From Octadecabacter sp. B2R22 (GTDB lineage Bacteria > Pseudomonadota > Alphaproteobacteria > Rhodobacterales > Rhodobacteraceae): a stretch of 64,000 bases of DNA. The notes under the pieces were generated by a model. The model searched no databases. It saw only the letters and a program-made list of their open reading frames with translations, and was not told the DNA's origin. The DNA lies in the NCBI RefSeq assembly GCF_018861045.1, contig NZ_JAHKQJ010000007.1, positions 310,001-374,000 on the forward strand. The letters run 5' to 3'. Shown piece by piece: positions 1 through 64,000 of the stretch. The position numbers were made by a program, and so were the translations under genes. Within the stretch, counting starts at the first letter, position 1, and each line of letters starts with the position of its first letter.

Positions 1-374
1 TGCAGTTTGGCGTGGTGAACCCTCCTGAACCAACGGTGGCAACCTATGCCGCACGCATTGCCGCCGAGGATGACAGCCTTGTGGTGCAGGCCGCTTACGT
101 CAATGACACTGGGACGCTCTTTGTGGAGCGCCAAGCAGGGTCGGGTGTGGCCGAGCGCTCTCACGAGTTGTGGTTGATCGCGGGCGACGACGCGCCGCTT
201 TCCTTAGGGGTTCTGGCCGCTGATGGATCGCTTGATGAAATTACGATCCCTGCCGCGCTGCGCGATCGTCTAGAAGGCGCGACCCTTGCGATTACGGACG
301 AACCGCTTGGCGGATCACCCACAGGCGTCGCAACGGGCGCCATTCTGGCGGCTGGTCTTATCACGGTGCTGTGA
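1..374 (+). CDS. RskA-type anti-sigma factor, C-terminal part (5' truncated)
   Basis: The reading frame is open from base 3, so the gene starts before the window; the GTG at 12 is only an internal codon. The visible 120 residues match the periplasmic C-terminal half of RskA/anti-sigma-K proteins: the motif HELWLIA, then PLSLGVL, and near the end GGSPTG followed by GAILAAG. In this family an N-terminal zinc-binding or helical domain holds an ECF sigma factor at the membrane and the extracytoplasmic part receives the signal for proteolytic release. A secreted fasciclin gene follows 99 bases downstream, the usual companion of this sigma/anti-sigma pair in Rhodobacterales. The sigma gene should lie just left of the window. 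Family call is firm, the signal is unknown. Confidence 0.8.
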   Translation, partial: QFGVVNPPEPTVATYAARIAAEDDSLVVQAAYVNDTGTLFVERQAGSGVAERSHELWLIAGDDAPLSLGVLAADGSLDEITIPAALRDRLEGATLAITDEPLGGSPTGVATGAILAAGLITVL

Positions 375-473
375 GCCCCTGAAACATCTGAAACTTATCT
401 CCGGCCGCTTACGTGGCTTTGGGCATCGAGGTCGCAATCACGTGACCGAAATGAACCAAACTGGAGAACTCTC

Positions 474-1034
474 ATGACCCTCAAGACCTTTGCAACTGCC
501 GCTGCCCTCGCTGTAACTGCCAGCATGTCTTTCGCGGATGGACACGCGGCCAACCCGATGGTGGGCGGCGCTGAAATGCTCGCTGAAAAGAATATCATCG
601 AAAACGCTGTGAACTCTCCGATCCACACGACACTGGTTGCGGCTGTTCAGGCGGCTGGCCTTGTGGACACGCTGTCAGGTGACGGCCCGTTCACAGTGTT
701 TGCACCAACAGATGATGCGTTCGGTATGATTGCCGAGGGAACCCTCGCGGCCCTGCTTTTACCTGAAAATAAGGACCAGCTGACACAAATCCTGACCTGC
801 CATGTTGTCGGTGCGGAAGTGTTTTCGGATGCGATTGGGGGTATGATCGCGGATGACGGCGGCATGCACCCTGTTGCGACGTTGGGTGGCTGTACGTTGA
901 TGGCACAAATGAACGGCGACATGATCACGCTTACGGATGAAAATGACCGCACCGCGACCGTAACGATCGCCGATGTGGACCAATCCAACGGCGTTATCCA
1001 CGTAATCGACCGCGTAATGCTTCCCCAGCAATAA
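474..1034 (+). CDS. secreted fasciclin (FAS1) domain protein
   Basis: 186 residues with a cleavable signal peptide (about 1-21, ending SMSFA-DG) and a single FAS1 domain covering about 36-184. The two conserved blocks are visible: H1 as DGPFTVFAPTDDAF (about 69-82) and H2 as the end block with NGVIHVIDRVMLP (about 172-184). FAS1 domains are extracellular adhesion modules. A GGAGAA ribosome site lies a few bases before the ATG. Adjacent to the RskA-like gene, it is the likely output or target of that ECF system. Substrate or binding partner cannot be read from the sequence. Confidence 0.9.
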   Translation: MTLKTFATAAALAVTASMSFADGHAANPMVGGAEMLAEKNIIENAVNSPIHTTLVAAVQAAGLVDTLSGDGPFTVFAPTDDAFGMIAEGTLAALLLPENKDQLTQILTCHVVGAEVFSDAIGGMIADDGGMHPVATLGGCTLMAQMNGDMITLTDENDRTATVTIADVDQSNGVIHVIDRVMLPQQ

Positions 1035-1163
1035 GCGTTCGATTGATCTGAGGCATTTCCCATCCCGAGTGGCCTCAGGTCACAATCCTGTGCGCTGCGC
1101 CAAAATCTGTCCCCAAGGCGCGGCGCACCCCTTAAGATGCCCTAAATCAAGAAGGATATCGTT

Positions 1164-1625
1164 ATGAACCGCCGCACATTTTCCCTCGCTGCCCTTGCGA
1201 CTGCATTTGCCCGCCCAAGCCTCGCGGCCGAGGGCACCTTTGAAGTGACCCGCACCGATGCGCAATGGCGCGCCATGCTGACGCGCGCGCAGTACAACGT
1301 TATGCGTGAAGAAGGCACCGAGCGGGCAGGGTCTTCGCCATTGGATAAGAATTACGCCGCAGGCATCTACCACTGCCGTGGCTGCGATCAGGCGCTGTAT
1401 TCCTCCGAGCATAAGTTTGACAGCGGCACGGGCTGGCCCTCGTTTTATGACGTCTTGCCCAGTGCGATCGAAACCATGGAAGACAACCGCCTCTTCAGCA
1501 CCCGCACAGAATGCCATTGTGATCGCTGCGGCAGCCATTTGGGGCATATCTTTAATGATGGGCCGGCACCGACTGGCCTGCGCCACTGCCTGAACGGCGT
1601 CAGCCTCGTGTTCCGCGCGGCCTAA
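1164..1625 (+). CDS. msrB: peptide-methionine (R)-S-oxide reductase MsrB, Tat-exported
   Basis: 153 residues. MsrB reduces the R-sulfoxide of methionine in oxidised proteins. The catalytic cysteine is C142 in RHCLNG, and the structural zinc site is two CxxC pairs (C71/C74 and C119/C122). GTGWPSF and HLGHIFNDGP are the family's substrate-binding signatures. The N-terminus MNRRTFSLAA is a twin-arginine signal (RRTF) with a hydrophobic stretch ending near SLAA, so the protein probably acts in the periplasm, folded before export. It stands alone: no msrA nearby. The start is fixed by the signal sequence. Confidence 0.93.
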   Translation: MNRRTFSLAALATAFARPSLAAEGTFEVTRTDAQWRAMLTRAQYNVMREEGTERAGSSPLDKNYAAGIYHCRGCDQALYSSEHKFDSGTGWPSFYDVLPSAIETMEDNRLFSTRTECHCDRCGSHLGHIFNDGPAPTGLRHCLNGVSLVFRAA

Positions 1626-1673
1626 TCACCCGCTGCACAGTCGCTCCGTAGAGTGACGGAAGCCATCTGATAG

Positions 1674-1700
1674 CCCTCGTTCAAAAACATTGAGCGAGGG
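1674..1700 (+). terminator. hairpin after msrB, weak terminator
   Basis: CCCTCG at 1674-1679 pairs with CGAGGG at 1695-1700, and the stem continues inward through TCAA/TTGA with small mismatches. It lies about 50 bases after the msrB stop. No strong T run follows, so termination is plausible but not certain. Confidence 0.45.
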
Positions 1701-1896
1701 TGTTATGGGTATTAGGTCGATTGGTTTGGCGTTACCGGGCGGTGATGCGATTTTTTACTTTAAAAATAAGGCTCTACGCCGATATTAATCGTTAACTGTT
1801 CACCGTGCTGAAACAGTTCATTTCCCTATACGTCACCTGATGCCACAAGGCTGCCCCAAAGCGTCTCCATACCGGATCAACCACAATGGAGACTTT

Positions 1897-2430
1897 ATGC
1901 ATTACGGAATGCGCAGATTTAGAAAACCGACAGAAGGAGAACGCGCCCGTTTGCTGGCGTTCTTCCTGTGTGGTTTTTGTAGCGCTGGGCTGGGGTACCT
2001 TGCCGTTCTCCACCTTGATCGCGCTGCAATGTTCAACGGGCTCAGCTTGTATCAAACTTGGATCGTTGTTGCGTCCGGTATCGGTGGTCTTGCAGCGTTG
2101 TTCTTTTCTGGGGATCGCTTAGGTCAATCTGGTGCGGTCGGTGCAAGGCGCGGCGTAGCAGGGGCAATCTGGGTCACTTTTATCGGCGCCTTGATTGGCG
2201 GTACGCTGAGCTTGCCATTTTATGGCACGATGTTTGGCCCGTTAATTGTTTGCGTTACTTTGATGGGCGCGCCAATCCTCGCGATGCTTTGGGTGGTTAA
2301 CCTGTTGGGCATCCACATGTTGCTTGGCATCCACCAGCGGGAACGTGATTCCATATTTACGCCCGAGAGAATGCGAATTCCCGGTCATTCAAATGAAACC
2401 GCGCCCCGATCAGGCGGGCGTTTTATTTAA
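1897..2430 (+). CDS. membrane protein of unknown function
   Basis: 177-178 residues starting at the ATG at 1897, chosen because GGAGA lies just before it; an upstream ATG at 1840 would add an unlikely 19-residue hydrophilic leader. A basic N-terminus (MRRFRKPTEGERAR) is followed by four hydrophobic segments: about 19-38, 52-71, 86-112 and 120-142. The tail is polar. I do not recognise the family. The preceding 270 bases contain only the msrB hairpin and probable promoter sequence. Its stop overlaps that of the convergent J-domain gene by four bases. Confidence 0.65.
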   Translation: MHYGMRRFRKPTEGERARLLAFFLCGFCSAGLGYLAVLHLDRAAMFNGLSLYQTWIVVASGIGGLAALFFSGDRLGQSGAVGARRGVAGAIWVTFIGALIGGTLSLPFYGTMFGPLIVCVTLMGAPILAMLWVVNLLGIHMLLGIHQRERDSIFTPERMRIPGHSNETAPRSGGRFI

Positions 2431-3062
2431 GCTCTGAAATGCCTGCTGGCCTTGATCTGATCCCAAGCCCAAACAACTTCGGCAAGTTGTTCTTCTTGTG
2501 ATCGGTCGCCGCCATTCATGTCAGGGTGCAGGACCTTGATAAGTTTCTTATAGGCTTTACGAACTTCGGCTTTTGTCCAGTGATCTTTGGCTTCTAGCAC
2601 TTCAATTGCACGGCGCTCTGTGGCGGGCAACTTGCGGGTAGACCCTGTGACCGAACGGCCTGGGTTTTGCGTTGCGTTTTCACCAAGCACCTGATGTGGA
2701 TCATCCACGCCGAGGCGGGCCCATGCGCGTTGCTCGTCGGATTTGCGGAACGGTTTTGTGTCGCGTTCCCAAACTCGGTCTTTGCTTTGCTGTGCGTTGA
2801 TCTCGGCCTCGGTGGTGCCGTCAAAGAAGTTCCAGCCGAGGTTGTATTCCCGAACGTGGTCTTTGCAGAACCAGTAGAAGTCATCCAAGACGTCAGGGTT
2901 CTTGGGCGCGCGGTATTTGCCTGCTTCTTCGCAGCCCGGCTTTTCACAAACGCGGTTAGACGTTTCGGATGCGCCAGACATCCCGCGGCGTCCGCGCGGG
3001 TTCTTCTTTTTGCTGGCTGAAACCGACATATTGAAGCCAAATGGATCGTCTTTATTCATCAC
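2427..3062 (-). CDS. J-domain protein with C-terminal DnaJ domain
   Basis: 211 residues. Unlike classical DnaJ, the J domain is at the C-terminus (about 155-211), with the essential HPD triad in KVLHPDMNGG, preceded by helix II KAYKKLIK. J domains stimulate Hsp70 (DnaK) ATPase. The N-terminal half has a conserved-looking Cys/His set (CEKPGC about 39-44, FCKDH about 65-69) that could bind zinc. This architecture is a standard alphaproteobacterial 'DnaJ-like' protein of unknown client. It is divergent from bolA (73 bases between starts). The first two residues are both Met; either start is possible. Confidence 0.88.
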   Translation of the reverse strand: MMNKDDPFGFNMSVSASKKKNPRGRRGMSGASETSNRVCEKPGCEEAGKYRAPKNPDVLDDFYWFCKDHVREYNLGWNFFDGTTEAEINAQQSKDRVWERDTKPFRKSDEQRAWARLGVDDPHQVLGENATQNPGRSVTGSTRKLPATERRAIEVLEAKDHWTKAEVRKAYKKLIKVLHPDMNGGDRSQEEQLAEVVWAWDQIKASRHFRA

Positions 3063-3134
3063 ATCACCTTTCCGACTCGGACATGAGACCTTAAACCATG
3101 CAGAGCAGGATTGAAGGGGGCAGAGGTAAAAATA

Positions 3135-3389
3135 ATGACTTTAGAAACAGAAATTCGTGATGCATTAGAGGCATCTTTTTCGCCAACGGTTCTGGCGGTC
3201 ATAAATGAAAGCCATTTGCACGCAGGCCACGCGGGCGATGATGGGTCCGGCGAAAGCCACTGGCGGGTTGAGATTGCGACAGCCGCACTAGATGGAAAAT
3301 CCCGAATAGCCAAACACCGCGCGATTCACGCAGCCCTTGGTGAGGATATCATCAGGCGAATCCACGCGCTGTCGTTACAAGTTAGCTAG
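3135..3389 (+). CDS. BolA family protein
   Basis: 84 residues from the ATG at 3135; an earlier ATG at 3111 in frame would add eight residues without similarity. The BolA class-II-like fold signatures are visible: ESHLHAGH (about 27-34), then SHWRVEI, and the helix-turn region IAKHRAIHAALGE. BolA proteins partner with monothiol glutaredoxins in iron-sulfur cluster handling or iron sensing. The conserved His in KHRAIH region is present. Divergent from the J-domain gene, an arrangement common in Rhodobacterales. Confidence 0.92.
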   Translation: MTLETEIRDALEASFSPTVLAVINESHLHAGHAGDDGSGESHWRVEIATAALDGKSRIAKHRAIHAALGEDIIRRIHALSLQVS

Positions 3390-3397
3390 GGCCGGGG

Positions 3398-3925
3398 TTA
3401 CTCGGCTGCGACGTGGTCGTCGTCAGTTTTCTTCTTTGGGTTTTGGGACGCGACACGATTGTTCCAAGGAAACGTAAAGGGCGCCTGCAATGTCTCGTCG
3501 ACGCGGTCTTGTGCCTCGGGGGTGTTTTCGTCCGCGGCAGGTCCGGCGCTCGTTTCTGGGGCCGGTTGGGCGACGACTGCGGGCTCATCTTCCACGTGGT
3601 CTTGTGCAGGGAGCGGCGTTTCGACGGTTTCTTCGACCTGTGTCTGATCTTCGATCAGGGCCGCAACGGGGGCGGCGTGGGTGTCTTCAATTTCAATGGC
3701 ACGACGAAACACCAGCATGTTTTGAAACGAGGTGGATTTGCCGGTCAGGCCTTGGCGTTCTTCGACGGGGAGGGTGTCCGTGCGCTGGTATTCCCAACCC
3801 TCTGCGCCAAGCTCGTTCATGACCGACTGCAAAGCATTTGCGAACCGCGCCGGAGTGCCTTTAACGCCCTTCGCCTTAAGGCCGCGCATCGGGGCTGGCA
3901 CTACTTTATATTCAAATCCGGTCAT
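3398..3925 (-). CDS. DUF4177 domain protein
   Basis: 175 residues. The N-terminal 75 residues match DUF4177: FEYKVVPAP at the start and LGAEGWEYQRT in the middle, then FRRA. The rest (about 85-175) is an acidic, Pro/Ala/Glu-rich, probably disordered tail. No signal peptide or membrane segment is visible. Ribosome site GAGGTGAG lies before the ATG. Function of the family is unknown. Convergent with bolA, whose stop lies eight bases away. Confidence 0.85.
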   Translation of the reverse strand: MTGFEYKVVPAPMRGLKAKGVKGTPARFANALQSVMNELGAEGWEYQRTDTLPVEERQGLTGKSTSFQNMLVFRRAIEIEDTHAAPVAALIEDQTQVEETVETPLPAQDHVEDEPAVVAQPAPETSAGPAADENTPEAQDRVDETLQAPFTFPWNNRVASQNPKKKTDDDHVAAE

Positions 3926-4050
3926 AACTCACCTCAATTGTCCCGCGGCATTTCTAACAAGAAAGGCCTGCAACGCAAAGACATCATTAAGTTTTTTGGA
4001 ATAACACCACCCTTAGTAGGGGCCGCGCAGGCGACCCCCACATCTACGGT

Positions 4051-5562
4051 TTAGCCGTTCAGTTTCTGTGAAACCAATTTGTTCACGGCCGCTGGGTTGG
4101 CCTTACCGCCCGTCGCTTTCATCACTTGGCCAACGAACCAACCCGCAAGTTTCGGGTTCTGTTTCGCTTTTTCGACTTGATCAGGATTGGCGGCGATAAT
4201 CTCATCCACTGCGGCCTCAATCGCGCCCGTGTCGGTGACTTGTTCCATGCCTTCGGTTTTCACGATCTCTTCCGGATCACGATCAGAGGTATAGGAAATC
4301 TCGAACACGTCTTTGGCGATCTTGCCGCTGATCTTGTCGGACTTGATCAAAGCAACGATCTGGCCAAGACGGGCCGCAGAAATAGGGCTGTCGCTGATGT
4401 CTTTGTCGTCCTTTTTCAAACGGCCAAACAGTTCGTTAATGACCCAGTTCGCAGCCAGCTTACCATCGTTGCCATCGGCAACTGCTTCGAAATACCCAGC
4501 ATTTTCAACATCGGCCGTTAGAACGGAGGCGTCATAGTCGCTCAACCCGAAGTCATTAATGAAACGGGATTTTTTGTCGTCTGGCAGTTCGGGCAGGGTG
4601 GCTGCGATATCATCAACCCAAGCCTGCTCAATCTCCAACGGCAACAGGTCTGGGTCAGGGAAGTAGCGGTAATCATGCGCTTCTTCTTTGGACCGCATAG
4701 AACGTGTTTCGTCCTTGTCGGGATCATACAGGCGTGTTTCCTGAACGATCTCGCCACCGTCTTCGATGATCGCGATCTGACGGCGCGCTTCGTGTTCAAT
4801 TGCGGCTTGGATAAAGCGCATGGAGTTCATGTTCTTGATTTCGCAACGGGTGCCCAAGACGCCAAAGTCGCCCGTCTCTTGGAACTTCTCATAATCGCCG
4901 GGGCGGCAGACGGATACGTTCACGTCAGCCCGCAGGTTGCCGTTTTGCATGTTGCCATCGCACGTGCCGAGGTAGCGCATGATCTGACGCAGTTTGACCA
5001 CATAAGCGGCCGCTTCTTCGGGGCCACGGATGTCAGGGAATGACACGATCTCCATCAAGGCAACGCCTGTACGGTTCAGGTCAACAAAGGACATCGTTGG
5101 GTCCATGTCGTGAATGGATTTACCCGCGTCCTGTTCAAGGTGGATGCGTTCGATGCGCACATTGCGCGCAGTGCCATTGCCCATTTCGACCAACACTTCG
5201 CCTGTGCCGACAATCGGGTGATACAATTGCGAAATCTGATAGCCCTGCGGCAAGTCAGGGTAAAAATAGTTTTTGCGGTCAAAGGCGCTCATCAGGTTGA
5301 TTTCAGCCTTCAGGCCAAGGCCCGTTCTTACGGCATATGCCACGCATTCTTCGTTGATGACGGGCAACATGCCGGGCATGCCTGCGTCAACGAAGGCCAC
5401 GTTGCTGTTGGGTTCCGCGCCGAATTGGGTGGAGGCACCAGAAAACAGTTTCGCCTTGGTGGCGACTTGCGCGTGGACCTCAAGCCCGATCACAAGCTCC
5501 CAATCGCCAGTCGCTCCGGCAATGGTTTTGATTTTGGGGGTCTCGTAGGTGAGGTCTAGCAT
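4051..5562 (-). CDS. gatB: aspartyl/glutamyl-tRNA amidotransferase subunit B
   Basis: 503 residues, the normal GatB length. GatB activates and transamidates Glu-tRNA(Gln) or Asp-tRNA(Asn) within the GatCAB complex using ammonia from GatA. Visible signatures: [12 protein letters not shown] near the N-terminus, [10 protein letters not shown], and the block with [10 protein letters not shown]; the C-terminal YqeY-like tail domain ends in [11 protein letters not shown]. Start at 5562 was chosen because GGAG stands eight bases before it and the family begins near here; an open frame extends 52 codons further but is unlike GatB. gatA and gatC are not in this window. Confidence 0.96.
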
Positions 5563-5736
5563 GGTGTGCTCCGCATCGGTGTTTGAGTGTTGAATAGGCC
5601 CAAGTGGGGCGGGCTTCAAGCGGGGCAGTTGCGGTTCTTTTCTGCCGCGCCCCAATATCTGGTAGGTCGCGGCGAAAAATGGCCCGTAACGCCCCGAATT
5701 GGTGCAGTTTTCTTGCAAATGTCATCGCTGCGGGCC

Positions 5737-6609
5737 ATGTTCCGCCAGATGTTTGCACTAAGAACTCTCCTGGGGGGGATTCTCGCGATCACGATGGGAA
5801 CTGCTGCGTTGGCTGAATGGCCTGTGGGTGGCCCTGAAAGCGAAACACGTCCCTTTAGCCGCGCTGATGCGGTTGTCTTGCGCGCCAACGCGGCGTTTGA
5901 GAGGGTTGAAGTTGCGCGCGCTGCGCTGGCCTCGTTCAAACCGTTGACCCGTCCTGACTATATGCTGCGCTATCCTGTGGTGATTTCTGAAAACCCGACC
6001 CAGCGCCCTGTGATGCGGACCAACTACATTCCGGATGCCCGCTGGGATTTCAAAAGCGGCAGCGACAGCTGGACCCGCGCCGCACTGGCCGCACTGCGCA
6101 GTCACGGCACACGGATGGAAGAAACCGTTCCTCGCGATATCGAGAACTGGTGCCCTGCCTATGAAGACAACCCGCCGCATCTACGTCGCGCGTTCTGGGT
6201 TGGGATGATGTCGGCGCTCGCCAAACATGAAAGCACTTATCGCCCCGAGGCTGTGGGTGGTCCGAACCTTTGGTATGGGTTGCTTCAGATTTACCCAGAC
6301 ACCGCCCGCCGTTACGGCTGTCGTGCGACGACGGGGGAGGCGTTGAAAGACCCCGAAGACAACCTTAGCTGTGCCATCCGCATTATGAATGTGACCGTCC
6401 CGCGCGACAACGCGATAGCTGTGCGTGACAGTCGTTGGCGCGGTGTTGCAGCCGATTGGGGGCCAATGACGCACCCCAGCAAGATCGCGGAAATGTCGGC
6501 ATGGACGCGGCAACAGGAATATTGCGAAGCGCCTGTAAACATCGGCAGCATCCGCCCAACGGCACGCCCGCAGGTACAGGCAACGCTGTCGACAATGAAC
6601 GAAGGCTAG
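5737..6609 (+). CDS. lytic transglycosylase (SLT domain), secreted
   Basis: About 290 residues. SLT enzymes cleave the MurNAc-GlcNAc bond of peptidoglycan. The catalytic glutamate is in ALAKHEST, followed by the family's second motif GLLQIYPDTARRYGC and a third block with DNLSCAIRIM. The N-terminus (FALRTLLGGILAITMGTAALA) is a signal peptide, indicating a periplasmic enzyme. In-frame ATGs at 5719, 5737 and 5749 are all possible starts and none has a good ribosome site; I chose 5737. It is divergent from gatB, sharing a short 170-base region. Confidence 0.85.
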   Translation: MFRQMFALRTLLGGILAITMGTAALAEWPVGGPESETRPFSRADAVVLRANAAFERVEVARAALASFKPLTRPDYMLRYPVVISENPTQRPVMRTNYIPDARWDFKSGSDSWTRAALAALRSHGTRMEETVPRDIENWCPAYEDNPPHLRRAFWVGMMSALAKHESTYRPEAVGGPNLWYGLLQIYPDTARRYGCRATTGEALKDPEDNLSCAIRIMNVTVPRDNAIAVRDSRWRGVAADWGPMTHPSKIAEMSAWTRQQEYCEAPVNIGSIRPTARPQVQATLSTMNEG

Positions 6610-6612
6610 TCC

Positions 6613-7473
6613 CTAAGACCAAAGCAATCTTCGCGTTGTCTTGACCAAACTAACTGTTTGCGCGCCTGCGTTATCCCCCAAAGCCAGCGTCGCTTTACGC
6701 AAAAGAGCGATCCCGTCTTCAGTTTTTTCTGGCAACGCTGAGGGGGATATCGGCTCACCTATGGTGACGGAATAGGGCTGCTTGGCCTTGTTCAAGGTCT
6801 CATGGAACAGCGTGACATCCCGAAGCGTTGGATGGATCAAATCGAACAGGTAGAACATCGCGGAATTGCGGGCGCGGATGTTGACCGGAATGACCGGAAG
6901 TTTGAATTTGCGCGCCAGCATTGCAGCCGATCCCATCCATGGGCGCTCAAACAGGCGTAGACCACGGCGTTTAGCCAAGCGTCCTGACGGGAAGATTACT
7001 CCTAAACGGTCATCCGCCACGGCCTTGCAAAGATAGCTCATGGTTTCGCGTGTTTTACCGTGGGACCGTTGATCCTTGCGCCATTCGACAGGGGCAATCA
7101 TGTCTTCCATCTGCGGCATCACCCGCAAAATATCTTTGTTCGCAAAGAAATATGCGTCCGGCCGCATTTGGGAAATCAGCCCGTGCAGCATGATACCATC
7201 TGCGATCCCTGTCGGATGATTGGCAACGATCAACGCCGCGCCCTGACGGGGCAGGTTTTCTAAACCCGAAACCGAGACCTCTTTGCCGATGCGTTCATAC
7301 ATGGCCGTCATAATGCCTGCCGTATCCAACCCTTGAAGTTGCGCGGCAACATTGACGGTCTCGTCATAAGACAAGCCACGGTTCAGAACTGCGCGCGCCG
7401 CACGTGTGGCGATTCCGTCTTTGAAAAGCCAAGGCGCACGTTCTTTGATCAAAGGGTCAATGCGATGTCTCAT
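6613..7473 (-). CDS. lysophospholipid acyltransferase family protein (PlsC-like)
   Basis: About 286 residues. The acyltransferase motif I reads NHPTGIADG, an H-x5-D form rather than the usual H-x4-D, and motif III is FPSGRL. These point to the GPAT/hemolysin-like branch that includes OlsA- and ornithine-lipid-type enzymes. The C-terminal part is basic. There is no clear membrane span, so it probably attaches to the inner membrane peripherally. The ATG at 7473 is preferred; an ATG at 7527 would add 18 residues. Acyl acceptor cannot be deduced. Its stop lies three bases from the transglycosylase stop. Confidence 0.8.
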   Translation of the reverse strand: MRHRIDPLIKERAPWLFKDGIATRAARAVLNRGLSYDETVNVAAQLQGLDTAGIMTAMYERIGKEVSVSGLENLPRQGAALIVANHPTGIADGIMLHGLISQMRPDAYFFANKDILRVMPQMEDMIAPVEWRKDQRSHGKTRETMSYLCKAVADDRLGVIFPSGRLAKRRGLRLFERPWMGSAAMLARKFKLPVIPVNIRARNSAMFYLFDLIHPTLRDVTLFHETLNKAKQPYSVTIGEPISPSALPEKTEDGIALLRKATLALGDNAGAQTVSLVKTTRRLLWS

Positions 7474-7672
7474 GGCGCAATAAGAACCACAGGATTGTAA
7501 CGGTTCTATGGACGGCAGCGGCCGCATCTGATTTGGGCAATAACCTGCCTCAAGAGGGCGGAGAATGGGTGTCTTTGTGCCGATAAACCCGCATCCGATA
7601 GTGCAGTTTTGAAGGCACCCACCGGTGGTTCTATGTCTGGGGGCCGCCGTCCTTTGCGTTCATTCGTGTAAA

Positions 7673-8191
7673 TTACCGAACCCGCATTGCGCGTGTGATG
7701 TCTTCCAGCGCGTCTCTTTGGCGATCACTAAGCGCGGTCACACTGCCCTTTAGCACGGTCATCAACGGATCCATTTGTTCTGCTCCGCCCAATTTATAAA
7801 GCTTGCGCGAAATCCGTGCGATGGCAGGCTCCGCGCCGCCGCATTCGGTCATGAACCAGCGGCCCAGAACTTCCATTTCTTCGGTCTCTTCCGCATTCGC
7901 GCGCAGGACGGACCGAATTTGCACGGTCAAAAGTTGCCGTTGTTCGGCTGTTGGTAGGTCGTCCAGTTCAATAAATGCAGTCGCGATGGACGCAATCGCA
8001 AGGCGAGGATCCTCAATGCTTTCAACGGGGTGAACGTTTAACTTACGGCTAAACCCGAACCGACGCGCAGCAAGGCGAACATCATTGGCCATGTCCGCGA
8101 CATCCCCGACGACGTCGCGGGCGTTGCGTGCGCGCTGGGCCCAAAAATATGCGGCTCCGACAATTCCAAGTAGGGCAATAATAAACGGCAC
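7673..8191 (-). CDS. hypothetical protein with N-terminal membrane anchor
   Basis: 172 residues starting with GTG, supported by AAGGAG eight bases upstream. One hydrophobic segment (about 2-19) anchors the protein; the rest is a soluble helical domain (about 60-170) containing the sequence TAFIELDDLPTAEQRQ, which resembles the metal-binding helical fold of TerB-like proteins, although I cannot confirm it. It lies 61 bases downstream of pepN's stop side on the same strand direction, so it is upstream of no recognisable operon partner. Confidence 0.7.
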   Translation of the reverse strand: MPFIIALLGIVGAAYFWAQRARNARDVVGDVADMANDVRLAARRFGFSRKLNVHPVESIEDPRLAIASIATAFIELDDLPTAEQRQLLTVQIRSVLRANAEETEEMEVLGRWFMTECGGAEPAIARISRKLYKLGGAEQMDPLMTVLKGSVTALSDRQRDALEDITRAMRVR

Positions 8192-8252
8192 TGATAAACT
8201 CCTTAAGACCTTTCAGAGACACTATCGCCCAAGCTGCGGTCGGGAAAGTCTG

Positions 8253-10802
8253 CTATTCCAGCATGCGGCCAACCATTTCGGAAGTGTCACGCGAAAGTCC
8301 CGCCGTGCCTGCAATGTCTTGAAGGACCGCACGAATTTGCGCTTGGCGGTCGGCATCATAACGGCGCCATGTTTCAAAAGCCGTGGACATGCGTGCGGTG
8401 GTTTGTGGGTTGATCGCGTCCAGTTTTTTCAGCCAATCCCCAAGAAGGCGATAGGCAGACCCATCCGCCGCATGAAATCCTGCGGCGTGACCGGCCAGAG
8501 CGCCAAAGACGGCTCTAAAGCGGTTTGGGTTTTTCATGTCGAAATCGGGTTCTTCGGTCAGCTTTTGTGCCGTTGACGCCGCTGCGTCAGGCCCCGCCGC
8601 CGAAACCGTCAGACCGAACCATTTGTCCATGACCAATCGATCACTCCGCCATTGAGTGCGGAACGCCGCGCTTTCTTTCTCGCCTGTTCCGTTGCGCAAC
8701 AAGGCCGCAAGGCCGCCAAGCTGCAGCGTCATGTTATCGGCATCCGCAAACTGCTTGGCCGCTGCAGCACCACCATCAAGACGGGTGATCAGCCCAAGGG
8801 CGGTGTTTCCAAGGCTGCGTTTTCCAGCGGATTTTGCATCGGGAGAAAACGGGCCAGTGTTCATGCAGTCAGCATAAATACGGGGCAGAATGTCTTGCAC
8901 GTGCTGGGCCATCGCCACACGCAACGCTTCGCCCGCGTGGTGGATTGCTATCGGGTCAGGCGTAACGCCCGCATCAAACAGAACCTGCGCCATGTCGCCT
9001 TCGGAGGGCAATGTCAGGACAAGCGCACGGAATGCTGGGTCGAGCGTGTCATCGCGCAAAATGGCTGCAATTCCATCAAGGTAGGCTTTGTCTGGCGCGG
9101 CCCCTTCGGTCACCGCCTTTTTATAGACCGCGCGCGCCAAGGCTTCGCCTGCGTCCCATTTGTTGAACGGGTCCGTGTCGTGGGCCATGAGGAATGCACG
9201 TTCCGCATTGGTCTGGTCGCGCTGCAAGATTACCGGCGCAGAAAAGTCGCGCAGGACTGAGGGCACAGGTTTGCCCGCAAGCCCATCAAAGCTAAAGCTC
9301 TGGCTTGCTTGGGTCATTTCCAGAACGGTTGTTGGCTGCACCTCATCCCCGTTTTGGGACAGCAGACCCACGGCAATCGGGATGACCATCGGGTCTTTGT
9401 CGTTCTGGCCTGGGGTGGGCGGTGTTTCTTGCGTGAAATGAAGGGTGTAGGTGTCGTCTTCATAGCTGTCCGAGACCGTTAGTCGCGGTGTTCCGGCCTG
9501 CGAATACCAGCGTTTGAATTGCGACAGATCGCGGCCTGTGCTGTCCTCGAATACCTTGAGCCAGTCCTCAATCGTTGCGGCGTCGCCGTCATGGCGACTG
9601 AAATAAAGATCGAGCGCTTTGTAATAGTCCTCATCTCCGACCAGACGTTTCAACATTCCGATCAGCTCGGCACCTTTTTCATACACCGTGATGGTGTAGA
9701 AGTTATTGATCTCAATAAAGCTTTCGGGGCGCACTGGATGGGCGAGGGGGCCGCCGTCTTCGCGGAACTGGCGCGATCGCAGGGTGATCGCATCCTCGAT
9801 CCGTTTCACTGCGTGACTGCCTTGGTCGCCTGTGTATTGCTGATCGCGGAACACGGTCAGCCCTTCTTTAAGGCACAGTTGGAACCAGTCGCGGCAGGTG
9901 ATCCGGTTGCCCGTCCAGTTGTGGAAATATTCATGGGCGATGATCGCGTCGATGCGTTCAAAATTAGCGTCCGTACTGGTCTCGGGCGAGGCCAGTACGC
10001 AGCTGGAGTTGAAGATGTTCAACCCTTTGTTTTCCATCGCGCCCATGTTGAAATCATCCACTGCGACGATGTTGAAAATGTCGAGGTCGTATTCGCGGCC
10101 ATAAACGTCTTCGTCCCATTTCATCGACCGTTTCAGCGCTTCCATGCCAAAGGCGCATTTGTCCTTATCAGGGCCGGGGCGCACGAAGATGTTTAGCTCC
10201 ACGTCATTTCCGGACATGGTTTTGAAAGTACCCGAATGGGCTACCAAATCACCGGCGACCAAGGCGAACAGGTAAGCCGGTTTGGGCCAAGGGTCGTGCC
10301 ATTCTGCCCAACCTTCACTTGAAGCCACTGGGTTGCCGTTGGACAACATGACGGGGTGGTCACCTTCAATGCGGACGGTGAAGACGCTCATCACGTCGGG
10401 GCGGTCGGGGTAGTAGGTAATCTTGCGAAAACCCTCTGCCTCGCATTGGGTGCAATACATTCCGCCTGACGTATAAAGCCCCTCAAGTGCCGTGTTGGTT
10501 GCGGGCGAAATTTCGACCTCAGCTTCCCACACGAACGGGCCGTCGGGAACATCGCAGGTCAGCCCGTCGTCCGTGATCGCGGAGGTCACGTCCTCCCCGT
10601 TGATCTTGGCCCAAATCAGAGTGACGTCTTGTCCGTGCAAAAAGAACGCCCCCGGAAACTCCGAATTTGGTCGAAACGAAATGCGGCTGATCACGCGTGT
10701 TGCTGTCTCAGCCAATCGGAACGTCAGGTGGACGTCATCCACCAGATACCCGAACGGGCGATAGTCGCTAAGATAGATGGTTTGGGGGGCTGCGTCTTTC
10801 AT
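8253..10802 (-). CDS. pepN: aminopeptidase N (M1 zinc metallopeptidase)
   Basis: 849 residues, close to the family's usual 870. It removes N-terminal amino acids from peptides in the cytoplasm. The exopeptidase motif GAMENKGLNIFN and the zinc site HEYFHNWTGN with the third ligand in LKEGLTVFRD are intact. The C-terminal half is the helical PepN domain. Ribosome site GGAG six bases before the ATG. It is divergent from glcB, with a 209-base region between starts. Confidence 0.97.
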   Translation of the reverse strand: MKDAAPQTIYLSDYRPFGYLVDDVHLTFRLAETATRVISRISFRPNSEFPGAFFLHGQDVTLIWAKINGEDVTSAITDDGLTCDVPDGPFVWEAEVEISPATNTALEGLYTSGGMYCTQCEAEGFRKITYYPDRPDVMSVFTVRIEGDHPVMLSNGNPVASSEGWAEWHDPWPKPAYLFALVAGDLVAHSGTFKTMSGNDVELNIFVRPGPDKDKCAFGMEALKRSMKWDEDVYGREYDLDIFNIVAVDDFNMGAMENKGLNIFNSSCVLASPETSTDANFERIDAIIAHEYFHNWTGNRITCRDWFQLCLKEGLTVFRDQQYTGDQGSHAVKRIEDAITLRSRQFREDGGPLAHPVRPESFIEINNFYTITVYEKGAELIGMLKRLVGDEDYYKALDLYFSRHDGDAATIEDWLKVFEDSTGRDLSQFKRWYSQAGTPRLTVSDSYEDDTYTLHFTQETPPTPGQNDKDPMVIPIAVGLLSQNGDEVQPTTVLEMTQASQSFSFDGLAGKPVPSVLRDFSAPVILQRDQTNAERAFLMAHDTDPFNKWDAGEALARAVYKKAVTEGAAPDKAYLDGIAAILRDDTLDPAFRALVLTLPSEGDMAQVLFDAGVTPDPIAIHHAGEALRVAMAQHVQDILPRIYADCMNTGPFSPDAKSAGKRSLGNTALGLITRLDGGAAAAKQFADADNMTLQLGGLAALLRNGTGEKESAAFRTQWRSDRLVMDKWFGLTVSAAGPDAAASTAQKLTEEPDFDMKNPNRFRAVFGALAGHAAGFHAADGSAYRLLGDWLKKLDAINPQTTARMSTAFETWRRYDADRQAQIRAVLQDIAGTAGLSRDTSEMVGRMLE

Positions 10803-11011
10803 GGGGGACTCCGTTGGGTTCGCTCAAACCTATGGTGCTGATCAAAGGGCTACAAGACGAAGGCAACCAATCGGCACGGATTATCAAGTTTCCTTATGAA
10901 GTGTATCAGGACAGAAATTTGGCCCGTGAGTTGCGCAGCAAGGTTTCAACGCGTAGCTCTATGGCAAGGCCATAATTTGGCTCCTGATTGCGACCCAAAG
11001 GGGGGAAGACC

Positions 11012-13159
11012 ATGACCAATCGTGTTACGCGCGGTGAACTTTCAATTGCAGCCGAACTTGTCGAGTTCATTGAACAAAAGGCGTTGCCCGAAACAGGGGT
11101 GACTGCGGATGCGTTCTGGCAAGGGTTCTCGGATCTGATCAATGATTTCGGTCCTGAAAACAAAGCATTGTTAGAGGTGCGCAGCAAAATGCAAAGCCAG
11201 ATAGATGACTGGCACAAGGCGCGCATCGGCACGTTGCACAACGAAAAGGCCTACGACACCTTCCTGCGCGAAATCGGTTATTTGGTCCCTGATGGAGACG
11301 ACTTCGAGATCGAAACCACCAACGTCGATCCTGAAATTGCGAAAGTTCCCGGTCCGCAATTGGTTGTGCCAATCACCAACGCACGCTTTGCACTGAACGC
11401 CGCGAACGCCCGTTGGGGAAGTCTTTATGACGGGTTCTACGGCACGGACGCCATGGGGCGCACTCCCAAAGGCAAAGGCTATGATCGCGGTCATGGTAGC
11501 CGAGTTGTCGCCCGCACGCGGGTGTTCTTGGATGACACGTTCCCGATCGAGGATGCCTCTCACGGGGATGTTGAACACTACACGGTTGTAGATGGCGCGT
11601 TGTTGATTGATGGCAATCCGCTCATGATGCCAAAGCAATTTGTTGGCTATACAGGCGACCCTGCCAAACCGAAGACGATCTTGCTCAAGAACCACGGCCT
11701 ACATGTCGAACTGGTGTTTGACGCGAACCATGTGATCGGGTCCCACGATCGGGCGTCCTTGGCGGATGTGCGTTTGGAAAGTGCAGTTTCAGCGATTATG
11801 GATTGTGAAGATTCCGTGGCCTGTGTGGATGCCGAAGACAAGGTCGTGGCTTACACCAACTGGCTTGGTCTGATGCGCGGCGATCTTGAATCCACGTTTG
11901 AAAAAGACGGCAAGACCATGACCCGTCGCCTGCATGACGACCGCACATTTACAACGCCTGAAGGCGGGTCTTTGACGCTCAAGGGGCGTGCTTTGTTATG
12001 GGTGCGCAACGTTGGCCACCTGATGACCAACCCGGCGATCTTGGACCGTGACGGCAACGAAGCCTTTGAAGGTTTGATGGATGCGATGATCACAACATTG
12101 ATCGCAAAACATGATCTTGCACGCGACAGCGGCAATTCGGTGCATGGATCCGTTTACATCGTGAAACCAAAGATGCACGGCCCTGATGAGGTTGCCTTTA
12201 CCAACCGGATCTTCAGCCACGTTGAAACCGTGCTGAACTTGCCTGCCAACACCATCAAAGTCGGGATCATGGACGAGGAACGCCGCACGTCGGCCAACCT
12301 CAAGGAATGCATCCGCGCCGCGAAATCACGCGTGGCCTTTATCAATACAGGGTTCCTTGATCGCACGGGCGATGAAATTCACACCTCGATGGAAGCAGGG
12401 CCTGTTAGCCGTAAGGATTTTATCAAGCGAAAAGGCTGGATCGGCGCATATGAAAACCAGAACGTCGATATCGGTTTGGAATGCGGTCTGTCTGGGCGCG
12501 CCCAGATCGGCAAGGGCATGTGGGCGATGCCTGACGATATGGCGGGTATGATCGAACAAAAGGTCGATCACCCCAAGGCTGGCGCAAACTGTGCATGGGT
12601 ACCAAGCCCGACTGCCGCGACACTGCATGCGCTTCACTACCACAAAATCGATGTTTTTGCCGTGCAGGCGAAACTGAAAGCAGGGGGGCGGCGCAGCTAT
12701 CTGCCTGCGCTGCTGGAGATCCCACTGGCAAGCTATCGGGCATGGACTGATCAGCAGATCACCCGCGAAGTGGAAAACAACGCTCAAGGTATTCTGGGGT
12801 ATGTCGTGCGCTGGATCGATCAGGGGATGGGGGCGTCCAAAGTGCCCGACATCAACAACATCCCGCTCATGGAAGACCGCGCGACCTGCCGGATATCGGC
12901 ACAGCACATTGCAAACTGGCTGCACCACGACATCATTGACCGTGGGTTGGTGATGACGGCCATGCATAAGATGGCCGCTGTGGTCGACGAACAAAACGCA
13001 GACGATAAAAACTACACCCCAATGGCGCCCGATTTTGGCGGCATCGCGTTTCAGGCGGCGTGCGATTTGATCTTCATGGGGCGTGAACAACCTTCGGGTT
13101 ACACAGAACCTGTTTTGCATCGCCGCCGACTTGAGCTAAAAGCACGCGATAACGTTTAA
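11012..13159 (+). CDS. glcB: malate synthase G
   Basis: 715 residues. It condenses glyoxylate and acetyl-CoA to malate, allowing growth on glycolate or C2 compounds. The catalytic arginine lies in [12 protein letters not shown], and the glutamate/aspartate magnesium ligands in [10 protein letters not shown] and the [10 protein letters not shown] region. The family's TIM barrel with an inserted alpha/beta domain explains the length (isoform A is shorter). Start at 11012 follows GGGGGAAG; an earlier in-frame ATG adds eight unlike residues. glcG follows 20 bases later, probably in one transcript. No isocitrate lyase is visible nearby. Confidence 0.97.
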
Positions 13160-13179
13160 CAGACCAAGCGGAGCACCCA

Positions 13180-13608
13180 ATGGCTGATATTTCGACAAAC
13201 AAAGCACGCACGATCATTCGTAAAGGCCTGATCAAGGCGCGTGAAATGGAACTCCGCCCGATGGGCATTGTTGTTGTGGATGCTGGCGGCCATGTCATCG
13301 CTTTTGAGCGCGAAGACGATGCGCCTCCCGGACGGTTTACAATTGCGCAGGGCAAAGCCTACGGCGCTGTGATGCTTCGTATGGCGGGCACGGCGCAGAT
13401 GGCACGCGCCGAAGCGCAGGCCTATTTCATGGCCGCGGCAAACGGCGCGTTTGGCGGTAAAATGATTCCACTTCCGGGTGGTGTATTGGTGCTGGACAAG
13501 CGCGGAAAAGTCGTCGGCGCCGTTGGTGTGACCGGTGATACATCGGATAATGATGCAATTTGTGCTGTTTTTGGTATCGAAGCAGCCAATTTGTCGGCGG
13601 AAATTTAA
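13180..13608 (+). CDS. glcG: GlcG/HbpS heme-binding family protein
   Basis: 142 residues covering a full GlcG/HbpS (DUF336) domain: GIVVVDAGGHVIAFER near residues 29-44, PLPGGVLVLDKRGKVVGAVG at 106-125 and GVTGDTSDND after it. Related proteins bind heme or act in glycolate (glc) clusters and diol-utilisation loci; the exact chemical role is not settled. It begins 20 bases after malate synthase with its own GGAG site. The pairing with glcB supports use of the glcG name. Confidence 0.88.
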   Translation: MADISTNKARTIIRKGLIKAREMELRPMGIVVVDAGGHVIAFEREDDAPPGRFTIAQGKAYGAVMLRMAGTAQMARAEAQAYFMAAANGAFGGKMIPLPGGVLVLDKRGKVVGAVGVTGDTSDNDAICAVFGIEAANLSAEI

Positions 13609-13695
13609 CGTTTTGGGGTGAAAACAGGGGCGGCGCCCTAACGGAGCTTTGAAATATTGACGCATCTTGCTAGGTAGATGCAAAAGAGGTGATGT

Positions 13696-14472
13696 ATGCG
13701 CAAGCCAGTCGTTGGTATCATTGGCAACTTTTACATGATCGGGGACGACTACCCGTCGCATTCGACAGGTGTAATGAATTCCGAAGCGGTGGCGCACGTT
13801 TGCGGTGCCATGCCGTTGATTGTACCGTCTGACCCAAGCCTAGTGAATGTCGACGACTTGATGGAAGTTTGCGACGGGTTTTTGTTTACAGGCGCCCGTC
13901 CCAATGTTCACCCCGAAGAATACGGTCACGCGCCAACTGAAGCCCACGGTGATTTTGATCGTGAACGCGACGGATTGGCGCTGCCCTTGGTGCGCAAATG
14001 CGTTCAGCGCGGGCAGCCGATCCTAGGTGTATGCCGTGGGTTTCAAGAAATCGCTGTTGCTATGGGCTGCACCCTGCATCCCGAAATCCGCGATATCGAA
14101 GGGCGCGACAATCACCGCATGCCGCCGGATGGCACGCTGGACGAAAAATTTGCATTGCGCCACGTTGTATCCTTGAAAGAAGACGGCGTGTTCCATCAAG
14201 TGATGGGATCGACCGAAGTGATGACCAATTCCTTGCATGGTCAGGGCATCATGGAGACGAGCGATAAGATCGTCATCGATGGCTACGCGCCCGATGGCAC
14301 ACCGGAAGCGATTTACGTTCGAGACGCACCTGGCTTTACGCTCTCCGTTCAGTGGCATCCCGAATACCAAGCCTGCGATGACCCCGTGTCGCGCCCGTTG
14401 TTCGAAGCGTTCGGCGAAGCGGTGCGCAGTTGGGCCAATCGTGAAGCGCAACCGCTGCGTAAGACCGCTTAG
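13696..14472 (+). CDS. gamma-glutamyl-gamma-aminobutyrate hydrolase (peptidase C26)
   Basis: 258 residues of class-I glutamine amidotransferase fold. The nucleophile is C113 in LGVCRGFQE, and the catalytic His-Glu pair is in QWHPEYQ near residue 217. PuuD-type members hydrolyse gamma-glutamyl-GABA in putrescine breakdown. Local neighbours are not a puu operon, so the physiological substrate is uncertain. A GAGGTGAT site precedes the ATG. It starts 87 bases after glcG and could share its transcript. Confidence 0.88.
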   Translation: MRKPVVGIIGNFYMIGDDYPSHSTGVMNSEAVAHVCGAMPLIVPSDPSLVNVDDLMEVCDGFLFTGARPNVHPEEYGHAPTEAHGDFDRERDGLALPLVRKCVQRGQPILGVCRGFQEIAVAMGCTLHPEIRDIEGRDNHRMPPDGTLDEKFALRHVVSLKEDGVFHQVMGSTEVMTNSLHGQGIMETSDKIVIDGYAPDGTPEAIYVRDAPGFTLSVQWHPEYQACDDPVSRPLFEAFGEAVRSWANREAQPLRKTA

Positions 14473-14475
14473 GGT

Positions 14476-14805
14476 TTACACACCTACAACCGCTATTGCC
14501 GCATTGCGCAACACGTCATTGCGGTTGGATTGGCAATACGCGGAAAGCGCCCCTGAAACAGACAATGTATCCGGCACGGCAGATAACCTGCCAGCCAACA
14601 CGGCCGCGCGTGCGCGTCCAAGCGTCCAATCCGTTGCCGCATCCAAGGCTGCGGTGTTTGACAGTTGATCACAGCGAATAAGACCCGGATCCATAGGCAT
14701 TGTGAAGGGTTGCGCGAGCACGGCCGCGTCGGATGTGGGTTGTGGGGCAGGGGCGATGCAGGCAGATAGCGTTGCAACGGGCAAAGCAAGAAAAAGATAA
14801 CGCAT
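14476..14805 (-). CDS. small lipoprotein of unknown function
   Basis: 109 residues with a lipobox (ATLSAC) at residues 11-16, so a lipoprotein after signal peptidase II cleavage. The rest is Ala-rich with two further cysteines (about 45 and 92) that could form a disulfide. Its ribosome site GGAG directly abuts a strong hairpin (14816-14842). The stop lies three bases from that of the convergent peptidase C26 gene. No family recognised. Confidence 0.7.
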   Translation of the reverse strand: MRYLFLALPVATLSACIAPAPQPTSDAAVLAQPFTMPMDPGLIRCDQLSNTAALDAATDWTLGRARAAVLAGRLSAVPDTLSVSGALSAYCQSNRNDVLRNAAIAVVGV

Positions 14806-14815
14806 AAATGACTCC

Positions 14816-14842
14816 GGGCCAGTGTTTTGAGAACACTGGCCC
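14816..14842 (-). terminator. strong hairpin between RTX gene and lipoprotein gene
   Basis: An 11-base perfect stem, GGGCCAGTGTT at 14816-14826 pairing with AACACTGGCCC at 14832-14842, around a 5-base loop. It lies 29 bases after the RTX gene's stop and immediately before the GGAG ribosome site of the next minus-strand gene. There is no T run on the minus strand, so it may stop, process or attenuate rather than act as a classical terminator. Confidence 0.7.
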
Positions 14843-14870
14843 GATGCCCAATTTCATTCAAGGGCTGATC

Positions 14871-17800
14871 TTACAAATGGATCAGACGTGCTTCGTGGGC
14901 TTTCAGGCTGCGACGGGCTGTTGAACCATAGAACGAAGGATCTGCCCGCAGTTCGGGGAAGATCGCGAAAAGTTCTTCGCGGGCTTCGTCTGATACAGCG
15001 CTAAAGCCGATATCGCCGGGGTGGAAGCTTTCGGTGGGGGCGCCTTCTGCGTAAATGATCTCATGTTGGTCGAACATGATGTGCACATAGGTGACCATGC
15101 CAGATTCTTCTTGAACAACATCCACGCCGTCCACCAAGTGCTTTGCAGAGACCAAAACCTCGCTTTCGCCGAACAGCAATTCGGCACGATAGCCTTGGAA
15201 CAAGACGCGGTGTTGTGGCGACACGATCAAGTCGCGCTCCTGACCTGCCAGTACGTTTTTCGAGATACGCACAGGGGCGAACCGGTCGACGGCAGGCACG
15301 GTGCGGCCTTCGGTCCAACGAACGGGCTGCAAACCGTGGTCGCGTGTGACCACCAGATCACCGATCTCAAGATCGTCAACAGCCACCAAACCGCGCTGCG
15401 TCGCGATGCGGGTTCCTGGTGTGAAACAGATGATGTTCTCGATCTCGGAGAAATTCAGGATCGTGCCGTCGTCTAGCGTTACGGAACCAGAATAGCTGCC
15501 AGTGCCGTCATCAACGAATGTATCACGCACAGCTTGGGTCAAGACACCGAGGTCGCCCAACTTCAGTGTGTCGCCGCCTATCAGCGGGCCGTCACCGTCT
15601 GGGTCAGGCGTTTCGCTGCCAGAGCCGCCATCAATTGTAATCGTGCCGTTGCTGGTTTCACCAAGATCTTCGAGCGTGAACGTGTCATCTCCAAACCCGC
15701 CATACATCGCATCCCCTTCAGAGAATGTGATGTCGTCATCGCCGCTGCCAGCGTAGAACGTATCTTCGCCTTCACCAGCGGTCATTGTGTCGTCACCAGC
15801 GCCCGCAAACACCAGCTCGTCGCCAACGCCACCGTCAACAGTGTCATCGCCAGAGCCGAGGTTGAACAATTCAACCTCCGTGAACGAGGCCGTGTTTGTG
15901 CCGTCACTCAACGTGCCTGTTTCTGCGCCAGTGAAGTCCAAAGTTACGCCAGTCGTCATGCCGCCCGCATCGACAACGTCAATGTCAACGAGACCCGCGT
16001 CTTCGCCAGCGGTGATGTCGTCAGTACCGAAGCCTTCGCCAAGTACGAAGCTGTCAGAACCTGTTCCGCCGTCCATAACGTCATTGCCAGCGCCGCCAGT
16101 GATGGCGTCCACACCCGAGCCTGCAACGATACTGTCGTTACCGGAACCACCTGTAATCGTGTCGTCGCCCGCGCCTGAATCGACCGTCATACCCGCGCTG
16201 TCATTGCTTAGGTTGATGACGTCGTCGCCACCTTCGGTTTCAATCGCCTCGATTTCGCTGAATGTCGCCGTGGACGTTCCATCTGAAATGGAGCCAGACT
16301 CATCACCCGTCGCGGTGACGGTGACGTCAACGTTTTGAGTGGACCAGATTTCATCGGTGTCAGTGCCGCCTTCGCCGCCCTCAATAACGTCAGACCCAAA
16401 TCCGGATTCTTGCACGAACGTGTCGGCATCATCGCCACCATAAAGGGTGTCAGCTTCATCGCCGCCGTTGATGATGTCGTCGCCTGTGCCACCAAAGGCC
16501 GTATCGCTGCCAACGCCACCAAAGATGAGATCATCCCCAGCTTCGCCATAGATGGAATCATCGCCGTTCCCGGCAATGACGGTGTCGTTTCCGGCACCTG
16601 CTTCGATCAGGTCGTCATTGGGTTCGTGGCCCGCAAGGATCGCGTCTGTGCTATCAACTTGATCGCCATCGGGGTCACCAACGTAAGACGCATCAATCGT
16701 ATCGTCGCCCGCGGTCCCGCTGACGGTGCCGTCAGGCATCGGGATACCAATCGCGTTTAGATAGAACGGATCGTCTGCATCTGTCGGATCGATGCCAACA
16801 AGCGTGATGGTTTCACCGTTCGGGAAGGTCAGCAACGCGTTGCCGGACCCGTCATCAGAAACCACAACATCATTGGTCAGAACTGGTGTGCGATCTGGAT
16901 CGCCGAGCGGCAGATCGTACAGGCCCGACACGTCCAATGTGTCGATGCCATTGAATGTTCCGTCGCCATTTGGGGTAGGGGCGTCGAAGCCTTCGACGGT
17001 ATCGTTGCCAAACCCGTCTTCCAACACGACGACATCGGCGTCGCCGTCAGGGGTATCAGTGCCGACACCCAGATCGATGTTATCATCGCCTGCGCCAGCA
17101 TTGATCGTGTCGGCGCCTTCACCAAGCGCGATATTGTCGGCGCCAGAAGAACCAGTGACACTGTCATCTCCAGAGCCGAGATAGATGTTTTCAATCTCAG
17201 AGAAAGTTGTCGTAGATGTGCCATCGCTGATTGTGCCGGATTCAGGATCCGCAGGGTTCAACGTTTGCAAATCGACAATAAGATCGTCTGTTACAAATCC
17301 GGCAAACAAGCTGTCGCCGTTAGTTTCACCCGTTTCGCCACCGGTTATGGTGTCGTTGCCAAAGTCGTCGCCCAGTTCGATATAATCGTCACCAGCATCG
17401 CCGCTCAGGACATCGTCGCCAGTGCCGCCAGCAACAAGGTCGTCACCTGCACCACCGCTAATGGTGATGTCAGAGGTATTGAGCGTACTGTCCAGAAAGT
17501 CGCCACCGTCCGTACCAACAATCGCTTCGATGTTTGTGAATGTGCCGTCTGCAATACCGTGATCGACATCGTAGGTACCGGCTTCATCGCCCGTGACCTG
17601 AACAATGACGCGGTCAACTGACGTAGATGAGAAGTCAAGCGTGTCGATGTCTGACAAGTCGCCATCTTCGCCACCGTCGATTGCATTCGTTCCGCTGGTT
17701 TCGTTCAGGATAATCGTGTCATTTCCAGTGCCAGCAGTGATCGTGTCATCACCAGTACCACCGTCAATCGTGTCGTTTCCTGTACCGCCATAGATTTCGT

Positions 17801-20258
17801 CATCGCCTGCACCAGCAGTGATGCTGTCATTCCCACCGTAGCCGTAAATCAGGTCGTCATTGTTCGTGTCACCAGCCAAGATCGCGTCGCCTGCATCGAC
17901 CATGTCGCCATCTGGATCGCCAGTATAGCTTGCGTCGATCGTGTCTGCGCCCGCGGTCCCGCTGACCGTGCCGTCAGGCATCGGGATGCCAATCGCGTTG
18001 AGGTAGAACGGATCATCTGCATCAGTTGGATCGATCCCAACAAGCGTGATGGTTTCACCGTTCGGGAAGGTCAGCAACGCGTTGCCGGACCCGTCATCGG
18101 AAACCACAACATCATTGGTCAGAACTGGTGTGCGGTCTGGATCGCCCACAGGCAGATCGTAAAGGGCGGAAACATCCAAAGTATCGATACCCGTAAAGGT
18201 GCCGTCGCCATTTGGAGTAGGGGCGTCGAATTCATAGATGGTATCGTTGCCAAATCCGTCCTCAAGGATCAGCACATCCGCATCGCCATCCGGCGATCCA
18301 TCGCCAAGGTAGACGGAATCGTCACCGGACCCAGTTGTGAACGTATCCGCGCCTGCGCCGCCAAAAAGGTCAAGGCCGCTGCCATCCGCAGACGTGTCAA
18401 AAATATCGTCATTCTCGGTGCCACCAAGCCCTTCGATTTCGGCGAAGGTTCCTGCTGCTGCCGTGCCGTTGAACGAATAGGTGCCCATTTCGGCACCGGT
18501 GGATGTGACTGTGACGCCTGCGCTTGTTACGTAATCAGAGAACCAAACGCTGTCCCAATCGCCATCGCCGACATCTTCGCCGCCGACGATGGTATCGGTG
18601 TCGTGGTCGTCGGTGATCCAGAATTGGTCCGAACCTGTTCCGCCATCTAGATAGTCGTCGCCAAATGCACCCGTGATGGTGTCGTCGTCCGCACCGCCAT
18701 AAAGGCTGTCATTGTCTGCGCCGCCATTGATGAAATCATTGCCCGCGCCACCGTAAACGGTGTCGTTTCCGGCCTCTGTGGACCAATCGCCAAAGGTGTC
18801 GTTGCCGTCGCCAAGGGAAACTGTGTCATTCCCAGAACCACCCGATACCGAGTCATCGCCGATACCACCGTCGATGCTGTCTGCGCCGTCACCGCCGTAT
18901 AGCGTATCAATCCCGGCGTCGCCGCTGAGGGAGTCGTCACCCGTGCCACCGTAAATGGTGTCGCCATCCGCGTTGCCCTGGATCGTATCATGGCCTTCGC
19001 CGCCATAGATTTCATCGGCGCCATCGCCACCTGAAATTACGTCGTCAGCGTCGCTGAATTCAGCGATTGGAACTTGGCTAAACTCAACGTCACCAATGCG
19101 GATCGCGTGATTGCCGTATGCTGTATCAACGTTGTTGTATTCGATCACAATTTGCGCGACTGGACCGGCAATGCTGACTTCAAGGAAACCAGTCTGAGCT
19201 GACGTTAGACCCGAGCCACCCGAATTCACAATCGAGGTCGCTGTCCCAGTCGCGTTATCAACTGTGATCGTGGATGCGTCGCCTGCGGTAAGAACAACAG
19301 GGACGGCATTGCCCAAAGCATCATATGCCGTAATGATCAGCTGGTCGATGAACTGGTTTTCCAGTTCGTCGATGTCATGGATACCAAAAGTGACATCGGT
19401 GACTTCATCACTATAGCTCGTGGGATCATTGGCTGAGAAATCAAGCGTGACCGTTGAGGCGTGTTGCCCCGTGCCGGTACCGCCGCCGTAGAGTTCAATA
19501 GAGGATGAATCGCTACGATCATCAAAGTCGTAAAGCGTGTCATTGGTTTCCATCGAGGCACCGGTGAAGTTGACGCCCTGTGTGACAGAAACATCGACCT
19601 GAATGTCGCCGCTAATAGAGGTTCCGGTCAGCCCGCCAGCGATGCTTGCTTCATCCGCAACACCCTGTTCATCCCAGCGAAACGCTGTTTCAATGTTGCT
19701 GCTTACAGATGTGTTGGTGTCGCCGTAAATGACGTCATTCCCGTCACCACCATCAATGCTATCGTTGCCGCTACCACCAGAGATCGTATCAGAACCCGTG
19801 CCACCATAAACGGTATCATTCGCGACGCCTGCATCCACGGTGTCATTGCCACCGCCCGCGACGATTATGTCCTCGTTGGTTCCGTTGCTGTCGCCACCGT
19901 CAACTTCGTCGTTGCTGCCTGTGTCATTGTAATTAAAATCAATGTCATCATCGCCGGACGTCCCGTCAATCGTGCCATCGGATGGCACAACAGGGTAGGT
20001 TGGCGGACCGTCAGCTTGGGCGGTGCCGCTGGTAATCATGTAATTGTCGGGAATAAAGTAAACATTGCCATCGGTGGCTTCGTAGTAGACGCCGGAATCC
20101 TGAATGTTGTTGTAAGAGTTGCCGCCATAGGTGCCGCTCCAGATCCAATTGCCTGCGCCAATTGTGCTGGATGTTGTGAACGTTGACTGGGATCCGCTAA
20201 TCGCGTCTCCACCGTCGAGGATTCCGTCTCCTAATGTTACCAAATAACCTGTTGGCAT
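14871..20258 (-). CDS. giant RTX-type calcium-binding exoprotein with C-terminal Hint domain
   Basis: 1795 residues, very acidic. After a 90-residue N-terminal region recurring in roseobacter exoproteins, there are dozens of nonapeptide calcium-binding repeats (GGxGxDxxx type, e.g. GGSGNDSIDGGDGND) in blocks alternating with beta-rich stretches. The final 185 residues are a Hint domain: C1611 in CFTPGTRIAT and SPQHRVLF are intein/hedgehog-like signatures. Such proteins are exported by type I systems and bind calcium outside the cell. The Hint domain may self-process, but there is no downstream cargo, only about 60 residues. A 330-base segment is duplicated internally (16660-16988 and 17902-18230). 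The nearest type I secretion genes are at 34-39 kb. Confidence 0.93.
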   Translation of the reverse strand: MPTGYLVTLGDGILDGGDAISGSQSTFTTSSTIGAGNWIWSGTYGGNSYNNIQDSGVYYEATDGNVYFIPDNYMITSGTAQADGPPTYPVVPSDGTIDGTSGDDDIDFNYNDTGSNDEVDGGDSNGTNEDIIVAGGGNDTVDAGVANDTVYGGTGSDTISGGSGNDSIDGGDGNDVIYGDTNTSVSSNIETAFRWDEQGVADEASIAGGLTGTSISGDIQVDVSVTQGVNFTGASMETNDTLYDFDDRSDSSSIELYGGGTGTGQHASTVTLDFSANDPTSYSDEVTDVTFGIHDIDELENQFIDQLIITAYDALGNAVPVVLTAGDASTITVDNATGTATSIVNSGGSGLTSAQTGFLEVSIAGPVAQIVIEYNNVDTAYGNHAIRIGDVEFSQVPIAEFSDADDVISGGDGADEIYGGEGHDTIQGNADGDTIYGGTGDDSLSGDAGIDTLYGGDGADSIDGGIGDDSVSGGSGNDTVSLGDGNDTFGDWSTEAGNDTVYGGAGNDFINGGADNDSLYGGADDDTITGAFGDDYLDGGTGSDQFWITDDHDTDTIVGGEDVGDGDWDSVWFSDYVTSAGVTVTSTGAEMGTYSFNGTAAAGTFAEIEGLGGTENDDIFDTSADGSGLDLFGGAGADTFTTGSGDDSVYLGDGSPDGDADVLILEDGFGNDTIYEFDAPTPNGDGTFTGIDTLDVSALYDLPVGDPDRTPVLTNDVVVSDDGSGNALLTFPNGETITLVGIDPTDADDPFYLNAIGIPMPDGTVSGTAGADTIDASYTGDPDGDMVDAGDAILAGDTNNDDLIYGYGGNDSITAGAGDDEIYGGTGNDTIDGGTGDDTITAGTGNDTIILNETSGTNAIDGGEDGDLSDIDTLDFSSTSVDRVIVQVTGDEAGTYDVDHGIADGTFTNIEAIVGTDGGDFLDSTLNTSDITISGGAGDDLVAGGTGDDVLSGDAGDDYIELGDDFGNDTITGGETGETNGDSLFAGFVTDDLIVDLQTLNPADPESGTISDGTSTTTFSEIENIYLGSGDDSVTGSSGADNIALGEGADTINAGAGDDNIDLGVGTDTPDGDADVVVLEDGFGNDTVEGFDAPTPNGDGTFNGIDTLDVSGLYDLPLGDPDRTPVLTNDVVVSDDGSGNALLTFPNGETITLVGIDPTDADDPFYLNAIGIPMPDGTVSGTAGDDTIDASYVGDPDGDQVDSTDAILAGHEPNDDLIEAGAGNDTVIAGNGDDSIYGEAGDDLIFGGVGSDTAFGGTGDDIINGGDEADTLYGGDDADTFVQESGFGSDVIEGGEGGTDTDEIWSTQNVDVTVTATGDESGSISDGTSTATFSEIEAIETEGGDDVINLSNDSAGMTVDSGAGDDTITGGSGNDSIVAGSGVDAITGGAGNDVMDGGTGSDSFVLGEGFGTDDITAGEDAGLVDIDVVDAGGMTTGVTLDFTGAETGTLSDGTNTASFTEVELFNLGSGDDTVDGGVGDELVFAGAGDDTMTAGEGEDTFYAGSGDDDITFSEGDAMYGGFGDDTFTLEDLGETSNGTITIDGGSGSETPDPDGDGPLIGGDTLKLGDLGVLTQAVRDTFVDDGTGSYSGSVTLDDGTILNFSEIENIICFTPGTRIATQRGLVAVDDLEIGDLVVTRDHGLQPVRWTEGRTVPAVDRFAPVRISKNVLAGQERDLIVSPQHRVLFQGYRAELLFGESEVLVSAKHLVDGVDVVQEESGMVTYVHIMFDQHEIIYAEGAPTESFHPGDIGFSAVSDEAREELFAIFPELRADPSFYGSTARRSLKAHEARLIHL
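16660..16988 (-). repeat. internal duplication in the RTX gene, copy 1
   Basis: About 330 bases encoding the block TFPNGETITLVGIDPTDADD and its surroundings, nearly identical to 17902-18230. The two copies are 1242 bases (414 codons) apart, so the unit of duplication may be a larger module of which this part has stayed conserved. Differences are mostly third-position changes. Confidence 0.85.
17902..18230 (-). repeat. internal duplication in the RTX gene, copy 2
   Basis: Partner of 16660-16988. The near-identity at DNA level compared with the degenerate nonapeptide repeats around it points to recent duplication or gene conversion inside the gene. Confidence 0.85.
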
Positions 20259-20484
20259 AACTCTATAACCTCATTGCGCGGGCTTTCGCCCTGTATTGAA
20301 CATCGCCGACCATGCGCTGGGCACAGCTCGACCTTTAGAGGGTTACCTACGGGTCATAGGCGGCATGAATGGGGTGATAAGGGGGCTATTGATCCCTCAA
20401 TTTTGCTAAGATCATGGCAAAAATAAGTGCGGCACACGGCATGCGTGTTTTTGACTGGAGAAACGGGGCAACCTCTGGCAAGAA

Positions 20485-20940
20485 ATGCATATGAAATGGT
20501 TAGACATCCCCCCCGTATGGCTCGTCGCGGCATTGTGCCTCACTTATTGGCTTGGGCAATGGCGGCCCTTAGGGCTTAGCTTGGCGCATCCGATCACGCA
20601 GTTTCTTGCGGCCGTACTTATCGGGGGTGGGGCGATTTTGATGCTTTTGGCCGTGATGGAGATGCGGCGTCAGAAGACGACCATAATCCCGCATATGGAC
20701 GCTGAAAAACTGGTGCAATCCGGTATTTTCAAACGCTCACGGAATCCGATTTATCTTGGTGATATCTTGATCTTAGCGGGTTTCGTTCTGCGATGGGACG
20801 TGCCGTTGGCCTTGCCGCTGATCCCGATTTTGTTCTGGCTGTTGGAAACACGGTTTGTCATCCCCGAAGAAGACCGCCTACGCCGCAAGTTCAGGCAGGA
20901 TTTCTATCGTTACACCGAAAAGACCCGCCGCTGGCTGTAA
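20485..20940 (+). CDS. isoprenylcysteine carboxyl methyltransferase-like membrane protein
   Basis: 151 residues with about four hydrophobic segments. The ICMT/PEMT-type signature appears as SGIFKRSRNPIYLGD (about 77-91) and the C-terminal EEDRLRRKFRQDFYRY, the S-adenosylmethionine-binding half of this family. Bacterial members methylate unknown small or lipid substrates. Two ATGs (20485 and 20491) are close; either may start it. It is divergent from the RTX gene across 226 bases. Confidence 0.87.
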   Translation: MHMKWLDIPPVWLVAALCLTYWLGQWRPLGLSLAHPITQFLAAVLIGGGAILMLLAVMEMRRQKTTIIPHMDAEKLVQSGIFKRSRNPIYLGDILILAGFVLRWDVPLALPLIPILFWLLETRFVIPEEDRLRRKFRQDFYRYTEKTRRWL

Positions 20941-21079
20941 CCCTCACAGCGCTTTTGGCGTCCATCCAATGACCCGTTGAAGCCAGCATGTGCGGGCCTT
21001 TGACCACGTCGGATGACTTGTGGTTCAAGTCCTGCACCGCTACGACTGCTGCAAGGAAGACTTATAAGGGGGATGTTCC

Positions 21080-22651
21080 ATGAGAATTGGCACACCAAAG
21101 GAACTATTTGAGGGTGAGAACCGCGTCGCGATGACGCCGGCATCTGCGCTCGAACTGCAAAAATTGGGCCATGAATGTGTGGTCGAAACCAAAGCCGGTG
21201 CTGCCGCGGGTTTCTCGGACAAAGATTATAAAGATGCAGGCGTTGAGGTCGTAAAGACCGCCGCTGCGTTGTGGAAAACGGCTGACATTGTCGCCAAGGT
21301 CCGTGTCCCTGATGACGGTGAAATGAAACGTCTGCGTGCGGATCAAACATTGATCTCATTCTTCAGCCCCGTCGCTGACGAAGCAAAGATGAAATCCGCT
21401 GCCCATAAAGGTGCAACCGTTGTCGCAATGGAAATGATCCCGCGTATTTCGCGCGCTCAGAAAATGGACGCTTTGTCGTCCATGGCGAACATCGCGGGTT
21501 ACCGCGCCGTTATCGAGGCAGGTAATAACTTCCCACGTTTCTTTACAGGCCAGATCACTGCGGCCGGTAAAGTTCCACCTGCCAAGGTTCTGGTTGTCGG
21601 GGCAGGGGTTGCCGGTTTGGCTGCTATCGGGACATCGACGTCCCTTGGTGCGATCACCTACGCATTCGACGTGCGCCCTGAAGTGGCCGAACAGGTCGAA
21701 TCCATGGGCGCCGAGTTCGTCTTCCTCGACTTTGAGGAAGAACAGGCAGATGGCGCGTCATCAGGTGGCTACGCTTCTGTGTCTTCACCAGAATTCGCGG
21801 CGGCACAGCTTGCCAAGTTCCGCGAAATTGCGCCGGACATGGACATCGTTATCACAACGGCCCTGATCCCGAACCGCGAAGCGCCAGAGCTTTGGACGGA
21901 AGACATGGTGAAATCCATGAAGCCGGGGTCTGTGATTGTTGATCTTGCGGCGGAAAAGGGCGGCAACTGTAAGCTGACCGTCAAAGACGAGAAGATCGTC
22001 ACGGACAACGGTGTGACCATCATTGGCTACACAGACTTCCCATCCCGTATGGCGGCGCAGTCTTCTACGCTTTATGCGACCAACATCCGCCATTTGATGA
22101 CTGACCTGACACCTGAGAAAGACGGTGTCGTCGATCACAACATGGAAGACGACGTGATCCGCGGCGCGACCGTGACCCACGACAAAGAAGTGACTTTCCC
22201 GCCGCCACCACCAAAGGTGCAGGCGATTGCGGCACAGCCAAAGGTCGAGGTCAAAGAACTGACACCAGAAGAAAAGCGTGCAGAAGAGGTCGCAGCGTTC
22301 AAAGCGCAGACCAAATCTCAGGTGACACTGATCGCGATTGGTGCCTTCTTGCTTTTGGCCGTTGGCCTTGTGGCACCTGCCAGCTTTATGCAGCACTTTA
22401 TCGTGTTTGTTTTGGCCGTCTTCGTGGGCTTCCAAGTCATCTGGGGCGTCGCACACAGCTTGCACACGCCTCTCATGGCGGTGACCAACGCGATTTCATC
22501 GATCATCATTCTGGGTGCTTTGATGCAAATCGGATCGGGGAGCTTCCTAGTGGTTCTGCTCGCGGCCTTGTCGGTCTTTATGACAGGTATCAATATCTTC
22601 GGCGGGTTCCTCGTCACACGGCGCATGCTTGCCATGTTCCAGAAATCTTAA
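21080..22651 (+). CDS. pntA: NAD(P) transhydrogenase subunit alpha
   Basis: 523 residues. The first ~380 form the soluble NAD(H)-binding domain I, with Rossmann motif [14 protein letters not shown] near residue 172 and the mobile loop region [11 protein letters not shown]. An alanine/proline linker follows, then four membrane segments at about 410-520. With PntB it couples proton entry to hydride transfer from NADH to NADP+. A single fused alpha subunit is the E. coli-like layout; Rhodospirillum splits it into pntAA and pntAB. pntB starts 13 bases after the stop. Confidence 0.97.
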
Positions 22652-22664
22652 GGGGGGCTGGATA

Positions 22665-24098
22665 ATGGAATTTGGTTTCACAACAGCGGCATACGTCGTC
22701 TCTGCAGTTCTTTTCATTCTGTCCTTGGGCGGTCTGTCTGGCCAAGAAAGCGCAAAACGCGCTGTTTGGTACGGTATCGTTGGTATGGCCTTGGCCGTGG
22801 CAGCAACATTGGTTGGCCCCGGTGCTGGCTATTGGCTTCTTTCGATCTTGATGATCATTGGCGGCGGCGCGATTGGGTACCAACTCGCGACCAAAGTTCA
22901 GATGACACAGATGCCAGAACTGGTTGCAGCGATGCACTCTCTGGTTGGTCTGGCAGCGGTGTTCGTGGGCTTCATTGCGCATATCGAACTGAACCGTGTC
23001 TTGGGTATGGACCATGAAACCCGCGAGGGCCTGACAGGGTTCGCAGGGCTTCTGGCGCATAAATCTGGCGTAGAGATCGGCATTTTGCGGGTCGAGCTGT
23101 TCCTCGGCATCTTTATCGGTGCGATCACGTTCACAGGGTCGGTCATTGCTTACGGTAAGCTGGCTGGCAAAGTGGACAGCGCGGCGACGAAGTTGCCGGG
23201 CGGTCACATGCTCAACATCGCGGCGGCGGCAGTCGCAGTGATCACGCTGATCTGGTACTTCAACACAGGCGGGTTCTTCCCACTGTTCCTAATGACTTTG
23301 GCGGCACTGTTTATCGGCTACCACCTGATCATGGGCATCGGCGGCGCGGATATGCCTGTCGTTGTGTCCATGCTGAACAGCTATTCCGGTTGGGCTGCAG
23401 CGGCGATTGGTTTCTCCCTTGGGAACGACCTGTTGATCGTTGTTGGTGCACTGGTTGGCTCAAGCGGTGCGATCCTGTCCTACATCATGTGTAAGGCGAT
23501 GAACCGTTCGTTCGTGTCCGTTATCTTGGGTGGCTTTGGCGGCCCAGCGGGTGAGCAGATGGCCGTTGAAGGTGAACAAATCGCCATAGATGTGGACGGT
23601 GTTGCGACGGCTTTGGAAGAAGCTGACAGCATCATTATCATCCCAGGCTACGGCATGGCGGTTGCACAGGCACAGCAAAACGTCGCTGAACTGACACGTC
23701 GTTTGCGCGCTAAGGGCAAGAACGTGCGCTTTGCGATCCACCCAGTTGCGGGTCGTCTGCCGGGTCACATGAACGTACTTCTGGCGGAAGCCAAAGTGCC
23801 ATATGACATCGTCATGGAAATGGACGAGATCAACGACGACTTCCCGGAAACGGACGTCGCCATCGTGATCGGGTCCAATGACATCGTGAACCCAGCCGCA
23901 CAGGATGATCCGAACTCCCCAATCGCGGGTATGCCGGTTCTGGAATGCTGGAAGGCCAAACAGGTGTTCGTGTCCAAACGTGGTCAGGGTACTGGATATT
24001 CCGGTATCGAAAACCCGCTGTTCTTCAAGGACAACACACGCATGTTCTACGGCGATGCAAAAGCGTCCTTGGACAGCTTGCTGACCAAGATCGATTGA
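22665..24098 (+). CDS. pntB: NAD(P) transhydrogenase subunit beta
   Basis: 477 residues. About nine membrane helices (1-260) form the proton channel, and the C-terminal domain III binds NADP(H): [10 protein letters not shown], then [22 protein letters not shown] and the ANP...NDIVNP block are recognisable. The start at 22665 follows AAGGGGGG; an upstream frame start would overlap pntA without similarity. The operon ends with a strong terminator at 24127-24158. Confidence 0.97.
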
Positions 24099-24126
24099 TC
24101 GACTGGGTTTCAGACCTGAAATTGAC

Positions 24127-24158
24127 AAAGGGGCTGCAGGATTGCGGCCCCTTTTTTT
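24127..24158 (+). terminator. rho-independent terminator of pntAB
   Basis: AAAGGGGCTGCA at 24127-24138 pairs with TGCGGCCCCTTT at 24143-24154 (one G-T pair), loop of four, then a run of T to 24158. Twenty-eight bases after the pntB stop. Classical layout. Confidence 0.93.
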
Positions 24159-24210
24159 GATCTAATCCCAGACAGGACCCGTAGTAAGATAAACTGGAAA
24201 GGGGTTACTC

Positions 24211-24714
24211 ATGCGATCTATTATTCTGTTGGGTGCATTGCTGGCGCAGCCATTCGCGGCACACGCCGATATCAACGTTGTTTTCCAAGACGGCGCACCG
24301 GTTGATCGATTTACCATACAAGCGAGCGATGGATGCATGGGCACGCCATTTGATGTGTCGCTGGATCTGAGCGGGTCTGCGGCAGGCCTTATCTTTGATG
24401 TGACAGCGCAAGGCGCGGGCGTTGAGGTCTACCAGCCGCTTGTCCTCGTGGAGCAAAGCGAGCGCGTCTTGCGGGTATCCGAGATATCGGATGGCGCGAC
24501 AGAGGTATCACTCTCCTTGAACGGTGTGGATCAAGGGGCGCCTGTTGTCTTTACCGCAGACCTCGATGACACCTTGGGGTCGCGCGGCATAACGGTCAGT
24601 GGTCAGGAAATGGCAGGCGTGACTGCATCGGTCACTCTCGACGGCACCAGCTACTCGGCGACATTCGACAGCAGTGGCGTAGCGCGTGTCGCTTTGCCAG
24701 ATTGCATTTCTTAA
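24211..24714 (+). CDS. secreted 'aggregation factor core'-like protein
   Basis: 167 residues with a signal peptide (1-19, cut after AHA). The mature part is beta-rich: FQDGAPVDRFTI, then SLDLSGSAAGLIFDVTA and VFTADLDDTLGSRGITVSG. Two cysteines (about 42 and 165) may pair. This matches a small roseobacter family commonly labelled aggregation factor core; the experimental basis for that label is unclear to me. It follows the pntAB terminator and has its own AAGGGG ribosome site. Convergent with the dienelactone hydrolase gene over a shared terminator. Confidence 0.75.
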   Translation: MRSIILLGALLAQPFAAHADINVVFQDGAPVDRFTIQASDGCMGTPFDVSLDLSGSAAGLIFDVTAQGAGVEVYQPLVLVEQSERVLRVSEISDGATEVSLSLNGVDQGAPVVFTADLDDTLGSRGITVSGQEMAGVTASVTLDGTSYSATFDSSGVARVALPDCIS

Positions 24715-24721
24715 CGGGAAG

Positions 24722-24758
24722 GGGCGGCCCGAAACCATCTTCGGAAAACGGGCCGCCC
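24722..24758. terminator. bidirectional hairpin terminator between convergent genes
   Basis: GGGCGGCCCG at 24722-24731 pairs perfectly with CGGGCCGCCC at 24749-24758 around a 17-base loop. It lies eight bases after the secreted-protein stop and seven bases before the hydrolase stop on the other strand. Confidence 0.75.
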
Positions 24759-24764
24759 GACGAC

Positions 24765-25652
24765 TTAGGTTAGATAGGTGTTGAACCAATCAATCGTGCG
24801 GGACCACGCAAGCTCGGCTTTTTCTTCGTCATAGCGCGGCGTGCTGTCGTTGTGGAACCCGTGGTTGGCTGCCTCGTATATATGGCCCTCATAGGTGGTG
24901 CCAGCTGCCTTTAGGGCCTCCTCATAGGCAGGCCAGCCCGCGTTGATACGTTCATCCAACTCACCATATTGCATCAACATTGCGGCTTGGATTTTCGGCA
25001 CGTCGTCAGCTGCAGGTTGGCGGCCATAGAACGGAACAGAAGCCGCCATCTCGGGGTAGGCCACGGCCAGCGCATTACAGACGCCACCGCCGTAACAAAA
25101 GCCCACAGCGCCGACCTTGTCGGTGGTGTCGTCGCGGGCCATCAAGTGTTCGAACCCTGCAAAGAAGTCGTTCATCAACTCCGTGCCATCCACCGTGCTT
25201 TGTAATTCGCGGCCTTCGACGTCATTGCCCGGATAACCGCCCACTGAGGTCAGACCATCAGGGGCCAAAGCGATAAATCCTGCCTTGGCCACGCGGCGCG
25301 CCACGTCTTCGATATAAGGATTGAGGCCACGGTTCTCGTGAATAACCAGAACGGAGGGCACGGGGCCTGTTACGTTTGCGGGTTTCACCAGATAGCCGCG
25401 CACGTCGCCCGTGCCATTGGGGGACGGGTAGGTGATGTATTCGGGAAAGATATCCTCATCCGTGAACGAAACCTGCTGTGCCAATGCATAGTTCGGCGAC
25501 ATCATATTCAACAGGGCGACGGCGGTCACACCACCGACAGCGAATTTACCGGCGCGGTTTAAGAACTCGCGTTTGGTGATCTTGCCGTGGGCATAAAAGT
25601 CATACAGGTCGAGCAGTTCTTGATCGAAGTCTTTGGCAGTCATGCGGGTCAT
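24765..25652 (-). CDS. dienelactone hydrolase family protein, exported
   Basis: 295 residues. The alpha/beta-hydrolase nucleophile is C186 in GFCYGGG, with Asp in GELDERI and His in NHGFHND completing the triad. The cysteine nucleophile is typical of dienelactone hydrolases. A stretch before the domain (about 34-58, [18 protein letters not shown]) is hydrophobic behind [10 protein letters not shown], like an atypical internal export signal seen in this subfamily. Substrate unknown; no aromatic-degradation genes lie nearby. GGAGA ribosome site before the ATG. Confidence 0.9.
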
Positions 25653-25720
25653 AGTAGGTCTCCTCAGGTGGGGCCGTGGTCGGCTGCGCTTACGTTACCT
25701 CAGGTTGTAGAAGCTGCAAT

Positions 25721-26272
25721 TCACGTTTTTGCGCGTTCGTCCCGCCAGCGGCCTTGTGCCAATCCATCCAATGTCCACGCGCCGACCGACCAGCGCACAA
25801 GCCGCAAGCACGGAAATCCGATATGGGCGCACATGCGGCGGACCTGTCGGTTGCGGCCTTCGGTGATCGTAACTTCGATCCAGCGATCCGGAATGGACTT
25901 GCGCACCCGCACAGGTGGGTCGCGCAGCCATAGGTCGGGCGGATCAATAAGACGCACTTTCGCTGGCAGAGTTGGGCCGTCCTTTAGGGTGACGGAACTG
26001 CGCAGGGGGGCAAGGTCAGCCTCAGATGGATCGCCCTCGACTTGCACCAGATAGGTCTTTGGGGTTTTGAATTTCGGGCTAGATAGTTTGGCCTGTAGTT
26101 TTCCGTCATCGGTCAACACCAATAACCCTTCGCTGTCACGGTCTAATCGACCGGCGGCATAGACGTCCTTGGGAAGATCAAAGCCCGACAAGGTCGGACG
26201 TTCAGTCGGTGACTTTGCGTCCGTGAACTGGCTGAGAACACCGAAGGGTTTGTTGAACAAGATCGTGGTCAT
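25721..26272 (-). CDS. rluE: 23S rRNA pseudouridine synthase, RluE-type
   Basis: 183 residues. The catalytic aspartate is D44 in [16 protein letters not shown], the RsuA/RluB/E/F signature. There is no N-terminal S4 domain, which fits RluE (pseudouridine 2457 of 23S rRNA) rather than RluB or RluF. Motif III appears as [15 protein letters not shown]. The gene stands alone, 68 bases upstream-side of the dienelactone hydrolase gene. Confidence 0.9.
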
Positions 26273-26438
26273 GCGCGTTTCGTAGACCCGTCAAATGCGG
26301 AAGGAAAGCAGAGATATCCGCCGTATTGCGGTGAGTGTATGCAATGGTATTCCGCTAATCATATGAAATTACACGTTTTTCTTTACTCTTACGCAATTTA
26401 GCTTAGATTGCCTCGAAACGCTTTTCGGAAAGACTGAT

Positions 26439-27719
26439 ATGAGCCCGATCGCCGATCACCCGTTGCGCTATGCGCTGGCCAATGAATTGCACGCCCGTCC
26501 GTTTCCAACATTGGATGCGCCGTGTCGTGCGGCCTACCTTGCAATAAAGCCTGCGCAAAATGCCGCCGGACGCGACCGCGCGGCTGATATGGAACACCTA
26601 AAGGCATTGCTAGATCATTACGCGGCCCCGCACCCCGAAGAAGGGGCGACGCATTATTTCGGGCAGGTCGGTCGCCATTTGCTGAAGTGGGAAAGCCATA
26701 CGGAATTCGTGACTTATACGGTGTTCGGCGAGGGTGTCGCAAAGACGCCCTTTGATGCTGCGACGTTCGGGATGTTCCCTGAGGACTGGTTGGCCAACGC
26801 GCCCGGAACGCGGGTCACATCTGCCTTGATCCGTGTGGAACAGCAAAGCGGTGATGCTGGCATCGGAGACAAAGTTAACAAATGGTTCGTGCCTGAAAGC
26901 GTCGCCGTCAGTCGGGTCTTGGATGATGACGCCGTGATTGCGGGGGACTACAGGATCGATCAGGGCGGTCATATGCGATTTGCGGTGTTTTCCCGTCCCG
27001 AAACCGGAGAGAGACGGGTGGGGCGGATTGTGCAACGCCTGTGCGAGGTTGAGACATATAAGGCTATGGCGATGCTCGGCTTTTCGCGCTGCCGCGATCT
27101 GGGTCGCGATATGGGTGCCCTTGATGGCCGCTTGAATGGCCTTACCGAGGCACTGAGTGGCGCGCCCGAGAAAACCGAAGAAACCTTGGATGCATTATTA
27201 CAGGTATCAGGAGAGCTGGAATCGCTGAGCGCGCAATCGACGTTCAGGTTTGGCGCAACAGCGGCCTATGAAAAGATTGTAAACCAACGGATCGAAGTCC
27301 TGCGGGAATCCCGCTTTGAGGGGCGGCAAACCTTTGGGGAGTTCATGATGCGGCGGTTCGATCCTGCAATGCGGACAGTGGCCAGCACCAAGGAGAGGCT
27401 GGACGCCATGTCGAGCCGCGCTATCCGTGCCTCTGATCTGTTGCGAACACGGGTCGATGTGGAACGCTCCGCCGAGAACAAAGCACTGCTGGAAAGCATG
27501 GACCGGCGGGCAGATATTCAGCTGCGTCTTCAGGAAACGGTCGAAGGGTTATCTATTGTTGCGATTTCCTATTACGGGGTGAACCTTGCGGCGAACGTGA
27601 CAGCTCCGTTTGCTTATGAACTGGGGCTCGGTGACAAAGGGCTAAAGGCTGTTCTAACCCCAATCGTCATAGGCTTGGTTTGGCTGATGGTGCGACGAAT
27701 ACGAAACGCGCTGCATTGA
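26439..27719 (+). CDS. DUF3422 family membrane protein
   Basis: 426 residues. The N-terminal HARPFP block (about 19-24) and HYFGQVGRHLLKWESHTEF are the family signature. A coiled-coil-like helical part (about 250-370) is followed by two hydrophobic segments at the C-terminus (about 370-392, 403-421), giving a general resemblance to CorA-like channels, but no GMN motif is present. Function unknown. A weak GGAAAG site precedes the ATG. Confidence 0.88.
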   Translation: MSPIADHPLRYALANELHARPFPTLDAPCRAAYLAIKPAQNAAGRDRAADMEHLKALLDHYAAPHPEEGATHYFGQVGRHLLKWESHTEFVTYTVFGEGVAKTPFDAATFGMFPEDWLANAPGTRVTSALIRVEQQSGDAGIGDKVNKWFVPESVAVSRVLDDDAVIAGDYRIDQGGHMRFAVFSRPETGERRVGRIVQRLCEVETYKAMAMLGFSRCRDLGRDMGALDGRLNGLTEALSGAPEKTEETLDALLQVSGELESLSAQSTFRFGATAAYEKIVNQRIEVLRESRFEGRQTFGEFMMRRFDPAMRTVASTKERLDAMSSRAIRASDLLRTRVDVERSAENKALLESMDRRADIQLRLQETVEGLSIVAISYYGVNLAANVTAPFAYELGLGDKGLKAVLTPIVIGLVWLMVRRIRNALH

Positions 27720-27772
27720 ATATTGAATATCGGGTAGGACGACCTTCGGTCGGCGCCTGCGGCGGGCGGGGG

Positions 27773-27792
27773 CCAAAATTCAAGAATTTTGG
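27773..27792. repeat. palindromic intergenic element
   Basis: A perfect 9-base dyad, CCAAAATTC and GAATTTTGG, around AA. Just before it (about 27740-27771) lies a smaller CGACC-TTCG-GGTCG hairpin and a G-rich stretch. The composite looks like a dispersed repeat element rather than a simple terminator. It separates the convergent DUF3422 and membrane-protein genes. Confidence 0.6.
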
Positions 27793-27826
27793 CAGACAGA
27801 CTTGATGTGTATTGCGGCCGGACGCC

Positions 27827-28282
27827 TTAGGCCTTGCGCAAAGGGCGGGTGAGGGCTTCCGTTCCCCAAAGCCCGATGAAAAGCCAAATGGGGGTGAAAA
27901 GGCCGTGCACAAAGAGGCTCAGGATCGCTTCCCATGTGCGCCACGTGGTGCCGAAATCGATCTGAAACAGGAACGAAATATTAGCAGCCCCCATCCACGC
28001 GCCGATCAGCCACGCCCCCAGAACGATTGCCAATCTGAACTTTGACGGGGCTAAAACACAAAGGGTAAAAACGGCCAGGAAAGACACCATAAAAGCACCC
28101 GTCGCATACATAAAGAACGTCATGTAAGTGACTGGCATTGATGGGTAAAGTGGGACCACCCCGCCATCCAAGTAATCGCGAATGATGCCGAAAGACCAAA
28201 TTCCGTGAAGCGCGCTCATGATCCAACACCAGAGTGCTGTGACCAACGCAAGAAGAGCTGCGTTGCGCAGAATCTTGGCCAT
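27827..28282 (-). CDS. membrane protein of unknown function
   Basis: 151 residues with four hydrophobic segments (about 5-25, 47-75, 84-102, 118-139). It starts four bases after the moaA stop with a GGGGG ribosome site, so the two are co-transcribed. No motif recognised, and no obvious link with molybdenum cofactor synthesis. Confidence 0.75.
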   Translation of the reverse strand: MAKILRNAALLALVTALWCWIMSALHGIWSFGIIRDYLDGGVVPLYPSMPVTYMTFFMYATGAFMVSFLAVFTLCVLAPSKFRLAIVLGAWLIGAWMGAANISFLFQIDFGTTWRTWEAILSLFVHGLFTPIWLFIGLWGTEALTRPLRKA

Positions 28283-28286
28283 GTTG

Positions 28287-29303
28287 TTAGCCCCCGGTGT
28301 GGCTCATGTGGCGGGAGACTTGGCCGTCGACTGTTTGACGGGAATAGTCGAAATCATGGCCTTTGGGCTTAAGCCCGATTGCTGCGCGAATGGCATCTTC
28401 TAGCACGGCGTCATCACCACCGTTGGCCGCGCTGGCGCGCAGCGGTGCGCGTAGGTCTGAATGACCTTCTTGCCCAAGGCAGGTATAGATTTCGCCCGTG
28501 CAGGTAACGCGCACACGGTTGCAGCTTTCGCAGAAGTTATGGCTCATCGGGGTGATGAGACCGATTTTCTGACCAGTTTCTTCGATCCGGATGTAGCGGG
28601 CAGGCCCGCCCGTGCGTTCAGCCAAGTCACTGACCGTAAAGCGTTCTTCCAAACGCGCGCGCAGGTCCTTGAGCGACCAATATTGGGTGATGCGGTCTTC
28701 GTTTCCGATGTCACCCATAGGCATGACTTCAATGAATGTCAGATCAATGTCCCGATCCGCGCACCACGCTTGAAGGGTAAATAATTCGCTTTCGTTAAAC
28801 CCAGCCAAAGCGACCGTGTTGATCTTTACGCGCAGCCCAGCCTTTTGGGCTGCGTCAATGCCGCGCATCACCTGCTCAAGGCGACCCCAGCGGGTGATTT
28901 CTGCGAACTTGTCGTCATCCAGCGTGTCGAGCGAGACGTTGATACGGCGCACACCTGCCGCATAAAGGTCGGCGGCATATTTCTCGAGTTGGGACCCGTT
29001 TGTTGTCAGTGTCAGCTCTTTGAGAGCGCCTGTCTCCAGATGGCGTGTCATCGCATCAAAGAAGGTCATGATGCCGCGTCGAACCAAAGGTTCTCCGCCC
29101 GTTATTCTAAGCTTTTCAACACCTAAGCGGATGAAGTTCGAGCAAAGCCTGTCGAGTTCTTCGAGCGTCAGAAGGTCCTTTTTTGGCAGGAACGTCATAT
29201 TTTCAGACATGCAGTAAACACAGCGGAAATCGCATCGGTCTGTGACCGAAACCCGCAAATATGTAATCGCGCGTGCAAAGGGATCTATAAGTGGCGTTGT
29301 CAT
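28287..29303 (-). CDS. moaA: GTP 3',8-cyclase MoaA (molybdenum cofactor synthesis)
   Basis: 338 residues. A radical-SAM enzyme making (8S)-3',8-cyclo-7,8-dihydro-GTP. The SAM-cluster cysteines are C24, C28 and C31 in CDFRCVYC; the second cluster is near the C-terminus in [12 protein letters not shown]; the chain ends in Gly-Gly, as required for activity. TTNGSQL and GGEPL are the SAM-binding blocks. moaC and moaB are not in the window. Confidence 0.97.
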
Positions 29304-29398
29304 GGCGTGACCGTAAGGACGGGCAACAGCCCGCGCAAGGGAATTGCGCCTTCAATTCCCCCTCGACAGCGACTTTGGGCAAACGTAGGTTCTGGCGT

Positions 29399-29953
29399 AT
29401 GAATAAGTTGTTAGCAATCTCGGCCTTTGTTGGGCTTTCCGCCTGTGCGAATGGGCCCTTTAACTCTCCGTTTCAGAATGCTGATCCTGCGATTGTCGCA
29501 CCTGTTGCGGTGTCCGCTGTAACGCCTGATTTGTCGCCGTCTTTGGGGGAGGCCTTTGCGCCACCTGTTCGTCCGACCTTGGATAGAACCCAGACGCGCC
29601 CCGATTTTCCGCCACCGCCCTCCGCGACGGCGCGCACCGTTGAGCAGTTTGACACCACAACCGCCGAAGATCGGGCCGCCGCCGTGGCGACGCCCGTCAG
29701 CAGCGGGGAGCGCCGTTTGGGCACGACCATTGCCAGCCTCGGCAGCCCCACGGACCCCGGAATTTGGTTCAAGACACCTTTGGTGAGCGAAGTGACCCAA
29801 GGGCGCGTTGTCTATAACGGTAATTCCGTCGCAGTTGAGTTGCGCCCCTCTGGCGGCGTTGTTGGGTCAGGCAGTCAGATTTCGTTGGCTGCAATGCGTT
29901 TGATCGAGGCGCCCCTAACAGGGCTGCCGGAAGTGACGGTCTATGCCAACTAA
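29399..29953 (+). CDS. roseobacter lipoprotein (family often mislabelled D-galactarate dehydratase)
   Basis: 184 residues from the ATG at 29399. Lipobox GLSACANG at 12-19 marks an outer-membrane or periplasmic lipoprotein. A Pro-rich linker is followed by a conserved C-terminal block: RRLGTTIASLGSPTDPG and FWKTP-like FKTPLVSEVTQGRVVY, ending MRLIEAPLTGLPEV. From memory, homologues carry a galactarate dehydratase label that nothing in this sequence supports. Followed 13 bases later by the YihY gene. Confidence 0.7.
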   Translation: MNKLLAISAFVGLSACANGPFNSPFQNADPAIVAPVAVSAVTPDLSPSLGEAFAPPVRPTLDRTQTRPDFPPPPSATARTVEQFDTTTAEDRAAAVATPVSSGERRLGTTIASLGSPTDPGIWFKTPLVSEVTQGRVVYNGNSVAVELRPSGGVVGSGSQISLAAMRLIEAPLTGLPEVTVYAN

Positions 29954-29966
29954 TGAGCCTTTCTGA

Positions 29967-30791
29967 ATGTTGCGGTCCGCCTATGCCGTTTCTCGACAAG
30001 TCATTGATGACTTAGGGGAAAAGAATGCGGGGCTGATTTCGGCGGGTGTCGCCTTTTACGGGCTTTTTGCGATCTTTCCCGGCATCGCCGCGACGATTTC
30101 GTTGTTTGGTCTGTTTGCAGACCCTGTGGTGGTCGACAGCCAGCTTGATCTGATGTCTGGCCTCATGCCGCTTGGCGTGTTTCGATTGTTCGAGGCTCAG
30201 ATAGATGGGTTGCTGAGTGCGGGTGGGGCGACGCTCGGGGTTACGACATTGATTTCGATTGGCATCGCGCTTTGGTCTGCCCGCACAGGTGTTGCGGCGC
30301 TTATTCGCGGGTTGAATGCCATTTTTGATCGACCGAACCGCGGCAGCATTAGGCATATTTTTGTTGCGCTGTTCATGACCGTCTGCCTTGTGGGGATCTC
30401 GATCATTGCGCTGTTGATGGTCGTGGTTGCGCCAATTGTGCTGGCGATTATTCCGTTCGAAACGGACAGTGCACTGTTGTTAGAGGGTGTTCGCTGGTGT
30501 GTGGCCATTCTTGTTTTGCTGATGGGGTTGGGTATTCTTTATCGTTATGGGCCCAATCGGCGCCTGTCGCGGTTGGGGTGGGTCACCCCCGGGGCCGTAT
30601 TGGTGGTGGTTTTATGGATCGCGATGTCGCTCGCATTTACGGCCTATGTCACCAATTTCGGAACCTACAATGAGGTCTACGGATCCATTGGTGCTGTCAT
30701 CGCATTGTTGATGTGGTTCTACCTAAGCGCCTATCTGATCCTGCTGGGCGGCGCTCTCAATGTGACGCTTGATCGCCGCAAACCCCTCTGA
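29967..30791 (+). CDS. YihY/BrkB family inner-membrane protein
   Basis: 274 residues with six hydrophobic segments. The family signature is visible: AGVAFYGLFAIFPGIAA near residues 27-43, then GNRGS-like FDRPNRGSIRH, PNRRLSRLGWVTPGA and YNEVYGSIGAVIALLMWFYL. Formerly annotated as ribonuclease BN, which is incorrect for this family. Function unknown; possible role in envelope or transport. Follows the lipoprotein gene closely. Confidence 0.9.
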   Translation: MLRSAYAVSRQVIDDLGEKNAGLISAGVAFYGLFAIFPGIAATISLFGLFADPVVVDSQLDLMSGLMPLGVFRLFEAQIDGLLSAGGATLGVTTLISIGIALWSARTGVAALIRGLNAIFDRPNRGSIRHIFVALFMTVCLVGISIIALLMVVVAPIVLAIIPFETDSALLLEGVRWCVAILVLLMGLGILYRYGPNRRLSRLGWVTPGAVLVVVLWIAMSLAFTAYVTNFGTYNEVYGSIGAVIALLMWFYLSAYLILLGGALNVTLDRRKPL

Positions 30792-30853
30792 AACATACTG
30801 AAATACTTTGATTCGCAAATGATTCGTTCATTGGAAATTTCCCCCTAGAAATA

Positions 30854-30892
30854 GTTGAGAAATCAACATATGGTGGTTGCAATGTATATAAT
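30854..30892 (+). promoter_or_regulatory. putative promoter with dyad upstream of the biofilm adhesin
   Basis: TATAAT at 30887-30892 is a perfect -10 hexamer. Its -35 region is poor, but a perfect dyad GTTGA-GAAA-TCAAC (30854-30867) covers the -35 position, suggesting an activator or repressor site there. The adhesin ATG follows 40 bases after the -10 box. Confidence 0.45.
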
Positions 30893-30931
30893 GCGGCAAA
30901 AAAGCCGTGAACATGAGGCGGAGTGAGTACC

Positions 30932-33900
30932 ATGTCAGCGATTAGTTTCGTTGTCCGTGATGTTGCGGGCAATATTTCCAGAGGTTCTGTGGCCGGAGAA
31001 GGTGTTCCTTCTTCATTGATTGTTGGGGCGGGGGCCGATGTGTCGCTGAACCTGAGCCAAGGTCAGATCCTGTCTTATACCCGTCAGGGTCAAGCGCTAG
31101 AGATCACTTTGGTCGATGGGCGCACGATTGTGATTGAAGGTTTCTTCACAATGGACGGCGTGAGCGAGAATGAATTGTTCCTGTCTGCCAATGGTACTTT
31201 GACAGAAGTCGACCTCACCGCGGGTGCTGGGTCCGACTATTATGCCTCTTACACAGGTGGCGATGCTGCGATTGGAAAATTCGCGACAAACGACGATCTG
31301 TATTTCATGCGTGATGCAGACGTTATGCTGGCAGATTCTTATGTTCCCGTAGATGATGAAGTCGGCATGCTTGGTGCGATGGCGCCTCTCTTTGGTTGGG
31401 GTGGTGCTGCGGCGGCTGCGGCTGCTGGTGCAGCGGTGTTGGCTTCTGGCGGTGGCGATGGTGATAGTGGCGGTGACGATGGTGTTGCTGCTCCTGTGGT
31501 TTCGGTAACAGCTGGCACTGAAGCGGCAGAGCATGTTGTGAACGAAGAAGATCATGCTGATGGCGTTGAAATCGGCGGGTCTGGTACTGCAGGTGCAACG
31601 GTTGAGGTTGTCATCGATGGCGTAACTGAAACAACAACCGTTTCTGAGGACGGTGAGTGGACTGTCACGTTTGATCCTGAAGATATTGCAACAGGTGAGT
31701 ACGAAACTCCTGTTGAGGTCACGATCACCAATGAAGGTGGGTCCACCACTGTTACGGATACCTTGATCGTAGACACTGTGATCGGTGTAGATGTCGAAGC
31801 CACTGGTGGCGCTGATGGTGTAATCAACGCTGCTGAATATGATGGTGGCGTTACGCTGACGGGTACTGTGACTGGCGGCGAAGCTGTTGTCGTGACGATC
31901 AATGGTGTTGATTACGACGCCACGGTTACAGACGGCACATGGACGCTTGATGTTGATAGTGGCGTGATGGGCGAGGGTGAATACACTCAAGAGATCACAA
32001 TCACTGCAACTGATGCGGCTGGGAACTCTTCTTCCTCATCTGCGACGGTCGTTGTTGATACCGTAACAAGCGTTACTTTGGATACTTCCGCAGTGGGCGG
32101 TTCCGACAATGTTGTGAACGGTTCCGAGCAGCCGAGCGGTGTAACCCTGACGGGGACAGCGCAGCCAGGTGCATCTGTTGTTGTAACAATGGCAGGTTAT
32201 TCCCAGACCGTTACTGCAACAAGCGACGGTACATGGTCTGCAGATTATACCGCCGCGCAGGTTGGTACCGGCGAGGCAACACATGACGTGACTGTTGTGG
32301 CGACAGATGCTGCGGGTAACACTGCATCCTCTTCCGGCACCGTGGTTGTTGATACTTACGTCAACGAACTCGAGATGACTTCGAACTCTTCTGGTGGGTC
32401 CGATAGCGTTGTTAACTTCAACGAATCCGGTGAATCCATCACGATGGCAGGGACTGTAGAACCCGGTTCCACCGTAAGCGTGAACCTGCATGGCGTCGTT
32501 ATGGCGGCAACGGTTGATGCGGACGGCAATTGGTCTGTGACATACCCGGGCGGCACTCTTGAGGGTGGCGAGTACGAAACATCCGTAACTGTGACGGCGA
32601 CGGATGCCGCGGGCAACAGCTCGTCCATTTCCGAAGCGGTCAATGTTGATACGGTTGCTGGCGATCTTGCATTGTCCACTCAGCCGATCGAATTGGACGA
32701 TGTTGTGAACTTCGACGAAGCAAGCGATGGCGTTGTGATCAACGGCACAGCGACACCGGGCCTGACTGTTACGGTTGGCTTTGGTGATGCGACGATGGAT
32801 GTCTTGGCGCAGTCTGACGGCACATGGTCCGCGAACTTCCCTGCGGCTGACGTTCCGGCTGATACGGCATCAGCGCCGATCACGGCCTCCATCACGGATG
32901 CTGCGGGCAACTACAAAGAAGTCAGCGACACTGTCGAAATCGATACAATCGTTCAGCCGCACGAATGGTCTGCGGCGCCTATTGAAGGTGACAACATCAT
33001 CAACGCGGCCGAGGCTGCGAACGGTGTGACATTGTCCGGCACAACTGAGCCGGGTTCCTCTGTTGTTGTCGAATTTGGCGGCGAGACTGTGACTGTAATT
33101 TCCGGCGCAAGCGGCGCTTGGAATGCGAACTTCTCTTCCTCTTCGGTTCAGGCCAACTATGAGGGCACAGCTGCTATGACAGCAACGGCAACGGACCCAG
33201 CAGGGAACGTGTCGGTCATCACAAGCTCGGTTGAAGTCGATACATGGGTGAACGAACTCACAACGACCGATCCGGTTGAAGGTGACAACGTTGTTAACAA
33301 CGCTGAAGCTGCGGATGGTGTTACGCTGAACGGGACTGTTGAAGCGGGCTCTACTGTGAGCGTCGTTTACAACTACGGTTCCGGTTCCATCACACGTGAC
33401 GCGACTGTCGATAGCTCTGGCAACTGGTCTGTCACATACGACGCTGATGAGTTCCCAGCAGGCGAATACACAGCCAGCATCACAATCGGTGCTACGGATG
33501 CCAACGGCAACTACTCCGAGATCACGGACACTTTTGAGGTCGACACAGTTGCGCCAGACGCACCTGGTGTTGAAAGTGTTACGCTGACGGCTGACGGTGT
33601 CGAATACCTTGGTATCGATACAACGGACAACGACGTTACAGTCAGCGAAGTCACATCTTCCGGCGCTGTAAACGAGCTTGCGGATCAAGATGACGGTGCG
33701 ACGCTCCCATGGGGTGAAACACTGTTCAACTTCGACCCTGCTTTGTCCGATGGCACGCACCTTGTGGTCAACGAAACTGACGGCTCCTCCAACTCCAACG
33801 CAACGTATGTTGTGATGGAAGAAACCGGAACGGATGTTGTTGATATGGGCGGTTTGGGCGATTTCGACATCGGCGCGATTGACCTGAGCTTTGCTAAAGA

Positions 33901-34114
33901 CAGCGAACTGACATTGGATGTTTCCACGCTCGAAGGTCTGTCTGATGCGGACAACAACCTTGTGATCCACGGTGGCGATGACGACTCCGTCACGCTGGCT
34001 GGCGCATCTAACAGCGGCCAGACAACAACGATCGATGGCAAGTCCTACGACGTCTACACAATGGGCGACGATGCTCAGGTCTTCATCGAAGACGGCGTAA
34101 ACGTGACCATCTAA
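30932..34114 (+). CDS. BapA-like biofilm adhesin, secreted by type I system
   Basis: 1060 residues, very acidic and poor in Cys. Start at ATG 30932; GTG at 30923 in frame is less likely. N-terminal about 1-150 is a BapA-N-type prefix (FVVRDVAGNISRG; GRTIVIEGFF). A Gly/Ala/Asp linker (about 155-188) leads to seven tandem Ig-like domains of about 97 residues (about 189-871), each ending in VDT or similar and containing ATDAAGN. The last 190 residues carry a distinct C-terminal domain with YDVYTMGDD and VFIEDGVNVTI, the usual uncleaved type I secretion signal of BapA/LapA-like adhesins. The secretion genes follow directly. Early repeats use more T/GGT codons than later ones. Confidence 0.92.
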   Translation: MSAISFVVRDVAGNISRGSVAGEGVPSSLIVGAGADVSLNLSQGQILSYTRQGQALEITLVDGRTIVIEGFFTMDGVSENELFLSANGTLTEVDLTAGAGSDYYASYTGGDAAIGKFATNDDLYFMRDADVMLADSYVPVDDEVGMLGAMAPLFGWGGAAAAAAAGAAVLASGGGDGDSGGDDGVAAPVVSVTAGTEAAEHVVNEEDHADGVEIGGSGTAGATVEVVIDGVTETTTVSEDGEWTVTFDPEDIATGEYETPVEVTITNEGGSTTVTDTLIVDTVIGVDVEATGGADGVINAAEYDGGVTLTGTVTGGEAVVVTINGVDYDATVTDGTWTLDVDSGVMGEGEYTQEITITATDAAGNSSSSSATVVVDTVTSVTLDTSAVGGSDNVVNGSEQPSGVTLTGTAQPGASVVVTMAGYSQTVTATSDGTWSADYTAAQVGTGEATHDVTVVATDAAGNTASSSGTVVVDTYVNELEMTSNSSGGSDSVVNFNESGESITMAGTVEPGSTVSVNLHGVVMAATVDADGNWSVTYPGGTLEGGEYETSVTVTATDAAGNSSSISEAVNVDTVAGDLALSTQPIELDDVVNFDEASDGVVINGTATPGLTVTVGFGDATMDVLAQSDGTWSANFPAADVPADTASAPITASITDAAGNYKEVSDTVEIDTIVQPHEWSAAPIEGDNIINAAEAANGVTLSGTTEPGSSVVVEFGGETVTVISGASGAWNANFSSSSVQANYEGTAAMTATATDPAGNVSVITSSVEVDTWVNELTTTDPVEGDNVVNNAEAADGVTLNGTVEAGSTVSVVYNYGSGSITRDATVDSSGNWSVTYDADEFPAGEYTASITIGATDANGNYSEITDTFEVDTVAPDAPGVESVTLTADGVEYLGIDTTDNDVTVSEVTSSGAVNELADQDDGATLPWGETLFNFDPALSDGTHLVVNETDGSSNSNATYVVMEETGTDVVDMGGLGDFDIGAIDLSFAKDSELTLDVSTLEGLSDADNNLVIHGGDDDSVTLAGASNSGQTTTIDGKSYDVYTMGDDAQVFIEDGVNVTI
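31496..33552 (+). repeat. seven Ig-like repeats in the adhesin gene
   Basis: Seven units of roughly 290-300 bases, bounded by VDT-type codons near 31776, 32062, 32356, 32650, 32947, 33244 and 33546. Each contains VVN...GVTLTGT, GTW or NWSV, and ATDAAGN-like motifs. Divergent at DNA level, so no recent slippage. Confidence 0.85.
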
Positions 34115-34161
34115 GACCCTCGCTCTCCTCACAGTGGGGGAGGGCGCACGACACTTGCGGA

Positions 34162-34180
34162 GGGCCGGACCAACCGGCCC
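34162..34180 (+). terminator. hairpin between adhesin and tolC-like gene
   Basis: GGGCCGG at 34162-34168 pairs with CCGGCCC at 34174-34180 around ACCAA. No T run. Probably a partial terminator or RNA processing site that keeps the secretion genes below the adhesin in expression. Confidence 0.5.
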
Positions 34181-34215
34181 CCGCACCGCAAAAGATAAGC
34201 GAACTGGGGTATTGA

Positions 34216-35556
34216 GTGGGACAGGCTTTCAACATCAAAACATCATTTGCAGCGTTCGTATGCTGCGGCGTTTTGAGCGGCTGCATGGCAGAGAATTTTG
34301 GTGGAGACATCGTTTCACGCGCAGGCGGTATTCTAGGAAATGATAACGCAGTTGCTGCCCCGTCAGCTGATACTGCTGCCTTGGATGGCGAGCTGTCCAA
34401 CGGCGAACGCTCCGCCCTGATCGACGCCCTCCTTATTCGCCAATCTGTCCTGCCATCTGGTCCCTATGCTCAGGTGGCACAAAGCGTTCTAGAGGCAAAC
34501 TCACGCGCCGCAGAGGCAGATTTGCGCGCCGCGATGCTGCGTGCAGAAGCCCGAGAACTGAACTGGCTCCCGTCCATTGGCCCGTCAATCTCTTTGAGTT
34601 CTTTGGGGTCAGTTGTTGCAGGTCTTTTGATCGAACAAACTTTGTTTGACGGTGGCGCGAAACGCGCCGAACGTGAATTCGCCCGCGCCGACGTAGAAGT
34701 TGCCGCTGTGGCTCTTGCTCAAGATACAAATGATCGCGTCTATCAGGCGCTTGATCTTTACCTGACCGCACAAGCCTCCGAGGCCCGCGCCGCCGTGAAC
34801 GAAGGCGGTATGGCGCGGATGGAGCGGTTTGAATACGTGATGTCGGAGCGTGTAAACGCAGGCATCAATGACCGCGCTGATTTGCAACTGGTGCAGCAAA
34901 AGCTGACACAGATGCGCTCGGACGTTTTGGAAGACCGCGAAAACGCAAATTCCGCCCGCGCAGAACTGGCCGCGATGTCTGCGACCTCGCTTGATGGTGT
35001 GTCGGGCATTTCTTCTTTGGGTGATGTTGTTGGCACAGCCCAACCGCTTGACGTGATGAAGACCCAAGCAGAAGGCACCCGTGGTCTTGCCGAAGCACGC
35101 GCGCTTCAGGCTGGTTACATGCCAAATATTTCTGCATCTGGGACCGTGGGCGTTAGTGATAGTGCGGGGATCGACGTGGGCATTCCAAACGGGCTCGGAT
35201 TTGGCCGCGGTGCTGACATGGCTGCGATTGATGCAATGGGCGAAGCTGCAGAATTGCAGGTCGCAGAGCAGCGCGAAGACAGCGCCCGTGAAGTGGCCGC
35301 AGTTCAAGGGCAGATCACGTCCTTGCGCCGCCAGCAGGGCAATATCCAGACAATCATTTCGCAGGCACAGGACAACTACACATTGTTCGAAGAACAGCTG
35401 CGTGCAGGTCAGCGGACCGTTCCAGAAGTGGTCGGCGTGTTCCGCACCAAGCTGGACGCAGAACGTGAAGCGGTTGCTTTGCGCTATGACCTCGCCCGCC
35501 AAGAGCTGATCTTGGCGCGCATTTACGGCACTTTGGTCGATGGAGATGACATATGA
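34216..35556 (+). CDS. TolC-like outer membrane factor of type I secretion system
   Basis: 446 residues, GTG start with GGGG upstream. Signal with lipobox GVLSGCMA (about 18-25), so a lipid-anchored outer-membrane factor. The two OEP repeats are long helical hairpins (about 80-240, 275-440) rich in Ala and Gln/Glu, e.g. YQALDLYLTAQASE and QDNYTLFEEQLRAGQRTVPEVVGV, the typical substituted repeat. It forms the outer-membrane channel. Overlaps the ABC gene start by four bases (ATGA). Confidence 0.93.
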   Translation: MGQAFNIKTSFAAFVCCGVLSGCMAENFGGDIVSRAGGILGNDNAVAAPSADTAALDGELSNGERSALIDALLIRQSVLPSGPYAQVAQSVLEANSRAAEADLRAAMLRAEARELNWLPSIGPSISLSSLGSVVAGLLIEQTLFDGGAKRAEREFARADVEVAAVALAQDTNDRVYQALDLYLTAQASEARAAVNEGGMARMERFEYVMSERVNAGINDRADLQLVQQKLTQMRSDVLEDRENANSARAELAAMSATSLDGVSGISSLGDVVGTAQPLDVMKTQAEGTRGLAEARALQAGYMPNISASGTVGVSDSAGIDVGIPNGLGFGRGADMAAIDAMGEAAELQVAEQREDSAREVAAVQGQITSLRRQQGNIQTIISQAQDNYTLFEEQLRAGQRTVPEVVGVFRTKLDAEREAVALRYDLARQELILARIYGTLVDGDDI

Positions 35557-37847
35557 GCGGTCCGGTCCTTGCATTCGATATTAACGCCACCCGTGGCGGC
35601 AAGTTGACCCGCGTCGCCAAACCAGAAGCCGAAGCCGAAGCGACACCAGCCACGAACGTCGAATTACCGATCCGCGCAGAAGTAGAACAAGTCGAACAAA
35701 CCATCGCAATCCCGACATTTACGGGCGATGACCGCTACAGCGACAAAGCCAAGTCTCGTGCCGATCTGGCCGCGACCTATGCCGGGTTGTTGGGCGTGGA
35801 TATCGTGCGTTCTGATCTTCTTGAGGTAATGACCACCGAAGATGGCGACGAAATCACCCCGCGCGCCATTGCCAAGGCCCTAAAAGAGGCTGGCATGGTG
35901 ACGTCTGTGTCGTTGGACGCCAAACCAACACCAGACCAGTGGCCCGCTTTGGTTGAGATGACCAGCGGTCAGATCTTGTTGGTCTTGGATCAAACAGATG
36001 ACTCGTTTGTGGTGTTTGACACCACATGCAAAGACAACCGCGCCGAAGTCAGTCTGACAGAGTTCATGCCGCATTTCAGTGGCTTGATCTTGCGCGCCGA
36101 CATGGCCGTGAAAGACTTGGCCGCGAAACACGCCAGCAAAGGCAACAAGGCTCATTGGTTCTGGGGCGAGATGCTCCAGTTCCGCCGCCACTTGCTCGAG
36201 ATTGCGTTGGGATCGTTTGTGGCAAACCTTTTGGCTGTCGCTGTCGCGCTGTTTTCCTTGCAGGTCTATGACCGCGTTATTCCACACCAATCCACCGCCA
36301 CTCTTTGGGTTCTGGCGATTGGTGCGGGCCTTGCGATGTTGCTTGAGGCCGGTTTGCGGATTGCCCGCGCTCGTCTGATGGACGGGGCAGGGCGCAAGAT
36401 TGAATTGCAGGTCCAAAGCCTGTTGATGGACCGCCTTTTGGGGATGCGTCGCGGCAAAGAGGGCCAAACGCCGTCTGGTCTGTTTTCCGCTGTGCGTGAA
36501 TTCGGTTCCGTGCGGGAATTCTTTACCGCGTCCACCATCGGCACGCTCACAGATTTGCCCTTTATCGTTTTGTTCTTGGCACTTGTGGCGTCAATTGGCG
36601 GCAATGTTGTCTGGGTTCTGTTTGTCGGCGGAACGCTGATGGTTTTGCCCAGCTTCTTCTTGCAAAAGAAGATGATCGCGCTGACACACCAGACCCAAGG
36701 TGCAAGCGCTAAATCCAACAAACTGCTTCACGAAGTCATCTATGAGGCTGACACAATCAAAGCACAGCGTGGCGAAGACCGGTTCCGCCGTCTTTGGACA
36801 GAACTGTCCGCTGTGTCCTCTCTTGCGACGTCCGAGCAACGTAAACTCGCCAGCACCCTGACATTCTGGGCGCAGGGCGTTCAGCAGGCGACCTATGTTG
36901 CCGCCGTAGTTGCTGGGACGTTCATGGTGTTCACAGGTGAATTCACCGTCGGTACAATCATCGCCGTTGGTATCCTGACCAGCCGGACACTTGGCCCCCT
37001 AACACAGCTCGCCGCGACATTGGCCCGTTGGTCCAACGTCAAAGCCGCGCTCGAAGCATTGGGCGAAATCGCAGACGCTGAACAAGACCAAGAAGAGGAC
37101 CGCACATATCTGCGTCGCGAAACCATGAAGGGCGGCTTTGAGCTGCGCGACATCGCGTTTTGCTATAACGAAGACAGCGGCCAGACACTGGATATTCCGG
37201 GCCTTAAGATCGAACCGGGTCAACACATTGCTGTGCTTGGATCGAACGGGTCCGGTAAGTCGACGATGCTAAAACTGTTGTCTGGCATTTACCGTCCGAC
37301 AAAGGGCCGCGTTTTGATCGATGGCGTTGATATGGGGCAGGTGATGCCACGCGATCTGCGCCGCTCGATTGGTTACCTGAGCCAAGAAGTGCGCCTGTTC
37401 TCTGGCACGCTGCGCGAAAACCTGAACCTGACTTTGCTGGAACGCGATGATGACCGTCTGTTGGCGGCGCTTGATTTTGCAGGCCTTGGTCAATTTGTTC
37501 GCAACCACCCCAAAGGGTTGGACCTTGAAATTTCTGATGGCGGCGAAGGTCTGTCCATCGGTCAACGTCAATCTATCGGCTGGGCGCGGCTTTGGCTGCA
37601 AGACCCCAAAGTATGCCTTTTGGATGAGCCAACTGCGGCATTGGATCAAACACTCGAAGCAACCTTGGTCAGCCGTCTTGAAACATGGCTGAAAGGGCGT
37701 ACCGCGATCATCGCGACCCACCGTGTTCCGATCCTTGAACTTACACAACGGACAGTCATCCTGCAGAACGGCCGTTTGGCAGTGGATGGACCCCGTCAAG
37801 AAGTGCTGGCGCACTTGCAGAAAAACAATAAGAAAGCGAGCGCCTGA
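35553..37847 (+). CDS. type I secretion ABC transporter (LapB/HlyB-like)
   Basis: 764 residues. After an Ala/Glu-rich leader, a degenerate C39-like domain (about 70-190) lacks the catalytic Cys, as in HlyB and LapB. The six-helix membrane domain spans about 210-480. The ATPase has Walker A GSNGSGKST (about 563), signature LSIGQRQ, Walker B CLLDEPTAALD (about 689) and switch His in IATHR. It energises export of the adhesin, and may also serve the RTX protein at 14.9-20.3 kb. Stop and HlyD start overlap (TGATG). Confidence 0.96.
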   Translation: MSGPVLAFDINATRGGKLTRVAKPEAEAEATPATNVELPIRAEVEQVEQTIAIPTFTGDDRYSDKAKSRADLAATYAGLLGVDIVRSDLLEVMTTEDGDEITPRAIAKALKEAGMVTSVSLDAKPTPDQWPALVEMTSGQILLVLDQTDDSFVVFDTTCKDNRAEVSLTEFMPHFSGLILRADMAVKDLAAKHASKGNKAHWFWGEMLQFRRHLLEIALGSFVANLLAVAVALFSLQVYDRVIPHQSTATLWVLAIGAGLAMLLEAGLRIARARLMDGAGRKIELQVQSLLMDRLLGMRRGKEGQTPSGLFSAVREFGSVREFFTASTIGTLTDLPFIVLFLALVASIGGNVVWVLFVGGTLMVLPSFFLQKKMIALTHQTQGASAKSNKLLHEVIYEADTIKAQRGEDRFRRLWTELSAVSSLATSEQRKLASTLTFWAQGVQQATYVAAVVAGTFMVFTGEFTVGTIIAVGILTSRTLGPLTQLAATLARWSNVKAALEALGEIADAEQDQEEDRTYLRRETMKGGFELRDIAFCYNEDSGQTLDIPGLKIEPGQHIAVLGSNGSGKSTMLKLLSGIYRPTKGRVLIDGVDMGQVMPRDLRRSIGYLSQEVRLFSGTLRENLNLTLLERDDDRLLAALDFAGLGQFVRNHPKGLDLEISDGGEGLSIGQRQSIGWARLWLQDPKVCLLDEPTAALDQTLEATLVSRLETWLKGRTAIIATHRVPILELTQRTVILQNGRLAVDGPRQEVLAHLQKNNKKASA

Positions 37848-39016
37848 TGGTTACCTTTGCAGACGAATTCGAGAGCCGTTCACGTGGGCCAAGCCTCCTG
37901 ATCTGGTTGATCGGTGTAACCGTTCTCGTGTTTATCCTTTGGGCGAAATTCGCATCAATTGATGAAATTGTGCGGGCCAATGGGTCGATCGTTTCCGCAT
38001 CACGCCCGCAGATTATTCAAAACCTCGAAGGCGGTATTTTGGCGGAATTGTTGGTTGCCGAAGGCGACGCGGTTGAACCTGGCGATGTGCTGGCGCGTTT
38101 GCGTGGCACACAGTTTGAAACATCGGTGACAGATCTGCGCGAACAGGTGATTGCTGCCGAAATTCGCCGTCTTCGCCTTTCGGCAGAAATCGACGGCATG
38201 TTCGATTTCGAAGTGCCTGAGGCAATCGCATCCTTTAGCCCCGAGATGGTGGCCAGTGAACGTGCGCTGCTTAATGCACGTCAGTCCGACTACGTGAGCC
38301 GCACGGAAGGCGCGCAAGCGATTGTCACTGAAACCCGCCGTGAACTTGGCGTGATGGAAGACCTGTACAACCGTGACATCGCAGCCCTGATCGAGGTCAC
38401 TCGCGCCCGAAAGGCAAACTCTGACGCCCTTAACACATATAACGAAATCGTCACCCGCGCCGAACTTGATCGCGCGTCTGAACATTCCGAAGTGCTGTCC
38501 GTCCTTGCGACGCTGCGCCAAGACCTGCGTGTTGCAGAAGACCGTTTGGATCGCACGATCATCACAAGCCCGATGCGCGGGATCGTCAACAACCTTGGCG
38601 TCACAACAATCGGCGGCGTTATTCGCCCCGGCGAAGAGATTTTCCAGATCATCCCGCTGGATGACGAGCTGTTCGTAGAAGCCGAAGTGTCCCCATCCAA
38701 CATTGCCAATGTTATCCCGGGGCAGGCAGCAACGATTAAGCTAAGCGCTTACGACTACACGATTTATGGAACACTGTCCGCTGAGGTTTACCTGATCTCT
38801 GCAGATACGTTTGAAGATGAACGCGACCCCAACGCACCGCCGCACTACCGTGTAACGTTGCGTGTGGACACAACTGATCTGGGGCCACGTGAATCACAGA
38901 TCGAAGTCCGCCCGGGCATGCAGGCTAACGTGGAATTGCACACTGGTTCCAAGACCGTTTTGCAATATCTGACCAAGCCGCTGTATCGCTCGCAAGAAGC
39001 CCTGCGCGAGCCATAG
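37847..39016 (+). CDS. HlyD-family membrane fusion protein of type I secretion
   Basis: 389 residues with one transmembrane segment (about 17-36), a first half-lipoyl part (IQNLEGGILAELLVAEGD), a helical hairpin (about 100-230) and the second half with DRTIITSPMRGIVNNLGVTTIGGV, the HlyD signature, followed by beta-barrel PGEEIFQIIPLDDELFVEA. It bridges the ABC transporter and the TolC-like channel. Third gene of the secretion operon; no fourth gene follows before clpP. Confidence 0.95.
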   Translation: MVTFADEFESRSRGPSLLIWLIGVTVLVFILWAKFASIDEIVRANGSIVSASRPQIIQNLEGGILAELLVAEGDAVEPGDVLARLRGTQFETSVTDLREQVIAAEIRRLRLSAEIDGMFDFEVPEAIASFSPEMVASERALLNARQSDYVSRTEGAQAIVTETRRELGVMEDLYNRDIAALIEVTRARKANSDALNTYNEIVTRAELDRASEHSEVLSVLATLRQDLRVAEDRLDRTIITSPMRGIVNNLGVTTIGGVIRPGEEIFQIIPLDDELFVEAEVSPSNIANVIPGQAATIKLSAYDYTIYGTLSAEVYLISADTFEDERDPNAPPHYRVTLRVDTTDLGPRESQIEVRPGMQANVELHTGSKTVLQYLTKPLYRSQEALREP

Positions 39017-39193
39017 GCCGACCTCAACCTTTAATTTGCGACCGGTTGAATTCCGTTTGTCGGATGCTTTTATCAAGCACCTGCTCAAACCCCGTGTGGC
39101 CCCCTTGTAGCCCCCGAAATGCACCACTAAGGTTTGGGTAACGAATATCCCATACACGGGCGCGAAGTCGCCCCAATTCCAAAGGCCGAAGCT

Positions 39194-39820
39194 ATGCATG
39201 ATCCAGTCGAAACCTACATGAACCTCGTGCCGATGGTGGTCGAACAGACCAGCCGTGGCGAACGCGCCTATGATATTTTCAGCCGCCTGCTGAAAGAACG
39301 GATTATCTTTGTAAACGGCCCCGTCCACGACGGCATGAGCCAGCTTATCGTGGCGCAGCTTCTGCACCTCGAAGCTGAGAACCCGAAGAAAGAAATCTCC
39401 ATGTACATCAACAGCCCCGGTGGCGCGGTGCATTCAGGCATGAGCATTTATGACACGATGCAATATATCCGTCCGAAGGTGTCCACATTGATTTGCGGCA
39501 TGGCAGCGTCCATGGGATCTATTATTGCGGTTGGCGGCGAAAAGGGCATGCGCTTCTCGCTGCCGAACTCTGAAATCATGGTTCACCAGCCGTCTGGCGG
39601 CGCGCAGGGCAAGGCGTCAGACATCCTGATCTCGGCCAAGCACATCGAACAAACCCGCGAGCGGATGTATAAATTGTACAACAAGCACACCGGACAGACC
39701 AAAAAAGAGGTCGAAAAAATGCTTGATCGCGACAGCTGGATGACACCTGAAGAAGCCAAGGACTGGGGCCATATCGACGAGATCGTCGAAAGCCGCGGCA
39801 AAATGGACGACGACGCATAA
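39194..39820 (+). CDS. clpP: ATP-dependent Clp protease proteolytic subunit
   Basis: 208 residues with catalytic Ser106 (AASMGS), His131 (MVHQPSGG) and Asp180 (LDRDSW). The start at 39194 gives [18 protein letters not shown], the usual mature N-terminus region with a short propeptide; an upstream frame from 39134 lacks similarity. It forms 14-mers working with ClpX or ClpA. clpX follows 119 bases downstream. The segment [20 protein letters not shown] differs from the commoner VIGQAASMGSLLL form but keeps all functional residues. Confidence 0.96.
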
Positions 39821-39939
39821 ACCATTTGGCGTCTTTTTGACGTTGTGGACCATTTCGGGCTGCCTTAGGATATACGCCAAAGCAGCCCGAAACACATTTT
39901 AGTGCCCCCCTGATTTAGGACTTGGCCAAGGATATTGAC

Positions 39940-41208
39940 ATGACGACCACGTCTGGCGGTGACAGCAAGAATACCCTCTACTGCAGCTTTTGCGGTAAGA
40001 GCCAGCATGAGGTGCGCAAGCTGATTGCAGGCCCAACGGTCTTTATTTGCGATGAATGTGTAGAACTGTGCATGGACATCATTCGCGAGGAAACCAAATC
40101 CTCGAGCTTGAAGTCCAGCGAAGGGGTGCCAACGCCCCTCGAGATTAGCCAAGTGCTCGACGATTACGTTATCGGTCAGGCCCACGCCAAACGCGTGTTG
40201 TCCGTTGCGGTTCACAACCACTACAAGCGTTTGAACCATGCGGATAATTCCGACATCGAATTGGCAAAATCCAACATCATGCTGATCGGCCCAACGGGCT
40301 GCGGTAAGACATTGCTGGCCCAAACATTAGCACGCATTCTGGATGTGCCGTTTACAATGGCCGACGCGACGACCCTGACCGAAGCCGGTTATGTGGGCGA
40401 AGACGTCGAAAACATCATCCTGAAATTGCTTCAGGCTTCTGAATACAACGTCGAACGCGCACAGCGCGGCATCGTCTACATCGACGAAGTCGACAAGATC
40501 ACGCGCAAGTCTGACAACCCGTCCATCACACGCGATGTATCCGGTGAAGGCGTGCAGCAAGCCTTGCTGAAAATCATGGAAGGCACCGTGGCCTCCGTTC
40601 CTCCGCAGGGGGGGCGTAAGCACCCGCAGCAGGAATTCCTGCAAGTTGATACAACGAACATCTTGTTTGTCTGTGGTGGTGCATTTGCGGGCCTCGACAA
40701 AATCATTGCACAACGTGGCAAAGGTGCTGGCATGGGCTTTGGTGCCGAAGTGCGTGGCCCTGATGATCGCGGTGTTGGTGAAATTTTCACGGACCTCGAA
40801 CCAGAAGATTTGCTAAAGTTCGGCCTGATCCCTGAATTCGTAGGCCGTTTGCCTGTTATCGCGACACTCGAAGACCTCGATGAGGACGCGCTTGTCACGA
40901 TCCTGAGCCAGCCAAAGAACGCTTTGGTCAAACAGTACCAACGCTTGTTCGAATTGGAAGACGTTGCGCTGACGTTCACCGAAGACGCGCTGACGGCGAT
41001 TGCGAAACGTGCGATCGAACGTAAAACAGGTGCACGTGGCCTGCGCTCCATCATGGAAGACATCCTGCTTGATACGATGTTTGACCTGCCGGGCATGGAC
41101 ACAGTGACCGAAGTCGTCGTCAACGAAGAAGCCGTCGGCCCAGACGCGTCACCGCTGATGATCCACGATGACAGCAAAAAAGAAGCCGAACCAGCGTCAG
41201 CCGGCTAA
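39940..41208 (+). CDS. clpX: ATP-dependent Clp protease ATPase subunit ClpX
   Basis: 422 residues. Zinc-binding N-terminal domain with CSFCGK and CDECVELC; Walker A GPTGCGKT; pore loop GYVGEDVEN; Walker [10 protein letters not shown]; ClpP-docking loop at GMGFGAEV; sensor-2 [10 protein letters not shown]. It unfolds tagged proteins and feeds ClpP. The start at 39940 is supported by AAGGA upstream; a TTG six codons earlier is possible. Its stop overlaps the RidA start by one base. Confidence 0.97.
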
Positions 41209-41567
41209 TGCGCATCAAACGAATCCAGTCCGGCGGAGAGTTCGAAGGCAAGATCGGCTATTGCCGTGCAGTTGCCGCAGGTGGATTCGTCCATGTAGCT
41301 GGAACTGTGGGGCAGGGCGATGACGTGGTCGCCCAGTGCGCGTCGGCGCTCGACATCATCAACGCTGCGCTTGCCGAGGCGGGCACAAACCTCGAAAACG
41401 CCGTGCGGGTTAACTACTACCTGCCCGACGCTGCAGAATTCGAACCCTGCTGGCCGCTTTTAAGCGCCGCATTTGGTGAAAACCCGCCCGCCGCGACAAT
41501 GATCGAGTGCGGTTTGATTGACCCAAAGTACCGGATCGAAATCGAAGTGACCGCACTCGCGGGATAG
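41208..41567 (+). CDS. RidA family protein (reactive imine deaminase-like)
   Basis: 119 residues. Core signature [19 protein letters not shown] and the end block with [24 protein letters not shown] fit the YjgF/Rid family; the arginine expected in the active site (IEVTA preceding) is in the KYRIEIE block. RidA proteins hydrolyse 2-aminoacrylate-type enamines. TAATG overlap with clpX indicates co-transcription. Subfamily assignment is uncertain; it may be one of the less active Rid1-7 groups. Confidence 0.87.
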
Positions 41568-41647
41568 TGCCGATAGGCAGCACGGGCCCTCTGGACCTTG
41601 GCGGCGTTATCGGGCATCACCACACTAAGCAATTCGGAGCGATAGCC

Positions 41648-42025
41648 ATGGGCGCCCTTAACTTTATCAAACGTATTTTCACTTGGTGGGATGGGCAGAC
41701 TCTTGGCACCCAGCTCTGGACTTGGCGCAATGGTAAAAAGGTCGGCGAAGACGATGCCGGCAATATTTATTACACCAACGCCAAAGGCGACCGTCGTTGG
41801 GTCATTTACAACGGCGAAGTCGAAGGCTCCCGAGTGAGCCCTGACTGGCACGGTTGGCTGCATCACACGTTCGACGAAACACCGGACCAGTTGATTCATA
41901 AGTCATGGGAAAAGCCCCACATCGAAAACCTAACCGGAACTGACGCCGCCTATGCACCTGCCGGGTCCTTGCGCCGCAAAGATCCAGCACCACGCAACGA
42001 TTACGAAGCGTGGACGCCGGAGTAA
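41648..42025 (+). CDS. NDUFA12-like complex I accessory subunit
   Basis: 125 residues. The family signature is clear: [30 protein letters not shown] is recognisable in parts, with [17 protein letters not shown] and WHGWLHH following. In mitochondria and alphaproteobacteria it is a peripheral subunit of NADH:ubiquinone oxidoreductase. GGAGCG precedes the ATG at 41648; an earlier frame start is unlike the family. The MlaD gene follows after three bases. Confidence 0.94.
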
Positions 42026-42028
42026 TCC

Positions 42029-42475
42029 ATGCGTGAGAACACAACAGAAGTCGTCGTCGGCGCTGCGGTTCTTGCAACAGCCGTTGCGTTTCTGTGGTTC
42101 CTCCTCAGCGCGACCGGCCTAAGCGGCGGCACGCCTGGCATGACGTTGCAGGCAAATTTCCGATCCGCTGAAGGGTTGAGCGTTGGCACAGACGTCCGTC
42201 TTGCTGGTGTGTCCATCGGCACCGTTGATGGGCTGGACCTCAACATCGAGACTTACCGCGCAGAAGCTTCATTTGCCATAGACGAAGGCGTCGTGATTCC
42301 AGACGATAGCGCAGCCGTGGTTGCATCCGAGGGCCTTTTGGGCGGCACATTTGTCGAAATTGTCCCCGGTGGTTCGTTTGAAATGTTTACAGACGGTGCG
42401 TTGATCGAAGACACGCAAGGTGCCGTGAGCCTGATCCAATTGCTGATGAAATTCGTCGGCGGAGACGAGGCGTGA
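42029..42475 (+). CDS. mlaD: MlaD-like MCE-domain protein (phospholipid trafficking)
   Basis: 148 residues: one N-terminal membrane anchor (about 8-28), then a single MCE domain (about 38-115) with VGTDVRLAGVSIGTVDGL, IPDDSAAVVASEGLLGGTFVEI. MlaD binds phospholipids in the periplasm and hands them to the MlaEF ABC transporter. No mlaE, mlaF or mlaC is near it here, which is usual in this alphaproteobacterial arrangement. The next gene starts inside its stop (GTGA). Confidence 0.9.
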   Translation: MRENTTEVVVGAAVLATAVAFLWFLLSATGLSGGTPGMTLQANFRSAEGLSVGTDVRLAGVSIGTVDGLDLNIETYRAEASFAIDEGVVIPDDSAAVVASEGLLGGTFVEIVPGGSFEMFTDGALIEDTQGAVSLIQLLMKFVGGDEA

Positions 42476-42834
42476 AAGCGTTCCTGACAGCATTGGCGTT
42501 TCTGGCGGCCACGGCTGCTCCTGCCTTTGCGCAACAGGCCACGTCGGCACCAGGTGGTACACTGCGTGTTCTGGATAAGATCACGGGCCGCACGATAGAC
42601 ATGGATTTTCGCAATGGTCAAACGCAGGTCGTGGGCTTGCTCGCGATCACCATGAGCGAATGCCGCTACCCAACTGGAAACCGCTCGGGCGACGCCTATG
42701 CGCTTTTGACGGTTGTCTATAGCAATGCTGCCGATCCGGTCTTTCGTGGCTGGATGATCGCATCGGCCCCCGCACTCAATGCGTTGGACCACCCGCGTTA
42801 TGACGTCTGGGCGTTGCGCTGTAGCAGCGAATAA
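42472..42834 (+). CDS. DUF2155 periplasmic protein
   Basis: 120 residues, GTG start overlapping the mlaD stop. Signal peptide 1-20 (ending PAFA-QQ). The domain signature is LDKITGRTIDMDF, MSECRYPTGN and FRGWMIASAPALNALDHPRYDVWALRC; the two cysteines probably form a disulfide. Family function unknown. Part of the NDUFA12-mlaD-DUF2155 operon. Its last 37 bases overlap the end of the convergent aat gene. Confidence 0.93.
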   Translation: MKAFLTALAFLAATAAPAFAQQATSAPGGTLRVLDKITGRTIDMDFRNGQTQVVGLLAITMSECRYPTGNRSGDAYALLTVVYSNAADPVFRGWMIASAPALNALDHPRYDVWALRCSSE

Positions 42835-43439
42835 GCATCCGTTACGTCGCCTTGGCGATCAAACGCCGCATCATTTTCCAAAGCGGCGCTCAGCTTCTGT
42901 CGATAGGCAGGGCGGGGGATTTCCAACCCTCCCAAGCTTGCCAAATGTGGTGTGATAAACTGCGTATCAAATAGGCTAAACCCGCCAACACGCAAACGAT
43001 CCACCAAATAGGCCAACGCCAGTTTGGACGCGTCGGTTCGCGTGCTGAACATACTTTCCCCAAAGAATGCACCACCCAAAGCGATACCAAAGACGCCACC
43101 GACCAATGCTTCGCCGTCCCAAACCTCGACCGAATGGGCTACGCCACCACGATGGAGCTGGCCATAAAGATCGGTGAGCATATCATTGATCCAAGTCTCC
43201 TCGCGGTCGGCACATCCTGCAACGACACCCTCGAAATCCGTATCAAAGCTGACGTGAAACCGGTTTGAGCGGATCGTCTTGCGCAAGGATCGAGAGATGT
43301 GAAACGCGTCCAACGGCAAAACCCCCCTTTGACGAGGGTCGACCCAGAAAACATCGTCATCGTCGCGGTGCTCTGCCATCGGGAAAACCCCAGTGGCATA
43401 GGCAGACAGCAGAAGTTCCGGTGTTAGCGTCGTGGTCAT
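42798..43439 (-). CDS. aat: leucyl/phenylalanyl-tRNA-protein transferase
   Basis: 213 residues. It transfers Leu or Phe from tRNA to N-terminal Arg or Lys of proteins, marking them for ClpS-ClpAP. Signatures: YATGVFPMAEHRDDDDVFWVDP is visible in parts, GVLPLDAFHISRSL, GGVFGIALGGAFFGESMFS and LFDTQFITPHLASLGG. C-terminus runs antisense into the DUF2155 gene. Start 43439 is preceded by a weak GGACC site. Confidence 0.95.
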   Translation of the reverse strand: MTTTLTPELLLSAYATGVFPMAEHRDDDDVFWVDPRQRGVLPLDAFHISRSLRKTIRSNRFHVSFDTDFEGVVAGCADREETWINDMLTDLYGQLHRGGVAHSVEVWDGEALVGGVFGIALGGAFFGESMFSTRTDASKLALAYLVDRLRVGGFSLFDTQFITPHLASLGGLEIPRPAYRQKLSAALENDAAFDRQGDVTDAYSLLQRNAQTS

Positions 43440-43498
43440 AATGGTCCTATTTCACGCCACGGTTGTTGCATGATTGACAGGCTTCGTAAATAATTCTC

Positions 43499-44233
43499 AT
43501 GAACGCACAGAGGGTTAAGTCATTGGGTTTTTTCGATTTCATCGCAGATTTGCCGCACTATCAGGACCATTCTGCGCCCGTGCCGCGGATGAATAAACGA
43601 TTTGATGCGTTGATTGCGCCCTTTGCGGATGAAATTGACGGTGCGCGGGTGCTTGATCTCGCGTCCCACGACGGGCGCTGGTGCTATGCCTTTGCGGGTG
43701 CTGGGGCGGCGTCGGTTGTCGGCATCGAAGGGCGCCAAGAGATGGTCGATAAGTTCACCGACTACCCTGATGCGGACCTACGGGCCAAGATTGAGCTGCG
43801 TGTCGGGGACCTGTTCGAGGGGATGGAGGAGGCGATAAAGAATGGCGAAACCTACGATGTCGTTGGGGTTTTCGGCATTCTATATCATGTGATGGATCAT
43901 TTCCGCCTGTTCCAATTGGTGCGGAAATTACAACCAAAACTGGTGATCGTGGACAGCGAATTTATGCTGCGACCCGCTCCGATGATGATGTTGAAAACTG
44001 AACGCACATCTAACGTGCTGAACGCCATTCCGCAGTTTGACGGGCAAGAACGTGCCATCAAAGCTGTGCCTAGCTTTAAAGCGATGGATCACATCGCTGA
44101 AGCCTTGGGATACAAAACGGAGTGGGTGGATTGGGACGCCCGCGCCAAAGATGATCGGCGCGGGGTCTCTGATTATTATCGCGAGAAAGACATGCGGCGC
44201 GGCACCTGTGCGCTGCGACCGATGTGGTCTTAG
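43499..44233 (+). CDS. SAM-dependent methyltransferase
   Basis: 244 residues. Class I Rossmann fold: motif [12 protein letters not shown], acidic residue ending beta-2 in [11 protein letters not shown], and the [14 protein letters not shown] block. The rest resembles TylF- or UbiE-like enzymes only loosely, so no substrate is given. Convergent with accC; the stops overlap by four bases. Divergent from aat across 59 bases. Confidence 0.8.
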
Positions 44234-45582
44234 GCGAGGTTTTCTTCCAGCCAGTGTTCGAGCCAGTGGATGTTGTAATCCCCTGTTAACACCGCGTCTT
44301 CTTGCAAGAGAGCATGGAACAACGGCACGGTCGTATCCACGCCATCCACAATCAATTCACCCAAGGCCCGTGCCAGACGTGCCAGCGCTTCAGGGCGGTC
44401 ACGGCCATGCACGATCAGCTTACCGATCAAGCTGTCGTAGTAAGGCGGGATTGAGTAGCCGTCATAGAGCGCAGAATCCATGCGAACACCCAGCCCGCCG
44501 GGTGCATGAAACTGCGTGATCTTGCCCGGGCAGGGCGCGAAATTCGGCAGTTTTTCAGCGTTGATCCGAACCTCAATGGCGTGGCCACGGATTTTGAGAT
44601 CGTCCTGCGTGAATGACATGGGCAGACCAGCCGCAACGCGGATTTGTTCCCGCACAAGGTCTTGGTCAAAAATCGCTTCCGTAACAGGGTGTTCCACCTG
44701 CAAGCGCGTGTTCATCTCGATGAAATAGAACTCGCCCTTTTCATACAGGAATTCGATCGTGCCGGCGCCGATGTAGTTGATACGTGCACAGGCGTCCGCG
44801 CAAACCTTACCGATTGTTGCGCGTTCTTCTGGTGTGATGGAGGGGCCGGGGGCCTCCTCGAACACCTTTTGGTGGCGGCGCTGCAAGGAACAGTCGCGTT
44901 CACCAAGGTGAACTGCATTTCCCTTACCGTCGCCAAACACCTGAATTTCGATGTGGCGCGGTGTGGTGAGGTATTTCTCGATATAGACGTCTGGGTTGCC
45001 GAAGTTCGACTTGCCCTCGGCGCGTGCTGTCTGGAACGCCGATTTCATTTCGTCAGCGGAATTAGCGACTTTCATCCCTTTACCACCGCCACCAGCGGTG
45101 GCTTTGATGATGACCGGATAACCGAACTCTTCGCCAATTTTCAGGGCGTCTTCAACAGTGTCGACACCGCCTTCAGATCCCGGAACGCAAGGCACGCCAA
45201 GGGCCTTCATGGTGTCCTTGGCTGTGATCTTGTCACCCATCGTACGGATGTGTTCAGCGGTCGGACCAATGAACGTAAGGTCATGATCTTCAACGATTTG
45301 TACGAACTGAGCATTCTCGGACAAGAACCCGTAACCCGGGTGAATAGCCTGCGCGCCAGTGATTTCACAAGCGGAGATCAGGGCCGGAAAGCTTAGGTAG
45401 CTTTGCGGGGATGCAGGTGGTCCGATGCACACACTTTCGTCTGCCATGCGCACGTGCATGGCGTCAGCGTCTGCGGTGGAATGAACCGCGACCGACCCGA
45501 TGCCCATTTCGCGACAGGCACGAATGACACGCAGGGCGATTTCGCCACGGTTCGCGATGAGGATTTTATCAAACATGGCCAT
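44230..45582 (-). CDS. accC: acetyl-CoA carboxylase, biotin carboxylase subunit
   Basis: 450 residues. It carboxylates the biotin on AccB using ATP and bicarbonate. The ATP-grasp glycine-rich loop is GGGGKGMK; other signatures are [17 protein letters not shown] and [14 protein letters not shown]. Start at 45582 was preferred over 45576 because GGGAATAAC precedes it, matching the accB ribosome site GGGAATAAA. Follows accB by 16 bases. The accA/accD subunits are elsewhere. Confidence 0.97.
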
Positions 45583-45598
45583 GTTATTCCCGTGGCCC

Positions 45599-46093
45599 CT
45601 ATTCGACGATCATCAAGGGGGCACCGAATTCCACAGCGGATCCGTCGGCGACGACGATGCGCTTAACCGTGCCGGAAGATGGCGCGGGAATGTGGTTCAT
45701 GGTCTTCATGGCTTCAATAATCAGAAGCGTGTCGCCTTCGTTGACGGTGTCGCCAACTTTTACAAAGGCAGGTGCGTCAGGTTCTGGTGCCATATAAACA
45801 GTGCCGACCATTGGTGATGTCACTGCACCGGGCAGGCTTGCGGGATCCGCGCTTGCCTCTGGGGCAGCGGCGGCGGGGGCTGCTGGTGCGGCCGTCGGGG
45901 CCGCAGCAACGGGGGCGGCGGCAATCTGGCTGATCACTTGGGCCGGCTGATGGCGGCTTACCCGCACGTTCAAACTATCGCTTTCGCCGTACTCGCGTTT
46001 GACCTGAAGTTCTGTCAGGTCATTTTCGCGAAGCAATTCAGCCAGCGCTTGGATAAAGCTAACGTCGGTGTCTTGAGGCGTCTTTTTTGTCAT
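45599..46093 (-). CDS. accB: biotin carboxyl carrier protein of acetyl-CoA carboxylase
   Basis: 164 residues. The biotinylated lysine is in IIEAMKTMN near residue 129, with the thumb region [18 protein letters not shown] before it. A Pro/Ala-rich linker (about 58-85) separates the N-terminal helical part from the biotinyl domain. First gene of accBC. The 130 bases upstream presumably hold the promoter. Confidence 0.97.
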
Positions 46094-46225
46094 TTTATTC
46101 CCAGCTCTTTGCCTATCGTTGGTGCGATTGCGGTGCTGTTATCGCAATCAATGCCAAACACCTACACCAAGGCGGCGAGAGGGGGAAGCACGGCAAACGG
46201 GGAAAATTACGTAACGTGAACCCCG

Positions 46226-46552
46226 TTAACGTTCGTTAGGTAAAGATTGCTCTGGGGCATCTTGGCGTTCGGGCAGCATCGTGATGCCATAAGGTTTTAG
46301 CACCCGTTCGGCAGCTGAAACGCCCGATGTGTCCAGTTTGGGGGCGACTTCCTTGTCGGATATCACCGCTTTGCTGACCAACCCTGTCTGGGACTGGTTG
46401 GCGGGTATGGGAAGTGCCACCTCGGGCGTTGGGTCTTTGGTGATGGCTGCAGCGTCAGCCGAGACACGACCATCCTGTTCTGCCGGGGCAGGGGCGGTCT
46501 GTGGCGCGGTCGGCGCGGTGGCCAGTTGTGCCGTTGTGTTCGGAAGTTCCAT
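46226..46552 (-). CDS. hypothetical Pro/Ala-rich protein
   Basis: 108 residues, rich in Ala, Pro, Thr and Gln up to about residue 40, then a more ordered part with AERVLKPYGITMLPERQ. No signal peptide or membrane span. TTGGAG lies eight bases before the ATG, which supports translation. It lies between accB and the acs terminator on the same strand. I do not recognise it, and spurious prediction remains possible. Confidence 0.45.
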   Translation of the reverse strand: MELPNTTAQLATAPTAPQTAPAPAEQDGRVSADAAAITKDPTPEVALPIPANQSQTGLVSKAVISDKEVAPKLDTSGVSAAERVLKPYGITMLPERQDAPEQSLPNER

Positions 46553-46637
46553 TTCTCAAGCTCCAATTCTCAAAAAGGAGCCCCCACCACGGCAACTATG
46601 CGACGTGAGGCATTAAGGAAGAATGAAACTGATAAAG

Positions 46638-46672
46638 AAAAAGCCGCGCAGGCATATGCTGCGCGGCTTTTT
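46638..46672. terminator. bidirectional terminator after acs
   Basis: AAAAAGCCGCGCAG at 46638-46651 pairs with CTGCGCGGCTTTTT at 46659-46672 around a 7-base loop. On the minus strand this gives a 14-base stem flanked by a T run, 22 bases after the acs stop. Confidence 0.95.
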
Positions 46673-46693
46673 GTTGTCACTCGGGTTTGAGCC

Positions 46694-48643
46694 TTAGTCG
46701 GATTTGTTCATCCGGTTCTCGATCAGGTCATCCACAACGGACGGATCCGCCAATGTGGATGTATCCCCCAAGGCACCAAAGTCATCTTCGGCAATCTTGC
46801 GCAGGATACGGCGCATGATCTTGCCTGAACGTGTCTTCGGCAAACCAGGGGCCCATTGGATCAGGTCTGGTTTTGCGATTGGGCCAATCTCGGAACGGAC
46901 CCAAACTTCGAGCTCCTTGCGCAGTTCTGGAGTTGGTTCTTCGCCGTTCATCAAAGTGACGTAAGCGTAGATGCCTTGGCCTTTGATGTCGTGCGGATAG
47001 CCAACAACGGCGGCTTCCGCGACTTTGACGTGCGCCACAAGAGCAGATTCGACTTCTGCGGTGCCCATGCGGTGACCGGATACATTGATCACGTCATCCA
47101 CGCGGCCCGTGACCCAGTAATCGCCATCTTCGTCACGTTTGCAGCCGTCCCCAGAGAAGTAGTAGCCAGCGTAATCGCCGAAGTACGTTTTCTCAAAGCG
47201 TTCATGATCGCCGTAAACGGTCCGCATTTGGCCCGGCCAGCTGTCTTTGATGCAAAGAACGCCTTCGACGCCGTTGCCTTCGATTTCGACACCTGATTGT
47301 GGGTCCAGAACCACGGGCTGAACACCAAAGAACGGTTGCTGTGCCGCACCCGGTTTCAGTGTTGTCGCACCGGGAAGGGGGGTCAGCATGTGACCGCCTG
47401 TTTCCGTCTGCCAGAAGGTATCAACAATCGGGCAGTTTCCTTTGCCGACGACGTCGTTGTACCAGTTCCAGGCTTCTGGGTTGATCGGTTCACCCACAGA
47501 GCCAAGAATGCGCAGATCGGACAGGTCATGCTTTTCAACCCAGTCGTTACCAGCGCCCATCAGGGCACGAATAGCCGTCGGAGCTGTGTAGAACTGGTTG
47601 ACCTTATGCTTGGCGCAGACTTCCCAGAAACGACCCGCGTCAGGGTAAGTTGGAACGCCTTCGAACATGATCGTTGTCGCGCCGTTCGCCAGTGGACCGT
47701 ACACAATGTAGCTGTGCCCTGTGACCCAACCAACATCAGCGGTACACCAGAAGATGTCACCGTCGTGGTAATCAAACGTGTATTGCTGCGTCATCGCGGC
47801 ATAAACAAGGTAGCCACCCGTCGAGTGTACAACACCCTTTGGCTGACCTGTGGAACCAGACGTATATAGAATGAACAGCGGGTCTTCTGCGTTCATCTCT
47901 TCTGGTTTTTGGTAGTCGTCAGCCTCAAGCAACATGTCATTGTAGCTATAGTCACGATCGGTCCATGTGGTCTGCTCACCGGTGCGTTTCACAACAAGGC
48001 ATTTGACGCTCTCTTTGCAGTGCAGCAGTGCCGTATCACAGTTGGATTTCAATGGGGTAGAGCGGCCACCACGTGGCGCGTGGTCTGCCGTAATGACAAC
48101 TTTGGCGTCGGACCCGTTGATCCGTGCGCCAAGTGCGTCTGCCGAGAAGCCAGCGAAAACGATTGAGTGGATCGCACCGATCCGCGCACAGGCCAACATG
48201 GCGTAGGCGGCTTCTGGGATCATCGGGAGATAAAGGACAACACGGTCGCCTTTGCCCACACCCAATTCCTGAAGGATATTTGCCATCTTACAGACGTGAA
48301 CCTGAAGTTCAGCGTAAGTGATGTGCATGGATTCTGTTGTGTTTGGATCATCCGGTTCCCAGATGATTGCAGTCTGATCACCACGTGTCGCAACGTGGCG
48401 GTCCACGCAGTTTGCACTGACGTTCAGTGTGCCGTCCTCGAACCATTTGATATCGACATTGCCTGGCTCAAAGGAGGTGTTCTTTACCTTGGTGTAGGGC
48501 TTGATCCAGTCAATGCGCTTGCCGTGCTCTCCCCAGAACCCTTCTGGATCGGACACGGATTTGGCATACATTTCAGCATAGCCTGCGGCATCAATATGGG
48601 CGCGTTTGGCAACTTCTGCGGTGGGGGGGTAGGTCTTTGACAT
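46694..48643 (-). CDS. acs: acetyl-CoA synthetase
   Basis: 649 residues, normal length. It converts acetate, ATP and CoA to acetyl-CoA through acetyl-AMP. AMP-binding motif [11 protein letters not shown], motif YFSGDG and the C-terminal catalytic lysine K608 in PKTRSGKI, which in relatives is switched off by acetylation, are all intact. AAGGA ribosome site. The liv importer lies directly upstream on the same strand; a hairpin separates them. Both the ScfR regulator and the CrbS-like kinase lie within 8-12 kb. Confidence 0.97.
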
Positions 48644-48709
48644 GGGCGTTCCTTAGGTCGAAAGAGCAACAGGGAACCCGTATGGAATGCATATGGAAAC
48701 CATATGGGT

Positions 48710-48736
48710 ATTGCGGGGCCAAGTTGACCCCGCAAT
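48710..48736 (-). terminator. hairpin between livF and acs
   Basis: ATTGCGGGG at 48710-48718 pairs perfectly with CCCCGCAAT at 48728-48736. It sits five bases after the livF stop. No T run on the minus strand, so acs may still be reached by read-through. Confidence 0.55.
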
Positions 48737-48740
48737 GAGA

Positions 48741-49514
48741 TCAGATCGCGAGGTACTTGGAGCGAAGCGCTTCGTCTTCGAGCACTTCTTTTGCAGAGCC
48801 GTCATAGACGACCTTACCAATGTCGAGGATCACAGCGCGGTCTGCAAGCTTCAACGCGGCAACGGCGTTCTGCTCAACGATCACTGTTGTGATACCTTGG
48901 TCGCGGATCAGTTCCAGTGTTTTGGCAATTTCCTGAACGATAACAGGGGCAAGGCCCTCATATGGTTCATCGAGAAGTAGCACTTTAATATCCCGGCAAA
49001 GGGCCCGTGCGATGGCAAGCATCTGCTGTTCACCACCAGAAAGCGTAACGCCTTCTTGAGTGCGGCGTTCCCTAAGGCGCGGGAACAGGTCGTAAACGCG
49101 GTCTAAAGACCAGCCCTTAGGTGGTGCGATCTGCGCCAGCTTGAGGTTCTCTTCCACGGTCAGACCGGGAATGATGTTACGATCTTCCGGCACCAGCTGG
49201 ATCCCAGCTTGCGACGCTTCGTGAGAACGCATGTTGTGAAGCGGCTTATGGTCCAGCCAGATTTCACCGTGCTTCAGTTCGGGGTCATCCATTCGCGCGA
49301 TCGTGCGCAAAGTCGATGTTTTACCCGCACCGTTGCGGCCCAGTAGGGCGAGGATTTCGCCTTCGTGGATGTCAAAGCTAACGCCCTGAACGATGTAGCT
49401 TTCGCCGTAGTAAGCCTCGATGTCCCAAACACTGAGGTATTTGGGGGCGGTTGCCGCCATATTCCGCTTCTTGTCGAATTTGCCTTCGATATCAAGATGT
49501 TCAACGTGTGTCAT
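48741..49514 (-). CDS. livF: branched-chain/amide-type ABC transporter ATPase, LivF
   Basis: 257 residues. An N-terminal extension of about 28 residues precedes the ABC domain, with Walker A GRNGAGKTS, Q-loop LVPEDRNI, signature TLSGGEQQM and Walker B LLLDEPYEGLAP. This is one of the two ATPases of a high-affinity amino-acid, amide or carboxylate uptake system. AAGGA ribosome site. Last gene of the importer operon before acs. Confidence 0.94.
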   Translation of the reverse strand: MTHVEHLDIEGKFDKKRNMAATAPKYLSVWDIEAYYGESYIVQGVSFDIHEGEILALLGRNGAGKTSTLRTIARMDDPELKHGEIWLDHKPLHNMRSHEASQAGIQLVPEDRNIIPGLTVEENLKLAQIAPPKGWSLDRVYDLFPRLRERRTQEGVTLSGGEQQMLAIARALCRDIKVLLLDEPYEGLAPVIVQEIAKTLELIRDQGITTVIVEQNAVAALKLADRAVILDIGKVVYDGSAKEVLEDEALRSKYLAI

Positions 49515-49533
49515 AGTTATTCCTTGCTTGCGT

Positions 49534-49551
49534 GGATGGCCGAAGCCATCC
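49534..49551 (-). repeat. intercistronic UUCG hairpin between livG and livF
   Basis: GGATGGC and GCCATCC (49534-49540 and 49545-49551) around CGAA on the plus strand; on the transcribed minus strand the loop reads TTCG, a very stable tetraloop. It lies 17-20 bases before the livF start. Confidence 0.5.
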
Positions 49552-49559
49552 GACGGCTC

Positions 49560-50318
49560 TTAGACCTGAGCTTCGCCGAGGTAGGCTTCGCGGACTTTTG
49601 GGTGACCTTTGATGTTGTCTGGCGTGTCTTCGACCAGCGGCGTACCTTGGGCCAGAACAGTGATCCGTTCCGCCAAAGAGAACACAACGTTCATGTCGTG
49701 CTCGATGATCGCCATTGTCAGACCACGTTCCTTGCGGATCGTTTTCAACAACTCAATCGTGTTTTCCGTGTCGGCGCGGGCCATGCCGGCTGTTGGCTCA
49801 TCGAGCAACAGAAGACGTGGTTCCTGCACAAGGCACATCGCCATCTCAAGGCGACGTTTATCCCCTCGTGACATGGAGGACGCGATCATCTCGCGCTTGT
49901 CGAGCATTTTCACCTCTTCCAACATGGCTTCGGCTTTCTCGATCATGTCGGCTTCGTGACGTACGCTTTCGATGGCGTGCATACGGAATGCACCATCACG
50001 TTTCGCGAAGCAGGGGATCAACATGTTTTCCATAACGCTGAGGTCTGCAAAGATCTCGGGTGTTTGGAACACGCGGCTGATGCCCATCTGGTTGATTTCG
50101 TGTGGCTGACGACCCAGGACCGACTGCCCGTCAAACACGACAGAACCGGAGTCAGGGATCAATTTGCCAACCAACACGTTGAGGAGGGTGGATTTACCGG
50201 CCCCGTTCGGGCCGATAATTGCGTGGCAGGTGTTTTCTGCAACATCAAGGTTCACATCACCAAGGGCTTGCAGACCACCGAAGCGTTTGTTCACGCCTTT
50301 TACTGAAAGTAGTGCCAT
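49560..50318 (-). CDS. livG: branched-chain/amide-type ABC transporter ATPase, LivG
   Basis: 252 residues. Walker A GPNGAGKSTLL, Q-loop region MGISRVFQTPEIF, signature MSRGDKRRLE and Walker B LLLDEPTAGM. The signature is a variant (MSRGD rather than LSGG), which is a real departure from the consensus. The C-terminal KVREAYLGEAQV block is typical of LivG. AAGGAG ribosome site. Confidence 0.94.
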   Translation of the reverse strand: MALLSVKGVNKRFGGLQALGDVNLDVAENTCHAIIGPNGAGKSTLLNVLVGKLIPDSGSVVFDGQSVLGRQPHEINQMGISRVFQTPEIFADLSVMENMLIPCFAKRDGAFRMHAIESVRHEADMIEKAEAMLEEVKMLDKREMIASSMSRGDKRRLEMAMCLVQEPRLLLLDEPTAGMARADTENTIELLKTIRKERGLTMAIIEHDMNVVFSLAERITVLAQGTPLVEDTPDNIKGHPKVREAYLGEAQV

Positions 50319-50330
50319 TGTTTCGGCTCC

Positions 50331-51524
50331 TTATTCTGCGGGCTTGCTGGCGCCATCAGGCGTGTCAGCGTTTTTGGTGCGGCGGAACTTAGCGGCGATA
50401 CGTTGACCACCTTCTACGAGACCACCAGGAAGGAAGATCACGACCAGCATGAACATGATGCCAAGTGTCAGATGCCAGCCTTTACCGATGAACGGGTAGA
50501 CGAGGGCAACCATGAAATCTTCAAGGCCGTCCGGCATGAAGGCGAACCATTCGTGCAGGATGTCTTTGTTGATCTTGGAAACGATGTTTTCCATGTACTT
50601 AATGAAACCAGCGCCGAGGACGGGGCCAAACAAGGTGCCCGCACCGCCAAGGATCGTCATGATCACGACCTCACCGGAGGCTGTCCAGAACATGCGTTCC
50701 GGGCCAACTTGGGTGTCCATTGCGACCATCAGGCCACCGGCCAAGCCAGCAAACATGCCAGAGATGACAAACGCGGACAGTGTGTAGCGCTTTGGTGTCA
50801 GACCTGTGTAGTTCATCCGTTGCTGGTTGGATTTCACAGCGCGCAACATGATCCCGAACGGGGAGCGGAAGATGCGGATACTGAGGTAAAACGCGGCCAG
50901 CATAAAGGCAGCTGCAATGTAGTAGCCAAGGTTAAATGTGAACAACCAGTTGCCGATGTTCAACTCGAACGAGTTGCCCATTTCGGCCCCAAAGAGGTTC
51001 GCACGACCAATGCTGCCATCTGTTGGCCCGCCCAAGAGAGGGCTGTCGGTGTTCTTGATCTGCAGACCCGTTTCACCACCGGTGATAGGCGTCAGAACAG
51101 AGTAGGCGAGAGCATAAGACATTTGCGCAAAAGCCAATGTCAGGATCGAGAAGTAGATCCCTGAGCGGCGCAGCGACACGTAGCCAACCACAAAGCTAAA
51201 GGCACCTGCAACGATGATCGCAAAAACAATCCCAGGAAGGACGTTCAGAGTGATCAGCTTCAGCGACCAGATCGCTGCGTAGGAACCGACACCCAGAAAG
51301 GCGGCGTGTCCAAAGCTGAGGTAGCCCGTGAGGCCGAACAGCAGGTTAAAGCCAATCGCAAAGATACCGAAGATCACGAAACGCTGCATCAAGTCGGGGT
51401 AGCCCGCGTTGAACTGCGCCATAGCAGAACCTTCAGGGAAGGGGTTGAGGATAAAGGGTGCCAAAATGACAAGCCCGATGACGATCAGCATTAGTTTGCT
51501 GTCTTGTTTAGTTAATCCGAGCAT
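50331..51524 (-). CDS. livM: ABC transporter permease, LivM-type
   Basis: 397 residues with about ten membrane helices and the LivM EAA-like region [24 protein letters not shown] (about 270-295, visible in shorter parts). A C-terminal basic tail follows. It pairs with LivH to form the channel. GGAGG ribosome site overlaps the livH stop; the two genes are separated by only four bases. Confidence 0.93.
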
Positions 51525-51528
51525 GGGT

Positions 51529-52560
51529 TTAGTCCTCCATCACGCCTTTGCGACCCATCAGGCCACGAGGGCGGGTCAACAAGATAACGATTGCGACAAG
51601 GTAGATGATAATTTGGTTGATACCTGGAAGGATATCGACAATGACGGGCATCGAGGCAAAGCTTTCCAGAATGCCGAGCAGGAAGCCTGCAGCAACAGCA
51701 CCAGGCAGCGAGCCCATACCGCCCACAACAACCACAACAAAGCTGAGGACCAAGAAATCCATTCCCATATGGTAGTTCGGAGCAACGATTGGCGCGTACA
51801 TCACACCGGCAACACCCGCCACGGCGGCAGCAAGGCCGAACATGAACGTAAAGCGTTTGTCGATGTCGATACCCAAGAGGCCAACAGTCTCACGGTCAGC
51901 CATACCTGCACGCACAACCATCCCGAAGGTGGTGAACTGCAAGAAGGCGAACACAGCGGCGATGATAACAGCCGAGAAGAAGAAGTAGACCAAGCGCCAG
52001 TACGGATACATGATCGCGTTGGCTTCGTAGCCAAGGAACACACCGAAGTCCAAAGAGCCTTTGAACGCGTCTGGGGCAGGGGTCTGGATCGGGTTTGCAC
52101 CGAAGAAGTACTTGATGACTTCCTGCAAAACGATGGCAAGGCCGAAGGTCACAAGGATCTGGTCCGCGTGTGGGCGCTTGTAGAAGTGCTTGATCAAGCC
52201 GCGTTCCATAATGAACCCAACACCGATCATAACCGGAATAGAGAACAGGATCGCCAAAGGCACAGCCCAGTCCATAATCGCGGCGCCGGCGGCTTCACCA
52301 AACATGTCTTGGACGTAGAACACTTTGTTCATCGCGGGGTTACCCAGAAAGTCCAGGCGGGTAGGGTCGGCAACTTCGTGCGACGCTGACAAAATACGTG
52401 ACAGGATAACGGCACAGAACGAGCCCAGCATGAACAAAGCGCCGTGCGCAAAGTTCACAACACCGAGCGTGCCGAAAATGAGGGTCAGACCAAGAGCAAT
52501 CAGCGCATAAGCGGAGCCCTTGTCTAGACCGTTGAGAATTTGAACGATGATCTGGTCCAT
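51529..52560 (-). CDS. livH: ABC transporter permease, LivH-type
   Basis: 343 residues with about eight to nine helices. The N-terminal [17 protein letters not shown] and the block [20 protein letters not shown] are the LivH signature. It is longer than the E. coli version because of an insert between helices (about 60-150). Second gene after the binding protein. Confidence 0.93.
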
Positions 52561-52614
52561 GGACGGCGCCTCGGTTCAGGAGAAATAGGAAAGGGGGGTG
52601 CAACGATTTGGTGT

Positions 52615-52640
52615 GGATGCGCGGCCAAAGCCGCGCATCC
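52615..52640 (-). terminator. strong hairpin after the binding-protein gene
   Basis: GGATGCGCGGC at 52615-52625 and GCCGCGCATCC at 52630-52640 pair perfectly (11 base pairs, loop CAAA). It is 22 bases after the binding-protein stop and about 55 bases before livH. Such hairpins protect the upstream mRNA or partly terminate transcription, giving more binding protein than permease. Confidence 0.75.
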
Positions 52641-52662
52641 GAAGTATTTTAAGAACAGTCGC

Positions 52663-54012
52663 TTACGCGCCGTTGTTACACTCACCGAGAGTGGCTTCTG
52701 CGCCGCCCATCTGTGGGTGATCAGGAGAGTACATAACCTGATCAACCGGAGTAACTTCGACAACTTCGAGAAGGTCGAATTCGGACTCTGGGTTGTCTTT
52801 ACCCTTCACGACCAGCACGTCTTTGAAGCACTGGTGGTCATCGCCACGGTAAAGTGTCTTACCGTTGCCCAAACCGTCGAACTCAAAGTCTTCAAGCGCT
52901 TCAGCAACCGCACAAGGTGCGAAGGAGCCAGCACGTGTAACCGCATCCGCGTAAAGCAGTGTTTGCACGTATGTTGTGTGCGCTGCTGTGGATGGTGGGA
53001 AGCCGTACTTGGTACCGAAGGAGCGAACAAACGCCTGAGAACCTTCGTCCTGCAGGGACCAGTGCCAGTTGGTGGAACCAAGGATACCCTTGATGTTCTC
53101 GCCAGCACCACGTGCCATCAGACGGGAGAACAATGGAACAACGATTTCGAAGTCCTTGCCGTTTGCCTGAGCTTCACGAAGACCGAACTGAACAGCAGAG
53201 GTCAAAGAGTTGACCATGTTCCCGCCGTAGTGGTTCAGAACCAGAACGTCGGCACCGGAGTTCAGAACTGGTGCGATGTAGGAAGAGAAGTCAGTCTGTG
53301 TCAGTGGTGTTTTGACAGAGTTCACTGTTTCCCAGCCAACAGCTTCTGTGGAGGCACGGATGGCTTCCTCAGTTGTGTAGCCCCAGTTGTAGTCTGCAGT
53401 CAGGTGGTATGCTTTACGGTCAGAACCGTAACGCGCCGCCAGAACCGGAGCCAGAGCAGCACCTGTCATGTAGGAGTTGAAGAAGTGGCGGAAACCGTTC
53501 GCTTTACGGTCTTTACCAGTTGTGTCGTTGGAGTGTGTAAGGCCAGCCATAAAGATGACGCCAGCTTCTTGACACAGAGCCTGAACAGCAACAGCCACAC
53601 CGGAGGAAGACCCACCAGTAATCATGATTGCGCCGTCTTTTTCGATCATGGAACGAGCAGATGCACGGGCAGCGTCAGACTTTGTCTGAGTGTCACCTGT
53701 TACATACTTAACTTCGCGGCCCAGAATACCTGTACCGTCGAGCGCTTTGGAGCTGAATGTGCTCAGCATGCCGCCGTCGCCACCGCCGTTGATGTGCTCA
53801 ACAGCCAGTTCGTATGCGCGCAGTTCGTCCGCACCCTCGTCCGCGTAAGGACCAGTTTGTGGAACGTTGAAGCCGAGTGTGACTTCGCTTGCGCCAGGCG
53901 CGTTCGTGAAGCCGGACTCTTGAGCGCGCAGATATTGTGGAAGCGCCATGCCAGCACCAGCGACGGCACCAGTCTTAAGCACACCACGACGTGTGAAGTT
54001 TGATTTGGACAT
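52663..54012 (-). CDS. ABC transporter substrate-binding protein (Tat-dependent)
   Basis: 449 residues. Twin-arginine signal: NFTRRGVLKTGAVAGAG (about 5-21), then hydrophobic stretch to the QAES region. The body is the LivK/amide-binding fold, with NVPQTGPYADEG, IKDGAIMI-like DGAIMITGGSSSG, and a paired HNWY-like site not identifiable by eye. Ligand class is not recoverable from motifs. GGAGGA ribosome site. The promoter region 54013-54227 is shared with the divergent regulator and carries two TTTTGTAAA copies. Confidence 0.92.
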   Translation of the reverse strand: MSKSNFTRRGVLKTGAVAGAGMALPQYLRAQESGFTNAPGASEVTLGFNVPQTGPYADEGADELRAYELAVEHINGGGDGGMLSTFSSKALDGTGILGREVKYVTGDTQTKSDAARASARSMIEKDGAIMITGGSSSGVAVAVQALCQEAGVIFMAGLTHSNDTTGKDRKANGFRHFFNSYMTGAALAPVLAARYGSDRKAYHLTADYNWGYTTEEAIRASTEAVGWETVNSVKTPLTQTDFSSYIAPVLNSGADVLVLNHYGGNMVNSLTSAVQFGLREAQANGKDFEIVVPLFSRLMARGAGENIKGILGSTNWHWSLQDEGSQAFVRSFGTKYGFPPSTAAHTTYVQTLLYADAVTRAGSFAPCAVAEALEDFEFDGLGNGKTLYRGDDHQCFKDVLVVKGKDNPESEFDLLEVVEVTPVDQVMYSPDHPQMGGAEATLGECNNGA

Positions 54013-54135
54013 ATAGTATCCTCCCTAGAGAAATGCGGAGAGCCTCCCAGCTAAATCCGCACGTGCTTTTAGTAGCTTCATCATTAGAGGGGGGATTAGA
54101 AAGTTTCACAATAAGGCCTCCACAAGAAAGGTTAT

Positions 54136-54176
54136 TTTTGTAAAGACTTCGACGCTGCGTTGCGGTATTTTGTAAA
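54136..54176. promoter_or_regulatory. two direct copies of TTTTGTAAA in the divergent promoter region
   Basis: TTTTGTAAA occurs at 54136-54144 and again at 54168-54176, 32 bases apart, close to three helical turns. RamB-type regulators recognise similar TTTGCAAA-like elements in actinobacteria (general knowledge), so this could be an operator for the adjacent ScfR-like protein. Confidence 0.5.
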
Positions 54177-54227
54177 AAAGTTGTCAACGCGCTGCGGCAT
54201 AGCGATGAAAACACTAAGGGAATCTTA

Positions 54228-55508
54228 ATGGCGGAACGGATACTGACAGGGACGCGGGTTCGAAATCGCAGACTGGATCTGGGGCTCAGACAATCTGCGG
54301 TCGCAGAACAGGTCGGGATTTCTGGGTCCTACCTGAACTTGATCGAACACAACCGTCGCAGAATCGGCGGTAAGCTTCTGGGCGCTCTCGCGCGGGTTCT
54401 CGAAGTCGACCAAGCGCAGTTGGAAGACGAGACATCTGCATCCGTTATTGCACCTCTCAAGGTGGCGGCGGTCGAGTTCCCCAGCTTGGCGGTCGGGGCC
54501 GAAAGCGCAGAAGATCTTGCCTCTCGTTTTCCCGGGTGGGCAGGGGTCATCAGTGCCCAGCAAGCCCATATCGAAAGGCTCACGGCGAAAGTGGATGCTT
54601 TGGCAAACCGTCTGGCCCACGACACCAAGATTGCGACGTCCCTGCATGAAGTCATTTCGACGGCGACGGCTATTCGCTCAACTGCGTCGATCCTGGTCGA
54701 AACGCCTGATCTGGATGCGGAATGGCAGGGCAGGTTCCACACCAACATTGATACCGACAGTGCCCGACTGGCTGAAAGTTCGCAGGCGTTGCTAGGATTG
54801 CTGGACATCGAAGCCGGAGGAGATGCATCTGACGTTTCGACCGTTGTCGAGCAAGCCGAAAGCCTTTTTGGCGCGCGGGGGTTTCATTTGCCTGAGTGTG
54901 AGAACGGGAATGAGCCAGAGTGGCCGGAGGCCGTTGATAGTGTCGTGGGTGAAATTGCGGCGGGCTGGGCACGCGATTACATCGCAGACGCGGCACGCTT
55001 GCCGCTCACGTTGTTTGGCCCGGCAGCAGAACAAATGGCATTTGACCCAGCGCGCTTGGCGGCGCGGTTTGATGTCCCTGTCGAAATGGTCCTGCGTCGG
55101 TTAGCGCAACTTCCGGCGTCAGCATCGGGTCCTCCGATGGGGTTGGTCAGGTGTGACAGCGCGGGGGTCATCACGTTCCAAAAGCCCATTCTGGATTTCC
55201 GGTTGCCGCGGGCGGGGGCGGCATGCCCGCTGTGGCCGCTTTTCCAAGCCCTATCCCAACCGGGACACGCGCTGCGAAGCGTTGTGCGTATGGGCGGTGC
55301 TGCACGAACCTCGTTTGAGTGTTTCGCGATTGCAACCCGTGTCGGGCCGGTCTCTTTCGGGGCGCCACCGCGTATTGAGGCGACGATGCTGGTGCGCCCG
55401 GCCCAAAGTGATGAGGTGCCAAACCCCGTCGGTCCTGGTTGTAGAATTTGCACCATTGAGGGGTGTTCAAGCCGCAGGCAACCTAGCGTGCTGCAACCTA
55501 AGGGATAA
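54228..55508 (+). CDS. RamB/ScfR-type short-chain fatty acyl transcriptional regulator
   Basis: 426 residues. N-terminal Xre helix-turn-helix (about 8-65) with VAEQVGISGSYLNLIEHNRR. The C-terminal half is the fatty-acyl regulator domain: CPLWPLFQALSQPGHALR, and the cysteine motif CRICTIEGC near the end. Between them (about 134-195) is a helical segment with HEVISTATAIRSTASIL at H140 that aligns with the dimerization helix of histidine kinases. Members of this family control acetate, propionate and glyoxylate genes. Divergent from the liv operon and acs, and upstream of the two-component genes. Confidence 0.9.
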   Translation: MAERILTGTRVRNRRLDLGLRQSAVAEQVGISGSYLNLIEHNRRRIGGKLLGALARVLEVDQAQLEDETSASVIAPLKVAAVEFPSLAVGAESAEDLASRFPGWAGVISAQQAHIERLTAKVDALANRLAHDTKIATSLHEVISTATAIRSTASILVETPDLDAEWQGRFHTNIDTDSARLAESSQALLGLLDIEAGGDASDVSTVVEQAESLFGARGFHLPECENGNEPEWPEAVDSVVGEIAAGWARDYIADAARLPLTLFGPAAEQMAFDPARLAARFDVPVEMVLRRLAQLPASASGPPMGLVRCDSAGVITFQKPILDFRLPRAGAACPLWPLFQALSQPGHALRSVVRMGGAARTSFECFAIATRVGPVSFGAPPRIEATMLVRPAQSDEVPNPVGPGCRICTIEGCSSRRQPSVLQPKG

Positions 55509-55601
55509 TCGTCACGCTGCCTTTGACACTATGGTCGCAACCCGCGATAGTTAGACACGAACACTTGGGAGGTGTTTATCGCTTTTTGGGGAGGAAGCTA
55601 T

Positions 55602-55970
55602 ATGGGCCAACGTGTCCTGCTAATTGAAGACGAGCCGAACATAATCGAGGCCGTCAGCTATATTCTAAGCCGTGACGGTTGGACCGTTCACACCCATTCG
55701 GATGGGGAAACGGCGATCGAGAAGGTTATGCAGGGTGTCCCCGACTTGATCATCTTGGACGTCATGCTGCCGGGGCGGTCTGGATATGACATCTTGCGTG
55801 ATCTTCGTGCATCTGCGGAAACCAAAGAGACTCCGGTCATGATGCTAACGGCACGGGGGCAGGCCAAGGATCGCGAACTTGCGATTGGTCTTGGGGCGAC
55901 ACAATTCATGACCAAACCGTTTTCAAATGCGGAAGTTCTAGAAAGCGTGCGCGCTTTGGCGGGTTCCTAG
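55602..55970 (+). CDS. single-domain response regulator (CheY-like receiver)
   Basis: 122 residues: a receiver only, with no DNA-binding domain. Acidic pocket at E9/D10, phosphorylation site D53 in LIILDVMLPG, T83 in LTAR and K105 in MTKPF. Start at 55602 follows GGGGAGG; an upstream ATG at 55572 is weaker. It precedes the kinase gene by two genes and is its likely phosphate acceptor. CrbR partners in other bacteria carry an HTH output; this one does not, so the output must be protein contact. Confidence 0.92.
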   Translation: MGQRVLLIEDEPNIIEAVSYILSRDGWTVHTHSDGETAIEKVMQGVPDLIILDVMLPGRSGYDILRDLRASAETKETPVMMLTARGQAKDRELAIGLGATQFMTKPFSNAEVLESVRALAGS

Positions 55971-55976
55971 CCCATC

Positions 55977-56303
55977 ATGACACAAGCTCTGCCCAATGAC
56001 AGCCCGCCCAAGTCTCCGATCAAATCGGGACCGCGGACCAAGTTTCTAGAGCGCAGCAACTACCGCCAACGCCGTTTTCGTGATGCAGCCCGCTGGTTGC
56101 CGCTGTTCGGCGCGGTCTTTATGGTTTTTCCATTGATGTGGCCGCGCGAAACGCCGGATCAAAGCCTGACCAGCACCAGTATGATCTACCTTTTTGCGCT
56201 TTGGGTTATTCTGGCTGTCTTGGCGTTCGTGCTGAACCGTGTTTTGCGGGTTTCAGATACCATCGACGGGAGTGAAAGTACGGATGAGCGGGGCAGCGAA
56301 TGA
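55977..56303 (+). CDS. small two-helix membrane protein preceding the SLC5-kinase
   Basis: 108 residues. A basic N-terminal region with NYRQRRFRDAARW is followed by two hydrophobic segments (about 41-57 and 68-88). Six bases after the receiver gene; overlaps the next gene by four bases, indicating tight coupling. The size, two helices and position before an SLC5 protein resemble YjcH/DUF485 or DUF4212 subunits that precede acetate/solute symporters, but there is no clear motif match. Inference only. Confidence 0.75.
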   Translation: MTQALPNDSPPKSPIKSGPRTKFLERSNYRQRRFRDAARWLPLFGAVFMVFPLMWPRETPDQSLTSTSMIYLFALWVILAVLAFVLNRVLRVSDTIDGSESTDERGSE

Positions 56304-58966
56304 TTTCGTTTAACCTGCTGGTCCTTGTGTCGCTGCTCTATGTCGCGTTCCTGTTCATTGTGGCCTTCGTGGCGGAACGGCGGGCGGCGTTGGGTAAAAC
56401 CGGCTGGCTGCGATCATCTGCGATTTATACGCTTTCGCTCAGCATCTATTGCACGGCTTGGACGTTTTATGGCGCAGTGGGCTACGCCGCCAGATCGGGG
56501 CTGGAGTTTCTGACAATCTATCTAGGTCCGACGCTGGTCATGATCGGCTGGTGGTGGTTGGTCCGTAAACTTGTGCGGATCGGGCGGGCGCAACGCCTGA
56601 CCTCTATTGCGGACTTGATTTCATCGCGATTTGGCAAGTCTACAGGGCTTGGGATGATGGTAACGGTGTTGGCGATTGTTGGCATTACACCTTATATTGC
56701 ACTGCAACTTCAATCCGTTACACAATCTATTGCGGTGTTCGCCGCGAGCAGTGGAGAAATCTGGGCCCAGCGTGATTTAGATGGTGCCGCGATGTGGGTC
56801 GCGGTTGGTCTGGCTGTTTTCACAGTGGTCTTCGGTACGCGAAATCTGGATGCCCATGAACGTCATGACGGGATCGTTTTGGCCATCGCCGTGGAGGCCG
56901 TGGTTAAACTTTTTGCGCTCATCGCGGTCGGTGTCTTTGTGGTTTGGGGCGTTGCTGGCGGTGTTGGCGCGACGATGGATTTGATCGATGCCTCGGCGCA
57001 GTCGCAATGGGCTCCAAGCCCAAGCAGATGGATCGGCCTTATCTTTGTGTCTGGTGCTGCATTCCTATGTTTACCGCGGATGTTTCAAGTGCTTGTCGTT
57101 GAAAACTCGGACGAGCGGGCCTTGGGAACCGCCAGTTGGGCGTTTCCGACCTATCTGATGTTGATGAGCCTTTTTGTGGTACCGATTGCGGTTGTCGGCT
57201 TGGATCTGATGCCGGAAGGGTCAAACCCCGACCTTTTCGTAGTGACCTTGCCCCTCAGCGAGGGGCGCGAAGGACTGGCGATCCTTGCGTTCTTGGGGGG
57301 CTTCTCTTCGGCGACGTCAATGGTGATCGTTGCAACGCTGGCCTTGGCCACGATGGTAAGTAACCACATCGTGGCCCCCAGCTGGCTGACGTCCCGCACA
57401 ACCGGTGCCGCCGTAAGCGGTGACGTCCGTGGAGTCGTGGTCGCATCGCGGCGCATTGCGATTGGGGTCATTATGGCCTTGGGCTACATCTACTTTCGCC
57501 TGTCCGGTGGCGGGACGGCCCTTGCGGCGATCGGCTTGGTGTCCTTCACAGGGATTATGCAAGTTCTTCCGGCGATGATTGGCGGCGTCTTTTGGCGCGG
57601 GGCGAACCGTTGGGGCGCAGGGGCAGGGATTGCCATTGGGTTCGCGATTTGGGCGTGGACGCAGTTCTTGCCCAGTTTTGGTGTTGATGGGGTGATCTCT
57701 CAGGCGGTTTTTGACAACGGTCCTTTCGGGATCAATTGGCTGCGGCCACATGCGTTGTTCGGGATCGATGGTATCGATCCGTTGGTGCATGTGGCGTTCT
57801 GGTCGATGTTGCTAAATTCGGGCGCGGTGGTTCTGGTGTCGGTTTTGACGTTCCCGAACCCGCTTGAACGTCTGCAAGGGGCGCAGTTCGTCAATGTCTA
57901 CGACTATTCCAGCGATGCTCGCGTATGGTCGCAATCTGCAGCCCAAGCCGAAGACTTGCTTGTCATGACCCAGCGCATTTTGGGCAGCGCTGAGGCGCAG
58001 GCGGTTTTCCGAGCCGAGGCGCAGATGCAAGGCAAATCGGGGTTTCTGCCGGACGTGACGCCAGATTTCATTGGGAAACTGGAACGCGAAATGTCTGGTT
58101 CTATCGGGGCCGCGGCGGCCCATGCGATGATCGGCCAGCTGACGGAAGGTGCGACAGTGTCCGTCGATGATTTGATGGCGGTGGCCGATGAAACCGCGCA
58201 AATTGTTGAATATTCCAACCAGCTCGAAGCCAAAAGCGCCGAACAAGAACGAACGGCCCGCGCGCTGCAAGAAGCCAACGACAAGCTGACGGCGCTGTCG
58301 ATCCAGAAGGATGCCTTCCTGAGCCAAATCAGCCACGAATTGCGCACCCCGATGACGTCGATCCGATCTTTCTCGGACATTCTGCGCGACGGCGAAGTCG
58401 ATGGCGACGCGCGTCGGCGGTTTGCGGGGATCATCCACGATGAAACAAATCGCCTAACGCGCCTGCTTGATGATTTGTTGGACTTGGGCGTTTTGGAAAG
58501 CGGGCAGGTGCAGTTGAACATCGCTGAGGGCCGTTTGGCGGATGTCCTTGACCGCGCTGTGCTGGCGTCGGGCATTGACGAGACGCGGGTTTCGATCTCG
58601 CGGCGTGCAAACGCAGAGGCGGTAACGTTGTCGACCGATCTAGAACGCTTGTCGCAGGTGTTTATCAACCTGATCAGCAATGTCGCCAAGTATTGTGATG
58701 CGGATAAGCCTGAACTGCGGATCATCGTGCGCCCCATGGAGGGGCAATTGGTCGTTGATTTTTGTGACAATGGCACGGGCGTCCCGGAAGAAAGCCAGTC
58801 TGTGATTTTCGAAAAATTCTCGCGCCTTGAGGACGAAGGTAAAGCGGGCGGTGCGGGGCTTGGTCTTGCGATTTGCCGCCAGATCATGACTGCCATTGGT
58901 GGTGGGATCGCCTACCTTCCCGGGCAAGGTGGCGCGGCCTTTCGGGTCACGATCCCAACGGCGTGA
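56300..58966 (+). CDS. CrbS-like SLC5 transporter/sensor histidine kinase fusion
   Basis: 888 residues. About 1-520 is an SLC5 sodium-solute-symporter domain with some 13 helices; about 545-625 looks like the STAC linker, including LEREMSGSIGAAAAHAM. A coiled coil (YSNQLEAKSAEQERTARA) leads to HisKA with H679 in SQISHELRTPM and an ATPase domain with N box ISNVAKYC, DNGTGVP and GGAGLGLAICRQI. This matches CrbS, which senses or imports acetate and activates acs in gammaproteobacteria. It lacks a PAS domain and a C-terminal receiver, and is shorter than classical CrbS (about 1100). Confidence 0.93.
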   Translation: MISFNLLVLVSLLYVAFLFIVAFVAERRAALGKTGWLRSSAIYTLSLSIYCTAWTFYGAVGYAARSGLEFLTIYLGPTLVMIGWWWLVRKLVRIGRAQRLTSIADLISSRFGKSTGLGMMVTVLAIVGITPYIALQLQSVTQSIAVFAASSGEIWAQRDLDGAAMWVAVGLAVFTVVFGTRNLDAHERHDGIVLAIAVEAVVKLFALIAVGVFVVWGVAGGVGATMDLIDASAQSQWAPSPSRWIGLIFVSGAAFLCLPRMFQVLVVENSDERALGTASWAFPTYLMLMSLFVVPIAVVGLDLMPEGSNPDLFVVTLPLSEGREGLAILAFLGGFSSATSMVIVATLALATMVSNHIVAPSWLTSRTTGAAVSGDVRGVVVASRRIAIGVIMALGYIYFRLSGGGTALAAIGLVSFTGIMQVLPAMIGGVFWRGANRWGAGAGIAIGFAIWAWTQFLPSFGVDGVISQAVFDNGPFGINWLRPHALFGIDGIDPLVHVAFWSMLLNSGAVVLVSVLTFPNPLERLQGAQFVNVYDYSSDARVWSQSAAQAEDLLVMTQRILGSAEAQAVFRAEAQMQGKSGFLPDVTPDFIGKLEREMSGSIGAAAAHAMIGQLTEGATVSVDDLMAVADETAQIVEYSNQLEAKSAEQERTARALQEANDKLTALSIQKDAFLSQISHELRTPMTSIRSFSDILRDGEVDGDARRRFAGIIHDETNRLTRLLDDLLDLGVLESGQVQLNIAEGRLADVLDRAVLASGIDETRVSISRRANAEAVTLSTDLERLSQVFINLISNVAKYCDADKPELRIIVRPMEGQLVVDFCDNGTGVPEESQSVIFEKFSRLEDEGKAGGAGLGLAICRQIMTAIGGGIAYLPGQGGAAFRVTIPTA

Positions 58967-59064
58967 ACTTCCATCACCAATCGGTTAAATCCTGAGGAAT
59001 ATTAGCAGGTTGGTAACCTTGATTGAGTTATGAAAGGCTATGCAATGCCAAGTAGGACATCATC

Positions 59065-60045
59065 ATGGATAGGATAAACCCAATTCTCTCCCGAAAAATG
59101 GGTCTTACGCCGCCTGACGCGGCCCCCTCGACCGAAGAGCCGACGCCAGATTCGCCGGTCCGGCAAATGCGGCGCGCTCTGGCACGGGCAATGGATGAAA
59201 CTGTCGGTCTGTCCGCATCTGTCAGCAGTGTCGCCGAAGAAGACAGCGAAGCCGAAAGCCTGATTGAAGACGGGCCTGATGATTGGATCGTATTGGGGCT
59301 TCGCGAGGGTGCAAGCGCGGGGTTGTCTGGTGTCTTTCTGATGGATCCGCCGCTGCGATCTGCATTGGTTGAAATGCAAACGATGGGCTATCTTCTGCCC
59401 GTGGCGTCAGACCAGCGCAAGGTGACACGCACCGATGCAGTGATGAGCGTTCCGTTTGCGGATAAGTTCCTCAAAGAACTGGCAGATGCGGGGTTTGGGC
59501 AGGATGACTTTGATATGGCAGCCTTTGACATCGGCCCGATGGAGGACTTGCGCACGGCTGGATTGATGATGGCTCAGGGGACCTATCGTGTTTGGCGGGT
59601 GTCGATCCATATCGCAGGAGGCGACCATCACGGTGAAGTTCTGATTGCCCTGCGCCCCAAGGTCGACAAGGCTCCTGTTTCCGAGGCCCGCGGGGGGGAA
59701 TGGGCCACAAAACTACGCGCTGCCCTTGAAGAGGCGCACGCAGAGCTAGATGCGGTGTTGACGAAGTTTTCAATGCCGATCAGCAAGATTGAACGCTTTG
59801 AGGTGGGCCAGCTGTTGACCCTTGCTGGCACAACCGTTGGATCGGTGACGTTAACAGGCCCCGCCGGTGAGGCCGTTGCAACTGCTCGGTTGGGGCAAGT
59901 CGCCGGCAAACGCGCGGTGCGCACCGAAGTAATGGATATGCAATTGCAGGATGACACGCCAAAACCCGCAGCGATCCAAAACCCCTCGGACGGGCGACCG
60001 AGGTCGAGCAAGGGTGATCTGGCCTCTGAGATGGTCGAAGGCTAG
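59065..60045 (+). CDS. FliM/FliN (SPOA) domain protein, non-flagellar context
   Basis: 326 residues. The C-terminal ~75 residues before the tail (about 225-300) match the flagellar switch SPOA domain: FSMPISKIERFEVGQLLTLAG, then ARLGQVAGKRAVRTEV, shown in separate blocks. The N-terminal half lacks the FliM middle domain's CheC-like signature. No flagellar gene is nearby. Similar solitary proteins exist in roseobacters; role unknown. It could interact with the CheY-like receiver, as FliM does with CheY, which is inference. Confidence 0.8.
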   Translation: MDRINPILSRKMGLTPPDAAPSTEEPTPDSPVRQMRRALARAMDETVGLSASVSSVAEEDSEAESLIEDGPDDWIVLGLREGASAGLSGVFLMDPPLRSALVEMQTMGYLLPVASDQRKVTRTDAVMSVPFADKFLKELADAGFGQDDFDMAAFDIGPMEDLRTAGLMMAQGTYRVWRVSIHIAGGDHHGEVLIALRPKVDKAPVSEARGGEWATKLRAALEEAHAELDAVLTKFSMPISKIERFEVGQLLTLAGTTVGSVTLTGPAGEAVATARLGQVAGKRAVRTEVMDMQLQDDTPKPAAIQNPSDGRPRSSKGDLASEMVEG

Positions 60046-60058
60046 GGCCGTGCGCAGC

Positions 60059-60487
60059 TCAGCCTTGTTGGGCAAGCATGTCCAACTGGCCACGCATTTG
60101 GCTGAGATTGTAGCCGTTGTTTGCGGCGATCTGCACAATCTCGTCCGTTTCGATCTGACCAGCTTGCCCCAAGGCCCAAACAATCGTGCTGCGATTGCCT
60201 GAAGCGCAATAGGCTAGAACCGGGCCAGCCGATGCGGCAATGGCTTCTTTTTGGGCCGCAACCGTTTCAAGCGTGAGCGTCGCGTGGGACACGGGAAGGG
60301 TCACCAATGTGATGCCAGCGGCTTCGGCGGCATTCTTCATCGCATCGTTTTGATGGGACGGCGGGTTTTCTTCGTCGGGCCGATTGTTAATCACCGTTTT
60401 ATATCCAGCTGCAGCGATTGCAGGCAGGTCTTCGGGATTGATTTGTGGCGACACAGCGTAGGCGGGGGTAAGTGGGCGAATATCCAT
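60059..60487 (-). CDS. TIGR01244/DUF442 family phosphatase or sulfurtransferase
   Basis: 142 residues. Dual-specificity-phosphatase-like loop CASGNRS (C-x5-R) near residue 93, after LAY. VINNRPDEENP is the family's N-terminal signature. Some relatives are fused to Blh/ETHE1-type sulfur dioxygenases, so a role in sulfur handling is suspected. Convergent with the SPOA gene, 13 bases between stops. Confidence 0.87.
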   Translation of the reverse strand: MDIRPLTPAYAVSPQINPEDLPAIAAAGYKTVINNRPDEENPPSHQNDAMKNAAEAAGITLVTLPVSHATLTLETVAAQKEAIAASAGPVLAYCASGNRSTIVWALGQAGQIETDEIVQIAANNGYNLSQMRGQLDMLAQQG

Positions 60488-60639
60488 AGGGGCTTTTTAG
60501 GTGGCGCTGCCCGTGGCGTCCAGTGGTCACATTTGGGCGCGGTCTGAAAACTGGGGCTTTCCCTTTCGTAAAAGGACCTGCATTCTGGGGCAAACCTGTA
60601 CGGTGGTCCGTGCAGTGGCGGTTGCACGAAGGTGGGTAC

Positions 60640-61968
60640 ATGGCAAAGTTGGTTAGGTTTCGGGTCTTGGACGGTGTCGCCGTCGTGACGCTGGACGCGC
60701 CGCCCGTAAATGCCCTGTCTGGTGCCATGCGCGCAGGCCTGTGGGACGTTTTTACTCGTATCAACAGCAATGATGACATCAAGGCGGGCGTTTTGATGGC
60801 GGCGGGCCATTTGTTTTCAGCTGGCGCGGATATTCGGGAATTTGGCGGCGCGGTGCGGGATCCATCATTGCGACAGCTTTGCGATCTTATTGAGGGCTGC
60901 GCGAAACCTGTTGTCGCGGCCATTCAAGGCCAAGCGTTGGGCGGCGGTGCGGAATTGGTGTTGGCGGCGCATTACAGGCTGGCCACGCCAGACGCGCGGA
61001 TTGGTCTGCCAGAAGTCGCGCTGGGCCTCGTGCCGGGGGCAGGCGGCACCCAAAGGCTGCCACGCCTGATCGGGCCGGAACGCGCGCTTCAGATGATGAT
61101 TTCGACCAATTCAATCGATGCGGGCTCCGCGCAGCGGGCCGGTTTGGTCGACGGTATCGTTCAAGGCGATCTTGGCTCCGGGGCAATTGCCTTTGCGAAA
61201 GGCCTGATTGAAAGCGGAAAAGGCGCCCGTCCAACCCGCGCCAACCGAAGCCACCTGCGCGATGGTCGCGCCTATCAAGCGGCCATTTCAAAGGCCCGCA
61301 CCGCTTTGGTGAGCAATCCACTTCATGCGCCGCATCGGGTTGTCGAATGCGTTGAGGCCGCAGCCCTGTTGCCGTTCGAGACGGCGATGGCGCTTGAAAG
61401 TGACGCCTTTGACCGCTGTTTGGCGCACCCGCAATCCTTGGCCTTGCGCCATGTATTTATGGCGGAGCGTAGAATTGACGATGCATTGATAGAACGCGAC
61501 GGAGTCGCCTTTAAACCCGTCGTGCCGATTGGAAAGGCCGTTGTTTTACGTCTTCGCAAAGCAATGCGCACGGCCGCTGAAGCTCTTGTGAAACACGGGC
61601 AATCTGAGGCCGAGATCGACGCGGCAATGGTCGCATATGGCTTTCGCAAGGGCCCGTTCGGTGGACGGGATGCCAGTGTCGCAAATGACGCGATTTCACG
61701 GCGTCTGATCGGGGCCCTTGTCGTGGAAGGGTCACATTGCGTCGAAGAACAAGCGGTGCAGCGTCCAGCCGATATTGACGCTTTGGCGGTTCACGGGATC
61801 GGGTTTCCGCGTCGAAACGGTGGGCCCATGCGGGCGGCACAGTCGATGGGGCTTATCGGGGTGCGCAGTGATTTACGGGATTGGGCACAAGAGTCTGACA
61901 TCTGGGCCGCGCCTGAGCTGCTGGACGCTGCGATCAAAGATTCCAAAGGGTTCGATGCGTTAGCCTAA
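60640..61968 (+). CDS. enoyl-CoA hydratase fused to a 3-hydroxyacyl-CoA dehydrogenase C-terminal segment, NAD domain absent
   Basis: 442 residues from the ATG at 60640 (GGTGGG before it; an earlier ATG at 60523 lies in sequence unlike the family). Residues 1-190 are a crotonase domain with both hydratase glutamates, in [12 protein letters not shown] and [14 protein letters not shown]. Residues about 340-430 match the dehydrogenase C-terminal domain: [19 protein letters not shown], then [20 protein letters not shown]. In FadB-like enzymes a ~190-residue NAD-binding Rossmann domain lies between these; here only a short linker remains, with no GxGxxG. Confidence 0.88.
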
Positions 61969-62175
61969 AATGACGCCGACCACGACGCACATCAAACCAA
62001 GAACCGACAACAAGAACGCGCCAAGGTTCAACGGCAGCACGGCTTGAATTTTCGCGCGCAATTCCTCGTCTGTTTCACTGCTTGCCTTGGCGCGGCGTAC
62101 TTTTACGACACTCCAGATGATGCCGATGATCCCGACCAAGGACAGTAGTGCGCCAATTCCAACAAGTAGTTCCAT
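61960..62175 (-). CDS. small two-helix membrane protein
   Basis: 71 residues starting at 62175 (GGAGG before the ATG); an earlier Met at 62223 adds 16 residues without a ribosome site. Two hydrophobic segments (about 5-20 and 48-70) flank a basic loop with KVRRAK. Its 3' end overlaps the end of the hydratase-fusion gene by nine bases. Unknown function. Confidence 0.65.
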   Translation of the reverse strand: MELLVGIGALLSLVGIIGIIWSVVKVRRAKASSETDEELRAKIQAVLPLNLGAFLLSVLGLMCVVVGVILG

Positions 62176-62301
62176 CTTCGCCTCCGCAGTGATGGCGCTG
62201 CGTATCGTGTCAGCATCACGCACGCAAGCGCTTGCCGAGGTGGACAGGGGCGGTTAGGGAAGGGGCCGACCCTATTCATGTACACCCAGATGAGGCCCGA
62301 T

Positions 62302-62559
62302 ATGTCCGATATGTCTTCCGATACCAGCTACCGCGTAACAGCCGACGAATTGCGTCAGTTCATCGAACGGATCGAACGTCTGGATGCTGAGAAAAAAGAC
62401 CTCGCTGAGCAACAAAAAGAAGTCATGGCAGAAGCGAAGGGCCGCGGTTACGACACCAAAGTCATGCGCAAGGTCATTGCACTGCGCAAGCGCGACCAGA
62501 ACGATATCGCCGAAGAAGAAGCGGTGTTGGAAATGTATAAAGAAGCGCTTGGTATGTAG
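62302..62559 (+). CDS. DUF2312 protein, GapR-like nucleoid protein
   Basis: 85 residues (start at 62302 with GAGG upstream; earlier Met codons at 62278 and 62293 possible). The whole protein is the DUF2312/UPF0335 helical domain: RQFIERIERLDAEKKDL, then KEVMAEAKGRGYDTKVMRKV and ALRKRDQ. The Caulobacter relative GapR binds overtwisted DNA ahead of replication and transcription forks. Conserved spacing to it makes orthology plausible. Confidence 0.88.
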   Translation: MSDMSSDTSYRVTADELRQFIERIERLDAEKKDLAEQQKEVMAEAKGRGYDTKVMRKVIALRKRDQNDIAEEEAVLEMYKEALGM

Positions 62560-62580
62560 GGCGCATTTCTGTGAGCTCGT

Positions 62581-63408
62581 TCAGAGCGTCACAGTGCCTT
62601 TTATCAAAATATTAGTATGCCCACCGATGCGGATTTCCCCTGCATCGTTGGGGATTACGTGAACGCGGCCAGTGCGGTGAATACAGCTGCCTTGCGCCAC
62701 GACATAGGGCTGGCGCACGCGGCCCTGTGATTGCAGCCAATGGGCCAGTGCGGCATTCAATGATCCAGTGATCGGGTCCTCATGGGCGCCGCGTTTGAGG
62801 TCAAACATCCGAACTTCAAACGCCACATCGCCTTTGGCATGGGGGGCGATCAAGCCAACGGCGAACCCGTTCAAGCAGTCGTCTGCCACGATCTTGCTCG
62901 CATCCAAATCAAGTAGATCACTGGCATCGGCCAATTCCAAAACATGCCAAACAGGACCGTTGTCCAAGACCGCACCGCTACGCACATGTGCTGCATCAAA
63001 TCCGAAGGCTTCAACCAGCGCATCCAAGATGCTTTCAGGTAGCTTCGAAATCGCCGTAGGGGGCGCCACAAACGCAGTTTGATCACCGGTCAGGTCAATG
63101 TCGACAATCCCCACACCGCAGTTCTGACGTATCACACCACCCGCCTTTGGGGTGTTACCGGCCGCAAGCCAACAGGTCGCTGTGCCCAAGGTCGGGTGCC
63201 CCGCGAACGGCAGTTCACGTTGCGCCGTGAAAATACGAATGTCGTAGTCTGCATCAGGATGACTGGGCGGGCGAACGAACGTCGTCTCCGCGAGGTTCGT
63301 CCAGCGTGCAAATCCCTGCATGGCCGCATCATCCAAACCGTCACCATCAAGCACCACAGCCAGCCCGTTGCCGCCCGTCGGCGTTGTGCTGAACACATCG
63401 CACTGCAT
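62581..63408 (-). CDS. PhzF family isomerase-like protein
   Basis: 275 residues from the ATG at 63408; a TTG 24 bases upstream is less likely. The catalytic Glu is in NLAETTFV; ELPFAGHPTLGTA and HEDPITGSLNAALAHWL are the two PhzF signatures. The family isomerises small carboxylic acids (PhzF in phenazine synthesis), but most members have no known substrate. Convergent with the GapR-like gene. Confidence 0.93.
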   Translation of the reverse strand: MQCDVFSTTPTGGNGLAVVLDGDGLDDAAMQGFARWTNLAETTFVRPPSHPDADYDIRIFTAQRELPFAGHPTLGTATCWLAAGNTPKAGGVIRQNCGVGIVDIDLTGDQTAFVAPPTAISKLPESILDALVEAFGFDAAHVRSGAVLDNGPVWHVLELADASDLLDLDASKIVADDCLNGFAVGLIAPHAKGDVAFEVRMFDLKRGAHEDPITGSLNAALAHWLQSQGRVRQPYVVAQGSCIHRTGRVHVIPNDAGEIRIGGHTNILIKGTVTL

Positions 63409-63421
63409 GAAAGGGCGGGAA

Positions 63422-64000
63422 TTAAGGGGCAATGAAGGTCACCCCGTCCATCCGTTCGATACGATAAACGTCATCATCATAACCGGCGGTTAATGTGGCC
63501 ACGGTGTCCTCGGTCCAACCGGGGAGGTCGATTTCGTCCTCGACCTCATCTTCAAGCGCGTACTTTTCGAGGAAGGCAGCGATGATCCGCCGTTTTTGCG
63601 ATTCCGTCTGTGGCGGGTTCGCGCGCAGATAGCTCACAAATTTCTTCATTCCGTCGGGGCTCATGATCGCGCTCAGCAAATCGAAACCACCTGTGATTTT
63701 CACCAATGGATCAATGCCACCGAGTTCTCGGATCAGCTGCGCCCAAATCATCGGAGTATCTTCATTACACCACACTGTAACTGTCGCCTTGGGCAGGATT
63801 TTTCGGATACGTGCGATCAAATCAGACCATCGCAATTGCATCGGATCAAAGCCGTTCAGAAACGACTCAAGGTCATCGACTTTCGAGTCGCCAAAAACAG
63901 CGGGAATAAACGTCGCGGGATTCCGAATCCCGAGGAAAACTTCGATTTCATCTTCGGGAAAGAGGCTGGCCAAGCCCGTAAGCTTGTCTTCCGCTAACGC
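63422..64000 (-). CDS. unknown protein, 5' truncated by the window edge
   Basis: The frame is open to base 64000, so the gene continues beyond the window; the TTG at 63973 is not convincing as a start. About 193 residues are visible. FLGIRNPATFIPAVFG near the left end resembles the 3'-phosphate-binding segment of sulfotransferases (RNP pattern), but the rest, including LPKATVTVWCNEDTP, is not enough for assignment. The last ~45 residues are acidic. PhzF starts 14 bases beyond its stop. Confidence 0.7.
   Translation of the reverse strand, partial: ALAEDKLTGLASLFPEDEIEVFLGIRNPATFIPAVFGDSKVDDLESFLNGFDPMQLRWSDLIARIRKILPKATVTVWCNEDTPMIWAQLIRELGGIDPLVKITGGFDLLSAIMSPDGMKKFVSYLRANPPQTESQKRRIIAAFLEKYALEDEVEDEIDLPGWTEDTVATLTAGYDDDVYRIERMDGVTFIAP

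Follow-up and report, generated by a model that had tools for sequence, protein, structure and literature searches.

Stand-alone receivers are common in Alphaproteobacteria, often without a known output. PRD-type transcription regulators are phosphorylated on histidine by the PTS, a control that likewise works through His phosphorylation but with another domain and another phosphate donor than those considered below, and Spo0B is a His phosphotransferase comparable to ChpT. The CrbS/CrbR, RpuS/RpuR and PrlS/PrlR systems (SLC5/STAC kinases) use an SLC5-type kinase with HisKA and HATPase domains, as does the locus described here. PMC9100948 and PMC7918813 describe CrbS and RpuS (Sinorhizobium fredii) and PrlS (Brucella) as hybrids that come with a response regulator of the LuxR type. 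ChpT is a dimeric phosphotransferase with a kinase-like structure (PMC3433190), and an alphaproteobacterial relay has been described in which the phosphate travels from the Pak kinase over the single-domain receiver SdrG and a His of PhyT to PhyR (PMC5898713). Transcription factors of the ScfR/IsaR type (RamB, PrpR, PccR) have in common with the regulator studied here an HTH, a ScfRs domain, a Cys in the GAF domain and a CX2CX4C motif; the last two together form the [4Fe4S] site of MtPrpR (PMC6765138).

By analysing a window of 64,000 nucleotides from Octadecabacter sp. B2R22, we found an ScfR/IsaR-type (XRE) regulator gene and, downstream of it, the genes for a lone receiver, a small membrane protein and a sensor histidine kinase, whose coordinates are given in the table. 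In comparison with ScfR/IsaR factors, this regulator adds a DHp-like hairpin between the HTH and the M78/DIII-like domain, has a shorter middle part and is encoded together with a two-component system. In comparison with CrbS, RpuS and PrlS as described in the two accounts above, the kinase ends after its HATPase domain without a C-terminal receiver, the receiver is a separate protein, and DNA binding falls to a protein of the XRE/ScfR type rather than to a LuxR-type one like CrbR, RpuR and PrlR. The histidines of PhyT, ChpT and Spo0B hand their phosphate to another receiver, whereas the kinase-derived domain of this locus forms one chain with a DNA-binding regulator and would end the line. 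What we propose does resemble the PhyT/SdrG relay in that a single-domain receiver gives phosphate to a conserved His (PMC5898713). Among the best-ranked matches in a search of open-licence papers, we found no description of a DHp domain in an ScfR or XRE regulator, so that the combination of an ScfR regulator with a DHp homologue, and its position in signalling, are new with respect to the open-licence literature searched.

The domains of the regulator follow in the order HTH, DHp-like hairpin, shortened middle domain and ScfR C-terminal domain. Its scores with ScfRs PF09856 (54.2 bits, gathering score 24) and with HTH_3 (34.7, gathering score 23), the latter at the N-terminus as expected of this group, place it among the ScfR/IsaR factors. 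The alignment of its homologues (A1) has 71 rows drawn from 73 references, with L081 and L098 left out and the window in place of L001; four genomes occur in it twice (L030/L056, L031/L057, L032/L058 and L035/L059), and the rows therefore stand for 67 distinct genomes. Both ScfRs and HTH_3 match 71/71 rows at E<=1, and C333, C405, C408 and C413 are invariant in them. Conservation was also counted in 141 loci of the host family (one per genome) and in 20 regulators from the same class but outside the family, host family meaning Rhodobacteraceae and class Alphaproteobacteria in all counts. The CX2CX4C motif is present in 140/141 and 19/20 of these regulators, respectively. The correspondence of C333 and CX2CX4C to the [4Fe4S] site of MtPrpR makes an FeS cluster in the regulator probable; the full-length regulator profile also matches the MtPrpR chains (1.2e-30). 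No HATPase domain was detected in the regulator at E<=10 (Pfam), and it thus lacks the CA domain in cis of a histidine kinase. The window regulator shares 90% identity with one from Octadecabacter algicola (L248). The open frames of the 20 outside regulators are 481-599 aa long.

The stretch equivalent to residues 208-254 counts 47 residues in the window regulator, 114-134 in three regulators from outside the family and 129-130 in two paralogues. The M78/DIII-like part is therefore 67-87 residues shorter than in L328, L329, L340, L002 and L003. In PrpR, the CoA pocket is formed with the help of this part. Because of the shortening, binding of short-chain acyl-CoA by the window regulator is uncertain, and acyl-CoA sensing may have been lost from it.

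Table. Features of the locus, in positions of the window.
Feature	Position	Strand	Basis or remark
Divergent genes, among them ABC transporter genes with substrate-binding protein (presumed)	46694..54012	-	
Acetyl-CoA-synthetase-like protein (presumed)	46694..48643	-	
Divergent promoter region with paired TTTGTAAA boxes, putative ScfR-type operator	54013..54227		
TTTGTAAA box 1, putative operator	54137..54144	+	Between regulator and divergent ABC substrate-binding gene
TTTGTAAA box 2	54169..54176	+	Begins 32 bp after the beginning of box 1
ScfR/IsaR-type (XRE) transcriptional regulator, 426 aa	54228..55508	+	ORF; Pfam HTH_3 1.9e-8, ScfRs PF09856 1.9e-14
HTH DNA-binding domain, residues 8-66	54249..54425	+	Pfam HTH_31 8-66, HTH_3 12-61
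DHp-like region (profile A2), residues 105-204	54540..54839	+	Own-genome profile match to kinase DHp; hhalign
His140 codon CAT, aligned with phospho-accepting His679 of kinase	54645..54647	+	
Middle M78/DIII-like part, residues 208-254	54849..54989		
ScfR C-terminal domain, residues 299-421, C333 and C405-X2-C408-X4-C413	55122..55490	+	Pfam
Stand-alone receiver, 122 aa, without output domain	55602..55970	+	Pfam Response_reg 2.8e-27
Codon of phospho-accepting Asp53 of receiver	55758..55760		
Small membrane protein, 108 aa, hydrophobic stretches	55977..56303	+	ORF; membrane nature judged from sequence
SLC5/CrbS-like sensor histidine kinase, 888 aa	56300..58966	+	HisKA 4.6e-17 (670-735), HATPase_c 1.2e-20 (780-887)
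Kinase coil and DHp stretch matched by A2	58241..58465	+	29.7 bits, E 1.7e-6
His679 codon of kinase	58334..58336		

The hairpin sits between the HTH and ScfR domains, in a region running from a signal-helix-like coil over helix 1 and a turn to helix 2, the helices being predicted from the alignment with the kinase. Two ScfR paralogues of the same genome (L002 and L003) align on both sides of it, with 8 residues in place of the 63 of the regulator; the hairpin profile gave -0.6 bits on L003 and no reported match on L002. The hairpin is thus a clean insert relative to these two paralogues. That it might be common to all ScfRs was considered and ruled out, both paralogues being without it and the best stretch of the full-length regulator profile on PrpR covering profile positions 230-424. 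The part of MtPrpR that lies between HTH and DIII (DII, residues 81-152) was not visible and is possibly disordered (PMC6765138), and we infer that the hairpin occupies the place of this DII. A dimer helix could order such a region and DHp domains are established dimerizers, which would suit a hairpin that serves for homodimerization only, as a remnant of a kinase making no contact with two-component proteins. We hold this to be very improbable, since the receiver and the kinase closely adjoin and co-occur with the regulator and since a nearly invariant His would be needless in a pure dimer module, as detailed below.

The initial annotation had aligned HEVISTATAIRS, which begins at H140 of the regulator, with HELRTPMTSIRS, which begins at H679 of the kinase, had pointed to a similar second helix in both proteins and had suggested that the regulator took over a DHp domain. 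The ungapped register is real, as the listed alignments of the kinase DHps with the regulator profile put His on His and run on into the second helix. With a profile of the 71 regulator rows over residues 105-204 (A2), searching the genome of the window in six frames (E<=10) returned two places only, one being the regulator and the other the DHp of the kinase next to it; 16 HisKA domains of this genome score over the Pfam HisKA cut-off. In 40 other genomes (E<=1), A2 found the regulator in all 40 and, a few kb downstream, the neighbouring kinase in 31, at E from 1.6e-7 to 1.6e-3; apart from regulators and these kinases, its strongest match was G219:C31 with 9.6e-4. The DHps of 40 kinases (39 loci and the window) scored 18.5-34.1 bits against the regulator profile, and conversely the C-terminal part of the window kinase, used as a single query on a small set, matched 16/20 regulators from outside the family at E<=1e-3, best of all that of L347 (53.1 bits).

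Comparing regulator and kinase DHp profiles with hhalign gave a probability of 94.4 (E 9.1e-8, score 44.6) over 67 columns, again with His on His. Column-shuffled decoys (n=60) reached at most a probability of 11.3 and a score of 21.9, the reversed profile a probability of 0.25, and a profile built from 12 further HisKA domains in the window genome a probability of 27.0 with a score of 23.5. Chance or coiled-coil likeness, tried as an explanation of the match, was ruled out by the shuffled, reversed and whole-genome controls.

A check against HisKA profiles, which the initial annotation had suggested, gave a divided answer. The NCBIfam model of the CreC kinase matches residues 112-206 of the window regulator (E 1.2e-5) and 61/71 regulator rows at E<=0.1. 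Pfam HisKA (PF00512), by contrast, does not match the window regulator at E<=10, and the hairpin is absent from the Pfam HisKA matches of its genome at E<=1. This model matched 7/71 regulator rows at E<=1 (best E 0.013) and, when the region was searched alone at E<=10, 18/71 (best 0.0013), no more than the 21/71 (best 0.0014) of the unrelated FAD-SLDH family. With A2 against PDB sequences no kinase was found (best E 0.32). As Pfam HisKA barely sees the hairpin, the likeness is best seen against the adjacent SLC5/CrbS-like kinase. We therefore call the hairpin DHp-like and homologous to the adjacent kinase, not a member of Pfam HisKA. These alignments, and the conservation of its His described below, mark it as a hairpin homologous to HisKA-type DHp domains, with a His predicted to accept phosphate.

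A maximum-likelihood tree was built from 91 DHp sequences over 70 columns. It sampled the window and 24 random others of the 131 host-family pairs, the 20 outside regulators and, found by their H-box pattern, 9 outside kinases and 12 other HisKA domains of the window genome. All 45 regulators formed one clade (99/98), and regulators and 34 SLC5-type kinases together formed one clade against the 12 other HisKA domains (95/95), within the limits set by the small number of columns, by the long branches of the outgroup and by its coming from one genome. Together, the profile matches and this tree indicate that the regulator captured the DHp domain of a sensor kinase like the adjacent one, as the initial annotation had suspected. 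The L347 regulator branches early, with the other 44 forming a clade without it (99/95), and the row closest to its hairpin by identity is the DHp of its own neighbouring kinase (51%). This hairpin keeps HELL, and the genes of regulator and kinase are convergent in L347.

The kinase shows no further Pfam match at E<=10, including in its N-terminal part, which we take to be SLC5/CrbS-like. Aligned receivers from 39 loci and the window are single-domain proteins in 40/40 cases, with D53, T83 and K105 invariant, and all 40 end with the receiver fold, so that none has the LuxR-type HTH that a CrbR-type regulator carries. The lone receiver may be a split-off receiver. Standing between regulator and kinase, it is also the natural partner of a DHp domain, which the initial annotation had not singled out.

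Neighbourhoods were compared in 141 loci, namely the window and 140 fetched with wide flanks among the matches listed; weaker host-family matches lie outside this set, so that very divergent members are under-sampled. Regulator, receiver, membrane protein and kinase occur together in 131/141 of these loci, and a homologue of the small membrane protein in 134/141. As for the other loci, three are cut by contig ends (L188, L198 and L203), L183 has its receiver 5.8 kb away, and six have no receiver in the stretch (L046, L157, L168, L193, L195 and L210); in the genome of L046 (G126), the stretch stops just short of the receiver, which lies about 7.8 kb downstream in the same orientation. The four-gene block is kept in L061, L069 and L072, where the divergent ABC genes are missing. 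With a cut at E<=1e-40, the regulator is present in 204 of 248 sampled host-family genomes, and a receiver match (E<=1e-25) accompanies it in 203 of the 204, the exception being G195; 16 of the 44 remaining genomes have a receiver match, 12 of these with E above 1e-36.

In the class sample, 56/385 genomes match A2 at E<=1e-3, including 5 from the host family. A regulator-size match was found in 35 of the 380 sampled class genomes outside the family, and 12 of the other 16 A2-matching class genomes have a kinase-size frame (898 aa or more). A single-domain receiver is present in 17/20 of the outside loci fetched. In L346 the receiver lies beside the regulator with no kinase in the stretch, the kinase match of this genome being on another contig; in L342 and L347 the regulator lies beside the kinase with no receiver in the fetched stretch.

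The initial annotation had made its proposal depend on conservation of H140 among homologues, and this residue is indeed kept. The column holds His in 140/141 host-family loci and in 20/20 outside regulators (160/161 altogether); L058 is the only regulator of the 161 with Tyr in its place, and its receiver and kinase look intact. In A1, 69/71 rows have His, the two Tyr rows coming from one genome. All 161 regulators have Asp at H-8 and Ile at H+15, and none of the 161 has the H-box proline at H+5. Position H+4 is Ser/Thr in 134/141 host-family and 20/20 outside regulators, and position H+1 is acidic in 135/141 and 1/20, respectively. In HisKA kinases, as described in PMC3510030, the acid at H+1 is needed for kinase activity and Thr/Asn at H+4 serves phosphatase activity.

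These positions bear on how the hairpin might work. An acidic H+1 in nearly all host-family regulators, as kinase activity needs (PMC3510030), would fit direct contact with the kinase, either through mixed DHp bundles of regulator and kinase or through phosphorylation of His140 by the kinase ATPase domain, and so would the hairpin having its closest own-genome relative in the DHp of the adjacent kinase and the regulators of L342 and L347 adjoining a kinase in stretches without a receiver. However, the single acidic H+1 among the 20 outside regulators speaks against phosphorylation by the kinase ATPase domain as a general mode, L346 has kept the receiver, not the kinase, beside the regulator, and the kinase is membrane-bound while the regulator presumably has to reach DNA. 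Direct contact of this kind is therefore improbable in our judgement, and of the tie to the two-component system drawn by the initial annotation, the DHp-like nature of the hairpin has held up but dimerization with the kinase, or phosphorylation by the kinase itself, has become less likely.

A second possibility is that the hairpin is a non-catalytic docking platform, binding the phosphorylated or the unphosphorylated receiver with no phosphate reaching His140, which would then be kept because it is part of a docking or phosphatase surface. The homology of the hairpin and the neighbourhood data fit this equally well, Ser/Thr prevails at H+4, the phosphatase position of HisKA kinases (PMC3510030), and one His-to-Tyr variant (L058) is tolerated. 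Against it, His persists in 160/161 regulators while H+1 and H+5 drift, which suggests that the imidazole itself is used, and we consider a purely non-catalytic role rather unlikely.

Taking these observations together, the explanation that we regard as the best one, with somewhat better than even confidence in it as a whole, is that the regulator is the trans DNA-binding output of the kinase-receiver system, reached by the receiver at the DHp hairpin and His140. The DNA-binding output of the two-component system would thus have moved in trans, onto a separate regulator chain. The membrane kinase would autophosphorylate on His679 and then phosphorylate Asp53 of the receiver. The receiver would dock on the DHp hairpin of the regulator in the way that receivers bind to kinase DHps, the hairpin presumably forming a four-helix bundle in a homodimer. 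Either the phosphate would pass to His140 or the receiver would bind there as a switch. This would presumably change how the paired HTH domains are seated on two TTTGTAAA boxes, upstream of the regulator and of the divergent ABC-transporter genes, and a second input, from metabolism, would come through the FeS/acyl-CoA-type domain at the C-terminus.

We prefer a relay from kinase to receiver to His140 because the output-less receiver needs a partner, because receivers dock on DHp domains, which contact them directly (PMC3510030), and because the His outlasts the kinase-specific residues. A receiver without a DNA-binding part probably steers the regulator by docking on, or phosphorylating, the captured domain. 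Docking of the receiver on the hairpin is likely, and for phosphotransfer to His140 the chances seem evenly balanced. That a phosphorelay ends on the histidine of a DNA-binding factor, running from a transporter-like kinase over a lone receiver to the captured DHp of an FeS/acyl-CoA-type regulator, is a tentative proposal to which we give slightly less than an even chance. Several points count against the best explanation, namely the His-to-Tyr change in L058, the weak Pfam HisKA match, the absence of proline at H+5 and the receiver-less stretches of L342 and L347.

Covariation was analysed in the 131 complete loci. By mean-field DCA, the DHp region was slightly enriched in strong couplings, with 8.7 per 1000 compared with 4.7-6.2 elsewhere; the signal between regulator and receiver was noisy, and the kinase-receiver pair, taken as positive control, gave no clearer picture. 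By mutual information with APC, regulator H+7 and receiver position 21 ranked first of 51,606 pairs. When followed on the tree, this pair had 1.2 concordant and 0.2 discordant of 6 independent pairs, without significance. Since it mostly reflects one clade split (A/L 35, T/I 76) and failed the tree control, we made no use of it.

If the proposed relay is correct, the output of this two-component system is inverted, with the receiver as messenger and the kinase-derived half on the DNA-binding protein. For a stand-alone receiver, the regulator is a candidate output that is concrete, widespread and linked genetically, a factor wearing the docking domain of that receiver. In a single protein, it would bring the sensing by a membrane kinase of the SLC5 type together with an intracellular FeS/acyl-CoA-type sensor. 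This also suggests a route to the partners of such receivers, namely to search DNA-binding proteins for DHp hairpins overlooked by generic HisKA models.

Upstream of the regulator lie, on the other strand, what we take to be ABC transporter genes with a substrate-binding protein and a gene for an acetyl-CoA-synthetase-like protein; the ABC genes adjoin the regulator in 37/40 loci. The divergent genes are a possible regulon. The motif TTTG[CT]AAA occurs in 25 of 41 regulator upstream regions (3 of the 41 have no adjoining ABC genes), and its 34 copies compare with a mean of 0.8 in mononucleotide shuffles. ScfR sites commonly consist of two near-identical boxes with a spacer (PMC10370305), and the paired boxes of the window are a putative operator of this type.
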